A stretch of DNA of 51,744 nucleotides from an uncultured Cetobacterium sp. (GTDB lineage Bacteria; Fusobacteriota; Fusobacteriia; Fusobacteriales; Fusobacteriaceae): contig NZ_CAMQYW010000002.1 in the NCBI RefSeq assembly GCF_947039425.1, forward strand, positions 1-51,744. The letters run 5' to 3'. A program made the position numbers and the translations under genes. Of this stretch, positions 1-51,744 are shown in pieces; position 1 is the first letter of the stretch; every line of letters begins with the position of its first letter. Below the pieces are notes generated by a model that saw only the letters and a program-made list of their open reading frames with translations, had not been told where the DNA came from and made no database searches.

Positions 1-51
1 GCGAGTTTGTGGTACTCGTTGTCGCGGGTTCGAGCCCCGTTGATCACCCCA
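1..51 (+). tRNA. tRNA-His (GTG), 5' end cut off by window edge
   Basis: Only the 3' part is present. An anticodon stem CGAGT/ACTCG closes the loop TTGTGGT, giving anticodon GTG. A T-arm with TTCGAGC and an encoded CCA end follow. The discriminator base is C, which is characteristic of bacterial tRNA-His and supports the call. Confidence 0.9.
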
Positions 52-69
52 ATTATTTTTATAAAATGT

Positions 70-145
70 GCGTCATTAGCTCAGATGGTAGAGCACACGA
101 CTTTTAATCGTGTTGTCACTGGTTCGAGCCCAGTATGACGCACCA
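70..145 (+). tRNA. tRNA-Lys (TTT)
   Basis: This is a complete 76-nt cloverleaf. The acceptor stem GCGTCAT/ATGACGC pairs perfectly, the anticodon loop CTTTTAA gives TTT, the T-loop is TTCGAGC, the discriminator is A and CCA is encoded. It lies 18 nt after tRNA-His and 7 nt before tRNA-Leu, so the three are probably one transcript. Confidence 0.97.
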
Positions 146-152
146 TTATTTT

Positions 153-235
153 GCGAGGGTGGCGGAATTGGCAGACGCACCAGACTTAGGATCTGGCGTT
201 TCGACGTGAGGGTTCAAGTCCCTCTTCTCGCACCA
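153..235 (+). tRNA. tRNA-Leu (TAG)
   Basis: This is an 83-nt class II tRNA with a long variable arm. The acceptor GCGAGGG pairs with TTCTCGC through two terminal G-T pairs, and the anticodon stem CCAGA/TCTGG closes loop CTTAGGA (anticodon TAG). Discriminator A and CCA are encoded. It is the last tRNA of the cluster. Confidence 0.97.
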
Positions 236-246
236 CATTGAATGTT

Positions 247-277
247 AAGTCTTGATGAATATCAAGGCTTTTTTTTA
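247..277 (+). terminator. Rho-independent terminator of the tRNA cluster
   Basis: Inverted repeat AAGTCTTGAT / ATCAAGGCTT (one G-T pair) with loop GAAT, followed by a run of eight T. It ends the tRNA operon before truA. Confidence 0.85.
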
Positions 278-304
278 TTATATAAAATAAAAAAGGGGAA
301 TTAA

Positions 305-1039
305 ATGAAAAGAAATATAAAATTAACCTATAGTTATGATGGAAGTGATTTTTATGGATTTCAAAGACAAATAAACTGTAGAACAGTTCAAGGTGAAATT
401 GAAAAAATTTTAAAAATTATTTTTAAAGAAAATATAAATTTAGTATCAGCAGGAAGAACAGATAGAGGTGTTCATGGAAAGATTCAGGTTTCTAATTTTC
501 AAATTGAAAGTACCATTCCTGCAGAAAAAGTAAAAATAATTTTAAATAATCAATTGCCGAGAGACATATATATATTAAAAACAGAGGATACAGATTTGGA
601 TTTTCATGCAAGATTTTCAGCAACGTATAGATCTTATGAATATTTTATAAGTGAAGAATTTACTCCTTTTAAATCTAGATATGTAACTTTTGTAGATTAC
701 AAATTAGATGTAGAAAAATTAAATATAATAGGGAAAAAATTAGAAGGGATACATGATTTTGCTAATTTTAGATTATCTGATTGTGCTAGTAGAACAACAA
801 TAAGAGAAATTTATAAAATTGAATTTACTAAAGAAAATGATGGATTAATAAAATTATATGTAAAAGCTAATGCTTTTTTAAAGTCTCAAATAAGAATAAT
901 TGTAGGTTCAATTTTGGCTGAATATACAAATAAAGTTAAAGAAAATTACATAGAGGATATGTTAAATAATCCTAGTATAAATTATAAAAAAATAGTTGCA
1001 GAACCTTATGGTTTGCATTTAAGTGAAATAGGTTATTGA
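305..1039 (+). CDS. truA: tRNA pseudouridine(38-40) synthase TruA
   Basis: TruA isomerises uridines 38-40 in the anticodon arm of many tRNAs to pseudouridine; it is cytoplasmic. The 244-aa length is normal. The catalytic aspartate is D53 in the motif SAGRTDRGVHG, and the N-terminal YDGSDFYGFQ motif is also family-typical. The ATG follows a GGGG Shine-Dalgarno. It sits directly behind the tRNA cluster and 17 bp before the acetyltransferase gene, probably in one transcript with it. No anomalies. Confidence 0.96.
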   Translation: MKRNIKLTYSYDGSDFYGFQRQINCRTVQGEIEKILKIIFKENINLVSAGRTDRGVHGKIQVSNFQIESTIPAEKVKIILNNQLPRDIYILKTEDTDLDFHARFSATYRSYEYFISEEFTPFKSRYVTFVDYKLDVEKLNIIGKKLEGIHDFANFRLSDCASRTTIREIYKIEFTKENDGLIKLYVKANAFLKSQIRIIVGSILAEYTNKVKENYIEDMLNNPSINYKKIVAEPYGLHLSEIGY

Positions 1040-1056
1040 AAAGGGGGGCATAAAAT

Positions 1057-1506
1057 ATGGAATTTATTGAAGTGAAACCAAGTGATATTGATTTGATAGA
1101 TAAAATATATAATAATGAAATAGAAAGCTTTGGCATTATGGGTGGAGCAGATATGTGGATGATAATGAGTTTTATAAGATATGGAAAATTATATCTTCTT
1201 ATGAACGGAGATGAACTTCTAACAGTTGCTCAATATCAAAAAATTATGGGAGAGGAAAGTGTTTTTCTTTACGGATTTTCAACAACACCTAAAAATAGAA
1301 ATAAGGGATATGGAAAAGAATTATTACAGAAAGTTCATATAGAATTAAAAAAATTAGGAATAAAAAAAATATGTTTAACAGTTGATCCCAACAATGAAAT
1401 AGCTATAAAAATGTATAAACATTTAGGATATTTAATTAAGGAATTTCAAGAAAATGAATATGGAAAAGGGATACATAGATTTTTAATGGCAAAAGTATTA
1501 AGTTAA
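1057..1506 (+). CDS. GNAT-family N-acetyltransferase
   Basis: A 149-aa single-domain GCN5-related acetyltransferase. The acetyl-CoA binding motif A is seen as KNRNKGYGKELL (about residues 80-91), followed by the usual strand LTVDPNNEIAIKMYKHLGY in the C-terminal half. The substrate cannot be read from sequence; the domain alone is not enough to call it RimI. It lies 17 bp after truA behind a GGGGGG ribosome site, and a strong promoter starts immediately downstream, so it ends this small operon. Confidence 0.82.
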   Translation: MEFIEVKPSDIDLIDKIYNNEIESFGIMGGADMWMIMSFIRYGKLYLLMNGDELLTVAQYQKIMGEESVFLYGFSTTPKNRNKGYGKELLQKVHIELKKLGIKKICLTVDPNNEIAIKMYKHLGYLIKEFQENEYGKGIHRFLMAKVLS

Positions 1507-1510
1507 ATTC

Positions 1511-1539
1511 TTGACAAAAATACTAAAAAGGTGTATATT
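1511..1539 (+). promoter_or_regulatory. sigma-70 promoter of the perR operon
   Basis: TTGACA (1511-1516), 17-bp spacer, TATATT (1534-1539). It starts just after the acetyltransferase stop codon and is placed to transcribe perR, the superoxide reductase gene and the rubredoxin gene. Confidence 0.8.
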
Positions 1540-1553
1540 TAAAATAAAAATAT

Positions 1554-1577
1554 AATGATTACAAAGATGTAATTATT
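1554..1577 (+). promoter_or_regulatory. candidate PerR/Fur-type operator
   Basis: Inverted repeat AATGATTAC-N6-GTAATTATT lies 14 bp after the -10 box, overlapping or just past the expected transcription start. It resembles the AT-rich Per/Fur box (TTATAATNATTATAA type) with one arm mismatch. Autoregulation by the first gene is inferred. Confidence 0.55.
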
Positions 1578-1593
1578 AAAAAAGGAGACTATC

Positions 1594-2004
1594 ATGTATA
1601 TAGAAAATATAGGTAATCACTTAAAAATGCATGAAATAAAACCCTCATATCAAAGAATGAAAATTTTTGAATATTTATTAGATAATAAAACTCATCCAAC
1701 AGTAGATGAGATATATAAGGCGTTGTCACCAGAGATACCTACATTATCAAAAACAACCGTTTATAATACTTTGAATCTTTTTATGGAAAAAAAGATAGCA
1801 AGAGTAATAATAATAGAAGAAAATGAAACAAGATATGATGTAGATATGGGTGAACATGCACATTTTAAATGTGAAAGTTGTAAGAAAGTTTTTGATATAC
1901 CTTTTCAAATAGAAAATTTAGATATAGAAGGTTTGAAAGATTTTAAGATAAATGAATATCATATTTATTTTAAAGGAATTTGTCCAACATGCTTGAATAA
2001 ATGA
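1594..2004 (+). CDS. perR: Peroxide-responsive repressor PerR (Fur family)
   Basis: A 136-aa Fur-family metalloregulator with an N-terminal winged helix (about 1-75) and C-terminal dimerisation domain. The regulatory metal site of B. subtilis PerR is reproduced at constant spacing: H34, D82, H88, H90 and D101 (B. subtilis H37, D85, H91, H93, D104). Aspartate at the last position is the mark of PerR, whereas Fur has glutamate. The structural zinc cysteines are C93, C96, C130 and C133. In PerR, peroxide oxidises the Fe-binding histidines and releases DNA. It is first in an operon with superoxide reductase and rubredoxin, and a Per-box-like palindrome lies upstream. Confidence 0.88.
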   Translation: MYIENIGNHLKMHEIKPSYQRMKIFEYLLDNKTHPTVDEIYKALSPEIPTLSKTTVYNTLNLFMEKKIARVIIIEENETRYDVDMGEHAHFKCESCKKVFDIPFQIENLDIEGLKDFKINEYHIYFKGICPTCLNK

Positions 2005-2035
2005 TATAAATTAACAGAAAATTTAGGAGGCTCTC

Positions 2036-2407
2036 ATGAAAAAATTTGATATTTTAAAAGTTAAAGATTATCCAGTAATACTAGAAGCGTTAATAGTTGA
2101 TGATGAAAATGTAGTATTAGAAGGAGTAGAGCATTTACAAGAAAAGAGAGAAGATGCTACAGTTGAAAAACATGTTCCTTTTATAGAAGAAAAAGAGGAT
2201 GGATATTTAGTAAAAGTAGGGAAAGAAGTAGCACATCCAATGCTAGAAAATCATTATATTCAGATGATAGAAATATGCATTGATGATTTTTTATATAGAA
2301 AATATTTAAAACCTGGAGAAGCTCCTGAAGCTTATTTTAGAGTGCCAAAAGGTGGAAGTATTTGTGCTAGGGAATATTGTAATATTCATGGATTGTGGAG
2401 TAACTAA
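2036..2407 (+). CDS. Superoxide reductase, class III-like (desulfoferrodoxin without centre I)
   Basis: Reduces superoxide to peroxide in the cytoplasm without releasing oxygen, using an Fe(His)4(Cys) site. The ligands are H46, H67, H73, H118 and C115 in the signature [11 protein letters not shown]; the catalytic E44-K45 pair precedes H46. At 123 aa it has the length of two-domain desulfoferrodoxin, but the first 43 residues contain no cysteine, so the Fe(Cys)4 desulforedoxin centre I is lost. That matches the class III type described from Treponema. It lies between perR and rubredoxin with its own AGGAGG site; rubredoxin is the likely electron donor. Confidence 0.9.
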
Positions 2408-2429
2408 AATAATATAAAGGAGGTTTTTA

Positions 2430-2600
2430 ATGTCAGCTAAACCAATGAGATGTGTAATATGTGATTATGTTTATGACGAGAAATTAGGAGATCCAGATAA
2501 TGGGGTAGCTCCAGGAACGCCTTGGGAACAAGTACCAGAAGATTGGGTTTGCCCTTTATGTTTTGTAGGAAAAGATCAATTTGAAGAAATAGATGTTTAA
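2430..2600 (+). CDS. Rubredoxin
   Basis: A 56-aa protein missing from the ORF track because of its size. It has two rubredoxin knuckles, CVIC (C8, C11) and CPLC (C41, C44), plus the conserved acidic and aromatic core PEDWVCPLC. The single Fe(Cys)4 centre transfers one electron. AAGGAGG precedes the ATG by 9 nt. As last gene of the perR operon, directly behind superoxide reductase, it probably reduces that enzyme. Electron input (an NADH:rubredoxin oxidoreductase) is not in this window. A terminator follows. Confidence 0.95.
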
Positions 2601-2611
2601 AAAGATAAATG

Positions 2612-2644
2612 AACCTCTTAGTTATTTGGCTAAGAGGTTTTTTT
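2612..2644 (+). terminator. Rho-independent terminator after rubredoxin
   Basis: Perfect 10-bp stem AACCTCTTAG/CTAAGAGGTT, 8-nt loop, then a run of T. It ends the perR operon. Confidence 0.92.
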
Positions 2645-2654
2645 ATGATATAAT
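2626..2654 (+). promoter_or_regulatory. promoter of walJ operon, overlapping the terminator
   Basis: TTGGCT (2626-2631), 17-bp spacer and an extended -10 TGATATAAT (2646-2654). The -35 hexamer lies in the loop and distal stem of the preceding terminator. Confidence 0.6.
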
Positions 2655-2687
2655 ATAACACAGAAATTTCAAGGAAAGGGAAATATA

Positions 2688-3461
2688 ATGAAGTTGGCTA
2701 TATTAGGAAGCGGTAGTAGAGGAAACTCAATATTCGTTGAGACAGATTCTGAAAAAATTCTAATTGATGTGGGATTTAGTGGGAAAAAAGTAGAGGAACA
2801 ATTACTAAAAATTGGAGAAAAAATCAATGAAATAAAAGCTATTCTTATAACGCATGAACATGGAGACCATATTTTAGGTGCTGGAATAATTTCTAGGAAA
2901 TATAAAATACCTATTTATATAACAAAAGAAAGTTATGAAGTAGGAATATTAAAATTAGGTAAAATAAATAAAGAATATATTCATTTTATAGAGAAAGATT
3001 TTTGGATAGGAGATACAGGTATATATCCCTTTGATGTAATGCATGATGCTGAAAGAACAATAGGATTTAGAATAGAAGAAAGTACTGGTTCTAAAGCTTG
3101 TATAGCTACAGATATAGGTTATGTTGATAATGTAGTAAGAGAAGCTTTTAAAGAGGTGGATGTCATGGTTATTGAAAGTAATTATGATTATACTAAATTA
3201 ATGGAGTGTTCATATCCTTGGGAATTAAAATCTAGAGTAAAAAGTAGAACAGGGCATTTATCAAATATAGATGCAGCTAGATTTATTGTAGAAAATTATC
3301 ATTCTCAATTAAAAAAAGTTTATTTAGTACATATGAGTAAAGATAGCAATAATCCGAAAATAGCTTTAGATACAGTAAGAGAAGAACTTGAAAAAAATAA
3401 AGTTGAGATTCCTATAGAAATAGCATATCAAGATATATGCACTGATTTATTGGAATTTTAG
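2688..3461 (+). CDS. walJ: Metallo-beta-lactamase-fold hydrolase, WalJ/YycJ-like
   Basis: A 257-aa metallo-beta-lactamase-fold protein. The metal-binding HxHxDH signature is H56-E-H58-G-D60-H61 and a second metal aspartate lies in ATDIGYV (about residues 140-146). The opening LGSGSRGNS is typical of YycJ/WalJ, implicated in Firmicutes in coordinating replication and cell division and in DNA mismatch repair; the role in a diderm is not established. It heads an operon with 8-nt and 1-nt gaps to the UDG-like and GT9 genes. Start ATG follows GGAAAGGG. Confidence 0.8.
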   Translation: MKLAILGSGSRGNSIFVETDSEKILIDVGFSGKKVEEQLLKIGEKINEIKAILITHEHGDHILGAGIISRKYKIPIYITKESYEVGILKLGKINKEYIHFIEKDFWIGDTGIYPFDVMHDAERTIGFRIEESTGSKACIATDIGYVDNVVREAFKEVDVMVIESNYDYTKLMECSYPWELKSRVKSRTGHLSNIDAARFIVENYHSQLKKVYLVHMSKDSNNPKIALDTVREELEKNKVEIPIEIAYQDICTDLLEF

Positions 3462-3469
3462 GAGGAAAA

Positions 3470-4048
3470 ATGGATAAAATAAGTAGTTTATTAGAGGAGT
3501 TAAAATTTCAAGTTGGAACAACTGATGAATTTAGAGAAAGTAAAGAAAAAATAATCTTAGGAACTGGAAATTTTAAAGGAAAAGTACTTTTCATTGGAGA
3601 TGATTCTTCTTTATATGAAGATGAGGATTTTAAAGTTTTAGTTGGATCAAGTGGAGAATTTTTAATAAAACTTTGTGATATAGTTGGGTTATTACCAGAA
3701 GAGTATTACATTACAACTCTTTCTAAATCAAAAAAAAAGTTTAGAGAGTTAGAGGAAAGAGACAAAAGAGAATTAAAAGAGTGTTTACATATGCAAATTG
3801 CACTAATGAATCCTAAAGTAGTAGTTGCTCTAGGACAAGATATTTCTGAAGTTCTTCAAGAAAAAGATATAAAATTCTTAAAAGAAAGAGGAGAGATAAT
3901 AGATTGGAAAGGGGATATTAAATTAATTTTAACTTATGATGCAAATTTTGCCAAGAAATCTAGGGATGATGGGGGAAAAAGATCAAAAGTTGCTGTTGAT
4001 TTTTGGGGGGACTTAAAGAATATAAAAAATTTAGTCCAGGAGAGTTAA
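3470..4048 (+). CDS. Uracil-DNA glycosylase family 4-like protein, probably inactive
   Basis: A 192-aa protein with the outline of family 4 uracil-DNA glycosylases: VLFIGDD where active enzymes have GEAPG, VGSSGEFL (family VGPAGxLL), YYITTLSKS (family VYITNVVKC), and CLHMQIALMNPKVVVALGQ (about residues 102-121), which is well conserved. Three of the four Fe-S cysteines are missing and the C-terminal HPS motif is replaced by YDANFA. A loss of glycosylase activity is inferred; it may be a structural or binding derivative. It is translationally coupled to walJ and the GT9 gene. Confidence 0.65.
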   Translation: MDKISSLLEELKFQVGTTDEFRESKEKIILGTGNFKGKVLFIGDDSSLYEDEDFKVLVGSSGEFLIKLCDIVGLLPEEYYITTLSKSKKKFRELEERDKRELKECLHMQIALMNPKVVVALGQDISEVLQEKDIKFLKERGEIIDWKGDIKLILTYDANFAKKSRDDGGKRSKVAVDFWGDLKNIKNLVQES

Positions 4049-4049
4049 A

Positions 4050-5096
4050 ATGAAAATTTTAGTTGTGAGATTTAAACAGATTGGAGATGCTCTATTATCA
4101 TCAGTTATTTGTAAAAGTTTAAAAGAAACTTATCCAGAAGCAGAAATTGATTTTGTTTTATATGAACATGTAGCATCTTTATTTAAAAATCAAAACTATA
4201 TAAATAATGTAATAACTATAACAAAAGCAGAGCAGAAAAATCCATTTAAATATTTAAAAAAAGTTTGGAAAGTGACTAGGAAAAATTATGATATAGTAAT
4301 AGATATAATGTCAACTCCCAAAAGTGAATTATTTACATTACTTTCTAAAAAATCTAAATATAGAATAGGACGATATAAAAAAAACAGAGGATATACATAT
4401 ACACATAGTATTCAAGAACCTTCACGTGAATATGATAAAGCTGAAAAATTTTTAAAAATGTTGGATCCATTAATTAATGATGGTATTAATGTTAAATTAA
4501 TAGAAAATTATTCTTTGGCATTTGAAAAGAGTGAAATTGATATTATTAGAAAAAAAATGCTAGAAGCAGGAACTGATTTTAATAAAATATTAATTCCTTT
4601 AGCTATTAATTCAAGAAGAGTGAATAAAGTTTATCCGATTGATTTGATGGAAGAGTTAGCTGTTAATTTATTAAAAAGTTATGATTGCCAAATAATACTA
4701 TATTATTCTCCAGAAGAGAAAGAATTTGCTAAAGAATTTCATAAAAAATTAAAAAATGATAAAAGGGTTATATCAGAAATAAAAACAGATTCTATAAGAG
4801 AACTAGGTGCTTTATTGTCTCTTTGTGATATATTCGTAGGAAATGAAGGAGGCCCTAGACATTTAGCTCAAGGAGTAGATATCGTTAGTTTTTCTATTTT
4901 TAGTCCAGGATCAAATAAAAGAGATTGGTTATCTAAAAACACACCAAGACACGAAGGAATAGAACCTAAAGATATAAAATGTAAAAATTATGATGAATTA
5001 TCATATGAAGATAAATATAGATTAATCACCCCAAGTATGATTTTAGAAAAAATAGCAGAAAAAATGAAATTAATAAGTAAATATAAGGGAAAATAA
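4050..5096 (+). CDS. GT9 family glycosyltransferase (heptosyltransferase-like)
   Basis: A 348-aa GT-B fold enzyme of glycosyltransferase family 9, the family of ADP-heptose:LPS heptosyltransferases. The N-terminal acceptor-side motif is VRFKQIGDALLSSVI, and the C-terminal nucleotide-sugar motif is FVGNEGGPRHLAQG (about residues 265-278), a variant of the usual GxDTGxxHLA. It acts on the cytoplasmic face of the inner membrane in LPS core assembly, implying a diderm host. Donor and acceptor cannot be fixed. It follows the UDG-like stop codon by 1 nt, so it belongs to that operon. Confidence 0.85.
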   Translation: MKILVVRFKQIGDALLSSVICKSLKETYPEAEIDFVLYEHVASLFKNQNYINNVITITKAEQKNPFKYLKKVWKVTRKNYDIVIDIMSTPKSELFTLLSKKSKYRIGRYKKNRGYTYTHSIQEPSREYDKAEKFLKMLDPLINDGINVKLIENYSLAFEKSEIDIIRKKMLEAGTDFNKILIPLAINSRRVNKVYPIDLMEELAVNLLKSYDCQIILYYSPEEKEFAKEFHKKLKNDKRVISEIKTDSIRELGALLSLCDIFVGNEGGPRHLAQGVDIVSFSIFSPGSNKRDWLSKNTPRHEGIEPKDIKCKNYDELSYEDKYRLITPSMILEKIAEKMKLISKYKGK

Positions 5097-5114
5097 AAGT
5101 AAAAAATCCATATG

Positions 5115-5143
5115 TTGAAAATTTTTTTTTATTGTGCTAAAAT
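5115..5143 (+). promoter_or_regulatory. promoter of yebC
   Basis: TTGAAA (5115-5120), 17-bp spacer, extended -10 TGCTAAAAT (5135-5143). The ORF-track start for yebC (GTG 5134) falls inside this -10 region and therefore cannot be the translation start. Confidence 0.75.
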
Positions 5144-5175
5144 TTAATAAAATGAGAATTAAAAGGAGGAAGTTC

Positions 5176-5922
5176 GTGTCAGGACATAGTAAATGGTCAA
5201 ATATTAAGCATAGAAAAGGTGCACAAGATGCTAAGAGAGCAAAAGTCTTTACAAGATTAGGAAAAGAGTTAACAATTGCAGCCAAGGAAGCAGGAGGAGA
5301 CCCTAACTTCAATCCAAGATTAAGATTAGCAATAGATAAAGCTAAAGCAGCAAATATGCCTAAAGATAACTTAGAAAGAGCTATAAAAAAAGGTACTGGA
5401 GAACTTGAAGGTGTAGATTATATGGAGATCAGATATGAAGGTTATGGTCCAGAGGGAACAGCATTCATAGTTGAGGTTATTACAGATAATAAAAATAGAT
5501 CAGCTTCAGAAGTAAGAGCAGCTTTTTCAAGAAACAATGGAAATTTAGGAACTGATGGAGCAGTTGCTTGGATGTTCCAAAGAAAAGGTGAAATAATTGT
5601 TCTAGCAGAAGGAATTGATGCAGAGGAGTTTATGATGGCTGCACTTGAAGTAGGGGCAGATGATGTTATAGAAGAAGATGGAGAGTTTACTGTATTAACA
5701 GAGCAATCTCAATGTAATTTAGTAGCAGAAGAATTAAAAAAATTAGGATATAAAGTGGAAGAATCAGAAGTATCAATGATTCCAGATAATAAAGTGTCAA
5801 TAACAGATTTAGAAACAGCTAAAAAAGTAATGGATTTATATGATGTTTTGGATGATTTAGATGATGTTAATGATGTATATTCAAATTTTGATATATCAGA
5901 AGAGTTATTAGAGCAAATTTAA
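5176..5922 (+). CDS. yebC: YebC/PmpR family protein (TACO1 family)
   Basis: A 248-aa member of the YebC/TACO1 family, reported both as DNA-binding regulators and as ribosome-associated factors that help translate difficult stretches such as polyproline. The family N-terminus SGHSKWSNIKHRKG is intact. I start it at GTG 5176, which follows AAGGAGG by 6 nt and gives the canonical N-terminus; the ORF track's 5134 start adds 14 residues read from the promoter. The gene stands alone; the guanine riboswitch leader begins 7 nt after its stop codon. Confidence 0.92.
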   Translation: MSGHSKWSNIKHRKGAQDAKRAKVFTRLGKELTIAAKEAGGDPNFNPRLRLAIDKAKAANMPKDNLERAIKKGTGELEGVDYMEIRYEGYGPEGTAFIVEVITDNKNRSASEVRAAFSRNNGNLGTDGAVAWMFQRKGEIIVLAEGIDAEEFMMAALEVGADDVIEEDGEFTVLTEQSQCNLVAEELKKLGYKVEESEVSMIPDNKVSITDLETAKKVMDLYDVLDDLDDVNDVYSNFDISEELLEQI

Positions 5923-5929
5923 TAAGAAA

Positions 5930-6076
5930 TACTCATATATTTTGGAGATATGGTCCAATAGTTTCTACGTCTTTTCCGTAAATAAAGACGCTATGGGTAG
6001 AACATGATTTTTAACGTACAATGATATAGTGTGTTATTAAAGCATAGATTCTATCCATGAATCTGTGCTTTTTTTA
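5930..6076 (+). promoter_or_regulatory. Guanine (purine) riboswitch with transcription attenuator
   Basis: The aptamer (5930-5999) has P1 TACTC/GGGTA, P2 TTTGGA/TCCAAT and P3 GTCTTT/AAAGAC, with the conserved core GATATGG, GTTTCTAC, CCGTAAA and CTATGGG. The specificity base before TATGG is C, as in guanine/hypoxanthine aptamers; adenine types have T. An attenuator follows: stem AGCATAGATTC/GAATCTGTGCT with a T run (6041-6076). ATGGGTAGAA (5994-6003) can pair with TTCTATCCAT (6049-6058), giving an antiterminator that competes with P1. Ligand binding should therefore switch the permease off. Confidence 0.95.
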
Positions 6077-6099
6077 TTATAAATTTTTAGGGGGAATAA

Positions 6100-7428
6100 A
6101 TGAAAAGAAATGAATCACCGTATGATTTAGATGGAATACCAAAATTAAAAGTGGCAGTACCACTAGGATTACAGCACATTATGGCTATGTTCATGGGGAA
6201 TATAACACCAATAATAATAGTAGCAAATATATTTGGATTTTCTCAAGATATTAAAATTAATTTAATTCAAAGTACAATTTTAGTAGCGGGGTTGAATACT
6301 TTAGTTCAAGTTTATAGAGTTGGAGTAATGGGAGCCAGACTTCCAGTTGTTGTAGGTACTAATTTTTCATTTGCTCCAGTGGCAATATCAATAGCTGGAA
6401 AATTTGGATATGAAGGAGTTTTAGGAGCTTCTCTAATTGGGGGAATATTCGAAGTATTTTTGGGATTTCATATGAAAACTATTAGAAGATTTTTTCCACC
6501 AATAGTTACAGGAACAGTTGTATTAGCTATTGGATTGTATTTATTACCTGTTGGAATAAATAGTTTTGCAGGTGGATTTGGAGCTAAGGATTTTGCTTCT
6601 ACAGAAAACTTATTGTTGGGATTATTGGTTTTAGCAATAGTAGTTTTTTTTAAAGAATTTACAAAAGGAGTATTTAGCTCAGGAGCGATATTTATAGGAA
6701 CAATAATAGGAACAATAGTAGCTTTTTTTATGGGAAAAATAGATGTTCAGCCGTTATTAGTAGCAGAGTATTTAAGTATTCCAAAGCCAATGAGTTTTGG
6801 GATGACATTTCATATAGAAGCAATAATACCAATGATTTTAATGTTTATAATTTCAGCTATCGAAACAATGGGAGATATGTCTGGAATTACTGTTGGAGGA
6901 GCTGGAAGACAATTAAAAGATGATGAATTAAAAGGTGGAATTATAAGTGATGGGGTAGGAAGTGTGCTTGCAGCAGTATTTTCTCTATTACCAACAACAT
7001 CATTTAGCCAAAATACAGGGATAATTGCAATGACGGGTATAATGAGTAGATTTGTAGTAGGAATAGGGGCAATATTCTTAATAATTAGTGCATTTATTCC
7101 AAAAGTAGCAGCAGCTTTTATCTTAGTCCCTCAAAGTGTTATAGGCGGAAGTTTAGTGATGATATTCTCAATGATATCAATAAGTGGAATTAATTTAATA
7201 AATCAGGAGCCTTTAGAGGGGAGAAATGCTGTTATTTTAGCTGTATCTTTAGGTTTAGGATATGGAATAGGATTAGTTCCACAAGTAATTACAGCTTTTC
7301 CAGAAGAAATAAGATATATTTTTACCGATTCAGGATTTGTTATAGCAGGAACAATTGCTGTAATATTAAATCTTATTTTACCTGAAAAACAAAAAGAGAA
7401 AATTAAAGTAAAAGAAAGTTTAGCGTAA
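6100..7428 (+). CDS. NCS2-family purine permease (xanthine/uracil permease)
   Basis: A 442-aa polytopic inner-membrane protein of the nucleobase:cation symporter-2 family (xanthine/urate branch), with about 12-14 hydrophobic segments. Family signatures include VVVGTNFSFAP and the IETMGDMSGI segment, whose glutamate belongs to the substrate-binding region in UraA/UapA-type proteins. The upstream guanine riboswitch argues for guanine, hypoxanthine or xanthine uptake rather than uracil. The start ATG follows AGGGGG and a terminator ends the single-gene unit. Confidence 0.88.
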   Translation: MKRNESPYDLDGIPKLKVAVPLGLQHIMAMFMGNITPIIIVANIFGFSQDIKINLIQSTILVAGLNTLVQVYRVGVMGARLPVVVGTNFSFAPVAISIAGKFGYEGVLGASLIGGIFEVFLGFHMKTIRRFFPPIVTGTVVLAIGLYLLPVGINSFAGGFGAKDFASTENLLLGLLVLAIVVFFKEFTKGVFSSGAIFIGTIIGTIVAFFMGKIDVQPLLVAEYLSIPKPMSFGMTFHIEAIIPMILMFIISAIETMGDMSGITVGGAGRQLKDDELKGGIISDGVGSVLAAVFSLLPTTSFSQNTGIIAMTGIMSRFVVGIGAIFLIISAFIPKVAAAFILVPQSVIGGSLVMIFSMISISGINLINQEPLEGRNAVILAVSLGLGYGIGLVPQVITAFPEEIRYIFTDSGFVIAGTIAVILNLILPEKQKEKIKVKESLA

Positions 7429-7452
7429 AAGTCCAGTTGGACTTTTTTTTTA
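7428..7452 (+). terminator. Rho-independent terminator after the purine permease
   Basis: Stem AAAGTCC / GGACTTT with a 4-nt loop AGTT, followed by a run of T. Confidence 0.85.
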
Positions 7453-7501
7453 TAATAGGATAAAATGAATAAAAATAAAGTTGCTTAAAAGGAGCGCTGT
7501 T

Positions 7502-9553
7502 ATGTATGAAAAAATTTATGAAGAGGCATATTTTAAAAATGAATTATTAGGGCCTAAAAATATTTTTTCTAAAATGGAAAAAAATGGTATAAATAATATA
7601 TTTGATTTGCTATATTATTTTCCAAAAGGTTATGATAATAGAGGAAATATAAAAAAAATAGGAGAATTAAAAGATGATGAATATGTGGTTTTAAAAGGAA
7701 TTTTAACAAATGTTTCGTCTTCTCCAACGAGAACAGGAAGGCAAATAGTAAAAGGAACAATAAGTGATGGAACAGGAATAATGGATATAATTTGGTTTCA
7801 AAGGCCATATTTAAAGAAAACATTAAAATTAGGAGAAGAATATATTTTTATAGGCACAGTAAAAAAAAATTATATTTTTCAAATAATAAATCCAGAGTTT
7901 AGATTAAGTAATGGAAAAAATGTAAAAATGGAAATATTACCAATTTATAGTGTAGTGAAAGAAGTTTCACAGAATCTAATAAAAAAAAATATAAAAGAGA
8001 TTTTAAATAAAAATTTAGATTTAATTGAAGAAAATATACCTTTAAGTATTTTACAGAAATATAATTTACTAGGAAGGAAAATTGCTTTGAAAAATATACA
8101 CTATCCATTAAATCCTCAAATATTAGAAAATTGTAAAAAAAGATTTGCGATAGAGGAATTATTAATATTAGAAATGGGGATTTTACAAAAAAAATATGAA
8201 GTAGATTTAAAAAATAACAATGCTTATATTTTAGAAGGGAAAAAAAAAATAGTAAGTGAATATATAAAAAAATTAAAATTTTCATTAACAAAAGCACAAA
8301 AAAAAGTTATTACTGAAATATATAACTCTTTAAATAATGGAAAGCAAATAAACTATTTAATTCAAGGAGATGTTGGAAGTGGAAAAACAATTGTAGCTAT
8401 TTTACTTTTAATATATATGGTAGATAATGGATATCAAGGAACTTTAATGGCCCCAACAGAGATATTAGCTACTCAACATTACTTATCAATTTATAAAGAA
8501 TTAGAAAGTTTAGGAATAAAAGTTGAACTTTTAACAGGTGCTATAAAGGGAAAAAAACGTGATATATTATTAAAAGAATTAGAAGAGGGAAAAATTGATA
8601 TAATAATAGGTACTCATGCAATAATAGAGGATAATATAAAATTTAAAAAATTAGGATTAATTGTAATTGATGAACAACATAGATTTGGAGTAATTCAAAG
8701 AAAAAAACTAAGAGATAAGGGGATGTTATCTAATTTAATTGTAATGAGTGCAACTCCTATTCCTAGGTCATTGGCATTGACAATTTATGGAGATTTAGAT
8801 GTATTAATAATAGATGAGCTTCCACCTGGACGAAAACCAATAAAAACTAAATGGATTTCAAATAATATTGATAAAGAAAAAATGTATGAGTTTATAAGAA
8901 AAAAACTGAAAGAAGGTAGACAAGTTTATTTTGTTGCCTCTTTAATTGAAGAAAGTGAAAAGTTGTTAGCTAAATCTTTAGAGGAAGTATATTTAGAAGT
9001 TGAAAAAGAGTTAGGAGAGTTTAAAATAGGAACTATTCATGGTAGAATGAAAAGTAAAGAAAAAGAAGAAGTTATGAATGAATTTTCTTGTGGAGAATTG
9101 CAAATATTAATTTCAACATTAGTAATTGAAGTTGGAGTAAATGTTCCTAATGCTTCAATAATGACAATATTTAATGGAGAAAGATTTGGATTATCAACTC
9201 TTCATCAATTACGAGGAAGAGTTGGAAGAGGAGAATATAAGTCTTATTGTTTTTTACTTTCTGATACTAAAAATGAAGTATCAATTTCTAGATTAGAAAT
9301 TTTAGAAAATACAGAGGATGGATTTAAAATAGCTGAAGAGGATTTAAAATTAAGAAAATCAGGAGAGGTATTTGGAATTAAGCAAAGTGGGCTAAGTGAC
9401 CTTAAATTTGTAGATATTGTTAAGGATATAAAGTTAATAAAATTTGTAAAAGATATTTGTATAGAGTACTTAAAAGAAAATAATGGAGAGATAAAAAATA
9501 AAGTTTTAGAAATTGATATTAATGAAAAATTTAACAAAAGTTTGACCAGTTAA
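7502..9553 (+). CDS. recG: ATP-dependent DNA helicase RecG
   Basis: RecG remodels stalled replication forks and branch-migrates Holliday junctions. At 683 aa it is close to the usual length. An N-terminal wedge/OB domain covers about 1-230; the helicase core has Walker A GDVGSGKT, motif II DEQH, SATPIPR (motif III) and the C-terminal QLRGRVGRG (motif VI). I start at ATG 7502, 7 nt after AGGAG; the ORF-track start (TTG 7481) lies upstream of that ribosome site. It follows a terminator, and proS starts 53 bp downstream. Confidence 0.96.
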   Translation: MYEKIYEEAYFKNELLGPKNIFSKMEKNGINNIFDLLYYFPKGYDNRGNIKKIGELKDDEYVVLKGILTNVSSSPTRTGRQIVKGTISDGTGIMDIIWFQRPYLKKTLKLGEEYIFIGTVKKNYIFQIINPEFRLSNGKNVKMEILPIYSVVKEVSQNLIKKNIKEILNKNLDLIEENIPLSILQKYNLLGRKIALKNIHYPLNPQILENCKKRFAIEELLILEMGILQKKYEVDLKNNNAYILEGKKKIVSEYIKKLKFSLTKAQKKVITEIYNSLNNGKQINYLIQGDVGSGKTIVAILLLIYMVDNGYQGTLMAPTEILATQHYLSIYKELESLGIKVELLTGAIKGKKRDILLKELEEGKIDIIIGTHAIIEDNIKFKKLGLIVIDEQHRFGVIQRKKLRDKGMLSNLIVMSATPIPRSLALTIYGDLDVLIIDELPPGRKPIKTKWISNNIDKEKMYEFIRKKLKEGRQVYFVASLIEESEKLLAKSLEEVYLEVEKELGEFKIGTIHGRMKSKEKEEVMNEFSCGELQILISTLVIEVGVNVPNASIMTIFNGERFGLSTLHQLRGRVGRGEYKSYCFLLSDTKNEVSISRLEILENTEDGFKIAEEDLKLRKSGEVFGIKQSGLSDLKFVDIVKDIKLIKFVKDICIEYLKENNGEIKNKVLEIDINEKFNKSLTS

Positions 9554-9571
9554 AAGATGTTGTGATATTAT
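9542..9571 (+). promoter_or_regulatory. putative promoter of proS
   Basis: TTGACC (9542-9547), 18-bp spacer, TATTAT (9566-9571), starting inside the last codons of recG. An alternative TATAAT at 9571 would need a 23-bp spacer. Confidence 0.45.
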
Positions 9572-9606
9572 ATAATATAAAAAAACAAATGAAAATCGGA
9601 GGAAAT

Positions 9607-11316
9607 ATGAGATTAAGTAAATACTACGTAAAGACTCTAAAGGAAACTCCTAAAGAGGCAGAAGTAATAAGTCATAAATTATTACTAAGATCAGGAATGA
9701 TAAAAAGATTGGCAAGTGGAGTATATACTTACTTACCTTTAGGACTTAAAGCTTTAAAAAAAGTTGAAGCTATAGTTAGAGAAGAGATGGATAGAGCTGG
9801 AGCTCAAGAAATATTTATGCCAGTACTTCAACCAGCAGAACTTTGGAAAGAAAGTGGAAGATGGGATACTATGGGTGCAGAAATGATGAGAATTCAAGAT
9901 AGACATTCGAGAGAATTTGCACTTGGACCAACTCATGAAGAAGTTGTTACAGATATAATAAGAAACGATATATCTTCATATAAAGCTTTACCTTTAAATT
10001 TATATCAAATCCAAACTAAATTCAGAGATGAAAGAAGACCAAGATTTGGACTTATGAGAGGAAGAGAGTTCCTTATGACAGATGGATATTCATTCCATGC
10101 AAATAGAGAGTCACTAGATGCTGAATTTGAAAATATGAGAGAAGCTTATACTAAAGTATTTGAAAGATGTGGACTAAAGTTTAGAGTTGTAGAGGCAGAT
10201 TCAGGAGCTATTGGAGGAAGTGGATCTCAAGAGTTTCATGTGTTAGCAGAATCTGGTGAAGATGAGATAATATACTGTAAATCATGTGATTATGCAGCAA
10301 ATGTTGAAACAGCGACAAGTGAAATTTTCAGTTTAGAAAAAGCAGAAGCAAAGGAATTAAATTTAGTTGATACTCCAAATGTTGCAAAAATTAAAGATGT
10401 TGTTGAATACTTAAATGTTCCTGTAGAGCAAACAGTAAAAGCAATGATGTATAAAGATATGGTAACAGATAATATGTATATGGTTTTAATTAGAGGAGAT
10501 TTTGAAGTAAACGAAATTAAATTAAAAAATATAATAAATACAATAGATGTGGCTTTATTAACAGATTCTGAACTTGAAGAATTAAATTTAATTAAAGGAT
10601 TTATTGGACCAGTTGGAGCAGATACAGAAAAATTAACAATAATTGCAGACGAAAGTATTGTTGGAATAGTTAATCATACAGCTGGTGGAAATAAGTTAGA
10701 TACGCACTTTATGAATGTTAATTATGGAAGAGATTATGAAGCTAAAATTGTTGCAGATGTAAGAACGGTTTTAGTTGGAGAAAAATGTTCGAGATGTGGA
10801 GGAGAACTTTCAAGTGCTAGAGGAATTGAAAGTGGTCATATTTTCAAATTAGGAGATAAATATTCTAGATCTTTAGGAGCTACATTCTTAGATGTTAATG
10901 GTAAAAGTCAAGTTATGGAAATGGGATGTTATGGAATTGGAGTTTCAAGAACTATGGCAGCTTTAATAGAGCAAAATAATGATGAGTTTGGAATAATATG
11001 GCCATCATCAATAGCTCCATTTATAGTTGAAGTAATACCAGCTAACATGAAAGCACAAGGACAGGTAGAACTTGCAGAAGAGGTTTATAATCAATTTAAA
11101 GATGAAAAAATAGATGTAATGTTAGATGATAGAGATGAAAGAATAGGGTTTAAATTTAAAGATGGAGATTTAATTGGATATCCATTTAAAGTAGTTTGTG
11201 GTAAAAAAGCTGAAGAGGGAATAGTTGAGTTAAAAATTAGAAGAACTGGAGAAACATTAGAAGTATCTAAAAACGATGTTGTTTCAACAGTTAAAGAATT
11301 AATGAAAAAGTACTAA
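9607..11316 (+). CDS. proS: Prolyl-tRNA synthetase (bacterial type, with editing domain)
   Basis: Class II aminoacyl-tRNA synthetase charging tRNA-Pro. The 569-aa form is the long bacterial ProS: class II motif 2 region FRDERRPRFGLMRGREF, an INS-type editing domain about 225-400, and motif 3 GCYGIGVSRTMAA, then the anticodon-binding domain. The start is ATG 9607: GGAGG precedes it and MRLSKYYVKTLKETP aligns with the family N-terminus. The ORF-track start adds 15 unrelated residues from the promoter region. A terminator follows. Confidence 0.96.
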   Translation: MRLSKYYVKTLKETPKEAEVISHKLLLRSGMIKRLASGVYTYLPLGLKALKKVEAIVREEMDRAGAQEIFMPVLQPAELWKESGRWDTMGAEMMRIQDRHSREFALGPTHEEVVTDIIRNDISSYKALPLNLYQIQTKFRDERRPRFGLMRGREFLMTDGYSFHANRESLDAEFENMREAYTKVFERCGLKFRVVEADSGAIGGSGSQEFHVLAESGEDEIIYCKSCDYAANVETATSEIFSLEKAEAKELNLVDTPNVAKIKDVVEYLNVPVEQTVKAMMYKDMVTDNMYMVLIRGDFEVNEIKLKNIINTIDVALLTDSELEELNLIKGFIGPVGADTEKLTIIADESIVGIVNHTAGGNKLDTHFMNVNYGRDYEAKIVADVRTVLVGEKCSRCGGELSSARGIESGHIFKLGDKYSRSLGATFLDVNGKSQVMEMGCYGIGVSRTMAALIEQNNDEFGIIWPSSIAPFIVEVIPANMKAQGQVELAEEVYNQFKDEKIDVMLDDRDERIGFKFKDGDLIGYPFKVVCGKKAEEGIVELKIRRTGETLEVSKNDVVSTVKELMKKY

Positions 11317-11322
11317 AATTAT

Positions 11323-11355
11323 AAAATCCTCCTTTTTAATTAAGGGAGGATTTTT
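11323..11355 (+). terminator. Rho-independent terminator after proS
   Basis: Stem AAATCCTCC/GGAGGATTT around an AT-rich loop, followed by T residues. Confidence 0.88.
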
Positions 11356-11427
11356 AAATATCATTTTATAAAAAAATATGTTACTATTTGGAATATGCAA
11401 ATATTTATAGAAATTCGGGGGGATAAT

Positions 11428-12816
11428 ATGAATACGACAGCAGCAACAATTTTGAAGTTATTATTTCAATCACCTATGACAGATGAGGATATTGGTGAAT
11501 ATATAAAAATAGAAAAAGCAGGCATTTATAAAAATATTTGTTTAATAAATGATCTTTTAGAAAAATATAATTTTAAAAAGATAGAAAAAATACAAAAAGA
11601 GTATAAAATGTTATTAACAAGGAATGAAAGAGAAAAATTTTATGATAAAATTGAATTTCTTTCTTTAGATGAAAAAATTGATTATTTATACATAAAATTT
11701 TTACATATAGGAATATTGAATTTAGAAGAGGAAAAAAAGATCTTAGATGTATCTCGAAGTACGATAACTCGAACATTTAAAGAAGTAAAAGAGATATTTG
11801 ATGGAAATGGATCTAAAATTGAGTATTTACACGGAAAAGGTATGAAATTAGTAAAGATATCAGAGTTAGAAAAGAGAGAATTTTGTGTGAAAATAATGAA
11901 ATTTTTAATGATGGAAGGATTTTATTCAAATCCTTTAAAAAATTTAATAGAAGAGATTACAAGTATTGAAATAGAAGAAAGGTTTAGAAAAATCAATGAA
12001 ATTTTTAAAAAAAATGAAATTTTATTTAATTTTCCATCTTTCTTTTTTTGTTATGCTTTAGAAATAGGAGCTCATAAATTTGGAAAGTTTAAATTGTTTG
12101 AAACTAATTTAGATTTTATTCCTTGTGAGCTAATTGAAAATGAGAATAAATTTTGTTTAGAATATAAAAGTATGTTGAATAATTTAATATATAGATTAAA
12201 AATTAAAGAGGATTGGACAGAAAAAGAGACAATATTAAAAGTCGAAAAATTATATAAAAAAATAAAAGAAAAAATAGATATAGATTATATTGATCCTAAA
12301 ACAAAAGAGATGTTAATATATAATATTTATTTAGGGTTATTTAAAAAAGAAAAAAATATTTTAAAGATTAAAAAAGTTAATATGAAAGAAACAGATCAAT
12401 TTTTAACAAATGAGATAAATATATTAATAAAAGATTTAGACATTGAATTATATCGATCAGATATGTTAATACTTACACAAATTATAAAAAAAATAATAAT
12501 AGAAAATAAACTTAAAAAAATTAATGTTTTGATTTTAATAAATGAATTAACAATTAATCATTATTTTAAGCTTCTTCATGATTTGAAAAAAAGATATCCT
12601 ACAGCAAACTTAAAAATTGATGCTTTTTATTTTTATAAATTAAATGGAATACAAAACTTTACAGATTATCATTTAGTTATTGGAGAAGATGAACTAGAGA
12701 TACAAAATTATAAAAAAACTAATATAAATTTATTTTCGTTAAATGAGATTCAAGATGTTATAGATAATTATGCAATAGAAAAAACTTTTTATAATTTTAA
12801 AAGGAAAAATAAGTGA
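11428..12816 (+). CDS. Large helix-turn-helix regulator, Mga/BglG-like, target unknown
   Basis: A 462-aa protein rich in Lys, Ile and Glu, with no signal peptide or membrane segment. The N-terminal part looks like two DNA-binding domains: MTDEDIGEYIKIEKAGIYKNICLI-type (about 15-40) and a clearer helix-turn-helix ILDVSRSTITRTFKEVKEIF (about 108-130). The long helical remainder resembles PRD-containing regulators (Mga, BglG, MtlR), but I see no definite PRD phosphohistidine motif, so the class is tentative. The start ATG 11428 follows GGGGGG. It ends 54 bp before the encapsulin cargo gene on the same strand, so it may control or be co-transcribed with that locus. Confidence 0.55.
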   Translation: MNTTAATILKLLFQSPMTDEDIGEYIKIEKAGIYKNICLINDLLEKYNFKKIEKIQKEYKMLLTRNEREKFYDKIEFLSLDEKIDYLYIKFLHIGILNLEEEKKILDVSRSTITRTFKEVKEIFDGNGSKIEYLHGKGMKLVKISELEKREFCVKIMKFLMMEGFYSNPLKNLIEEITSIEIEERFRKINEIFKKNEILFNFPSFFFCYALEIGAHKFGKFKLFETNLDFIPCELIENENKFCLEYKSMLNNLIYRLKIKEDWTEKETILKVEKLYKKIKEKIDIDYIDPKTKEMLIYNIYLGLFKKEKNILKIKKVNMKETDQFLTNEINILIKDLDIELYRSDMLILTQIIKKIIIENKLKKINVLILINELTINHYFKLLHDLKKRYPTANLKIDAFYFYKLNGIQNFTDYHLVIGEDELEIQNYKKTNINLFSLNEIQDVIDNYAIEKTFYNFKRKNK

Positions 12817-12870
12817 TGTTTTCTATATAAATAGAGATAACTATTTTATAATAGGAGGTGTCTTTTATAT

Positions 12871-13197
12871 ATGTTAAAAGGATTAAGTGAAAGTGCAATA
12901 GATTTAAATTTTGCAATTGAAAGTTTAAAAGAAGAAATTATAGCGGTTAATGACTATAATCAAAGAGCAGAAATAGTAAGTGATCCAGAATTGAAAGAGA
13001 TTTTAATGCATCATAGAAATGAAGAGATGGAACATACAGCAATGTTAATTGAGTGGATTAGAAGAAATAATGGAACTTTTGGAAAAGAGATTCAAGAATA
13101 TCTTTTTATAAAAGAAGGAATTGTTTCTAAAGAAGAGGAAAATATTCATGAAGAAAAAATAAGTTCAATATCTTTAAATATAGGATCATTAAAATAA
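12871..13197 (+). CDS. Encapsulated ferritin-like protein (EncFtn), encapsulin cargo
   Basis: A 108-aa two-helix protein of the encapsulated ferritin family. It oxidises Fe(II) inside an encapsulin shell, which then stores the mineral. The motif HHRNEEMEHTAMLIEWIRRN (about 47-66) carries the E52/H55 metal ligands (EExEH), and an acidic first helix LKEEIIAVNDYNQRAE supplies the partner glutamate. The tail SISLNIGSLK matches the short hydrophobic cargo-loading peptide that docks on the shell interior; an acidic, flexible linker precedes it. The shell gene follows after 19 bp. AGGAGGTG precedes the ATG with a longish 10-nt gap. Confidence 0.92.
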   Translation: MLKGLSESAIDLNFAIESLKEEIIAVNDYNQRAEIVSDPELKEILMHHRNEEMEHTAMLIEWIRRNNGTFGKEIQEYLFIKEGIVSKEEENIHEEKISSISLNIGSLK

Positions 13198-13216
13198 GGA
13201 TAAAGGAGGATGGATT

Positions 13217-13996
13217 ATGGATTTTTTAAAGAGAGAATTAGCTCCTATAAGTAATAAAGCTTGGATGGAAATAGAAAAACGAGCTAAAGATGTTTTGAGT
13301 ACTCAATTGACTGCTAGGAGATTTGTAAAAGTTACAAATGTTTCTTGTGAAAATAGTGGTGGAATAACTACTGGAAGAATAAAGATAGAAAAAAATGAAG
13401 ATAAAGAGTTTGGAATATATAAAATTCAACCATTTGTTGAAAATAGAGTAAATTTTACTTTAGATAGATGGGAATTAGATAATGTGGATAGAGGTGCTAA
13501 AGATATAAATTTTGATACATTAGACATGGCTTTAAAAGAAGCTGCAAAATTTGAAGAAAAATCAATTTACTATGGACTTGAAAAAGCTTGTATTGTAGGA
13601 ATTTTAAATAAAGAGTTATTAGAGTTTGGAAAAACAGAGGCAGAAACATTAAAAAGTGTTATGTATGGAATTTCTAAAATTAAAAATCAAAGTTTTTCAT
13701 CAGGACCATATGCGTTAGTAGTTGGATTAGAAAAATATATTTATTTAAACACAATTAATCCAAATGATTCACTTTTAAAAAAAATAGAAAGAGTGCTTGG
13801 AACACCAGTAATTATATCTCATAATATAACAGAAGGAGTTTTATTACCATATAATAAGGATGATATAGAGCTAGTACTAGCAAAAGATTTCTCTATTGGT
13901 TATACAGAGCATTCAAGCAAAGAGGTTAAACTTTTTATAACAGAAACTTTTACATTTAGAAGTTTAGATCCAATTTCAATAGTTTGTTATAAATAA
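13217..13996 (+). CDS. Encapsulin shell protein, family 1 (HK97-fold, linocin M18/CFP29 type)
   Basis: A 259-aa encapsulin that self-assembles into an icosahedral protein compartment. It aligns throughout by eye with Thermotoga maritima encapsulin: N-terminal FLKRELAPISNKAW (cargo-binding helix), FTLDRWELDNVDRG (about 79-93), SGPYALVVG, and C-terminal LFITETFTF. Size (about 30 kDa) fits T=1 shells, but the triangulation number cannot be read from sequence. It is the last gene before a bidirectional terminator and follows its EncFtn cargo, behind AAAGGAGGAT. The HK97 fold is phage-related, but no other phage gene is near. Confidence 0.96.
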   Translation: MDFLKRELAPISNKAWMEIEKRAKDVLSTQLTARRFVKVTNVSCENSGGITTGRIKIEKNEDKEFGIYKIQPFVENRVNFTLDRWELDNVDRGAKDINFDTLDMALKEAAKFEEKSIYYGLEKACIVGILNKELLEFGKTEAETLKSVMYGISKIKNQSFSSGPYALVVGLEKYIYLNTINPNDSLLKKIERVLGTPVIISHNITEGVLLPYNKDDIELVLAKDFSIGYTEHSSKEVKLFITETFTFRSLDPISIVCYK

Positions 13997-13998
13997 AA

Positions 13999-14030
13999 AA
14001 GGAAAGGGACATCCCTTTCCTTAATTTTTT
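13999..14030. terminator. Bidirectional terminator between encapsulin and outer-membrane protein genes
   Basis: Stem GGAAAGGG/CCCTTTCC with loop ACAT, extended by AA/TT pairs; T runs follow on the plus strand (TTTTTTTATT) and, through the A run before the stem, on the minus strand. It serves two converging transcripts. Confidence 0.88.
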
Positions 14031-14032
14031 TA

Positions 14033-14740
14033 TTACATATCGAAGTTGTAACCAACTGATAAAGTTACAGCATCGTAGTTATTACTATGTTTTTGTCCTT
14101 CAGCTTTAACTTTAGCATAAGTAGTACCATACATTAAGTCAACGTTAACGTTGTTGTATTGCATACCTGCACCAGCAGCCCAATAAGCACCATCATCAAT
14201 AGTAGTATTTATTTTTGGATTACTTATATCTTTTGCATCAAAGTTAAATGAGTAACCTGCATTAGCTTTAATATATGGTGTAAATGGTAAGTCAAAATTA
14301 GTAACATTATATTTAGCCGTTAAATATAATGGCATTGATTTGTACTCAGCACCTTGAGTATTTTTAACTCCTTCACCTTTTCTTTTAGCATGATCTTGAT
14401 ATGCTAAACCAAGTCCTAAATCTATATTATTATAAGTTTTATATCCTTCAATAGCAAATTGGTATCCTAAGTCTTTAGTATCACTATTCAATAAAGAAGA
14501 GCTACTATATTTAGACCAAACATCTCCTCCAACTCTAACGTTAATGTAACCTGGAGTTCTTTCAGCAACTACTGGAGCAACTACTGGAGTAACAACAGCA
14601 ACAACTTCCTCTACAACTGCAGTTGGTTCAGCAACAACCTCTTTAGAACTAGTTGTAACTGGTTGAGCTATAATTTCTTTTGCTTGAGCAACACTTGCAA
14701 TTGCAAATAGCGAACAAGCTAATAATGCTAATTTTTTCAT
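14033..14740 (-). CDS. Outer-membrane beta-barrel protein (paralog A)
   Basis: A 235-aa exported protein. Residues 1-20 form a Sec signal peptide ending SVAQA before KEII. A Val/Pro/Glu-rich linker (about 25-63) follows, then alternating strands typical of a small 8-10-stranded barrel: YINVRVGGDVWSKY, GLGLAYQDHAKR, YIKANAGYSFNF, DGAYWAAGAGMQY, and a C-terminal strand VTLSVGYNFDM. It is a close paralog of the gene at 14954-15637. Function (porin, adhesin or structural) is unknown. It has its own promoter and a structured 5' UTR. Confidence 0.8.
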   Translation of the reverse strand: MKKLALLACSLFAIASVAQAKEIIAQPVTTSSKEVVAEPTAVVEEVVAVVTPVVAPVVAERTPGYINVRVGGDVWSKYSSSSLLNSDTKDLGYQFAIEGYKTYNNIDLGLGLAYQDHAKRKGEGVKNTQGAEYKSMPLYLTAKYNVTNFDLPFTPYIKANAGYSFNFDAKDISNPKINTTIDDGAYWAAGAGMQYNNVNVDLMYGTTYAKVKAEGQKHSNNYDAVTLSVGYNFDM

Positions 14741-14762
14741 TTTATTCCCTCCTCAAGTAAAT

Positions 14763-14785
14763 AAATTCTGCAAAAACCAGAATTT
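14763..14785 (-). promoter_or_regulatory. 5'-UTR hairpin of outer-membrane protein A mRNA
   Basis: A perfect 8-bp stem AAATTCTG/CAGAATTT with a 7-nt loop lies just upstream of the GAGGAGGG ribosome site on the minus strand. With no T run next to it, it looks like an mRNA stability or translation-control element rather than a terminator. Confidence 0.5.
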
Positions 14786-14823
14786 TGTAAGATTACTTTT
14801 GGCCGTTTACCGGTCATTGACCT

Positions 14824-14853
14824 ATGATACTACTAATTCAGAACAAAAGTCAA
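14824..14853 (-). promoter_or_regulatory. promoter of outer-membrane protein A gene
   Basis: On the minus strand TTGACT (14853-14848), 18-bp spacer, TATCAT (14829-14824). The perfect palindrome GGTCA-A-TGACC (14812-14822) lies immediately downstream, over the expected transcription start. Confidence 0.65.
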
Positions 14854-14910
14854 GAGGTAAAGTTAAAAACTGTTATAAAATGGTTTTTTGGTCATCTTTA
14901 ATGTAATGAA

Positions 14911-14940
14911 ATAAAGGAGAGAGCCACATTAAGACTCTCC
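14911..14940 (-). terminator. putative terminator of outer-membrane protein B gene
   Basis: Read on the minus strand: GGAGAG, loop, CTCTCC, then TTTATTT. The stem is short and the T run interrupted, so it is weaker than the others in the window. Confidence 0.5.
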
Positions 14941-14953
14941 CCATTTTTTATTT

Positions 14954-15637
14954 TTACCAAATATTAAATTTATAACCTAAAGAAAAAGTAACTCTTTGAT
15001 AATCATTATTAAATTTTTCTTTTCCGTTAGAATCGGTAACATCCATTTCAGCATAATTGATTCCATATAAAATATCTGCTGTAAAATTATCATATTCTAA
15101 ACCTATTCCAGCAGCCCAATAAGCGCCGTCATCAATACTTGAATTAAAACCTTTAACATCATCTTCATCAAAATTAAACGAGTATCCAGCATTAGCTTTT
15201 AAATATGGAACAAAAGGCATATTCCAGTAATTTAAATCATATTTTGCTGTAGCATAAATAGGGAATGATTTATATTCTCCTCCATCTCGGTCTCTTTTGG
15301 CATGATCTTGATATGCCATTCCTAAACCAATGTCAAAATATTTCCAATGTCTCATTGCTTCAATAGCAATTTCATAACCAGATTCATCGGCATCTTTTTC
15401 TAAACGATAACCATTTCCAGAGTGTCTATCATATTCAGACCAAAAATCCCAACCAAATTTTAGATTAATATATCCTAGTGGCATATCAGGAACCATAACT
15501 ATAGGAACAATTTCCTCTACCATTGCTGGTTCATTCATCATCTCTTTAGACATAGTTGGCTCAGTTATCATTTCTTTAGCGTATGAAATACTTGTAACAG
15601 CAACTAATGAAAAAAGTACTAGTGCTAACTTTTTCAT
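14954..15637 (-). CDS. Outer-membrane beta-barrel protein (paralog B)
   Basis: A 227-aa exported protein with signal peptide ending SISYA before KEMI, a Met/Glu/Pro-rich linker, and the same barrel strands as its neighbour: YINLKFGWDFWSEY, GLGMAYQDHAKRD, YLKANAGYSFNF, IDDGAYWAAGIGLEYDN, ending FSLGYKFNIW. The terminal aromatic residue suits recognition by the BAM machinery. The pair clearly arose by tandem duplication, with the linker diverged most. Ribosome site AAGGAGG is on the minus strand upstream of the ATG. Function is unknown. Confidence 0.8.
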   Translation of the reverse strand: MKKLALVLFSLVAVTSISYAKEMITEPTMSKEMMNEPAMVEEIVPIVMVPDMPLGYINLKFGWDFWSEYDRHSGNGYRLEKDADESGYEIAIEAMRHWKYFDIGLGMAYQDHAKRDRDGGEYKSFPIYATAKYDLNYWNMPFVPYLKANAGYSFNFDEDDVKGFNSSIDDGAYWAAGIGLEYDNFTADILYGINYAEMDVTDSNGKEKFNNDYQRVTFSLGYKFNIW

Positions 15638-15754
15638 AAATTAAACCTCCTTAAATAAATTATAAAGTATTAAGATAAAATTATCTCAATGTTTTAATAT
15701 ACCTATGTTTTTTTATCTTTCTTTTTTTAAGAAAATAAAAGATTTTTTTGTATT

Positions 15755-15783
15755 TTGTAATAGAAATTAAGATATGGTATACT
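15755..15783 (+). promoter_or_regulatory. promoter of thiD
   Basis: TTGTAA (15755-15760), 17-bp spacer, extended -10 TGGTATACT (15775-15783). It also shows that the ORF-track start at 15748 is upstream of the transcript. Confidence 0.7.
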
Positions 15784-15822
15784 TTTAGTAAAGTAAATCT
15801 AAAGAAAATGGAAGGGGTAAAA

Positions 15823-16626
15823 ATGAAAAAAATATTAACTATAGCTGGATCAGATTCTTGTGGAGGAGCGGGGATACAAGCAGATTTAAAGGCTATGTCA
15901 GCCAATGGAACTTATGGAATGAGTGTTATAACAGCAATAACTGCTCAAAACTCAATGGGAGTATTTGGAGCTCAAGAAGTATCTGATGATATAATAAAGA
16001 AACAAATAGAAGTGATTTATGAAGATATAGATGTAGATGCAGTAAAAGTGGGTATGTTATCAAGTAGTAATATAATGAATATTGTTAAAGAAAATTTATT
16101 GAAATATAATGCTAAAAATATTGTAATTGATCCAGTAATGATATCTAAAAGTGGATTTTCATTATTAAAAGAGGAAGCTATTGAAACAATGAAAAAATTT
16201 ATAAGTATTGGAGATTTAGTAACTCCCAATATACCAGAGGCTGAAGTGTTAACAAATATGAAAATAAAAACAGAAGCTGATATGATAGAAGCTGGAAAAA
16301 GAATAATTCAAATGGGTGCTAAGAATGTACTGGTAAAAGGTGGACATAGAGAGGATAACTGTACGGATATTTTAGTAAAAAGTACAGGTGAAATTTTAAG
16401 TTTTAAAGGTGAAAGATTTAATACAAAAAATACACATGGAACAGGATGTACACTATCATCAACAATAGCATCATATTTAGGGAAAGGTTATTCTATAGAT
16501 GAATCAGTTAAGATTGGAAAAGAGTATATAACAAAAGCAATAGAAAATTCATTTTCAATAGGAAGTGGAGTAGGACCTGTTGGACATTTTGTAGAAATAT
16601 ATAAAAAAAGCAATACAAAGTATTAA
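15823..16626 (+). CDS. thiD: Hydroxymethylpyrimidine/phosphomethylpyrimidine kinase ThiD
   Basis: Phosphorylates HMP and then HMP-P for thiamine synthesis or salvage. The 267-aa protein is a ribokinase-fold enzyme: N-terminal GSDSCGGAGIQADLK binds the pyrimidine, VKGGH lies mid-protein, and NTHGTGCTLSS (about 205-215) carries the anion hole and catalytic cysteine region. I start at ATG 15823 after GGAAGGGG; the ORF track adds 25 residues read from the promoter. No other thiamine gene is adjacent and I see no TPP riboswitch upstream. Confidence 0.92.
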   Translation: MKKILTIAGSDSCGGAGIQADLKAMSANGTYGMSVITAITAQNSMGVFGAQEVSDDIIKKQIEVIYEDIDVDAVKVGMLSSSNIMNIVKENLLKYNAKNIVIDPVMISKSGFSLLKEEAIETMKKFISIGDLVTPNIPEAEVLTNMKIKTEADMIEAGKRIIQMGAKNVLVKGGHREDNCTDILVKSTGEILSFKGERFNTKNTHGTGCTLSSTIASYLGKGYSIDESVKIGKEYITKAIENSFSIGSGVGPVGHFVEIYKKSNTKY

Positions 16627-16649
16627 ATATAAGTTAAGAAAGGAAAAGA

Positions 16650-17600
16650 ATGGAAAAATATAAGGAAATAATAGAAGTACAAGTTCAAGGAGAAGATAAA
16701 GGAAAAAGAGTAGATTTTTTTCTATCTGAATATTTAGAAAATACTACGAGAAGTTATATTCAGAAATTAATTGATGAAAAAAATATTGTAATAGATGGAA
16801 AAGAAAAAATCAAAAGTGGAAATAAACTAAAAGGTATAGAAAAAATCTTAGTAAGAATACCACAAGATGAAATGTTAGAAATATTACCAGAAGATATTAA
16901 AATAGATATTGTTTATGAGGATAAAGATATGGTTGTAATAAATAAAGATCCAGGAGTAATAGTGCATCCTGCTCAAGGATATTATACAGGGACTTTAGTT
17001 AATGCAGTTTTATATCATATAAAAGATTTATCAAATATAAATGGAGTAATAAGACCTGGAATTGTTCATAGATTAGATAAAGATACTAGTGGATTGATAA
17101 TAATAGCTAAAAATAATATATCTCATGTTAAATTGACAGAGATGTTTAAAGATAAAACAATAGAAAAAAGATATGTTTGTATATGTAAGGGAAATTTTAA
17201 AAAAGAAATTGGAAGAGTTGAAACTTTAATTGGAAGAGATTCAAAAGATAGAAAAAAAATGGCAGTGGTAACAGAAAATGGAAAAAAAGCAATAAGTAAT
17301 TATAAGGTTCTTGATAGTGTTAATAACTTTTCTTTAGTAGAAGTGGGAATTGAAACAGGAAGAACTCATCAAATTAGAGTTCATATGAAAAGTTTAAATC
17401 ATCCTATTGTTGGAGATTCAGTTTATGGAAGTCCTACAGATATAGCTAAAAGACAGATGTTACACTCATATTTTTTAGAGTTTATTCATCCAATAACAAA
17501 TGAAAAAATAAAGATTCTAGGTGCATTAAAGGATGATTTTTTAAGCGTTTTAAATAAATTAAAACTAAATAAAGAAACAATTTTAGAGTTAAATAAATAA
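16650..17600 (+). CDS. RluD-family pseudouridine synthase
   Basis: A 316-aa RluA/RluD-family enzyme that makes pseudouridine in rRNA. An N-terminal S4 RNA-binding domain (about 13-70, RSYIQKLIDEKNIVIDG) precedes the catalytic domain with HRLDKDTSGL, whose aspartate is the nucleophile, and GRTHQIRVHM. The domain layout matches RluD (23S helix 69), but RluC or a paralog cannot be excluded. It starts 23 nt after thiD and probably shares its transcript, continuing into rnhB. Confidence 0.88.
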   Translation: MEKYKEIIEVQVQGEDKGKRVDFFLSEYLENTTRSYIQKLIDEKNIVIDGKEKIKSGNKLKGIEKILVRIPQDEMLEILPEDIKIDIVYEDKDMVVINKDPGVIVHPAQGYYTGTLVNAVLYHIKDLSNINGVIRPGIVHRLDKDTSGLIIIAKNNISHVKLTEMFKDKTIEKRYVCICKGNFKKEIGRVETLIGRDSKDRKKMAVVTENGKKAISNYKVLDSVNNFSLVEVGIETGRTHQIRVHMKSLNHPIVGDSVYGSPTDIAKRQMLHSYFLEFIHPITNEKIKILGALKDDFLSVLNKLKLNKETILELNK

Positions 17601-17662
17601 AAGGAAATGATTGGAAAAAATATAACAATAGAAGGTGAATTAAAATAGAAAAGAAAAATATA

Positions 17663-18253
17663 ATGTTGCTTTTTGATTTAGAAAATAAAAATTCTATAGG
17701 AGTTGATGAAGCGGGGAGAGGACCTTTAGCTGGACCAGTAGTAGCAGCTTCAGCAAAACTTATTTGTTACGATGAGAGATTATCAAAGATAAATGATTCT
17801 AAAAAATTGTCAGAAAAAATGAGAGAAGAACTTTTTGATGTTATTTTATCTAATTTTAATATTGGAGTTGGAATAGCAACAGTAGAAGAAATAGATGAAA
17901 AAAATATTTTAAATGCAACTTTTTTAGCTATGAGAAGATCTATAGAAGATCTATCTGAAGATACTAAGTTTGAAAAAGTATTAGTTGATGGTAATCATAA
18001 AATTAGAGAGTATGAATTTGATCAAGAAGCTATTATAAAAGGTGATGGAAAAAGTTTAAATATAGCAGCAGCATCAATTATAGCAAAGGTAACTAGAGAT
18101 AGAATAATGAAGATATTAGATAAAGAATATCCTGGTTATGGACTTGAAAAACATAAAGGTTATGGAACAAAGTATCATAGAGAAATGTTAATAGAAAAAG
18201 GACCTACTAAAATTCACAGAAAAAGTTTTTTAAAGAAAATTTTAGGAGAGTAA
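17663..18253 (+). CDS. rnhB: Ribonuclease HII
   Basis: Cleaves the RNA strand of RNA/DNA hybrids and removes single ribonucleotides from DNA. At 196 aa it is slightly short at the N-terminus but has GVDEAGRGPLAGPVV with catalytic D15-E16, VDGNHK with a further acidic residue, and the GYG(T)KYHRE motif near the end. ATG 17663 has no convincing ribosome site, while GAAGGTGA sits 24-31 nt upstream in the same open frame, so translation may begin at a non-ATG codon. It is followed at 3 nt by yraN. Confidence 0.93.
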   Translation: MLLFDLENKNSIGVDEAGRGPLAGPVVAASAKLICYDERLSKINDSKKLSEKMREELFDVILSNFNIGVGIATVEEIDEKNILNATFLAMRRSIEDLSEDTKFEKVLVDGNHKIREYEFDQEAIIKGDGKSLNIAAASIIAKVTRDRIMKILDKEYPGYGLEKHKGYGTKYHREMLIEKGPTKIHRKSFLKKILGE

Positions 18254-18256
18254 TAT

Positions 18257-18616
18257 ATGAATACAAGAAGCAAGGGTTATTTATACGAAAGAAAAGCTAA
18301 GGAGTACCTTGAGAGTCTGAAAATAAAAATAATTGAAACAAATTATTATGGATATAAAGGTGAGATAGATTTGATAGGTTATGATTTGGATACCCTTGTT
18401 TTTTTTGAAGTTAAATATAGAAAAAACAAAAATTTTGGTTTGCCACAAGAAGCAATTAATCTAATAAAAAAGAAAAAGATATATTTTACAGCAAAGGATT
18501 ATATAACAAAAAGAAAATTATATGATAAACAAATTAGATTTGATGCAATACTTTTTATTGGAGATGAAATTCAGTGGCTTAAAAATATTATATGGGGTGA
18601 TGAACTTGGAATATAA
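18257..18616 (+). CDS. yraN: YraN family protein (UPF0102)
   Basis: A 119-aa predicted endonuclease-like protein of the UPF0102/YraN family, with a restriction-endonuclease fold. The signature GEIDLIGYDLDTLVFFEVKYRK (about 35-56) contains the E-ID...E-K residues of that fold. Biochemical function is not established. It commonly neighbours rnhB in bacteria, as here (3-nt gap), and overlaps the Zn-ribbon gene by 17 nt. Confidence 0.88.
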   Translation: MNTRSKGYLYERKAKEYLESLKIKIIETNYYGYKGEIDLIGYDLDTLVFFEVKYRKNKNFGLPQEAINLIKKKKIYFTAKDYITKRKLYDKQIRFDAILFIGDEIQWLKNIIWGDELGI

Positions 18617-18845
18617 ATGCTTGAAATGTGGCAGTGATAAATATATAGTAAAAACTGCAATTATACCAGAAAAAAGCCCAGGCCTAAAAATAGAGATAGG
18701 AACATATTATATAAAAACTTGTGTTGAGTGTGGATATACAGAGTTTTATTCTGCGAAAATAGTTGACAAGGATTTTGAAAAAGAAAAAAAAGAAAAAAAA
18801 GGAAGTAGGTTTGCTAAAAAAACTTCTAAAGAAGTTCCTGTTTGA
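18600..18845 (+). CDS. Small Zn-ribbon protein (DUF2082-like)
   Basis: An 81-aa protein with one zinc ribbon: CLKC at the N-terminus and CVECGYTEFY about 35 residues later, the pattern of the putative nucleic-acid-binding DUF2082 family. The C-terminus is strongly basic, from an A-rich stretch coding EKEKKEKKGS. I start at ATG 18600 behind GGGG (GTG 18597 is an alternative); the ORF-track start at 18522 lies deep in yraN. Both ends overlap neighbours: yraN by 17 nt and comF by 35 nt. Confidence 0.7.
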   Translation: MNLEYKCLKCGSDKYIVKTAIIPEKSPGLKIEIGTYYIKTCVECGYTEFYSAKIVDKDFEKEKKEKKGSRFAKKTSKEVPV

Positions 18846-19467
18846 TAATACTTGTTCATTATGTTATTGTGAAATGACAGAAGAAAACTACATATGCAAG
18901 AGGTGTAGAGAAAAACTTAAAAAGATGGGTGAACTTAAAAAAATAGAAAATTTATATTATTTATATTATTATTCAGATATAAATAAAATTATTTATGATT
19001 TAAAATTTTTTAATAGAAAAAATATATCTAGAGATTTGAAAGAAATTATAGAAGTTAATTTAAATAAAATAATAAAAAAAGAGAATATAGATGGCGTAAT
19101 TATTATTCCATCAAGTAATAAAAGAAAAAGAGAACGTGGTTATAATCAAGTTGAAGAACTTTTAAAAGGTATAAATTGTAATATAATAATTTCATTTAGA
19201 TATAAAAATACAAAACAGATGTATAGAATTGTAGAAATAGAAAAAAGAAAAGAAAATGTAAAAGGAATTTTTAAAATAAATGATAATATAGAAGGAAAAA
19301 ATATTTTAATATTTGATGATATAGTAACTACAGGATCTACAATGAATGAGATGAAGAAAATTTTAGAAGAAATGGGAACTAATAAAATAATTTACTTTTC
19401 ATTGAGCGTAGTGAAAGGGTACTTAAAAAAAATAGGAATGAGTGATGATGGAGATATATATAAATAA
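18811..19467 (+). CDS. comF: ComF-like amidophosphoribosyltransferase-fold protein
   Basis: A 218-aa ComF-family protein. The N-terminal CSLC...CKRC zinc finger is followed by a phosphoribosyltransferase domain with NKRKRERGYNQ and the PRPP loop IFDDIVTTGSTM (about 165-176). ComF proteins are linked to DNA uptake in transformable bacteria; in others the role is uncertain. I choose TTG 18811 after AAGGAAG; the ORF-track start (18763) runs through a poly-Lys stretch in the A-tracts. It overlaps the upstream gene by 35 nt and the downstream one by 23 nt. Confidence 0.8.
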   Translation: MLKKLLKKFLFDNTCSLCYCEMTEENYICKRCREKLKKMGELKKIENLYYLYYYSDINKIIYDLKFFNRKNISRDLKEIIEVNLNKIIKKENIDGVIIIPSSNKRKRERGYNQVEELLKGINCNIIISFRYKNTKQMYRIVEIEKRKENVKGIFKINDNIEGKNILIFDDIVTTGSTMNEMKKILEEMGTNKIIYFSLSVVKGYLKKIGMSDDGDIYK

Positions 19468-20035
19468 TAAAAAAAGAGATTTAGGTATAAAAAATGGAAA
19501 ATTAACAACTATACTGGAAAAAATACAAAAATTATTACAATTAGAAAGTAAAATAATAACAGAGCTAAGTATAAATGGAAATGTAGTAAAAGAGGAAGAT
19601 ATACCATTTTTAAAAAAAGTACAGTTGATAGAGATAAAAAGTAAGACAAATAGAGAGGTAATAATAGAGTCGCTATATTATTTTGATAGATATATTCAAG
19701 ATTTTTTTGAAATGCTAGAAAGCGTAGAAGATGAAATAGAGGGATTTAGGATTTATGATGCAGTTGCTTTTGTTGAATGGAGCTTAGGACTTGTATTGTC
19801 AATAAAAGATCATACAAATATCTCTTTGATATATTCAGACTATGATTCTTATGTTGAAGATTATAAAAATAGTGCTGAAAATTTTTTAGAAGCTTTTAAA
19901 AAAGAAGATTATGAAAATGCTGTAGGAATACTTGATATGGAAATAGTAGATTTAATTGAAAACTTTGAAATAAATAGCAAAGATTATTTAAATGAAATTA
20001 TTTTAGAAGAGAGTAGAAAGAATTTTATTAATTAG
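19445..20035 (+). CDS. Hypothetical protein
   Basis: I do not recognise this 196-aa protein. It is acidic, with no signal peptide, membrane segment or cysteine. The first 65 residues look like a small alpha/beta domain (MEIYINNKKRDLG..., ending in VQLIEIKSK), and the remainder is predicted helical and Asp/Glu-rich (YYFDRYIQDFFEMLESVEDE). It overlaps comF by 23 nt, implying translational coupling. GTG 19442 or ATG 19448 are equally possible starts. It is the last gene before the tpiA promoter. Confidence 0.65.
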   Translation: MMEIYINNKKRDLGIKNGKLTTILEKIQKLLQLESKIITELSINGNVVKEEDIPFLKKVQLIEIKSKTNREVIIESLYYFDRYIQDFFEMLESVEDEIEGFRIYDAVAFVEWSLGLVLSIKDHTNISLIYSDYDSYVEDYKNSAENFLEAFKKEDYENAVGILDMEIVDLIENFEINSKDYLNEIILEESRKNFIN

Positions 20036-20081
20036 AGAAAAAAATACTCAAATTTGGATGAAAATATAGACGTAGAGAACC

Positions 20082-20110
20082 TTGTTAAAAGTTAAAATAA
20101 TATGTTATTA
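20082..20110 (+). promoter_or_regulatory. putative promoter of tpiA-gpmI
   Basis: TTGTTA (20082-20087), 17-bp spacer, TTATTA (20105-20110) with a TG one base earlier, 30 bp before tpiA. Confidence 0.5.
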
Positions 20111-20139
20111 TTAAAGAAAAGATTTTAGGAGGAAGTATT

Positions 20140-20892
20140 ATGAGAAAAACTATAATTGCAGGAAATTGGAAGATGAATAAAACTGTAGAAGAAACTAAAT
20201 CTATGCTGATCGAATTAAAAAAATTAATGACAGGAAAAGAAAGTGTAGAAGTTGTAATAGGTGCACCATTTACATCATTAGAATCTGCAGTAAAAGCAGT
20301 AGAGGGATCAAGAATTTCAATAGCAGCTCAAAATATGTATCCAAAATCATCAGGAGCATATACTGGAGAAATTTCACCAGAAATGTTAAAAGACTTAGGT
20401 GTAGAGTATGTTATATTAGGACACTCAGAAAGAAGAGAATATTTTAAAGAAAGTAATGAATTTATAAATGAAAAAGTGAAGTGTGCTTTATCTTATGGAT
20501 TAACACCAATTTTATGTATTGGAGAGAAATTAGAAGATAGAGAAAATGGAAGAACACTTGAAGTAAATGAAAAACAAGTAAGAGAAGGATTGGCAAATTT
20601 AACAAATGAGGAAGCAGTAAAAGTTATTGTTGCATATGAACCTGTATGGGCAATAGGAACTGGGAAAACAGCAACACCTGAAATGGCTCAAGAAACTCAT
20701 AAAGAAATAAGAGAAGTTTTAAAAGCGATGTTTGGTGATACTTCAGAAGAGATTACAATTCAGTATGGTGGGTCAATGAATGCAAAAAATGCAAAAGAGT
20801 TACTTGCGATGAATGATATAGATGGTGGATTAGTAGGAGGAGCTTCTTTAGAAGCTGGGTCATTTATTGAGATAATAAAAGCAGGATTATAG
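20140..20892 (+). CDS. tpiA: Triosephosphate isomerase
   Basis: Interconverts dihydroxyacetone phosphate and glyceraldehyde 3-phosphate in glycolysis. The 250-aa protein has all active-site elements: NWKMN (N9, K11), GHSERR (catalytic His), AYEPVWAIGTG (catalytic Glu and start of loop 6) and the phosphate-binding YGGS and GGLVGGAS. AGGAGG precedes the ATG. It is followed at 18 bp by gpmI in a two-gene glycolytic operon. Confidence 0.98.
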   Translation: MRKTIIAGNWKMNKTVEETKSMLIELKKLMTGKESVEVVIGAPFTSLESAVKAVEGSRISIAAQNMYPKSSGAYTGEISPEMLKDLGVEYVILGHSERREYFKESNEFINEKVKCALSYGLTPILCIGEKLEDRENGRTLEVNEKQVREGLANLTNEEAVKVIVAYEPVWAIGTGKTATPEMAQETHKEIREVLKAMFGDTSEEITIQYGGSMNAKNAKELLAMNDIDGGLVGGASLEAGSFIEIIKAGL

Positions 20893-20910
20893 AAGTTAAG
20901 GAGGAAGAAG

Positions 20911-22431
20911 ATGGCAAAAAAACCTTTAATGTTAATGATATTGGATGGTTGGGGATGTAATCCTAATAAAGATGAGAAAAATGCAATAAAAGAAGCTCAT
21001 CCAGAAAATTTTATAAGACTTTATAATAAATATCCACATACATTTTTAAAAGCATCAGGAGAAGCTGTTGGTCTTCCAGATGGACAGATGGGTAATTCAG
21101 AAGTTGGGCATTTGAATTTAGGAGCAGGAAGAGTTATTTATCAACCATTAGTTGAGATTTCAAAAGAGATAAGAGATGGAGAATTTTTTGAAAAAGAAGA
21201 AATAATCAGTGCTTTTAATTATGCTAAAGAAAATGATAAAAAAATTCACTTTATTGGATTAACATCGAATGGTGGAGTTCATTCTCATATAACGCATCTT
21301 TATGGACTTTTAGAAATGGCAAAGAAAAAAGATCTTTCTAAAGTAAGCGTACATACATTTATGGATGGAAGAGATACTGCTCCAGATTCAGGAGTTAAAT
21401 TTATAAAAGAATTAGAAGAAAAAATATTAGAGATAGGAGTTGGTAAAATAGCTTCTATGTCTGGAAGATATTATGCTATGGACAGAGATAATAACTGGGA
21501 TCGTATTGAAAAAGCTTATAATGCTATAGTTGGTATTGATGAAGTAGTATCAGAGACTCCAATTGAAACTCTAGAAAAATCATATGCAGAAAAAATAACA
21601 GACGAATTTGTTTTACCTGTTTTATTTGATAAAGAGGGAGCTATATCAGAAGGAGATGTAGTTATAAATTTCAATTTTAGACCAGATAGAGCTAGAGAGA
21701 TAACAAGAGCTTTGAATGATAAAGAATTTTCAGGATTTAAAAGAAAATACTTAAATTTACAATACTATTGTATGAGACAGTATGATTCAACTATAGATGC
21801 TTTTACTATATATCATGATAGAGAAATAGTAAATACTTTAGGAGAAGTGATCTCTAAAAATGGATTAACTCAACTAAGAACAGCAGAAACAGAAAAATAT
21901 GCTCATGTAACTTTTTTCTTTAACGGAGGAAAAGAAAGTGAATTTAAAGGAGAGGGAAGAAAATTAATAGCTTCACCAAAAGTAGCTACATATGATTTAC
22001 AACCTGAAATGTCAGCTCCAGAATTAACAAAGGCAGTTTTAGAAATTTTAGAAAAAAATGAATATGATGTGATGGTTATGAACTATGCAAATCCAGATAT
22101 GGTAGGTCATACAGGAGTATTTTCAGCAGCTATGCAAGCTATAAAAGTTGTAGATGAAAATATGGCTAAAGTAGTTAATAAAATATTAGAATTAGATGGA
22201 ACTATATTAATAACTGCAGATCATGGAAATGCTGAAAAAATGGAAGATCCAAAAACTCATAATGCTTTCACAGCTCATACAACATACGAAGTTCCTATGA
22301 TTTATGTATCTAATCATTTTAAAGGGGAATTAAATTTAGGAAAACTTGCAGATATTGCTCCAACTATGTTAGATATTTTAAATATAAAGAAACCAAAAGA
22401 GATGAATGGTGAGTCTTTAATAAAAAAATAA
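20911..22431 (+). CDS. gpmI: 2,3-bisphosphoglycerate-independent phosphoglycerate mutase
   Basis: Converts 3-phosphoglycerate to 2-phosphoglycerate using two Mn ions and a phosphoserine intermediate. The 506-aa length is standard. LMILDGWG carries the first metal aspartate, GNSEVGHLNLG the nucleophilic serine, and ITADHGNAEKM and NAFTAHT the C-terminal metal ligands of the alkaline-phosphatase fold. It is co-transcribed with tpiA. The promoter for the following lysine riboswitch begins 2 nt after its stop codon. Confidence 0.98.
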   Translation: MAKKPLMLMILDGWGCNPNKDEKNAIKEAHPENFIRLYNKYPHTFLKASGEAVGLPDGQMGNSEVGHLNLGAGRVIYQPLVEISKEIRDGEFFEKEEIISAFNYAKENDKKIHFIGLTSNGGVHSHITHLYGLLEMAKKKDLSKVSVHTFMDGRDTAPDSGVKFIKELEEKILEIGVGKIASMSGRYYAMDRDNNWDRIEKAYNAIVGIDEVVSETPIETLEKSYAEKITDEFVLPVLFDKEGAISEGDVVINFNFRPDRAREITRALNDKEFSGFKRKYLNLQYYCMRQYDSTIDAFTIYHDREIVNTLGEVISKNGLTQLRTAETEKYAHVTFFFNGGKESEFKGEGRKLIASPKVATYDLQPEMSAPELTKAVLEILEKNEYDVMVMNYANPDMVGHTGVFSAAMQAIKVVDENMAKVVNKILELDGTILITADHGNAEKMEDPKTHNAFTAHTTYEVPMIYVSNHFKGELNLGKLADIAPTMLDILNIKKPKEMNGESLIKK

Positions 22432-22432
22432 G

Positions 22433-22461
22433 TTGACATAAAAAATAAAAGATGTTAGTAT
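22433..22461 (+). promoter_or_regulatory. promoter of the lysine riboswitch transcript
   Basis: TTGACA (22433-22438), 17-bp spacer, extended -10 TGTTAGTAT (22453-22461), just upstream of the aptamer. Confidence 0.78.
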
Positions 22462-22484
22462 AAACAAAGTTTCTAAAAATAATA

Positions 22485-22718
22485 TTTTAGGTAGAGGTTG
22501 CAGATGACAACAGTAATTTAAGGGAGTTCACAGACAAAGAACTTAAATGAAAGGGGATTTTGCCGAAATAAAAAATAGGTTGAAGTTTTTTATTGGGTGT
22601 ATAAATAATATTTATACAACTGTCATTAAAAAGGGATTTTTAATGTTGAGCTATCCAAAGTTTGTAATATACTTACAGATTAGCTACCGTATCATCATAA
22701 TACGGTAGCTTTTATTTT
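22485..22718 (+). promoter_or_regulatory. Lysine riboswitch (L box) with terminator
   Basis: The aptamer (22485-22660) shows the conserved lysine-riboswitch core: AGAGGTTGCAG, ACAGTAA, TGAAAGGGG, GCCGAAA, TTGGGTGTAT, ACTGTCATT and TTGAGCTATCC, with P1 pairing TTTTAGGTAG to CTATCCAAAG (one mismatch). A perfect 11-bp terminator stem AGCTACCGTAT/ATACGGTAGCT and T-rich tail follow (22682-22718). Lysine binding should favour termination and shut off the downstream transporter. Confidence 0.93.
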
Positions 22719-22761
22719 GCCTAAAATTATGGAACTAAAAAATTGGGAGGTTTTAGGGAAA

Positions 22762-24219
22762 ATGAATGGGATTTTAGAATTATTAAAGTTAAGTCCAGTA
22801 GGAGTGTTAGCAACACTTATGTTTTTTGGATACGATGCACTGATTGCAGCACCACTTGCAACAGTATATGCAGCATTAGTTGCTGTAATTGTAGAGAGAA
22901 GAAGTATGAATGAACTTATGGATGCAGTAATAACAAATGCAAGAGAGATGCAAGTGGCTTTTTATATACTTATGGTTGCTTATGCAATGGCTGAGGTATT
23001 TATGTCTACAGGAGTTGGAGCATCAATTATAAATTTAGCCTTAAATGTAGGATTAACAGGAAGATCAGTTGCAGTAGTAGGAGTAATTGTAACTTCTGTT
23101 TTATCAATAGCAACAGGAACAAGTTGGGGAACTTTTGCCGCATGTGCTCCAATATTCTTATGGCTTAATCATATAGTTGGAGGGAATATATCTTTAACTG
23201 TAGGAGCTATTGCTGGAGGAGCTTGTTTTGGAGATAATATTGGATTAATTTCAGATACAACAATAGTTAGTTCTGGAATTCAAAGAGTGGAAGTTATTAA
23301 AAGAATTAGACATCAAGGATTCTGGTCAGGATTAGTTTTAATACTTGGAATAATTGCTTTTTATATAGCGGGAATAGTTATGGATCTTCCAACAACATCA
23401 GGACATGCAGCAGCAGCAATTGCTCAAATACCAGATAATGTCTGGAAAGTTTTAGCTGAAAAAAGAGAATCAGCAGTTATTTTATTAAATCAAGTTAAAA
23501 CTGGTGTTCCAACATACATGATAGTTCCTTTAATTCTTGTATTAATTTGTGCGATTAGAGGAATGACAACATTACTATGTTTATTTGTAGGTATTTTTTC
23601 AGCATATTTACTTGGAACTTTTGCAGGAACAATAACAGATACAAAAACATTTTTAAATATGATAATGTCTGGATTTGCCGGAGCAGGATCATGGGTTATA
23701 GTTATGATGATGTGGATTGCAGCATTTGGTGGAATAATGAAACTTATGGATGCCTTTAGACCTCTATCAAATTTAATTATAAAGATATCTAAAAATGTAA
23801 GACAATTAATGTTTTATAATGGAGTATTGTCTATATTAGGAAATGCTGGTCTTGCAGATGAAATGGCACAAATTGTAACTATAGGACCAATTATAAAAGA
23901 GATAGTTGATAAAAATGTAGAAGGTTCACCAGAAGATATGGAGAAGTTAAGACTTAGAAATGCTACGTTTAGTGATGCACTTGGAGTTTTCGGATCACAA
24001 CTTATACCTTGGCATGTATATATTGGATTTTATCTAGGAATTATTCAAGCAGTATATCCGTTATATACATTTACTGCAGGTAACATTATAAAATATAATT
24101 TTTTAGCAATGATTGCAGTATCTACAATATTACTAGCAACTTTAACAGGATTAGATAGATTTATTCCGAAGTTTGGATTACCGAGTGAACCTCAAGTTAA
24201 ATTAAAAAACAAAAAATAA
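22762..24219 (+). CDS. NhaC-family transporter, predicted lysine permease (LysW-like)
   Basis: A 485-aa inner-membrane protein with about 11-12 hydrophobic segments, of the NhaC Na+/H+ antiporter family; GTSWGTFAACAP and GGACFGDNIGLISDTTI are the conserved ion-path segments. By homology alone it would be called an antiporter. The lysine riboswitch in front makes lysine transport much more likely, as proposed in comparative genomics for LysW-type NhaC proteins. ATG 22762 is chosen: GGGAGG precedes it, and the ORF-track TTG 22717 abuts the terminator with no ribosome site. Confidence 0.85.
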   Translation: MNGILELLKLSPVGVLATLMFFGYDALIAAPLATVYAALVAVIVERRSMNELMDAVITNAREMQVAFYILMVAYAMAEVFMSTGVGASIINLALNVGLTGRSVAVVGVIVTSVLSIATGTSWGTFAACAPIFLWLNHIVGGNISLTVGAIAGGACFGDNIGLISDTTIVSSGIQRVEVIKRIRHQGFWSGLVLILGIIAFYIAGIVMDLPTTSGHAAAAIAQIPDNVWKVLAEKRESAVILLNQVKTGVPTYMIVPLILVLICAIRGMTTLLCLFVGIFSAYLLGTFAGTITDTKTFLNMIMSGFAGAGSWVIVMMMWIAAFGGIMKLMDAFRPLSNLIIKISKNVRQLMFYNGVLSILGNAGLADEMAQIVTIGPIIKEIVDKNVEGSPEDMEKLRLRNATFSDALGVFGSQLIPWHVYIGFYLGIIQAVYPLYTFTAGNIIKYNFLAMIAVSTILLATLTGLDRFIPKFGLPSEPQVKLKNKK

Positions 24220-24225
24220 ATTGAG

Positions 24226-24254
24226 ACTCTATAGGAAACTATAGAGTTTTTTAT
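24226..24254 (+). terminator. Rho-independent terminator after the NhaC-family gene
   Basis: Perfect 9-bp stem ACTCTATAG/CTATAGAGT closed by a GAAA tetraloop, then TTTTTT. Confidence 0.93.
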
Positions 24255-24261
24255 TTAACTT

Positions 24262-24290
24262 TTGACAATTTAAATAAATTATATTATAAC
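24262..24290 (+). promoter_or_regulatory. promoter of the polysaccharide deacetylase gene
   Basis: TTGACA (24262-24267), 17-bp spacer, TATAAC (24285-24290), 35 bp before the ATG. Confidence 0.75.
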
Positions 24291-24324
24291 TAAGAGAATG
24301 AAAAAATAAAAAAAGGAGGTAAAA

Positions 24325-25344
24325 ATGATAACAATTTCACTTATTTTAATAATAATTGCAATAATAATAACAGAAAAAAGGGGAATTCCTTGGTTTTTGT
24401 ATCATCATATAGGAGAAAATGGAGTTTCAAAAGAATGGTTTGAAGAACATTTGAAAATTATAGATAGATTAAAGATGAAGACACTTAGAAATAGAGATGT
24501 TAAAACTAGTTTAGAAGAAAAAGGTAAATTAGATAAAAATAGTATCTTATTAACATTTGATGATGGATATTATAACAATTATAAATATGCACATCCACTA
24601 TTAAAAAAATATAATATGAAAGCAACAATATATTTAAACACAGCTTACATGGAAGATGAAAAAAATAGAAAGTTTGAATATTTAAGTTGGAAAGAGATTG
24701 AAGAGATGTCAGAAAGTGGTGTTTGGGATATACAATTACACTCACATAGACATATGCCAATTTTTGTGAATATTAATTTAGAAAGAGTAGTAGAAGAAAA
24801 AGATTTGTTAGATAGAGATATTCAATATTTATATTCTGGAAAAGCAAAAATAGGATATCCAATTTTAGGTAAAAGAGGGGAATATTCATCAAAAGGGATA
24901 ATAGTTACAGAACATGCAGCAGAAAAATTTAAAAATTTTTATGATAACTTAAATTTAGAATATTCAGAAAAAATAAAAGAGTGTCAAAAATATATAGATA
25001 CCAGTTTAAAAGATTGGTTTAAATATGAAGATGATACAATGGCAGAAAGAAGAATATCAATGGATTTAGATGAAAATATAAGAAAAATAAAAGAACATTG
25101 CAGAATAACTCCTACATTTTTTTGCTGGCCATGGGGACATAAGAATAAAATGACAGTAGATATTATGAAAAGAAAGGGAATATATGGCTTTGTAACTACA
25201 AGAAAAGGAACTAATAGTTTAAAAATAGATGTAGAAAATATAAAAAGAGTAGAGCTTAGAAAATTTACACCACTTAAATTTAAATTAAATGTTCTGGTTA
25301 CAAGAAATTACTTCTTAGGAAGAGTGTATCAGTTATTATCTTAA
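24325..25344 (+). CDS. Membrane-anchored polysaccharide deacetylase
   Basis: A 339-aa protein with an N-terminal membrane anchor (about 2-16, very Ile-rich) and a NodB-type carbohydrate esterase 4 domain. LLTFDDGY (about 75-82) is motif 1 with the catalytic base and metal aspartates, LHSHRHMP is motif 2 with the metal histidines, and CWPWG is a motif 3 variant. A long insert between motifs 2 and 3 (about 150-245) enlarges the domain. It probably removes acetyl groups from a cell-surface glycan outside the inner membrane. A GT2 gene follows at 16 bp, suggesting a shared envelope pathway. Confidence 0.82.
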   Translation: MITISLILIIIAIIITEKRGIPWFLYHHIGENGVSKEWFEEHLKIIDRLKMKTLRNRDVKTSLEEKGKLDKNSILLTFDDGYYNNYKYAHPLLKKYNMKATIYLNTAYMEDEKNRKFEYLSWKEIEEMSESGVWDIQLHSHRHMPIFVNINLERVVEEKDLLDRDIQYLYSGKAKIGYPILGKRGEYSSKGIIVTEHAAEKFKNFYDNLNLEYSEKIKECQKYIDTSLKDWFKYEDDTMAERRISMDLDENIRKIKEHCRITPTFFCWPWGHKNKMTVDIMKRKGIYGFVTTRKGTNSLKIDVENIKRVELRKFTPLKFKLNVLVTRNYFLGRVYQLLS

Positions 25345-25360
25345 AATTTAAGGAGGGAAA

Positions 25361-26122
25361 ATGATATCAGTAGGAATTATAACGTATAATGAAGAATTTA
25401 GATTAGGAAGAACATTAGAAGCAGTAAAAGAGTTTGCAGATGAGATAGTTATAGTAGATAGCTTTAGTACAGATAATACAATAGAAATTGCAAGAGAATA
25501 CGGAGCACGAATATTTCAAAGAGAATGGATAGGATATGGCGATCAAAAAAATTATGTTATAGAAAAGTGTCAAGGAGATTGGATTCTTTTAATTGATGCA
25601 GATGAAGTTATTATAAAAGAGTTAAAAGAAGAAATTAAAAATATAACTTATAAAAATGAAAAAACAGTATATGAAATTCCATTTAATAGTGTTTGTTTTG
25701 GAAAAAGAATAAGATTTGGAGGTTGGAGTGGAAGCTCTAGAATTAGACTTTTTAAAAAAAATAGTGGAAAGTATTCTTTAGATAAAGTTCATGAAAAATT
25801 TATAACGACAGAAAGAATAGGGAAATTGAAAAAAAGAATAGATCATTATACATATGAAGATTATGAAGATTATTTAAACAAATTTAATAGATATACTGGA
25901 GAGGGAGCTCAAGTTGCTTTTGAAAAGGGAAAAAAAGCAGGGTTATTCAATATATTATTAAATCCTATTTTTAAATTTATTAGAATGTATATATTTAGGT
26001 TGGGGGTATTAGACGGAGTAGAGGGATTGGTTTTAGCAGTGTCTAGTGCAATGTATACAAGTGTAAAATATGTTAAATTAAGAAACTTAACAATGGATTA
26101 TAATGAATTTAAAAATAGATAG
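25361..26122 (+). CDS. GT2 family glycosyltransferase (LPS-core type)
   Basis: A 253-aa GT-A fold glycosyltransferase. The N-terminal ITYNEEFRLGRTLEAV and IVDSFSTDNT bind the nucleotide sugar, and LIDADE is the DXD metal motif (about residues 74-79). The pattern matches WaaE/KdtX/LgtF-like LPS core glucosyltransferases; a weakly amphipathic C-terminus may contact the membrane. The sugar is not readable. It forms a two-gene unit with the deacetylase and ends at a strong terminator. Confidence 0.85.
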   Translation: MISVGIITYNEEFRLGRTLEAVKEFADEIVIVDSFSTDNTIEIAREYGARIFQREWIGYGDQKNYVIEKCQGDWILLIDADEVIIKELKEEIKNITYKNEKTVYEIPFNSVCFGKRIRFGGWSGSSRIRLFKKNSGKYSLDKVHEKFITTERIGKLKKRIDHYTYEDYEDYLNKFNRYTGEGAQVAFEKGKKAGLFNILLNPIFKFIRMYIFRLGVLDGVEGLVLAVSSAMYTSVKYVKLRNLTMDYNEFKNR

Positions 26123-26130
26123 ATATAAAG

Positions 26131-26167
26131 AATAACAGAAAGAGATTAATCTTTCTGTTATTTTTTT
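26131..26167 (+). terminator. Rho-independent terminator after the GT2 gene
   Basis: Perfect 13-bp stem AATAACAGAAAGA/TCTTTCTGTTATT, 6-nt loop, then T residues. Confidence 0.93.
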
Positions 26168-26183
26168 AAAAGAAGGAGGGAAT

Positions 26184-26789
26184 ATGATAAAAATAGAGAA
26201 TTTATCTATAAGTTTTGATAATAAAAAAGTAATTGATAACTTGAATTTAACAATAAAAAAAGGAGAAAAAATAATACTTAATTCATCTTCTGGATCTGGT
26301 AAAACAAGTTTTTTAAGAGTATTGCAAGGATTTATTTTAAATTATAGTGGAGAAATAAAAATTTGCAATTTGAATTTAAATGAAAAAAATATAAAAGAGA
26401 TTAGAAGTAATATATCTTATGTAAGTCAAAGAGTAGAGTTACCTCAAGGAAAAGTAAAGGATATTTTAAAAATGATTTTTAATTATTCTGTAAATAGAGG
26501 GATAGAAGTAAAAGAATTAGAAAAAAAATTACAAGAGTTTAATTTAGATAAAGAGATTTTAGAAAGAGATACTAAACAAATATCAGGTGGAGAGAGACAG
26601 AGAATAGGATTTATTATTTCTTTATATTTAAATAGAGAAATTTGGCTTTTAGATGAGATTACAGCTTCTTTAGATTTTAATATGAAGAAAAAAGTAGAAG
26701 AGTATATTTTAAATAGTGATAAAACTATAATTTTAGTATCTCATGATGAGAATTGGGATTTGTCAAAATTTAAAGAGGTGAAATGGTGA
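26184..26789 (+). CDS. fetA: ABC transporter ATP-binding protein, FetA-like
   Basis: A 201-aa nucleotide-binding subunit with Walker A SSSGSGKT (about 36-43), Q-loop region SYVSQR, signature ISGGERQR, Walker B IWLLDEITASLD and switch histidine in VSHDE. Its partner is the overlapping permease of the FetB family, so the pair is named after E. coli FetAB, which protects against iron-driven oxidative stress by exporting iron. The Fe substrate is inferred from homology only. The last 7 nt overlap the permease gene. Confidence 0.8.
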   Translation: MIKIENLSISFDNKKVIDNLNLTIKKGEKIILNSSSGSGKTSFLRVLQGFILNYSGEIKICNLNLNEKNIKEIRSNISYVSQRVELPQGKVKDILKMIFNYSVNRGIEVKELEKKLQEFNLDKEILERDTKQISGGERQRIGFIISLYLNREIWLLDEITASLDFNMKKKVEEYILNSDKTIILVSHDENWDLSKFKEVKW

Positions 26790-27565
26790 TAGTAGAAGTA
26801 AGCTATCTAAAATTAGTAAGTATATTAATAGGATTTATGCCTATTATATATTTCTTGAAAAAATTCAAGATATATTTAATAAAAGATTTAATTGTTAGTA
26901 TTATAAGGATGTTTATACAGTTAATAGCTGTTGGAATTTATTTAAAGTATATTTTCAATTATAACAACATTGTTATTAATATTTTATATTTAATTTTTAT
27001 GATTTCAATAACGGCAATAACATGTGGAAAAAATATTAATTTAAAAAAAAGAGGATCTATTTATATTTTTTTATCAATGGCATTTATAATTAGTATTGTT
27101 TTGACAATATTTATAAAAGAGATATTAAATGAAAATCTTAGGAATGCAAGATACTTTGTTCCTATCTCTGGAATGTTATTGGGAAATATGTTAAAAACAT
27201 CAATTATTTCTTTAAATAATTTTTTTAATTATTTTAAAGAAAATGAAAGTGAATATGAATATCTCATATCTTTAGGAGCTAATAAATATGAGGCTCTGCT
27301 TGGAAATGTAAGACAAAGTATACTTCTTAGTATAAAACCAATAATATCATCTGTGGCGACAATGGGACTTGTAAGTTTGCCTGGAATGATGACAGGTCAA
27401 ATTTTAGGTGGAGCTTCACCTACAACAGCAATAAAATATCAAATAGGAGTGATGTTATTAATCTTAATGAGTGAATTTTATAACGTAATAATTTTACTTT
27501 TTTTAAGTATAAAATTATATTTTGATGGCTATGACATGTTAAAAGAAGAGTACTTTAAAGAATAA
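26783..27565 (+). CDS. fetB: ABC transporter permease, FetB family (UPF0014)
   Basis: A 260-aa inner-membrane protein with about six or seven hydrophobic segments, from the UPF0014/FetB (STAR2/ALS3-like) family. VPISGMLLGNMLK and the coupling segment SLPGMMTGQILGGASPTTAIKYQ (about 207-229) are diagnostic. It overlaps fetA by 7 nt, with GAGGTG placed before its ATG inside fetA. In E. coli the complex exports iron; metal specificity here is inference. No metal-regulator box was recognised upstream of fetA. Confidence 0.83.
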   Translation: MVIVEVSYLKLVSILIGFMPIIYFLKKFKIYLIKDLIVSIIRMFIQLIAVGIYLKYIFNYNNIVINILYLIFMISITAITCGKNINLKKRGSIYIFLSMAFIISIVLTIFIKEILNENLRNARYFVPISGMLLGNMLKTSIISLNNFFNYFKENESEYEYLISLGANKYEALLGNVRQSILLSIKPIISSVATMGLVSLPGMMTGQILGGASPTTAIKYQIGVMLLILMSEFYNVIILLFLSIKLYFDGYDMLKEEYFKE

Positions 27566-27578
27566 GAAATAGAATTTA

Positions 27579-27607
27579 TTTACAAATATTTTTATATATG
27601 ATAAAAT
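27579..27607 (+). promoter_or_regulatory. promoter of ychF
   Basis: TTTACA (27579-27584), 17-bp spacer, extended -10 TGATAAAAT (27599-27607). Confidence 0.75.
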
Positions 27608-27641
27608 TTAAAGTAAAATAAAATTCTAGGAGGAATCTCTA

Positions 27642-28736
27642 ATGATAGGAATAGGAATAGTAGGACTTCCAAATGTAGGAAAGTCAACATTATTTAATGC
27701 TATAACAAAAGCAGGAGCAGCAGAAGCAGCTAACTACCCATTTTGTACTATAGAACCAAATGTAGGAATGGTAACAGTTCCAGATTCAAGATTAAATGAA
27801 TTATCAAAAATAATAAATCCTCAAAGAGTTCAACATGCAACAGTTGAATTTGTTGATATTGCAGGTTTAGTTGAAGGTGCTGCAAAAGGTGAAGGATTAG
27901 GAAATAAATTTTTATCAAATATAAGAACAACAGCAGCATTATGTCAAGTTGTGAGATGTTTTGAAGATGAAAATGTAATTCATGTAAGCGGAAGTGTTGA
28001 TCCAATAAGAGATATTGAAATAATTAATGGAGAACTAGTTTTAGCGGATATGGAAACTGTAGAAAAAGCAATTGAAAAACAGTCAAAATTATTTAAAGCT
28101 AAGAATAAAGAAGCTATGGCTATGATGCCAGTTTTAGAAAAATGTAAAGCCCATTTAGATGAATATAATCTATTAAAAACTTTAGTATTAACACCAGAGG
28201 AACAAGAAGTAATAAGAGGTTATCAACTACTTACTTTAAAACCGATGATGTTTGCTGCTAATGTTTCTGAAGATGATTTAGCAACTGGAAATGAATATGT
28301 TGAAATGGTAAGAAAGTATGCTGAAGATTTAGGTTCAGAAGTAGTAATTGTATCTGCAAAAGTAGAGTCAGAGCTTCAAGAGATGGAAGAAGAAGATAAA
28401 GCTGAATTTTTAGAATCTTTAGGAGTAGAAGAGCCAGGATTAAATAGATTAATAAGAGCAGGATTTAAATTACTTGGATTACAAACTTATTTCACAGCAG
28501 GAGTAAAAGAAGTAAGAGCATGGACTATAAAAATCGGAGATACAGCACCTAAAGCAGCTGGAGAAATTCATACTGATTTTGAGAGAGGATTTATTAGAGC
28601 CAAAGTAGTAGGTTTTGAAGATTTTATTAAATATTCAGGATGGAAAGGCGCACAAGAAGCGGGAGCATTAAGACTTGAAGGAAAAGAGTATATTGTTAAA
28701 GATGGAGATTTAATGGAGTTTTTATTTAACGTATAA
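27642..28736 (+). CDS. ychF: Ribosome-binding ATPase YchF (Obg-like)
   Basis: A 364-aa TRAFAC-class P-loop protein that binds the ribosome and hydrolyses ATP rather than GTP. G1 is [10 protein letters not shown]3 [16 protein letters not shown], and the GTP-specificity motif NKxD is replaced by NVSE, the hallmark of YchF. The C-terminal TGS domain includes the [15 protein letters not shown] stretch. It is a single-gene unit with its own promoter, behind AGGAGG. Confidence 0.96.
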
Positions 28737-28767
28737 AATTATTAAAAAAGTTGTTAAGAAAAATTAC

Positions 28768-28796
28768 TTGACAAGCTTTAAAAAAACTAGTAAAAT
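28768..28796 (+). promoter_or_regulatory. promoter of yceD-rpmF
   Basis: TTGACA (28768-28773), 17-bp spacer, TAAAAT (28791-28796). Confidence 0.8.
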
Positions 28797-28828
28797 ATTG
28801 TGGTATTGTAATTATAAGGAGGATAACT

Positions 28829-29311
28829 TTGATATTAAAAATAAGTCAAATTATTAATGGATCAGAAGTTGCATTTGATTATGTTGAAGAAACTATGGAC
28901 TCTTTTGATTTACCTGAAGGAATAGTTATTAAAGGTAGAGCTTATGAAGAGGACGGACATTATGTAGTTGAAGGTTCTTATAGAACAGTACTTAAGTTAG
29001 AATGTGTTAGATGTTTAGCAGAAATAACGCCTATTATTCAAGGAGAGTTTTCTGGAAGATTTTTAAATCCGAAAGATTATGCTAAATTCATTGATAGCTT
29101 AAAACCAGAAGAAGAGTTTGGAGAGCTTCATTTTGAAGAAGCAGTAGCCAATGAAATAAATATATCGGAGCTGGTAAGAGAATATGTAATACTTGATTTG
29201 TCAGAATATGAGTCATGTCTTCCAGAATGTAAGGACGCCTCAGAGGTTGAAAAATATTCAAAAGAAGATATAGATCCTAGATGGCAACAATTATTAGAGA
29301 TAAAAATTTAA
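28829..29311 (+). CDS. yceD: YceD family protein (DUF177)
   Basis: A 160-aa protein of the YceD/DUF177 family, typically encoded just before ribosomal protein L32 and implicated in 23S rRNA accumulation. Cysteine pairs CVRC (mid-protein) and CLPEC (near the C-terminus) may bind a metal. It begins with TTG 28829, 6 nt after AAGGAGGA; no ATG is better placed. It is the first gene of the yceD-rpmF pair that opens the fatty-acid cluster. Confidence 0.87.
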   Translation: MILKISQIINGSEVAFDYVEETMDSFDLPEGIVIKGRAYEEDGHYVVEGSYRTVLKLECVRCLAEITPIIQGEFSGRFLNPKDYAKFIDSLKPEEEFGELHFEEAVANEINISELVREYVILDLSEYESCLPECKDASEVEKYSKEDIDPRWQQLLEIKI

Positions 29312-29347
29312 TTTTTAAAATATGTATGTATTAGGAGGGAAACTAAA

Positions 29348-29533
29348 ATGGCAGTACCTAAGAAGAAAACTTCAAAAGCTAAAAAAAATATGAGAAGATC
29401 TCATGATGCATTAAAAGGTTCTACATTAGCAACTTGTGATAAGTGTGGAGCTCCAAGAAGACCACACAGAATTTGTCTTGCATGTGGAGATTACAACGGA
29501 AAGCAAGTGTTATCTACAGAAGCAGCAGAGTAA
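29348..29533 (+). CDS. rpmF: 50S ribosomal protein L32
   Basis: A 61-aa ribosomal protein with the L32 N-terminus [20 protein letters not shown] and a zinc-binding [26 protein letters not shown] site precedes the ATG. Zinc-binding (C+) form. A terminator follows, separating it from plsX, which then has its own promoter. Confidence 0.98.
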
Positions 29534-29548
29534 TAAGTAATAGCTTAT

Positions 29549-29585
29549 AAAAAAAAGCGGGATAATTAAATCTTGCTTTTTTTTA
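29549..29585 (+). terminator. Rho-independent terminator after rpmF
   Basis: Stem AAAAGCGGGAT/ATCTTGCTTTT with two G-T pairs and a 6-nt loop, then a T run. Confidence 0.8.
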
Positions 29586-29597
29586 TTTTCTAAAATA

Positions 29598-29606
29598 TGG
29601 TATAAT
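29598..29606 (+). promoter_or_regulatory. extended -10 promoter of plsX
   Basis: TGGTATAAT lies 33 bp before the plsX ATG; the -35 position is only a T run, so recognition would rest on the extended -10. Confidence 0.6.
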
Positions 29607-29638
29607 AATAAATAATACAAATATTTTAGGGGTGAGTT

Positions 29639-30634
29639 ATGAAAATTGCAGTAGATGCCATGGGTGGAGATTATGCACCCTTAGAAACAGTAAAAGGGGC
29701 TATACAGGCACTTGAAGAAATGGAAAATCTTTCTATAATTTTAGTTGGAAAAAAAGAAGAGATTGATATAGAATTAAAAAAATATAATTGTAACATAGAG
29801 AGAATATCAATAGTTGATGCAAGAGAAGTTGTTGAAATGGATGATGATCCTATAATAGCTATAAAAGCAAAGAAAGATTCTTCAATGAATAGAATGTTAG
29901 AATTAGTTAAAAGTGGTGAAGCAGATGCTTCAGTTTCAGCTGGAAATACGGGAGCACTAATTAGTTCTAGTCAGTTAAAATTAAGAAGAATTAAAGGTGT
30001 TTTAAGACCTGCAATAACAACAATATTTCCAGGGAAAAAAAGAGATATTGTCCTTATGGATGTTGGTGCTAATTCTGATTGCAGAGCAGATTTTATAAAC
30101 CAATTTGCTACAATGGGTAGTGTTTATTATGAAGAGATGTTTTCGATTGAAAAACCTAAAGTTGGTTTATTAAATATAGGTTCTGAAGAGGGAAAAGGAA
30201 ATGAAATAACAAGGCAGTCTTATGATCTACTTAAAGAAAATAAAAATATAAATTTTATTGGGAATGTTGAAAGTAGAGATATGATGGATGGAGAAGTAGA
30301 TGTAGTGGTGACGGATGGATTTACAGGAAATATGGTGTTGAAAACTGCTGAAGGAGTTTCTAAATTTGTATTTTCATTATTAAAAGAGGAAATTAATAAA
30401 AGTTTTGTAGGAAAGATTGGAGCTTTATTACTAAAACCTATATTTAAAAAAATGAAAAATAAGTTGGATTCATCTGAATATGGAGGAGCTTTATTTTTGG
30501 GAATAAATGGAATATCAATAAAAGCCCATGGGAACTCAAGTTCTAAAGGGATAAAAAATGCTATTAAAGTTGCTAACAAATTTGCAGAAGATAAATTTAT
30601 TGAAAGATTAACAGAGGTTATGCAGCAAGACTAA
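29639..30634 (+). CDS. plsX: Phosphate acyltransferase PlsX
   Basis: Makes acyl-phosphate from acyl-ACP for phosphatidic acid synthesis; a peripheral inner-membrane enzyme. The 331-aa protein begins with the family motif IAVDAMGGDYAP, and contains SAGNTGALIS and VTDGFTGNMVLKT. It is followed at 10 bp by fabH and co-transcribed with the FASII genes, the usual plsX-fabHDF-acpP order. Confidence 0.97.
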   Translation: MKIAVDAMGGDYAPLETVKGAIQALEEMENLSIILVGKKEEIDIELKKYNCNIERISIVDAREVVEMDDDPIIAIKAKKDSSMNRMLELVKSGEADASVSAGNTGALISSSQLKLRRIKGVLRPAITTIFPGKKRDIVLMDVGANSDCRADFINQFATMGSVYYEEMFSIEKPKVGLLNIGSEEGKGNEITRQSYDLLKENKNINFIGNVESRDMMDGEVDVVVTDGFTGNMVLKTAEGVSKFVFSLLKEEINKSFVGKIGALLLKPIFKKMKNKLDSSEYGGALFLGINGISIKAHGNSSSKGIKNAIKVANKFAEDKFIERLTEVMQQD

Positions 30635-30644
30635 GGAGGAAGAA

Positions 30645-31637
30645 ATGAAACTTAAAAATGTTGGAATAATAGGATTAGGAACATATGTCCCTGAGAGAAT
30701 AATGACAAATTTTGATTTTGAAAAAATAATTGAAACATCCGATGAATGGATAAGAAGTAGAACAGGAATAGAGGAAAGAAGATTTGCAAGTGAAGAGCAA
30801 GCAACATCTGATTTAGCAGCTGAAGCAGCAAAAAAAGCTATAAAAAAATCTGGAATTTCAGTAGAAGATATAGATATGATTTTACTTGCAACAACAACAC
30901 CAGACTATCCAATACAGAGTACAGCTTGTGTAGTTCAAGAGTTAATAGGAGCAGTAAATGCAGCAGCTTTAGATGTAAATGCAGCTTGTAGTGGTTTTGT
31001 GTATGCATTGACTATGGCTAAAGGTTTAATTTCATCAGGAATGAATAAAAATATATTAGTAATAGGAGCAGAAGTTTTATCTAAGTGTGTAGATATGCAA
31101 GATAGAAATACTTGTGTTTTATTCGGTGATGGAGCAGCAGCAGCAGTAGTATCTGAAGTAGAAGAAGGATATGGTATAATCTCGCAATTCTTAGGTGCGG
31201 AAGCAGATACAAAAGGATCTTTAAGAACACCTGCAGGAGGAACAAGAAAGCCTTTGAGCCAGGAAGTTTTAGAAGAGAGATCAAATTTCTTACAAATGAA
31301 AGGACAAGATGTATTTAAGTTTGCAGTTAAAGCTTTACCAAAGGCTACTATTGAGGCCTTAAATGGAGCAGGCTTAGAAGCTGAAGATATAAACATGGTA
31401 TTCCCTCATCAAGCTAATAGTAGAATAATTGATTCAGCATCAAAGAGATTAGGAATTTCTATGGATAAGTTTTATTTAAATTTAAATAAATATGGAAATA
31501 CATCATCAGCTTCAATTGGATTAGCTCTTGGAGAGGCTCTTGAAAAGGGATTAGTAAAAAAAGGAGATATGATTGCTTTAACAGGATTTGGAGCAGGATT
31601 AACTTATGCATCGATGATAATAAAATGGTGTTATTAA
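30645..31637 (+). CDS. fabH: 3-oxoacyl-ACP synthase III (FabH)
   Basis: Condenses acetyl-CoA with malonyl-ACP to start fatty-acid synthesis. The 330-aa thiolase-fold enzyme has catalytic C115 in NAACSGFVYAL, FPHQANSRI with the catalytic His, and NKYGNTSSAS with the catalytic Asn. It is second in the plsX operon; a further promoter precedes fabD downstream. Confidence 0.98.
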   Translation: MKLKNVGIIGLGTYVPERIMTNFDFEKIIETSDEWIRSRTGIEERRFASEEQATSDLAAEAAKKAIKKSGISVEDIDMILLATTTPDYPIQSTACVVQELIGAVNAAALDVNAACSGFVYALTMAKGLISSGMNKNILVIGAEVLSKCVDMQDRNTCVLFGDGAAAAVVSEVEEGYGIISQFLGAEADTKGSLRTPAGGTRKPLSQEVLEERSNFLQMKGQDVFKFAVKALPKATIEALNGAGLEAEDINMVFPHQANSRIIDSASKRLGISMDKFYLNLNKYGNTSSASIGLALGEALEKGLVKKGDMIALTGFGAGLTYASMIIKWCY

Positions 31638-31646
31638 ATAAAAAAA

Positions 31647-31675
31647 TTGACAGAAGAAAAGTAATATGATATATT
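31647..31675 (+). promoter_or_regulatory. internal promoter before fabD
   Basis: TTGACA (31647-31652), 17-bp spacer, extended -10 TGATATATT (31667-31675). A clear second promoter inside the fatty-acid cluster. Confidence 0.78.
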
Positions 31676-31712
31676 AAAAAACAGGTGTTATTTTTTAGAA
31701 AAAGGAGTGTTT

Positions 31713-32618
31713 ATGAATAAAATTGCTTTTGTATTTCCAGGACAAGGAACTCAATATATTGGAATGGGAAAAGAACTTTATGAAAATAATGAATTAGCTA
31801 AAAATGAATTTGATAAAATATTTTCAAGTTTAGATATTGATTTAAAATCAGTTATGTTTGAAGGAACAGAAGAGGAGTTAAAGGATACAAAAAATACTCA
31901 ACCAGCTATTGTTGCAATGAGCTTAGTTTTAGAAAAGTTATTAAGAGCTAAAGGAATTGTTCCAGATTATGTAGCAGGGCACTCTGTTGGTGAATATGCA
32001 GCTATTGGTTCAGCAGGATTCTTATCTATGGAAGATGCAGTAAAGTTAACTTCTTTAAGAGGGAAAGCAATGAGTGAAGTTTCGGCAAAAGTATCAGGAT
32101 CTATGGCCGCAATTATAGGGATGGAGTCAGATAAAATAGTAGAACTTTTAAAAACTATTTCAGGAATTGTAGAGGCAGTTAATTTTAATGAACCAAAACA
32201 AACTGTTATAGCAGGAGAGAAAGAAGCGATAACAAATGCTTGTGTACTGTTAAAAGAAAATGGAGCTAGAAGAGCTATGGAACTTGCGGTTTCAGGACCT
32301 TTCCATTCATCATTAATGAAACCGGCAGGAGATATTTTAAAAGAGGAATTAAATAATTTTAATTTTAAAGATTCTGAAATACCACTAATAGGAAACACAA
32401 CAGCAACTGAAATAAAAACAGTAGATTTATTAAAAGATGAACTATATAATCAAAGTTTTGGACCAGTAAAGTGGGTTGAAACAATTAGAAATCTTAAGAA
32501 TTTAGGTGTAACAAAAATCTATGAAATTGGTCCTGGAAAAGTATTAAATGGATTAATAAAAAAGATTGATAAAGAAATTGAAGTAATAAATATAGAAAAG
32601 CTTGAAGATTTAAATTAA
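31713..32618 (+). CDS. fabD: Malonyl-CoA:ACP transacylase
   Basis: Loads malonate onto ACP for chain elongation. The 301-aa enzyme has FVFPGQGTQYIGMG (oxyanion loop), the nucleophile S91 in GHSVGEYAA, and the downstream catalytic His in SGPFHSSLM. I start at ATG 31713, 6 nt after AAGGAG; the ORF-track GTG 31707 overlaps the ribosome site. Confidence 0.97.
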   Translation: MNKIAFVFPGQGTQYIGMGKELYENNELAKNEFDKIFSSLDIDLKSVMFEGTEEELKDTKNTQPAIVAMSLVLEKLLRAKGIVPDYVAGHSVGEYAAIGSAGFLSMEDAVKLTSLRGKAMSEVSAKVSGSMAAIIGMESDKIVELLKTISGIVEAVNFNEPKQTVIAGEKEAITNACVLLKENGARRAMELAVSGPFHSSLMKPAGDILKEELNNFNFKDSEIPLIGNTTATEIKTVDLLKDELYNQSFGPVKWVETIRNLKNLGVTKIYEIGPGKVLNGLIKKIDKEIEVINIEKLEDLN

Positions 32619-32633
32619 GTAAAGCGATAAAAC

Positions 32634-32662
32634 TTGAAAAAATATATTAAATTTGATAATAT
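32634..32662 (+). promoter_or_regulatory. internal promoter before acpP
   Basis: TTGAAA (32634-32639), 17-bp spacer, extended -10 TGATAATAT (32654-32662), 38 bp before acpP. Confidence 0.7.
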
Positions 32663-32700
32663 ATTTATATAAAATACCCAAAATTTAAGGAGGAAAATAA

Positions 32701-32928
32701 ATGTTAGATAAAATAAGAGAAATAGTAGTAGAGCAATTAGGAGTAGATGCAGATCAAGTTACTTTAGAAGCAAATTTCGTAGAGGATTTAGGAGCAGATT
32801 CATTAGATACAGTAGAATTAATAATGGCTTTTGAAGAGGAATTTGATGTAGAAATCCCTGATACAGATGCTGAAAAAATCAAAACTGTACAAGATGTAGT
32901 AAACTACATTGAGTCAACAAATAAGTAA
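32701..32928 (+). CDS. acpP: Acyl carrier protein
   Basis: The 75-aa acidic carrier of growing acyl chains. The 4'-phosphopantetheine attachment serine is S34 in [21 protein letters not shown] precedes the ATG. It has its own promoter and is followed by an intercistronic hairpin, consistent with ACP being needed in larger amounts than the synthases. Confidence 0.98.
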
Positions 32929-32936
32929 GATGAATT

Positions 32937-32962
32937 TAAAGGGGTATGTAAGTACCCCTTTA
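32937..32962 (+). terminator. Intercistronic hairpin between acpP and fabF (partial terminator or mRNA 3'-end stabiliser)
   Basis: Perfect 10-bp stem TAAAGGGGTA/TACCCCTTTA with 6-nt loop. The T run begins only 5 nt after the stem, so termination is probably incomplete and fabF can still be transcribed from upstream. Confidence 0.65.
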
Positions 32963-33000
32963 GTTGTATTTTTTGGAAAAAATTAAAAGAGGTGAAATTT

Positions 33001-34239
33001 ATGAGAAGAGTAGTTGTAACAGGTTTAGGACTTATAACGTCGTTAGGAACGGGAGTAGAAAAATCTTGGGAAGCTATAAAATCAGGAGAGTGTGGAATAA
33101 AAGAGATTACATCTTTTGATACAACTGATAGTGCTATTAAAATAGCTGGAGAGGTAACAGATTTCGATCCTACTGAATTTGGAATAGAGAAGAAAGAGAT
33201 AAAAAAATTAGCTAGAAATACTCAATTTGCAATAGCAGCAACAAAGATGGCTTTAGAGGATTCTGGATTAGTTATTGATGAAAATAATTGCACAAAAGTT
33301 GGAACTATTGTATCATCTGGTATTGGTGGAATTGAAATTTTTGAAGATCAACATAAAAATATGTTAGAAAAAGGTGTTAGAAGAATATCACCATTTACAA
33401 TTCCGGCTATGATTAATAATATGGCTTCGGGAAATGTAGGGATTTATTTTGGTGCAAAAGGACCAAATAAAGCTGTTGTAACAGCTTGTGCTGCTGGAAC
33501 CCATTCAATAGGAGATGCCTATGAAATGATAAAATCTGGGAGAACAGATGCAATGATAGCTGGAGGAACAGAGGGATGTATTACTAAATTTGCAATTAAC
33601 TCATTTGCTAATATGAAAGCTTTATCAACAAGAAATGATGAGCCATTAAAAGCATCAAGACCATTTTCAGAAGATAGAGATGGATTTGTAATGGGTGAAG
33701 GAGCAGGTATATTAATTTTAGAGGAATTAGAGCAAGCAAAAGCTAGAGGAGCTAAAATTTATGCTGAAGTAGTTGGTTACGGTGAAACTTGTGATGCTTA
33801 TCATATAACATCACCATCAGAAGGTGGAGAAGGTGCAACAAGAGCTTTTAAAATGGCAATGGAAGAGGGGAATATAAAACCTGAAGAAGTTGGATATATC
33901 AATGCTCATGGAACGTCAACACCTGCAAATGATAAAAATGAAACAGCTGCAATAAAAGATGCCTTTGGTGAATCAGCTTATACAATGAATATTTCATCTA
34001 CAAAAGGAGCAACAGGACATGGTCTTGGAGCTGCTGGAGGAATTGAAGGGGTAATAATATCTTTAGTATTATCAGAAGGAGTTATTCCGCCAACAATTAA
34101 TTTAGATAAGCAAGATCCAACATTGGATTTAAATTATACACCAAACAAAATGGTAAAAAGAGATGTTGAAGTAGCAATGTCAAGTTCATTGGGATTCGGT
34201 GGTCATAACGCTGTAATAGCCATGAGAAAATACAAATAA
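33001..34239 (+). CDS. fabF: 3-oxoacyl-ACP synthase II (FabF)
   Basis: Elongating ketosynthase of type II fatty-acid synthesis. The 412-aa enzyme has catalytic C163 in VTACAAGTHS and the two catalytic histidines in INAHGTSTP and GATGHGLGAAG. Start ATG 33001 follows AGAGGTG; the ORF-track GTG 32992 lies within that ribosome site. rnc follows at 15 bp. Confidence 0.97.
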   Translation: MRRVVVTGLGLITSLGTGVEKSWEAIKSGECGIKEITSFDTTDSAIKIAGEVTDFDPTEFGIEKKEIKKLARNTQFAIAATKMALEDSGLVIDENNCTKVGTIVSSGIGGIEIFEDQHKNMLEKGVRRISPFTIPAMINNMASGNVGIYFGAKGPNKAVVTACAAGTHSIGDAYEMIKSGRTDAMIAGGTEGCITKFAINSFANMKALSTRNDEPLKASRPFSEDRDGFVMGEGAGILILEELEQAKARGAKIYAEVVGYGETCDAYHITSPSEGGEGATRAFKMAMEEGNIKPEEVGYINAHGTSTPANDKNETAAIKDAFGESAYTMNISSTKGATGHGLGAAGGIEGVIISLVLSEGVIPPTINLDKQDPTLDLNYTPNKMVKRDVEVAMSSSLGFGGHNAVIAMRKYK

Positions 34240-34254
34240 AAGGGAGAGAGATAA

Positions 34255-34965
34255 GTGAGAAGATCATTTCTAGAATTAGAAAAAAAAATAGGATATACTT
34301 TTAAAAATAAGGACCTATTAAAAAATGCACTTATCCATAGATCTTTTGGAAACGAACATACAAAATATAAAAAAATAAATAATGAAAGACTAGAACTGTT
34401 AGGTGACGCAGTTCTAGACTTAATTGTTACAGAACATTTGTATAAAAGTTATCCAAATGCTTTAGAGGGAGACCTTGCAAAGCTAAAGGCTATGGTAGTA
34501 AGTGAACCAGTACTTGCAAAAATATCAAGAGCGTTAGAGTTCGGAGAATATTTAATGTTAAGTAAAGGAGAGGAATTAACTGGTGGAAGAGGGCGTAACT
34601 CTATATTAGGAGATGTTTTTGAAGCTATTTTAGGTGCAGTTTATTTAGATTCAGATTTTATAGCAGTAAAAGAGATTGCAATGGTACATTTAAGATATTC
34701 AATAGAACATATTAATGAAAATGAAGAAATTTTGGATTTTAAAACAATTTTACAAGAGTATAGTCAAAAAGAATATAAGATTATTCCAATTTATGAAGTT
34801 GTAAATGAAGATGGTCCAGATCATCTAAAGATATTTGAAGTATCTGTTAAAATAAAAGATGAATTATTGGGAATTGGGAAAGGAAAAAATAAAAAAAGTG
34901 CAGAACAAGCAGCAGCGAAAGATATTTGTAAAAGATTAGGAGTAAAGCTTTATGAAACACTATAA
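34255..34965 (+). CDS. rnc: Ribonuclease III
   Basis: Double-strand-specific endoribonuclease that processes rRNA and structured mRNAs. The 236-aa enzyme has the signature NNERLELLGDAVLDLIV (about 42-58), a second acidic site GDVFEAILGAVYLD, and a C-terminal double-stranded-RNA-binding domain (about 160-230). GTG start behind GGGAGAG. It follows fabF closely, a common arrangement, and overlaps the radical SAM gene by 14 nt. Confidence 0.97.
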   Translation: MRRSFLELEKKIGYTFKNKDLLKNALIHRSFGNEHTKYKKINNERLELLGDAVLDLIVTEHLYKSYPNALEGDLAKLKAMVVSEPVLAKISRALEFGEYLMLSKGEELTGGRGRNSILGDVFEAILGAVYLDSDFIAVKEIAMVHLRYSIEHINENEEILDFKTILQEYSQKEYKIIPIYEVVNEDGPDHLKIFEVSVKIKDELLGIGKGKNKKSAEQAAAKDICKRLGVKLYETL

Positions 34966-35998
34966 TATTCCAATATTTATAAGTCATTTTGGATGTCCAA
35001 ATGACTGTGTATTTTGTAATCAAAAAAAAATAAATGGCAGAGAAACAGATGTAAGTCTTGAGGATGTTGAAAACATAATCGAAACATACTTAAAAACTCT
35101 TCCAAAAAAATCCAAGAAAGAAGTGGCTTTTTTTGGTGGAACTTTTACAGGAATTTCTTTTGATTTACAAAAAAAATACTTGGAAGTTGTGAACAAATAT
35201 ATTAAATTAAATTTAATTGATGGAATAAGATTATCAACAAGACCAGATTATATTGATAAAAAAATTATAGATTTACTGGTAGAGTTTAATGTAACAACAG
35301 TGGAATTAGGAGTGCAATCTTTAGATGAAAATGTATTAAAGCAAAGTCATAGGTTCTATCCTGTAGAAAAAGTATATGAAGCATCTAAAATGATAAAAGA
35401 TGCTGGAATACAACTGGGAATACAATTAATGCTAGGCCTTCCTGGTTCAACTTGCAAAAGTGATTATAATAGTGCCAAAAAGGTTGTTGAAATAGAACCG
35501 GATATAGCTAGAATTTATCCGACACTAATTATAAAAGAAACTGAAATGGCTGAAATGTTTAAAGAGGGTACTTATAGACCATTAACAATAGAAGAGGCTG
35601 TAAATAGCTGTAAAAAGATATATTCATTGCTTGAATACAATAATATAAATGTTGTTAGAGTTGGGCTACAACCTACAGAGGAATTAAATGATAGTGAAAA
35701 TGTGTTAGGTGGACCTTATCATCCAGCTTTTAGAGAGTTAGTTGAAGGAGAAATATATTTTGATTTTTTAACTAGTGATAGATTTAGTAATTCTAATTTA
35801 GAAATAGAAGTTAATGAGAAAAATGTTTCTAAAATTATAGGAATGAAAAAAATAAATAAAGATAGATTAGGAAAAAGGTTTAATTTAAAAATAAATAAAA
35901 ATTTAAATCAAGAGACAATTGTTATTAATGGAAAAATTTATACAAGAAAAGAGGTTCTTAGGGGAGAGATAGATGAACCAAATAATAATAAATGCTAA
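34952..35998 (+). CDS. Elp3-like radical SAM protein without acetyltransferase domain
   Basis: A 348-aa radical S-adenosylmethionine enzyme. The [4Fe-4S] motif is FGCPNDCVFCNQ (about residues 13-24), and FFGGTFTGI and ELGVQSLDENVL are the SAM-binding segments of the Elp3/MiaB-type barrel. Full Elp3 has a C-terminal GNAT domain; here the protein ends shortly after the barrel, so the tRNA-uridine chemistry of Elp3 cannot be assumed. It overlaps rnc by 14 nt and rng by 26 nt, hinting at an RNA-related role (inference). Confidence 0.8.
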   Translation: MKHYNIPIFISHFGCPNDCVFCNQKKINGRETDVSLEDVENIIETYLKTLPKKSKKEVAFFGGTFTGISFDLQKKYLEVVNKYIKLNLIDGIRLSTRPDYIDKKIIDLLVEFNVTTVELGVQSLDENVLKQSHRFYPVEKVYEASKMIKDAGIQLGIQLMLGLPGSTCKSDYNSAKKVVEIEPDIARIYPTLIIKETEMAEMFKEGTYRPLTIEEAVNSCKKIYSLLEYNNINVVRVGLQPTEELNDSENVLGGPYHPAFRELVEGEIYFDFLTSDRFSNSNLEIEVNEKNVSKIIGMKKINKDRLGKRFNLKINKNLNQETIVINGKIYTRKEVLRGEIDEPNNNKC

Positions 35999-37439
35999 TA
36001 AATTTAAAACTAGAGCAGTAATATTAGAAAATAAAAAAGTAATGGAAATTCACATTGAAAGAGAAGGTGAAGGAACATTAAATGGGAATATATATAAGGG
36101 AAAAGTAGCTAATGTATTACCTGGAATGGAGTCAGCCTTTGTAAATATAGGACTTGAAAAAAATGGGTTTTTATATGTTAAGGATTTAAGAGAGTTTGAA
36201 GAGAAATATTTAACAGGAATTGAAAAAAGTGAAAAACCAATAGAGGATTTGTTAAGAGTAGGAGATGATGTTGTTGTTCAAGTACTGAGTGATCCTCGAG
36301 GAAATAAAGGTGCGAGAGTTTCAACACATTATACTATTCCTGGAAAATTTTTAGTTCTTATGCCAAATAATAGTCATATAGCTATTTCAAAGAAGATAAA
36401 AGATGAAATAGAAAGAGAAAGACTTGAAAAAATATTTAAAGATATTGTTCCTGAAGGGATGGGAGTTATAATAAGAACTGCTGCTGAAGGGAAAAGTATT
36501 TATCACTTTGAAAAAGAGTTAGAGTATTTAACTAAAAGATGGGAAGAAGTAGAGCTGAAAATAAAAAAAGCTAAAATTGGAGAGGTTATTTATAAAGATA
36601 ATGGAATTATTAGTAAAGTGCTAAGAGACATTATAAATAATGATATTGATGAAATAGTTGTAGATAATGAAGAAGTTTATTGGGAAATTATAGATTATAT
36701 TAGAGCTTTTAGTGAAGGGAAGTTAAGAACTAAAATAAAGCTATATAAAGATAAAAAAGAGATTTTTGATGAATATGGAATTCAAAAAGAAATAGAAAAA
36801 TCTTTAGAAGAAACAGTTTGGTTAGAGTGTGGAGGATCAATAGTTATTCAAAAGACAGAAGCTCTTGTTAGTATTGATGTAAATACCGGAAAAAATATAG
36901 GTAGTTTGAATTTAGAAGAGACTGTTGTTAAAACTAATGTAGAAGCTGCGGAGGAAATAGCAAGACAATTACGTATAAGAAACTTAAGTGGAATAATAAT
37001 AATAGATTTTATAGATATGAAAATTGAAGAAGATAAAGAAAAAGTAATTAAAGCTTTAGAAAATGGATTAAGTAAGGATAGAGTTAAAAATAATATTATT
37101 CATTTTACAGATTTGGGTTTAATTGAAATGACAAGAAAAAGAACAGGAAAACCATTAAGTTATTATTTTCAAGATGAATGTCCACATTGTAAAGGAACAG
37201 GGAAAATAAAAGGAAGACGTGCAATTGTAGAAAGTATAATTAAGGAATTGAAAGAAGTAATAGAAGAAAAAGATATAAGCCATATTAAAATAATAACTAA
37301 AAAAAGTGTTAAAGAAAAAATAGAGGAAATATATTTAGACTTTATAAAAAGTCTTTTGGGAAATTACGGGAAAACAATTGAAATATTAGATAATGGCAAA
37401 GAGTTAATAAAAGATTATGAAATATTAATGGAAAGATAG
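35973..37439 (+). CDS. rng: Ribonuclease G/E family endoribonuclease
   Basis: A 488-aa endonuclease of the RNase E/G family. An S1-like RNA-binding region (about 38-130) is followed by the catalytic core with SIDVNTGKN (Mg-binding aspartate) and IIDFIDM, and a zinc-link CPHCKGTG (about 405-412). The length matches RNase G rather than full RNase E, since the long scaffold tail is absent. Its ATG lies 26 nt inside the preceding gene after GGGGAGAG. Confidence 0.92.
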   Translation: MNQIIINANKFKTRAVILENKKVMEIHIEREGEGTLNGNIYKGKVANVLPGMESAFVNIGLEKNGFLYVKDLREFEEKYLTGIEKSEKPIEDLLRVGDDVVVQVLSDPRGNKGARVSTHYTIPGKFLVLMPNNSHIAISKKIKDEIERERLEKIFKDIVPEGMGVIIRTAAEGKSIYHFEKELEYLTKRWEEVELKIKKAKIGEVIYKDNGIISKVLRDIINNDIDEIVVDNEEVYWEIIDYIRAFSEGKLRTKIKLYKDKKEIFDEYGIQKEIEKSLEETVWLECGGSIVIQKTEALVSIDVNTGKNIGSLNLEETVVKTNVEAAEEIARQLRIRNLSGIIIIDFIDMKIEEDKEKVIKALENGLSKDRVKNNIIHFTDLGLIEMTRKRTGKPLSYYFQDECPHCKGTGKIKGRRAIVESIIKELKEVIEEKDISHIKIITKKSVKEKIEEIYLDFIKSLLGNYGKTIEILDNGKELIKDYEILMER

Positions 37440-37447
37440 GTAGTTAT

Positions 37448-37936
37448 ATGAAAATAGCATTATACTCAGGAACTTTTGATCCAATAACAAAGGGACATCA
37501 AGAAATTATAAAAAGAGCAAGCAAAATGTGTGAAAAATTAGTTGTTGCAGTTTTAGTTAATAAAAATAAAAAAACTTGGTTTTCACAGGCAGAAAGAAAA
37601 GAAATGGTTCAGAGTGTATTGCAAGATATTCCAAATATTGAGATCATAGAGTATGATGGATTATTAGTTGATTACATGGCAAAAATAGATTGTAAATATA
37701 TTATAAGAGGTTTAAGAGCTGTAGCTGATTATGAATATGAACTAACTCTCGCATATGGAAATTTCGAAATATCTTCAGGAGAAGTAGAAACTGTTTTTAT
37801 ACCATCATCTAAGAAATATTTATATATAAGTTCATCTCTTGTAAGAGAGGTAGCTTCATATGATGGGAAACTTGACAATTATTTAGATGATAGGATAGTG
37901 GAAAAAATTAGAGTTAGGTCAAAGGAGCAGAAGTAG
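37448..37936 (+). CDS. coaD: Pantetheine-phosphate adenylyltransferase
   Basis: Penultimate step of coenzyme A synthesis: ATP plus 4'-phosphopantetheine to dephospho-CoA. The 162-aa protein shows YSGTFDPITKGHQEII with the (T/H)xGH-type nucleotidyl-transfer motif and YIRGLRAVADYEYEL. It lies 8 bp after rng and its TAG stop shares one base with the GTG of radA. CoA demand fits the nearby fatty-acid genes. Confidence 0.97.
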   Translation: MKIALYSGTFDPITKGHQEIIKRASKMCEKLVVAVLVNKNKKTWFSQAERKEMVQSVLQDIPNIEIIEYDGLLVDYMAKIDCKYIIRGLRAVADYEYELTLAYGNFEISSGEVETVFIPSSKKYLYISSSLVREVASYDGKLDNYLDDRIVEKIRVRSKEQK

Positions 37937-39315
37937 TGGCAAAAACTAAAAGTTTTTATATTTGTAGTGAATGTGGTTATAAAACTATTAAATGGCAAGG
38001 AAAATGTGATAGTTGTGGAGAATGGGGAACTTTTGAAGAGGAAATAGAAGTGCCGTTATTGTCTACTAAAATAAATAGTAATAATTTAAATTCTAATTCA
38101 AAAAGTAAGGTAGTTTCTTTTTCGAATATTCAAATAGAAAAAAACTTTAGATATAAAACAACTATATCTGAATTTGATAGATTATTAGGAGGGGGACTTG
38201 TAAAAGGAGAAGTAGTACTTTTAACAGGAAATCCTGGAATTGGAAAATCTACATTATTATTACAAACAGCAAAAGAGTATTCAATATATGGAGAAGTACT
38301 ATATGTATCTGGAGAGGAATCTCCAGCACAGATAAAATCAAGAGGTGAAAGACTAGGAATAACTTCAGATAATATATATTTAATGTCTGAAACAGATATT
38401 CAAAGTATCTATGAATATGTTTTAACTAAGAAACCTAAGATTGTTATTGTAGATTCAATACAAACATTGTATAATTCAGCTATAGATTCTATTCCTGGAA
38501 CACCTACGCAAATAAGAGAGTGTACCTTAAAAATAGTAGAACTTGCTAAAAAAAATGAAGTGTCATTTTTTATAGTAGGACATATTACAAAGGATGGAAA
38601 GGTTGCAGGACCTAAAATGTTAGAACATATGGTCGATGCTGTCTTTCAATTTGAAGGTGAAGAGGGGCTTTTTTATAGAATATTAAGAAGTGAAAAAAAT
38701 AGATTTGGTTCAACTAATGAATTAGCAGTATTTAGTATGGAAGATAATGGAATACAAGAAGTAAAAAATTCATCTGAATTTTTTTTAAGTGAAAGAGAAG
38801 AGAAAAATATAGGGAGTATGGTTGTTCCTGTATTAGAAGGAACTAAAGTTTTTTTACTTGAAATACAAACCTTATTAACAGATTGTGTAATGGGAATACC
38901 AAAAAGAATAGTTCAAGGATTTGATAGAAATAGAATTCAAATTCTAATAGCTATAGCAGAAAAAAGAATGAAATTAAGCTTAGGGATGAAAGATTTTTTT
39001 ATAAATATTCCAGGTGGATTATCTATAAAAGATCCAGCAGCAGACTTAGGTGCACTAATATCTTTAGTTTCTCTTTATAAAAATGTGGCTATAAGTCAAA
39101 AAATAGCTGCTGTTGGAGAACTTGGTTTAAGAGGAGAGATTAGAAAAGTATTTTTTATAGAAAAAAGGCTAAGAGAACTTGAAAAACTAGGATTTAAAGG
39201 AGTTTATGTTCCAGAAGCTAATAGAAAAGAGATAGAAAAAAATAGTTATAAAATGAAAATAATATATTTAAAAAATTTAGAAGAATTTTTAGAAAGGATA
39301 AGTAAAGATGAATAG
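37936..39315 (+). CDS. radA: DNA repair protein RadA (Sms)
   Basis: Hexameric helicase-like protein that promotes branch migration in recombination. The 459-aa protein has an N-terminal zinc finger (CSECGYKTIKWQGKCDSCGEW region), Walker A GNPGIGKST, the RadA-specific KNRFGS motif, and a C-terminal Lon-protease-like domain with GGLSIKDPAADLG. GTG start overlaps the coaD stop by 1 nt; the end overlaps disA by 8 nt. The radA-disA pair is standard in Firmicutes. Confidence 0.97.
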   Translation: MAKTKSFYICSECGYKTIKWQGKCDSCGEWGTFEEEIEVPLLSTKINSNNLNSNSKSKVVSFSNIQIEKNFRYKTTISEFDRLLGGGLVKGEVVLLTGNPGIGKSTLLLQTAKEYSIYGEVLYVSGEESPAQIKSRGERLGITSDNIYLMSETDIQSIYEYVLTKKPKIVIVDSIQTLYNSAIDSIPGTPTQIRECTLKIVELAKKNEVSFFIVGHITKDGKVAGPKMLEHMVDAVFQFEGEEGLFYRILRSEKNRFGSTNELAVFSMEDNGIQEVKNSSEFFLSEREEKNIGSMVVPVLEGTKVFLLEIQTLLTDCVMGIPKRIVQGFDRNRIQILIAIAEKRMKLSLGMKDFFINIPGGLSIKDPAADLGALISLVSLYKNVAISQKIAAVGELGLRGEIRKVFFIEKRLRELEKLGFKGVYVPEANRKEIEKNSYKMKIIYLKNLEEFLERISKDE

Positions 39316-40369
39316 TCCAGAATTTTTAGAAATCCTTTCTCTTGTGGCTCCTGGGACAAAATTGAGAGAAGGAATACATAATATATTAGATGGTGAAATG
39401 GGTGCATTAATTGTAATTGGTAGAGACAGTGAAGTTGAAAAGATAATGGATGGAGGATTTGAAATAAATTGTGAATATACTCCTGAAAAAATATTTGAAT
39501 TATCAAAAATGGATGGGGCAATAATAGTAGATGAAAGTATAAGTACAATACATTCAGCCAATGTTCATCTTCAACCAAATATGAGATTTTCAACAACAGA
39601 GAGTGGGACAAGACATAGAACTGCTCAAAGGGTGGCAAAGCAAGCAGATAAACTAGTGATAGCTATATCTGAGAGAAAAAGAGTAATTACAATTTATAAA
39701 GGTGAGATGAAACATAGATTAAGAAGTTCAACAGAACTTATGGCTGAAGCATCTCAAGGATTAAATACTTTAGAACGTTATAGATTCGTTTTAGATAAAG
39801 CTCTTGGAAATTTAACTATTTTAGAACTAGATGATCTTGTTACTTTATATGAGGTAACTGTAGTACTTCAAAGGTTTGAAAAAGTAACTAGAATATTTCA
39901 AGAGATGAATAATTATATGGTAGAACTTGGTGCTGATGGAAGACTTGTAAAACTTCATTTAAATGACTTAGTTCAAGATATTGAAAGTGAAAAAGAAGAT
40001 TTCTTAAGAGATTATTGGAATGATACAAATTCTCAATTTGATATAGACGAAATAACAGATAGATTGTCTAAATTAACAGATGATGATTTGAAAGAATTGG
40101 AAAAAATATCTTCTGTTTTAGATTATCCTAAGACTTATTCAGCTTTAGGGAATAGAGTAACTCCAAAGGGGTATAGAATTTTAGATAAGATAACAAAATT
40201 AACTAAGAGAGATATAGAAAAAATAGTTCAAACTTACGGAAATCTATCAAAAATACAGGAAGCTTCAATAGAAGAGCTTTTAGAGATAAAAGGAATAAGT
40301 AAATTTAAAATAAAAGCAATTCAAACAGGATTAAAAAGATTAAAAGTAACCGTTGAATTAGAAAAATAA
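39308..40369 (+). CDS. disA: DNA-integrity scanning protein, diadenylate cyclase DisA
   Basis: Synthesises the second messenger cyclic di-AMP from two ATP and monitors DNA junctions. The 353-aa protein contains the DAC domain (about 1-140) with catalytic DGA (69-71) and GTRHRTA (100-106), a helical spine, and a C-terminal helix-hairpin-helix DNA-binding domain (LLEIKGISKFKIKAIQTGL). It overlaps radA by 8 nt; RadA is known to modulate DisA in B. subtilis. No c-di-AMP phosphodiesterase is in the window. Confidence 0.97.
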   Translation: MNSPEFLEILSLVAPGTKLREGIHNILDGEMGALIVIGRDSEVEKIMDGGFEINCEYTPEKIFELSKMDGAIIVDESISTIHSANVHLQPNMRFSTTESGTRHRTAQRVAKQADKLVIAISERKRVITIYKGEMKHRLRSSTELMAEASQGLNTLERYRFVLDKALGNLTILELDDLVTLYEVTVVLQRFEKVTRIFQEMNNYMVELGADGRLVKLHLNDLVQDIESEKEDFLRDYWNDTNSQFDIDEITDRLSKLTDDDLKELEKISSVLDYPKTYSALGNRVTPKGYRILDKITKLTKRDIEKIVQTYGNLSKIQEASIEELLEIKGISKFKIKAIQTGLKRLKVTVELEK

Positions 40370-40394
40370 TCTACTCTTAAGGGTAGATTTTTTT
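40368..40394 (+). terminator. Rho-independent terminator after disA
   Basis: Stem AATCTAC(T)C / G(G)GTAGATT around CTTAAG, then seven T. Confidence 0.85.
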
Positions 40395-40416
40395 GTATTA
40401 AAATGTTAGTATACAC

Positions 40417-40435
40417 TATAGGGGCATACCCTATA
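40417..40435 (+). promoter_or_regulatory. candidate CsoR operator upstream of copA
   Basis: Perfect inverted repeat TATAGGG-N5-CCCTATA with a GC-rich core unlike its surroundings, directly before the AGGAGG ribosome site of copA. CsoR operators characteristically carry G/C tracts in inverted arrangement around an AT-containing centre. TATACA (40410-40415) just upstream may be the -10 box. Confidence 0.6.
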
Positions 40436-40447
40436 TAGGAGGCGGAT

Positions 40448-42931
40448 ATGGAAAAGAAATTTAAAATTGGAAATGTAACGTGTCAAAGTTGTGTTGCTTT
40501 AATAGAAAAGGTATTAAGTGGAACAGAGGGAATAGAAGAGTCAAAAGTAAATTTAGCAACAGAAGAGTTAACTGTAAAATTTGATGAAAATAAAATAAGT
40601 GAAAAAGAGTTTAAAGAAAAATTGGAAATACTTGGATATAAAGTTGAAGATATGAAGAGCAATCTTAAAGAAGTATTGTTTTCTATATCAGGATTACATT
40701 GTCAAAGTTGTGTTGCAAATGTTGAAAAAATAATAGGAAATCTAGATGGTGTAGAAAATATAAGTGTTAATTTAGCAACAGAAAAGGGAAAAGTTGAATA
40801 CGATTCTAGTAAAATAAAATTATCAGAGATTTTTTTAAGTATTGAACCTTCTGGATTTAAAGGTGAAAGAATAACAGAAGCTGTAATTGACGAAAGAGAA
40901 GAAAGAAAAAAAATAGAATTAAAAAGAGAGTTTAATGAATTTTTAACAGCAATAGTTTTCGGAGTGATAATATTTTATATTTCAATGGGAAGTATGATGG
41001 GATTACCAATTCCAACATTCATGCATTATGATACAAATCCTAAAACTTTTGCAATTGTTCAACTTATTTTATCAATTCCAGTAATTTATGTTGGAAGAAG
41101 ATTTTATACTGTGGGATTTCAAAAATTAAAAATGAAATCTCCTAGTATGGATTCTTTAATCGCTTTAGGAACTGGAGCAGCTTTTGCCTATAGTTTATAT
41201 AGTACTTTTGAAATTTTCCAAGGACATTTAGAGTTTGTTCATAATTTGTACTATGAATCAGGTGTTGTAATAATAGCTTTAATTTCATTGGGAAAATATT
41301 TAGAAAAGGTGAGTAAAGGGAAAACCTCTGAAGCTATAAAGAAATTAATGAATTTACAAAGTAAAAGAGCTAATTTGTATAGAGGAACTAAAATAGTAAC
41401 TGTGGATATAGAGGAAATTGAAAAAGGTGATGTTTTACTAATAAAACCTGGAGAGTCTGTACCAACAGATGGTGAAGTAGTTGATGGAATATCAAATATT
41501 GATGAATCTATGTTAACAGGAGAAAGTATTCCAATTAAAAAAATAATTGGATCAAAGGTTTATGGTGCTACAATTAATGGAACAGGTAGTTTAAAAGTAA
41601 AAGTTACAGAAACTGGAGAGAATACAACAATTTCTAAAATAATAAAATTAGTGGAGGATGCACAAGGAACAAAAGCACCAATAGCTCATTTAGCTGATGT
41701 AATATCAGGATATTTTGTACCTGTGGTAATAGGAATTGCTATTTTAGCAAGTGTATTGTGGTATTTAGTTGGAAAATTTGGAATATATTCATTAGATTCA
41801 GAACCAAGTGTATTTGCATTAAAAATATTAATTTCTGTTTTAGTAATTGCCTGTCCTTGTTCTTTAGGACTTGCAACACCAACAGCAATAATGGTTGGAA
41901 CTGGAAGAGGAGCAGAACTAGGAATTCTTATAAAATCTGGTGAAGCTTTGGAAAAAGCATATAAAGTGGATACTGTAATTTTTGATAAAACAGGGACAAT
42001 AACAGCAGGAAAACCAACAGTAACAAATATAAAAAGTGTAAAATTACAAGAAGATATTATTATAAAAGTAGTTGCTAGTTTAGAACAAAATTCAGAACAT
42101 CCTTTAGGAGAAGCAGTTTTAAGAGAGGCAAATATAAGAAAACTTGATTTGTATACTGTGAGAGATTTCACTTCTAAAACAGGAAAGGGAATAGTAGGAG
42201 TGCTTGAAAATACACCAGTTGGAGATGTTGAAGTTATTGTAGGAAATAAAAAAATAATGGATGAATACAATATTGATATTAGTAATCATCTAGATGAAAG
42301 CATAAAACTTTTTGATGAAGGAAAAACAGTTATTTATTTAGCTACTAAAAAAGGGTATTTAGGTTTAATAGCTATAGCAGATAAAGTAAAAGAAACATCA
42401 AAAGAAACTGTAGAAGAGTTGAAAAAAATAGGAATAGATGTAATAATGTTAACAGGTGATAATGAAAGAACTGCAAAAGCTATAGCAAAAGAGGTTGGAA
42501 TAGAAAAAATTATAGCAGAGGTAAGTCCAAAAGATAAATATCGAAATGTAAAAATGTTACAAGAACAAGGAAAAAAAGTAGCAATGGTAGGAGATGGAAT
42601 TAATGATTCACCAGCTTTAACACAAGCAGATATAGGGATAGCTGTTGGAGGGGGAGCTGATATAGCTTTAGAAAGTGCAGATATTGTTCTTATGAGTAAA
42701 GATGTAAAAGATGTTCCTAAAGCAATTGAACTTAGTAGAGCTACTATGAAAAATATAAAAGAAAATCTATTTTGGGCATTTATTTACAATGGATTAGGAA
42801 TACCTATTGCAGCAGGAATATTGTATCCAATAACAGGACATCTTTTGAATCCTATGATTGCAGGAGGAGCTATGGCTATGAGTTCGGTATCTGTTGTGAC
42901 AAATGCATTGAGACTTAAATGGTTCAAATAG
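40448..42931 (+). CDS. copA: Copper-exporting P1B-type ATPase CopA
   Basis: An 827-aa inner-membrane ATPase that pumps Cu(I) out of the cytoplasm. Two N-terminal HMA domains carry CQSC metal sites (C12/C15 and C85/C88). Eight transmembrane helices include the transport motif CPCSLGLATPT; DKTGT holds the phosphorylated Asp, SEHPLG the HP motif, and GDGINDSPAL the hinge. Both HMA loops read TCQSC/HCQSC instead of the common MTCxxC. csoR follows 10 bp later, so expression should respond to copper. Confidence 0.96.
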   Translation: MEKKFKIGNVTCQSCVALIEKVLSGTEGIEESKVNLATEELTVKFDENKISEKEFKEKLEILGYKVEDMKSNLKEVLFSISGLHCQSCVANVEKIIGNLDGVENISVNLATEKGKVEYDSSKIKLSEIFLSIEPSGFKGERITEAVIDEREERKKIELKREFNEFLTAIVFGVIIFYISMGSMMGLPIPTFMHYDTNPKTFAIVQLILSIPVIYVGRRFYTVGFQKLKMKSPSMDSLIALGTGAAFAYSLYSTFEIFQGHLEFVHNLYYESGVVIIALISLGKYLEKVSKGKTSEAIKKLMNLQSKRANLYRGTKIVTVDIEEIEKGDVLLIKPGESVPTDGEVVDGISNIDESMLTGESIPIKKIIGSKVYGATINGTGSLKVKVTETGENTTISKIIKLVEDAQGTKAPIAHLADVISGYFVPVVIGIAILASVLWYLVGKFGIYSLDSEPSVFALKILISVLVIACPCSLGLATPTAIMVGTGRGAELGILIKSGEALEKAYKVDTVIFDKTGTITAGKPTVTNIKSVKLQEDIIIKVVASLEQNSEHPLGEAVLREANIRKLDLYTVRDFTSKTGKGIVGVLENTPVGDVEVIVGNKKIMDEYNIDISNHLDESIKLFDEGKTVIYLATKKGYLGLIAIADKVKETSKETVEELKKIGIDVIMLTGDNERTAKAIAKEVGIEKIIAEVSPKDKYRNVKMLQEQGKKVAMVGDGINDSPALTQADIGIAVGGGADIALESADIVLMSKDVKDVPKAIELSRATMKNIKENLFWAFIYNGLGIPIAAGILYPITGHLLNPMIAGGAMAMSSVSVVTNALRLKWFK

Positions 42932-42941
42932 AGGAGGAGAT

Positions 42942-43229
42942 ATGGAAGAGAAACAAAAATATGAAATGTGTGCAGATAAAAAAAATTTAATTGTGAGAAT
43001 GAATAGAATAGAGGGACAAATAAGAGGAATAAAAAGAATGATTGAAGAAGAGGAGTATTGTGATGATATTTTAAATCAAATTTCTTCAGCAAAAGCAGCC
43101 CTTGATGGAGTTTCAAAGGTAATACTAGAGAATCATTTAAGGAAGTGTGTTGTATCAGGAATAAAAAACAATGATGAGAACAGAGTAATCGATGAATTGA
43201 TATATACTTTAGGGAAAATGATGAAATAA
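42942..43229 (+). CDS. csoR: Copper-sensing repressor CsoR
   Basis: A 95-aa all-helical DUF156 regulator. The Cu(I) ligand triad is C40, H65 and C69, at exactly the x24/x3 spacing of M. tuberculosis CsoR (C36, H61, C65), in EYCDD and NHLRKC. Cu(I) binding releases it from DNA. It is downstream of and co-transcribed with copA behind GGAGGAG, and is expected to act on the palindrome upstream of copA. Confidence 0.93.
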   Translation: MEEKQKYEMCADKKNLIVRMNRIEGQIRGIKRMIEEEEYCDDILNQISSAKAALDGVSKVILENHLRKCVVSGIKNNDENRVIDELIYTLGKMMK

Positions 43230-43304
43230 AAGTACAAAAATACCTTTAATAAAAATACAAATTATGGTATTATTTAGCTAATATAATGTATTTAGGAGGA
43301 TATA

Positions 43305-44270
43305 ATGAGAAAGATTTTAACTTTTCTAATGTCAATAATGTTAGCAATAGGATTATTTGCAGCAAAACCATTAAAAGTAGGTATTGTTTTGTCAACAGGT
43401 GGATTAGGAGATAAATCATTTAATGATTCAGCTTACAGAGGTTTAGAAGAGGCACATAAAGATTTAGGAATTAAATTTAAATATGTTGAACCAGCTTCAC
43501 CAGCAGAGGATGAAGAGTTTTTAAGAGAGTACGCAGAAGCAGGTTATGATTTAATTATTGCAACAGGATTCCAAATGACACAATCAGCACAAGTTGTTGC
43601 AAAGGATTATCCAGATACAAAATTTGTAATGATTGATGATGTTGTAGATTTACCAAATGTAAAGTCTATAAAGTTTAAAGAGGAAGAGGGATCGTTTTTA
43701 GTAGGAGCAGTAGCAGGAATGATGACTAAAAACAATGCTGTTGGATTTGTTGGGGGAATGGAAAATCCACTAATTAAAAAGTTTGAAGTAGGATTTGAGC
43801 AAGGTGCAGAATATGTTAATCCAAAAGTTAAATTCTATTCTGTATATACAACTGGACCAAATCCATTTAATGACCCAGTTAGAGGAAAAGAAAATGCTAT
43901 TTCTGAAATAAATCAAGGCGCAGATGTTCTTTATCATGCAGCTGGTGGAACTGGAATGGGTGTAATAGCAGCAGCGAAAGAAAAAGGTGTATATGCTATA
44001 GGAGTTGATTCTGATCAAGATGGTGTTGCTCCAGGAACTGTTTTAACTTCAATGCTTAAAAATATAGATGTAGCAGTATATGATACTATAAAATCTGTAG
44101 TAGATGGAAATTTCAAACCAGGAGTAGCTGTTTATGGAATTAAAGAGAATGGAGTTGGAACAACAAACTTTGAATATACAAAAGATATAATTGGAAAAGA
44201 AAAAATTGCAAAAATCCAAGAGATAAAAAACAAAATTATTTCAGGTGAAATTGTAGTAAAAGATAAATAA
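43305..44270 (+). CDS. BMP/PnrA-family nucleoside-binding protein (periplasmic)
   Basis: A 321-aa substrate-binding protein of the basic membrane protein/PnrA family, which bind purine nucleosides for ABC uptake. Family motifs: GGLGDKSFNDSAYRGL (about 32-47) and the ATGFQMTQSA segment. A Sec signal peptide (1-20) ends LFAAK without a lipobox cysteine, so it should be soluble in the periplasm, whereas Gram-positive relatives are lipoproteins. No ABC permease or ATPase gene is next to it, but deoB, deoD and cdd follow, supporting a nucleoside substrate. AGGAGG precedes the ATG. Confidence 0.85.
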   Translation: MRKILTFLMSIMLAIGLFAAKPLKVGIVLSTGGLGDKSFNDSAYRGLEEAHKDLGIKFKYVEPASPAEDEEFLREYAEAGYDLIIATGFQMTQSAQVVAKDYPDTKFVMIDDVVDLPNVKSIKFKEEEGSFLVGAVAGMMTKNNAVGFVGGMENPLIKKFEVGFEQGAEYVNPKVKFYSVYTTGPNPFNDPVRGKENAISEINQGADVLYHAAGGTGMGVIAAAKEKGVYAIGVDSDQDGVAPGTVLTSMLKNIDVAVYDTIKSVVDGNFKPGVAVYGIKENGVGTTNFEYTKDIIGKEKIAKIQEIKNKIISGEIVVKDK

Positions 44271-44282
44271 AACAAGCATGGG

Positions 44283-44310
44283 GGCTGATCTTAATATTGA
44301 TCAGCCTTTT
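44283..44310 (+). terminator. Rho-independent terminator after the PnrA-like gene
   Basis: Perfect 8-bp stem GGCTGATC/GATCAGCC with 8-nt loop, then TTTT. The short T run and the immediate start of deoB suggest partial readthrough. Confidence 0.78.
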
Positions 44311-44331
44311 ATTGTCTAAAAAGGAGAAAAT

Positions 44332-45513
44332 ATGGAAAAAATAGAAAGAGTAACATTAATTGTATTAGATAGTGTTGGAGTTGGAGCCTTACCAGATGCT
44401 AAAGAGTTTGGAGATGCAGGAACAAATACAATAGGAAATATAGCCCTTACAACAGGGGGATTAAATTTACCAAATATGGAAAAGATGGGACTTGGAAATA
44501 TTACTGATATATTAGGTGTAGATAAAGAGGAAAATGCAATTGGAGCTTATGGAAAAGCTGAAGAAAAATCAAAGGGAAAAGATACAACAACAGGACATTG
44601 GGAAATAGCCGGTGTTGTTCAAGAAAAAGCTTTTCCAACATATCCTAATGGATTTCCTAAAGAAGTAATAGAAAGATTTGAAAAAGAAACAGGTAGAAAA
44701 GTATTGTGTAACCTTCCATATTCAGGAACAGAAGTTTTAGATGTGTATGGAGAGGAACAATTAGAATCTGGAGCTTGGATAGTTTATACTTCAGCAGATC
44801 CTGTTTTTCAAATAGCAGCTAATGAAGAAGAAGTTTCTTTGAAAGAGTTATATTTGGCTTGTGAGAAAGCTCTAGAAATTTGTTCAGAAATGGCGCCAGT
44901 TGCTAGAGTTATTGCAAGACCATATTTAGGAAGAAAAAAAGGAGAATTTAAAAGAACATCAAATAGACATGACTACTCTGTAAAACCGCCAAAAGAAACA
45001 ATGTTAGATAGAATAAAAAATAGTGGATTAGATGTTATTGCTGTAGGAAAAACAAGTGATATTTTTGCAGGTGTTGGAATAACTGAGTCAAGAGGAACAA
45101 ATAAAGATAATTTAGATGGAATTTTAAAAACTATAGAAGAAGTAAAAAAAGATTCAAAAGGAATTATTTTTACAAATTTAGTTGATTTTGATATGATGTA
45201 TGGACATAGAAGAGATCCTAAGGGATATAAAAATGCTTTGGAGGAGTTCGATTCTTATTTGCCTGAGATTATGGAAAATTTAAAAGAAAATGAAGTTTTA
45301 ATTTTAACAGCAGATCATGGATGTGATCCAACATATAAAGGTAGTGATCACACAAGGGAATATGTTCCAGTATTAGTATATGGTAAAAATTTAAAAGAAA
45401 ATGTAAATTTAGGGACAAAAGTTGGATTCTCAACAATGGCAGCTACAATTGAAGATTTATTGTTAGGAAAAACTAATATATCTGGAAGTTTTATAGAAGA
45501 GCTAAAAAAATAA
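44332..45513 (+). CDS. deoB: Phosphopentomutase
   Basis: Interconverts (deoxy)ribose 1- and 5-phosphate so that salvaged pentose enters central metabolism. The 393-aa alkaline-phosphatase-fold enzyme has LDSVGVGALPDAKEFGDAGT with a metal-binding Asp, GKDTTTGHWE with the phosphorylated Thr, and LTADHGCDP. It lies between the nucleoside-binding protein and deoD genes in a salvage operon. Confidence 0.97.
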   Translation: MEKIERVTLIVLDSVGVGALPDAKEFGDAGTNTIGNIALTTGGLNLPNMEKMGLGNITDILGVDKEENAIGAYGKAEEKSKGKDTTTGHWEIAGVVQEKAFPTYPNGFPKEVIERFEKETGRKVLCNLPYSGTEVLDVYGEEQLESGAWIVYTSADPVFQIAANEEEVSLKELYLACEKALEICSEMAPVARVIARPYLGRKKGEFKRTSNRHDYSVKPPKETMLDRIKNSGLDVIAVGKTSDIFAGVGITESRGTNKDNLDGILKTIEEVKKDSKGIIFTNLVDFDMMYGHRRDPKGYKNALEEFDSYLPEIMENLKENEVLILTADHGCDPTYKGSDHTREYVPVLVYGKNLKENVNLGTKVGFSTMAATIEDLLLGKTNISGSFIEELKK

Positions 45514-45536
45514 AAATAAATACTTAGGAGGCTTAA

Positions 45537-46235
45537 ATGAGCGTACATATTGGTGCAAAAAAAGGTGAAATAGCAGAAACAGTATTATTACCAGGAGATC
45601 CATTGAGAGCAAAATGGATAGCAGAAACATTTTTAGAAGATGTAGTTTGTTATAATGAAGTGAGAGGAATGTATGGTTATACAGGAACTTATAAAGGAAA
45701 AAAAATATCAGTTCAAGGAACAGGAATGGGAGTTCCATCAATTTCAATATATGTAAATGAATTAATAAGAGAATATGATGTTAAAAATTTAATAAGAGTT
45801 GGAACTGCAGGTTCTTATAGAGAAGATATAAAAGTGAGAGATGTAATACTTGCAATGTCAGCTTCAACAACATCAGGAGTAAATAGACTTAGATTTTCAG
45901 GAGCAGATTATGCACCAACAGCAAATTTTGATTTATTTATGAAAGCAGCAGAAGTAGCAAAAAATAAAGGCATAAAAGTAAAAGGTGGAACTGTATTAAC
46001 TTCTGATGAGTTTTATGGTGATAATTTTGAAAGTTATAAAAAATGGGCTGATTTTGGAGTTCTGTGTGTAGAGATGGAAACAGCAGCTTTATATACAATA
46101 GCAGCGAAATATAATGTAAAAGCATTAACTATTTTAACAATTTCAGACTCTTTAGTAACAGGTGAAGAAACAACATCTCAAGAGAGACAAACAACATTAA
46201 AAGAAATGATAGAAATAGCATTAGAGAGTATATAG
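45537..46235 (+). CDS. deoD: Purine-nucleoside phosphorylase, DeoD type
   Basis: Phosphorolyses purine (deoxy)nucleosides to base and pentose 1-phosphate. The 232-aa protein has the trimer/hexamer-type signatures [36 protein letters not shown] and the catalytic Asp in TISDSL. Start ATG follows AGGAGG. It links deoB (pentose) and the purine permease pathway (base). Confidence 0.96.
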
Positions 46236-46243
46236 GAGAGGAT

Positions 46244-46642
46244 ATGAAATTAACAAGAGAAGAGATTTTAAAATATATAGATATGGCAATTGAAGTAAGA
46301 GAAAATGCATATACACCATATTCTATGTTTAAAGTAGGAGCAGTTGTAATAGGAGATAATGGAAATGTTGTAAGAGGTGCTAATATAGAAAATGCATCAT
46401 ATGGGTTGTCGAATTGTGCAGAGAGAAGTGCAATATTTTCAGCATTAAGTCAGGGAGTAAAAAAAATTGAAGGGATAGTTGTTGTAGCAGATACAACAGG
46501 TCCAGTAAGTCCATGTGGAGCTTGTAGACAGGTTATAAAAGAGTTTGCTACAGATGATATAACAATTGTACTTGCAAATTTAAATAAAGATTATAAAGTT
46601 ATGACTATGGAAGAGTTATTACCATATGGATTTGAACTTTAA
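46244..46642 (+). CDS. cdd: Cytidine deaminase
   Basis: Deaminates cytidine and deoxycytidine to uridine forms. The 132-aa homotetramer-type enzyme has catalytic NCAERSAIF (Cys ligand and Glu) and PCGACRQ (two Zn-ligand cysteines). It is last in the salvage operon, 8 bp after deoD, before a strong terminator. Confidence 0.97.
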   Translation: MKLTREEILKYIDMAIEVRENAYTPYSMFKVGAVVIGDNGNVVRGANIENASYGLSNCAERSAIFSALSQGVKKIEGIVVVADTTGPVSPCGACRQVIKEFATDDITIVLANLNKDYKVMTMEELLPYGFEL

Positions 46643-46650
46643 AAAAAGTA

Positions 46651-46680
46651 GGATTTAGTTTAAACTAAGTCCTTTTTTTT
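46651..46680 (+). terminator. Rho-independent terminator after cdd
   Basis: Stem GGATTTAGT/ACTAAGTCC (one G-T) around TTAA, then eight T. Confidence 0.92.
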
Positions 46681-46687
46681 ACATTAG

Positions 46688-46716
46688 TTGACAAATAAAC
46701 TAGTATATTTTATTAT
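46688..46716 (+). promoter_or_regulatory. promoter of the GntR-family regulator gene
   Basis: TTGACA (46688-46693), 17-bp spacer, TATTAT (46711-46716). Confidence 0.82.
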
Positions 46717-46727
46717 AGTAATATACT
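46702..46727 (+). promoter_or_regulatory. candidate autoregulatory operator over the -10 box
   Basis: Perfect inverted repeat AGTATATT-N10-AATATACT centred on the TATTAT -10 of the regulator's promoter. The position would let the bound repressor block polymerase. The related palindrome AAGTATACTT overlaps the -10 of the aspA promoter. Confidence 0.55.
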
Positions 46728-46746
46728 GATACATGGAGGATGAATA

Positions 46747-47457
46747 ATGGCAAGAGAAAATAGCAACTCAGCATATGCATATAAAGTTTTAAAAAGAAAT
46801 ATATTTGAATTGAATTTAAAACCAGGAAGTGAGTTAAGTGAAAAATTAATTGGTGAAAAACTAGGAATGAGTAGAACTCCAATTAGAGAAGCTTTAATTT
46901 TATTAAAACATGATAAACTTATAGAGAGTATTCCACAAAAAGGAACTTTTGTAACTAAAATAAGTGCTCAAAAAGTATTAGAAGCTAAAGTTTTAAGAGT
47001 TGCTCTTGAAACAGCTGCTTTTGAAAGAGCTGTAGAAAGAGTTGATGAAGAGTTTATTGAAGATTTAAGAACAAATATAAAAATGCAAAGAGTATATTGT
47101 GATGGAAATAGAAACTATTTAGAGTTTCATAAATTGGATAATGATTTTCATCAAATGATATTTAATAAAGCTGAGATCTCAGGATTGTGGGAATTAGCCA
47201 TGAATGGAACTGGGCAGTATCAAAGAGTAAGAGTTTTAAATGCTAAAAATAAAGTTAGTGATGTGTCTGTTGTAGAAGAACATGAAGAAATACTTTTAGC
47301 CCTTGAGAATAAAGAGATAGATAAGTTAAGAGCAATGCTAGAGCACCATTTAGGAAGAACTTTATTAAAACTAAAAGAACTAGAAGATGAGAATCCAGAG
47401 TATTTTGAAAAGATTGAAGAAATACAAAAAGAAGATTTTTTTATAATGTTAAAATAA
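46747..47457 (+). CDS. GntR-family transcriptional regulator, FCD (FadR-like) subfamily
   Basis: A 236-aa regulator with an N-terminal winged helix (about 10-75, GEKLGMSRTPIREALILL is the recognition segment) and a C-terminal all-helical FCD ligand domain. Metal-ligand-like residues are D and H in HKLDNDFHQMIF and the later EEHEEIL and EHHLGR histidines. FCD ligands are usually small carboxylates. Its target may be aspA, the next gene, given related palindromes in both promoters (inference). Confidence 0.87.
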   Translation: MARENSNSAYAYKVLKRNIFELNLKPGSELSEKLIGEKLGMSRTPIREALILLKHDKLIESIPQKGTFVTKISAQKVLEAKVLRVALETAAFERAVERVDEEFIEDLRTNIKMQRVYCDGNRNYLEFHKLDNDFHQMIFNKAEISGLWELAMNGTGQYQRVRVLNAKNKVSDVSVVEEHEEILLALENKEIDKLRAMLEHHLGRTLLKLKELEDENPEYFEKIEEIQKEDFFIMLK

Positions 47458-47460
47458 AAC

Positions 47461-47489
47461 TTGAACTTTAAAAAAAAATAAAGTATACT
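47461..47489 (+). promoter_or_regulatory. promoter of aspA
   Basis: TTGAAC (47461-47466), 17-bp spacer, TATACT (47484-47489). The palindrome AAGTATACTT (47481-47490) covers the -10. This implies a 5' UTR of about 110 nt, A/T-rich, in which I see no known riboswitch. Confidence 0.65.
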
Positions 47490-47604
47490 TATGAACATAA
47501 AAGATAAAGTGAACTATAAAAGAACGATTTGTTTGTTTTTAAAAAAATAAAAAGTGAAAATTTATTTTCAAAAAGTATATTATTATTTTTAGGGGGATAG
47601 AGAA

Positions 47605-49023
47605 ATGGAAAAATTTAGAATTGAAAGTGATTCAATAGGAAGTTTACAGGTTCCATCAGAAGCATATTATGGAGTACAAACACTAAGAGGAAAAAACAAT
47701 TTTCATATAACAGGATACACTGTAAATACTGATTTTATAAAAGCTTTAGCCTATGTAAAAAAAGCATCAGCAATAGCTAATTTAGAAGCGGGAGTATTAG
47801 AAGAAGATGTAGTGAAAGCTATGGTAACTGCTTCTGAAGAAATTATTTCTGGTAAATTTTTAAATGAATTTATAACAGATGTAATTCAAGGTGGAGCAGG
47901 AACATCTATGAATATGAATATAAATGAAGTTATAGCAAATAGAGCTGGAGAATTATTAGGTGGAGAATTAGGGAAGTATGATAAAGTTCATCCAAATGAT
48001 CATGTAAATTATGGACAATCAACAAATGACGTGATTCCTACAGCAGGAAAATTAGCACTACAAATAATGTCAGAAAGTTTTTTAAAAACTTTAGAAAAAT
48101 TAAACGCAGTTTTAATAGAGAAAAGTATAGAATTCGATGGCGTTATAAAAATGGGAAGAACTCATTTACAAGATGCAGTACCTATTAGATTAGGTCAAGA
48201 ATTTAAAGCTTATGCTCAACCAATATCAAGAGATATTAAGAGAATAAGATTAGCTTTAGATGATTTGAAAACTGTAAATATGGGAGCAACAGCAGTTGGA
48301 ACAGGAATAAATGCAGATACAAAATACGTTGAAGATGTAGTTAGAATATTGTCAGAAGTATCTGGAGTAGAGTTTGTTCAAGCTGAGGATTTAGTGGATG
48401 GTACTAGAAACTTAGATAGTTTTGTATGGTTATCGTCAGCATTAAAAGTTACAGCAGTAAACCTGTCTAAAATGGCAAATGATTTAAGATTAATGGCTTC
48501 TGGTCCAAAAACAGGATTATATGAGATTAATTTACCACAACAGCAACCAGGATCATCAATAATGCCAGGAAAAGTAAACCCTGTTATTCCAGAAGTAATG
48601 AATCAAGTATGTTTTCAAATATTTGGAAATGATCATACAATAACAAAAGCTGCAGAGGCTGGACAGTTAGAATTAAATGTATTTGAACCAGTTTTATTCT
48701 TTAACTTATTCCAATCAATTGAAATTTTAAAAAATGGAGTAAATACTTTAATTGAAAATTGTTTAGTTGGAATAACAGCAAATAAAGAAAGATGTCAGCA
48801 TTTAGTGGATATTAGTGTTGGGACAATAACTGCTTTAAATCCACATATAGGATATAAAAATGCATCAGATATAGCTAAAACTTCAATAAGAACAGGAGTT
48901 CCTGTTGTAGAATTAGTTTTAGAAAGAAAATTGTTAACTAAAGAGGAGTTAGATATTATTTTAAATCCTTTTGAAATGACAAAGCCAGGAATTCCAGGAA
49001 AACAATTAATGAAAAATAGATAA
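47605..49023 (+). CDS. aspA: Aspartate ammonia-lyase (aspartase)
   Basis: Reversibly deaminates aspartate to fumarate and ammonia, linking amino-acid fermentation to fumarate. The 472-aa fumarase/aspartase-superfamily enzyme has GQSTNDVIPTAGK, the His motif GRTHLQDAVP and the flexible signature loop PGSSIMPGKVNPV with the catalytic Ser. The substitution pattern and length favour aspartase over fumarase C. GGGGG precedes the ATG; a bidirectional terminator follows. Confidence 0.94.
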   Translation: MEKFRIESDSIGSLQVPSEAYYGVQTLRGKNNFHITGYTVNTDFIKALAYVKKASAIANLEAGVLEEDVVKAMVTASEEIISGKFLNEFITDVIQGGAGTSMNMNINEVIANRAGELLGGELGKYDKVHPNDHVNYGQSTNDVIPTAGKLALQIMSESFLKTLEKLNAVLIEKSIEFDGVIKMGRTHLQDAVPIRLGQEFKAYAQPISRDIKRIRLALDDLKTVNMGATAVGTGINADTKYVEDVVRILSEVSGVEFVQAEDLVDGTRNLDSFVWLSSALKVTAVNLSKMANDLRLMASGPKTGLYEINLPQQQPGSSIMPGKVNPVIPEVMNQVCFQIFGNDHTITKAAEAGQLELNVFEPVLFFNLFQSIEILKNGVNTLIENCLVGITANKERCQHLVDISVGTITALNPHIGYKNASDIAKTSIRTGVPVVELVLERKLLTKEELDIILNPFEMTKPGIPGKQLMKNR

Positions 49024-49031
49024 AAAAATGA

Positions 49032-49060
49032 GGTTGATCAAAAATGATCAACCCCTTTTT
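49032..49060. terminator. Bidirectional terminator between aspA and bioD
   Basis: Perfect 9-bp stem GGTTGATCA/TGATCAACC with a 4-nt loop; CCTTTTTT follows on the plus strand and TCATTTTTTT on the minus strand. Confidence 0.88.
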
Positions 49061-49731
49061 TATATATTTAAGAATTTATTAATATTATTTGTTTCAATAA
49101 TATCTTGATTATTCTTAATGATAAGATAATTTTCTATTTTACTAGCTTCAAGAACAACACGAATATTATCTTTTTCGTAAAATTCATTAGTATAATTATT
49201 AAAGATAATTCCTTGAATAGGAATATTTTTTTCTTTTAAAAATTCAATAGTTAGCATAGTGTGGTTAATAGCACCAACTTTTGAAGAACAAACTAGAATA
49301 ACAGGAATATCAAGATCCTTTATTAGGTTAAACATATAATATTCGTTTCTTATAATTGGAACATATAATCCACCAGCTGCTTCAACAATGGTAATATCAT
49401 ATATGTTTTTTAAATTAAAAAATTGATTAATAATAACATCCTTTGAAATTGGAATATTTTCTATTTCAGAGGCAAGATGAGGAGATATAGGATTTTCAAA
49501 TAAAAAGCTAGTCATTTCATCTTTTAAATCTATTTTATTAAAATCACATAAAAACTTAGGATCTAAAGGAACAAATTTATTATTTTCTTTATAGCATCCA
49601 GTTTGTAAAGGTTTATAATAACCTATATTTCCAGGAAGTAATGATTTGAATAAAAGAGAAGACACATAAGTTTTTCCAATATCAGTATCAGTTCCTATAA
49701 CAAAGAAACCTTTAGATTTTTTATTTATCAA
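49060..49731 (-). CDS. bioD: Dethiobiotin synthetase
   Basis: ATP-dependent ring closure of diaminopelargonic acid with CO2 to dethiobiotin. The 223-aa P-loop enzyme has FFVIGTDTDIGKTYVS (Walker A) and VEAAGGLYVPI (about 100-110). I start at TTG 49731: AAGGAGGG lies 9 nt upstream inside bioB, giving MINKKSKGFFVIGTD; the ORF-track start at 49761 is inside bioB and lacks a site. It overlaps bioB by 11 nt. The other biotin genes (bioA, bioF) are absent here. Confidence 0.92.
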   Translation of the reverse strand: MINKKSKGFFVIGTDTDIGKTYVSSLLFKSLLPGNIGYYKPLQTGCYKENNKFVPLDPKFLCDFNKIDLKDEMTSFLFENPISPHLASEIENIPISKDVIINQFFNLKNIYDITIVEAAGGLYVPIIRNEYYMFNLIKDLDIPVILVCSSKVGAINHTMLTIEFLKEKNIPIQGIIFNNYTNEFYEKDNIRVVLEASKIENYLIIKNNQDIIETNNINKFLNI

Positions 49732-50701
49732 GATGAAAACCCTCCTTATTGACCATTTCAATATCAGACGATATCGTACTACCAGTAGTTGTTAAGAAAT
49801 TTCCTGTAAGAGCTGAATTAATTCCCCCTCTAATACCTTGAATTTCATATTTTCCAAGTTGTAATCTTCCACCAGCATATCTTAAGAAAGAATCATAATT
49901 TATAAAACGATAAACAGCAATTGTTTTTATAATTTCTAAAGGAGCTAAAGGAGTATAATTCTCCATAGGAGTTCCTTTTATTGGCATTAAGAAATTTAGT
50001 GGAATAGATTTAATATTTAAAGATTTTAATTCAAAAGCCATATCTAATCTATCAATAGAAGATTCTCCTAAACCGAAGATTCCACCGCTACAAACTTCCA
50101 TTCCAGATTCTTGAGCATATTTAACGGTATCAACTCTATCTTGGAAAGTGTGAGTTGTGCATATTTTATCATAAAAATTTCTAGAAGTTTCTAAATTATG
50201 GTGATAAGTTTTAACACCAGAGTCTTTTAAAATTTTAGCTGAAATTTTATTTAATAAACCATGGGAAGCACAAAGATGTATGTTAGAGTTTTTATCAATA
50301 TATTTATAAATATCAGATAATTCTTGAGAATCTTTAGTAGAAAAAAGACCTCTTCCACTAGTGACTAGGGAAAAACGATTAGCACCTTCTTTTTCTACAG
50401 CTATAGCAAGGTTTAAAGCTTCTTCTTTCTCAGTTAAAGGATAAACAGGTGAAGCTGTTTTAAAATGTGCAGATTGAGCGCAGTATCTGCAATCTTCTGG
50501 ACATTTTCCAGATTTAGCATTCATTATTGTACAAAGGTTAAAAGTATCACCGCAAAAGTGTTTTCTTATTTGATTTGCACAATCAGATAAGAATAAAATA
50601 TCTTCTTCTTTTGTTATTTCTATTAGTTTTTTTGCGTCAGCATAAGATATTTCTATTCCATTTATAATATTATTTTTAATTTGTGTTATAAAATTTTTCA
50701 A
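49721..50701 (-). CDS. bioB: Biotin synthase
   Basis: Radical SAM enzyme that inserts sulfur into dethiobiotin. The 326-aa protein has the SAM cluster motif CPEDCRYCAQS, the NLCTIMNAKSG lead-in, and the conserved YHHNLETS and GGIFGLGES segments; the Arg ligand of the auxiliary cluster lies in FLRYAGGR-type context. TTG start with AGGAG about 11 nt upstream. It is 27 bp after mscS and overlaps bioD, so all three probably share one transcript. No BirA box was recognised. Confidence 0.95.
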   Translation of the reverse strand: MKNFITQIKNNIINGIEISYADAKKLIEITKEEDILFLSDCANQIRKHFCGDTFNLCTIMNAKSGKCPEDCRYCAQSAHFKTASPVYPLTEKEEALNLAIAVEKEGANRFSLVTSGRGLFSTKDSQELSDIYKYIDKNSNIHLCASHGLLNKISAKILKDSGVKTYHHNLETSRNFYDKICTTHTFQDRVDTVKYAQESGMEVCSGGIFGLGESSIDRLDMAFELKSLNIKSIPLNFLMPIKGTPMENYTPLAPLEIIKTIAVYRFINYDSFLRYAGGRLQLGKYEIQGIRGGINSALTGNFLTTTGSTISSDIEMVNKEGFHLDK

Positions 50702-50728
50702 AATTTACATCATTCTCCTATACTAAAA

Positions 50729-51553
50729 TTATTTTTGATAAACATCCAATTTGTTATATGGAATTTCAATTCCTTCTTCATCAAATCTCTTTTTAACAAT
50801 TTCTTGAAAATCAAAGAAGATATCCCAATAATCCTCTTTTTTACTCCAAACTCTAACTGTAAAATCTAGTGAACTTGAATTTTGCTTGCTTAATCTAACA
50901 AAAATATCTCTATCATGAAGTACAGCTTTATGATTCATAGCTATTTCAGTTAATATTTCTTTTACTTTATCAATTGAAGTATCATAAGAAACAGAAAAAA
51001 CAAGATCAACTCTTCTTTCTGAATTTGCACCAGCATTAACAATAACTTCAGCAGAAAGTTTTCCATTAGGAATAATTACTTGTTTATTATCAACAGTAAA
51101 AAGAACTGTATATAAAAAAGTAATTCTTTGAACAACACCCTCAACACCACAAGTAATAATGTAATCACCTTTTATAAAATATTGAGATATTAAAATTTGA
51201 ATTCCACCAGCAAGATCAGATAGACTTCCCTTTAAAGCAAGTCCAATACCGATACCAATCGAACCAAGAAGAGCGAGAAGAGATGTCATCTCAACTCCAA
51301 TAACTTGAACTACATTTAAAATATAAAAAATTATTATTGCAATATTCATTAAAGAATCTAAAAATTGAACTAATAAATCATCAATTTTTTTTAAAGTTAA
51401 AAACTTATTAAATCCTTTAATACATATTCTTCTAACAGGATTAAAAGATATCCAAAGAATAGCTAGAAAAATTAATTTTTTAAAAATTGTTGGTGCAAAA
51501 GTCATAAAGGCTTTTAAAAGTTCTTGAATAATACTATGAATAGTTGAATCCAT
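50729..51553 (-). CDS. mscS: MscS-family small-conductance mechanosensitive channel
   Basis: A 274-aa inner-membrane channel that releases solutes on hypo-osmotic shock. Three N-terminal membrane helices (about 15-40, 55-80, 85-112) include the Gly/Ala-rich pore helix LLGSIGIGIGLALKGSLSDLAGG, followed by the cytoplasmic beta and alpha/beta cage with the IPNGKLSAEVIVN segment. I start at ATG 51553 with GAGGAGG upstream; the ORF-track start adds 14 residues that overlap the promoter palindrome. Confidence 0.92.
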   Translation of the reverse strand: MDSTIHSIIQELLKAFMTFAPTIFKKLIFLAILWISFNPVRRICIKGFNKFLTLKKIDDLLVQFLDSLMNIAIIIFYILNVVQVIGVEMTSLLALLGSIGIGIGLALKGSLSDLAGGIQILISQYFIKGDYIITCGVEGVVQRITFLYTVLFTVDNKQVIIPNGKLSAEVIVNAGANSERRVDLVFSVSYDTSIDKVKEILTEIAMNHKAVLHDRDIFVRLSKQNSSSLDFTVRVWSKKEDYWDIFFDFQEIVKKRFDEEGIEIPYNKLDVYQK

Positions 51554-51570
51554 AATAACCTCCTCGTATA

Positions 51571-51592
51571 ATGAAGATATATTAATCTTCAT
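51571..51592 (-). promoter_or_regulatory. palindrome in the mscS promoter region
   Basis: Perfect 8-bp inverted repeat ATGAAGAT-N6-ATCTTCAT, 17 bp upstream of the mscS ATG. On the minus strand it lies between a TTGATG (-35-like) and ATTATA (-10-like) element, so it could be an operator or a leader hairpin. Confidence 0.45.
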
Positions 51593-51620
51593 CAATTTAT
51601 TTGTTATTTTTTACTAAAGT

Positions 51621-51744
51621 GCTGTGGATTATTATGACCTCCTATGGCTAGTTCAACTAGACTATTTTATTTAGGCTATAACCACAGCTTTATACTAATT
51701 TGTTAATTAGTTAGATAACGCTTGACGTTTTATATAAGACGAGG
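51621..51744. other. Unassigned hairpin-rich region at the window edge
   Basis: Three or more hairpins lie in series: GCTGTGG (51621-51627) pairs with CCACAGC (51682-51688), enclosing CTAGTT-C-AACTAG; CTAATT-TGTT-AATTAG (51695-51710); and CGTTTT-ATAT-AAGACG (51726-51741). There is no open frame of note. It may be part of a structured RNA or a leader continuing beyond the window. I could not match it to tmRNA, RNase P, 6S, SRP RNA or a known riboswitch core. Confidence 0.4.

What the first reader, a model, noticed from the sequence alone, without database searches (positions are those of the whole stretch)
12871..13996. Complete encapsulin iron-storage compartment in a probable Fusobacteriales genome
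Seen: a 108-aa EncFtn with EExEH metal site and a C-terminal SLNIGSLK tail, 19 bp before a family 1 encapsulin. Known: EncFtn oxidises Fe(II) only efficiently inside or with the shell, and such tails dock cargo. Inference: an autonomous iron mineralising compartment replacing or adding to ferritin in an anaerobic diderm. The cargo is one of the shortest possible layouts: helices, acidic linker and tail, with the tail at the very last residue.
Basis: partly seen in the sequence, partly recalled or inferred. Interest (0 to 1): 0.72.

Follow-up and report, generated by a model that had tools for sequence, protein, structure and literature searches.

The report
Encapsulin iron compartment in Cetobacterium relative
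Two neighbouring genes encode an iron-oxidising enzyme and the protein shell it docks into, a known type of bacterial iron-storage capsule; it is complete and conserved in this group of fish-gut-type anaerobes, with one unusual change in the enzyme's iron gate.

Summary
Window 12871-13197 encodes a 108-aa encapsulated ferritin (EncFtn) ending in SLNIGSLK; 19 bp later 13217-13996 encodes a family 1 encapsulin shell, followed by a strong terminator. All ferroxidase-centre residues are present. The pair occurs in 26 of 99 Fusobacteriota genomes (27 copies), always adjacent. The tail is kept without one amino-acid change in the 11 pairs of the window's genus despite silent changes and a variable linker. 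The genus contains genomes labelled Cetobacterium. This is a new member of a well-known kind. "Replaces ferritin" fits this genome but is no rule in the family (six genomes have both; Fisher p = 0.27). "Autonomous" is not supported. Assembly, loading and iron storage are inferred, not shown.

The parts
12871..13197 (+). EncFtn (encapsulated ferritin) cargo, 108 aa; ferroxidase residues E22, Y29, E52, H55 (R. rubrum E32, Y39, E62, H65); outer-site residues H47, E51, E54; entry site E21 kept, E34->I24 and W38->D28 lost
13171..13194 (+). codons of the C-terminal cargo-loading peptide SLNIGSLK (residues 101-108)
   Evidence: 0 amino-acid versus 121 nucleotide differences over 55 pairs in the genus
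13203..13211 (+). ribosome-binding site (AAAGGAGGA) of the shell gene in the 19-bp spacer
13217..13996 (+). family 1 encapsulin shell protein, 259 aa; W85 = T. maritima flavin-stacking W87
13999..14022 (.). strong (10-bp stem) bidirectional terminator-like hairpin that closes the two-gene unit
   Evidence: 3 terminator-like sites found, 0.2 expected in shuffles
11395..12816 (+). 473-aa protein, Mga/BglG-like regulator by eye (no Pfam or NCBIfam hit), 54 bp upstream on the same strand; stands here only in the window's species. Possible but untested regulator; context, not a proven part
1594..2004 (+). only Fur/PerR-family regulator found in the genome (context)
2036..2407 (+). superoxide reductase (desulfoferrodoxin family) directly after Fur/PerR; in sister genera ferritin FtnA and often rubrerythrin follow here, in this genus they do not (context)

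Best explanation
A two-gene EncFtn/encapsulin iron-storage and iron-detoxification compartment. EncFtn decamers oxidise Fe(II) at a di-iron centre formed between subunits; their C-terminal SLNIGSLK tails dock in the hydrophobic groove inside a probably 60-subunit (T=1) shell; Fe(III) is mineralised in the shell lumen. The shell probably binds a flavin on its outside through W85, as T. maritima encapsulin does. In this Cetobacterium-group anaerobe, which lacks FtnA ferritin, the compartment is probably the main large iron store, working alongside two Dps proteins and the Fur/PerR-superoxide reductase system, and is used mainly when oxygen or peroxide reaches the cell. Shown here: genes, residues, conservation, gene inventory. 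Inferred: assembly, loading, flavin, T number, activity and physiology.
For: EncFtn and shell profile hits well over Pfam cut-offs; closest solved relatives are EncFtn of N. europaea, R. rubrum and H. ochraceum, and T. maritima encapsulin at 33-34% identity. AlphaFold models: shell pLDDT 78, Foldseek best match T. maritima encapsulin E 1e-22, with T=1 family 1 shells ahead of T=3/T=4 shells; EncFtn two helices (7-35, 39-81) then disordered linker and tail, best matches all EncFtn. All catalytic residues invariant in 27 Fusobacteriota copies and 7 outside. Pair adjacent in all 26 carrier genomes, 2-33 bp apart. Tail under purifying selection and alike across genera. Shells form one clade, support 98/96, in a limited sample. 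Flavin tryptophan in 27/27 shells, against 10% in the Pfam family per PMC8086157. No FtnA in this genome; two Dps.
Against: No experiment. The entry-site glutamate and tryptophan are lost, so kinetics may differ from known EncFtn. No Fur or PerR box was detectable upstream and no clear promoter, so the link to iron or oxygen stress is by function only. Cargo-groove fit was judged only from conservation of the N-terminal helix (50% identical to T. maritima, against 33% overall), not by docking. The draft genome is 94% complete, so a ferritin gene could lie in a gap, though the ten sibling carrier genomes also show none.
Confidence: 0.9

Rival explanations
1. The compartment is chiefly an oxygen/peroxide defence device (iron is the electron donor that removes oxidant), and stored iron is a by-product.
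For: Host lineage is anaerobic; superoxide reductase, Fur/PerR, Dps and rubrerythrin-like genes are in the same genome; a 2024 review (PMC11202242) notes that some encapsulin ferritins are viewed as secondary stores induced by oxidative stress.
Against: No peroxidase cargo, no stress operon around the pair, no PerR box found; absence of FtnA leaves no other large iron store.
Confidence: 0.3
2. The cargo's altered entry site makes it a weak or specialised ferroxidase (another metal, or a slow gate), so it is not a main iron store.
For: Glu34 to Ile/Gln and Trp38 to Asp across the genus, whereas Glu/Asp34 is described as highly conserved (PMC11202242).
Against: Catalytic di-iron ligands and the outer acidic sites are all kept; in R. 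rubrum EncFtn, E31A and E34A raise activity (PMC11202242), the opposite of weakening.
Confidence: 0.1
3. The shell gene is a domesticated or active phage capsid, not an encapsulin.
For: Encapsulins share the HK97 fold with phage capsids.
Against: Family 1 encapsulin equivalog model hit at twice its cut-off, EncFtn partner conserved in all carriers, housekeeping neighbours (recG, proS, rluD, rnhB, identified by eye) and no phage genes beside it.
Confidence: 0.01

Closest known systems
Thermotoga maritima encapsulin with ferritin-like cargo (3DKT, 7KQ5, 7MU1)
   Same: Family 1 shell of 258-265 aa, ferritin-like cargo, anaerobic host, flavin-stacking Trp87 (W85 here), C-terminal loading peptide
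   Different: 33% shell identity; E-loop hardly conserved (14%); fivefold-pore His187/Tyr188 are Asn/Asp here; loading peptide SLNIGSLK instead of NTGGDLGIRK
Rhodospirillum rubrum EncFtn (Rru_A0973; 5DA5)
   Same: Two-helix fold, ferroxidase ligands E32, Y39, E62, H65, outer-site H57, E61, E64, C-terminal tail
   Different: Entry-site E34 is Ile and W38 is Asp in the window, similar to the studied E34A variant (6SV1); 140 aa there against 108 aa here
Haliangium ochraceum Enc:EncFtn (7OE2)
   Same: Tail GSLGIGSLR docks in the shell groove; window tail SLNIGSLK fits the same pattern
   Different: Shell about 30% identical; E34 and W38 kept there
Fusobacteriaceae relatives (26 carrier genomes incl. 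the window's; e.g. Ilyobacter MAG with two copies)
   Same: Same two-gene unit and tail family
   Different: Window copy is the most diverged in its genus (62% shell identity to siblings)

Membership tests
Family 1 (classical) encapsulin shell | HK97-fold Linocin_M18 / encapsulin equivalog profile over curated cut-off | tested here: met
   PF04454 205 bits (cut-off 24.3), NF041155 204 bits (cut-off 100); Foldseek
Family 1 (classical) encapsulin shell | Cargo gene directly upstream in the same operon | tested here: met
   19-bp gap, same strand; adjacent in all 26 carrier genomes
Family 1 (classical) encapsulin shell | Self-assembly into an icosahedral shell | not testable with these tools
   Only sequence and fold similarity to T=1 shells
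EncFtn | Two-helix half-ferritin fold | tested here: met
   PF22277 E 7.7e-29; model helices 7-35 and 39-81; EncFtn structures are the best matches
EncFtn | Di-iron ligands Glu32, Glu62, His65 and Tyr39 | tested here: met
   E22, E52, H55, Y29
EncFtn | HxxxEExEH outer-site motif | tested here: met
   H47-E51-E52-E54-H55
EncFtn | Entry-site (EncFtn C site) Glu31/Glu34; common but not present in all members, so not defining | tested here: not met
   E31 kept, E34 is Ile. [quoted passage not shown]
EncFtn | C-terminal targeting peptide | tested here: met
   SLNIGSLK, conserved under purifying selection
EncFtn | Fe(II) oxidation and loading into the shell | not testable with these tools
   needs purified proteins
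Flavin-binding encapsulin (T. maritima type) | Trp87 that stacks on FMN | tested here: met
   W85 in window, W in 27/27 Fusobacteriota shells; flavin itself not testable here

The most novel reading that the evidence does not exclude
In the Cetobacterium group the EncFtn iron gate was dismantled (Glu34 and Trp38 lost) after or along with loss of FtnA from the Fur/PerR-superoxide reductase operon, giving a natural 'ungated', faster encapsulated ferroxidase with a flavin-bearing shell that serves as the cell's main iron store.
Probability: 0.25. Interest if true: 0.5.

Novelty: new member of a known kind. Interest (0 to 1): 0.33.

Why it matters
It documents a complete encapsulin iron store in a fish-gut-type anaerobic lineage for which no held paper mentions encapsulins, in genomes that lack ordinary ferritin. 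The genus-wide loss of the entry-site glutamate and tryptophan is a natural version of mutants made in R. rubrum EncFtn, so it allows a direct test of what that gate does, and the sister genera that have both FtnA and encapsulin, only one, or neither are a ready comparison for what each store is for.

Tried and rejected
Other cargo with the same tail in the genome: a degenerate DNA pattern for L-x-[IV]-G-x-L-K gave 7 hits, no more than the reversed control; of the six others none is a convincing cargo tail (one sits next to a stop but ends a 446-codon hydrophobic, probably membrane-protein frame; one, L138, was not resolved by the script). Fur or PerR boxes upstream: best matches no better than in shuffles, in the window or relatives. 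Functional partners by gene neighbourhood: neighbours are housekeeping, transport or porin genes and differ between genera. Encapsulin versus FtnA exclusion as a family rule: rejected, [6 both, 20 encapsulin only, 14 FtnA only, 22 neither], Fisher p = 0.27, relatedness not corrected. Phage capsid reading: rejected. The original entry-site paper (PMC7667983) is not held; its results are taken from the review PMC11202242.

Full report
What is there. The window holds two adjacent plus-strand genes: an EncFtn cargo (12871-13197, 108 aa) and a family 1 encapsulin shell (13217-13996, 259 aa), 19 bp apart, each with a Shine-Dalgarno sequence. A strong bidirectional terminator-like hairpin follows the shell at 13999-14022, so the unit ends there. 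Profile searches are unambiguous. The closest solved sequences are EncFtn proteins (N. europaea 3K6C, R. rubrum 5DA5 and variants, H. ochraceum) and T. maritima encapsulin. AlphaFold models made only from window and the search for related loci sequences (shell pLDDT 78; EncFtn helix core above 90, linker and tail disordered) match T=1 family 1 shells and EncFtn structures respectively.

Which organism. The window is contig 2 of a 2.05-Mb, 94% complete draft genome. Cetobacterium belongs to Fusobacteriaceae, Fusobacteriales. The other genera are unnamed in the tool, apart from one matching an Ilyobacter MAG.

How widespread and how conserved. Of 99 Fusobacteriota genomes, 26 have EncFtn and an encapsulin; one has two pairs, and in all 27 copies EncFtn lies directly upstream at 2-33 bp. 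Two further weak Linocin_M18 hits lack EncFtn. The shells form one clade against the Bacillota, Thermotogota, Synergistota and Cloacimonadota sequences sampled (98/96); outside sampling was thin. Within the window's genus the pair lies in a fixed place, recG-proS-[a gene that looks like a sigma factor by eye, opposite strand]-EncFtn-shell-FomA-like porin-rluD-rnhB (housekeeping names by eye). The window differs: the sigma-like gene is absent, and a 473-aa Mga/BglG-like regulator of a family that is expanded in the genus stands 54 bp upstream of EncFtn on the same strand. Whether it controls the pair is unknown.

The tail. In the 11 copies of the genus SLNIGSLK does not change by one amino acid, although 121 nucleotide differences are counted over the 55 sequence pairs and the linker before it varies freely in length and sequence. 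Other genera keep the pattern [ST]-L-x-[ILV]-G-x-[LMI]-K; only genus g5 departs (SDNIFLK, SDDIFLK). The motif occurs once in the six-frame translation of the window. It agrees with the T=1 consensus DGSLGIGSLKG and the H. ochraceum peptide seen bound to its shell (PMC7925596, PMC8791618). The shell's N-terminal arm and first helix, part of the groove, are with residues 76-100 its best conserved stretch (50-52% identity to T. maritima against 33% overall).

The ferroxidase centre and the gate. Catalytic residues (R. rubrum E32, Y39, E62, H65) and the outer sites (H57, E61, E64) are all present in the window and in every relative checked. The proposed iron entry site is not intact: E31 is kept, but E34 is Ile in the window and Gln in the ten siblings, and W38 is Asp in all eleven. 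Genus g4 has Asp/Val; other genera and seven outside sequences have Glu with mostly Trp (g11 Phe); the second copy in the Ilyobacter MAG has Ile/Arg, apparently an independent loss. A 2024 review calls Glu34 (or Asp34) highly conserved and reports that E31A and E34A in R. rubrum raise ferroxidase activity, read as removal of a gate (PMC11202242). The window protein is therefore predicted, by inference only, to be a less gated ferroxidase. This is the most distinctive point of the finding.

The flavin site. T. maritima encapsulin carries FMN on its outside, stacked on Trp87 (W90 in another paper's numbering); Trp is found there in about 10% of the Pfam family, and carriers were noted to be almost all anaerobes (PMC8086157, PMC8610991). 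The residue is W85 in the window and Trp in all 27 Fusobacteriota shells, within the stretch RWELDN. Flavin binding is likely; its role is open even in T. maritima.

Does it replace ferritin? The window genome has no FtnA-type ferritin. Its clear PF00210 hits are two Dps proteins, and the weaker ones are taken as rubrerythrin-like proteins, not individually identified. In sister genera FtnA, often with rubrerythrin, sits behind Fur/PerR (often with superoxide reductase); in the window's genus that operon is Fur/PerR-superoxide reductase alone (window 1594-2407, 11 kb upstream of the shell gene) and FtnA is nowhere found. So the encapsulin is the only large ferroxidase-linked store visible in this genome. 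As a family rule replacement fails: 6 genomes have both, 20 encapsulin only, 14 FtnA only, 22 neither (Fisher p = 0.27), and FtnA is also missing from genera without encapsulin.

Isolated EncFtn is an active ferroxidase; what it cannot do alone is store mineral (PMC5012862). 'Autonomous' is unsupported: no release partner is encoded nearby and release needs electrons. The cargo is the shortest of its genus but ordinary in the family.

Verdict. A real, complete and conserved EncFtn/family 1 encapsulin unit: a new member of a known kind, with a natural loss of the entry gate that deserves a bench test. No held paper mentions encapsulin together with Cetobacterium or Ilyobacter, and the two that mention it with Fusobacteria are on other topics. 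The 2021 census of 31 bacterial phyla (PMC8346489) does not name Fusobacteria in its text, but its tables were not readable here, so absence from the literature is not shown.

Noticed in passing
window 11395-12816: 473-aa Mga/BglG-like regulator without Pfam or NCBIfam hit, from a family with up to 11 copies per genome in this genus; in this species alone it stands 54 bp upstream of the encapsulin pair in place of a sigma-factor-like gene found in nine of the ten siblings (the contig of the tenth ends short of it).
   Followed up: partly
window 1594-2407: The only Fur/PerR-family gene found in the genome, followed by a superoxide reductase gene; sister genera carry FtnA and often rubrerythrin in the same place, an apparent operon reduction in this lineage.
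   Followed up: yes
L028 and L007 (genome G045, Ilyobacter MAG): Two EncFtn/encapsulin pairs in one genome; the second EncFtn has lost E34 and W38 (Ile, Arg) and has a one-residue insertion between the helices, suggesting a specialised second copy.
   Followed up: partly
L025, L026 (genus g5): Cargo tails SDNIFLK/SDDIFLK depart from the usual motif and lack its glycine, together with strongly diverged shells; possible co-evolved docking.
   Followed up: no
L027 (G085) and L029 (G054): Weak Linocin_M18 hits (26-41 bits) in 301-codon open frames without EncFtn, possibly phage capsids or another HK97-fold family.
   Followed up: no
window 14033-15637: Two tandem small outer-membrane beta-barrel genes with FomA-like signal regions on the minus strand, directly after the encapsulin terminator; copy number varies (1-2) within the genus.
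   Followed up: no
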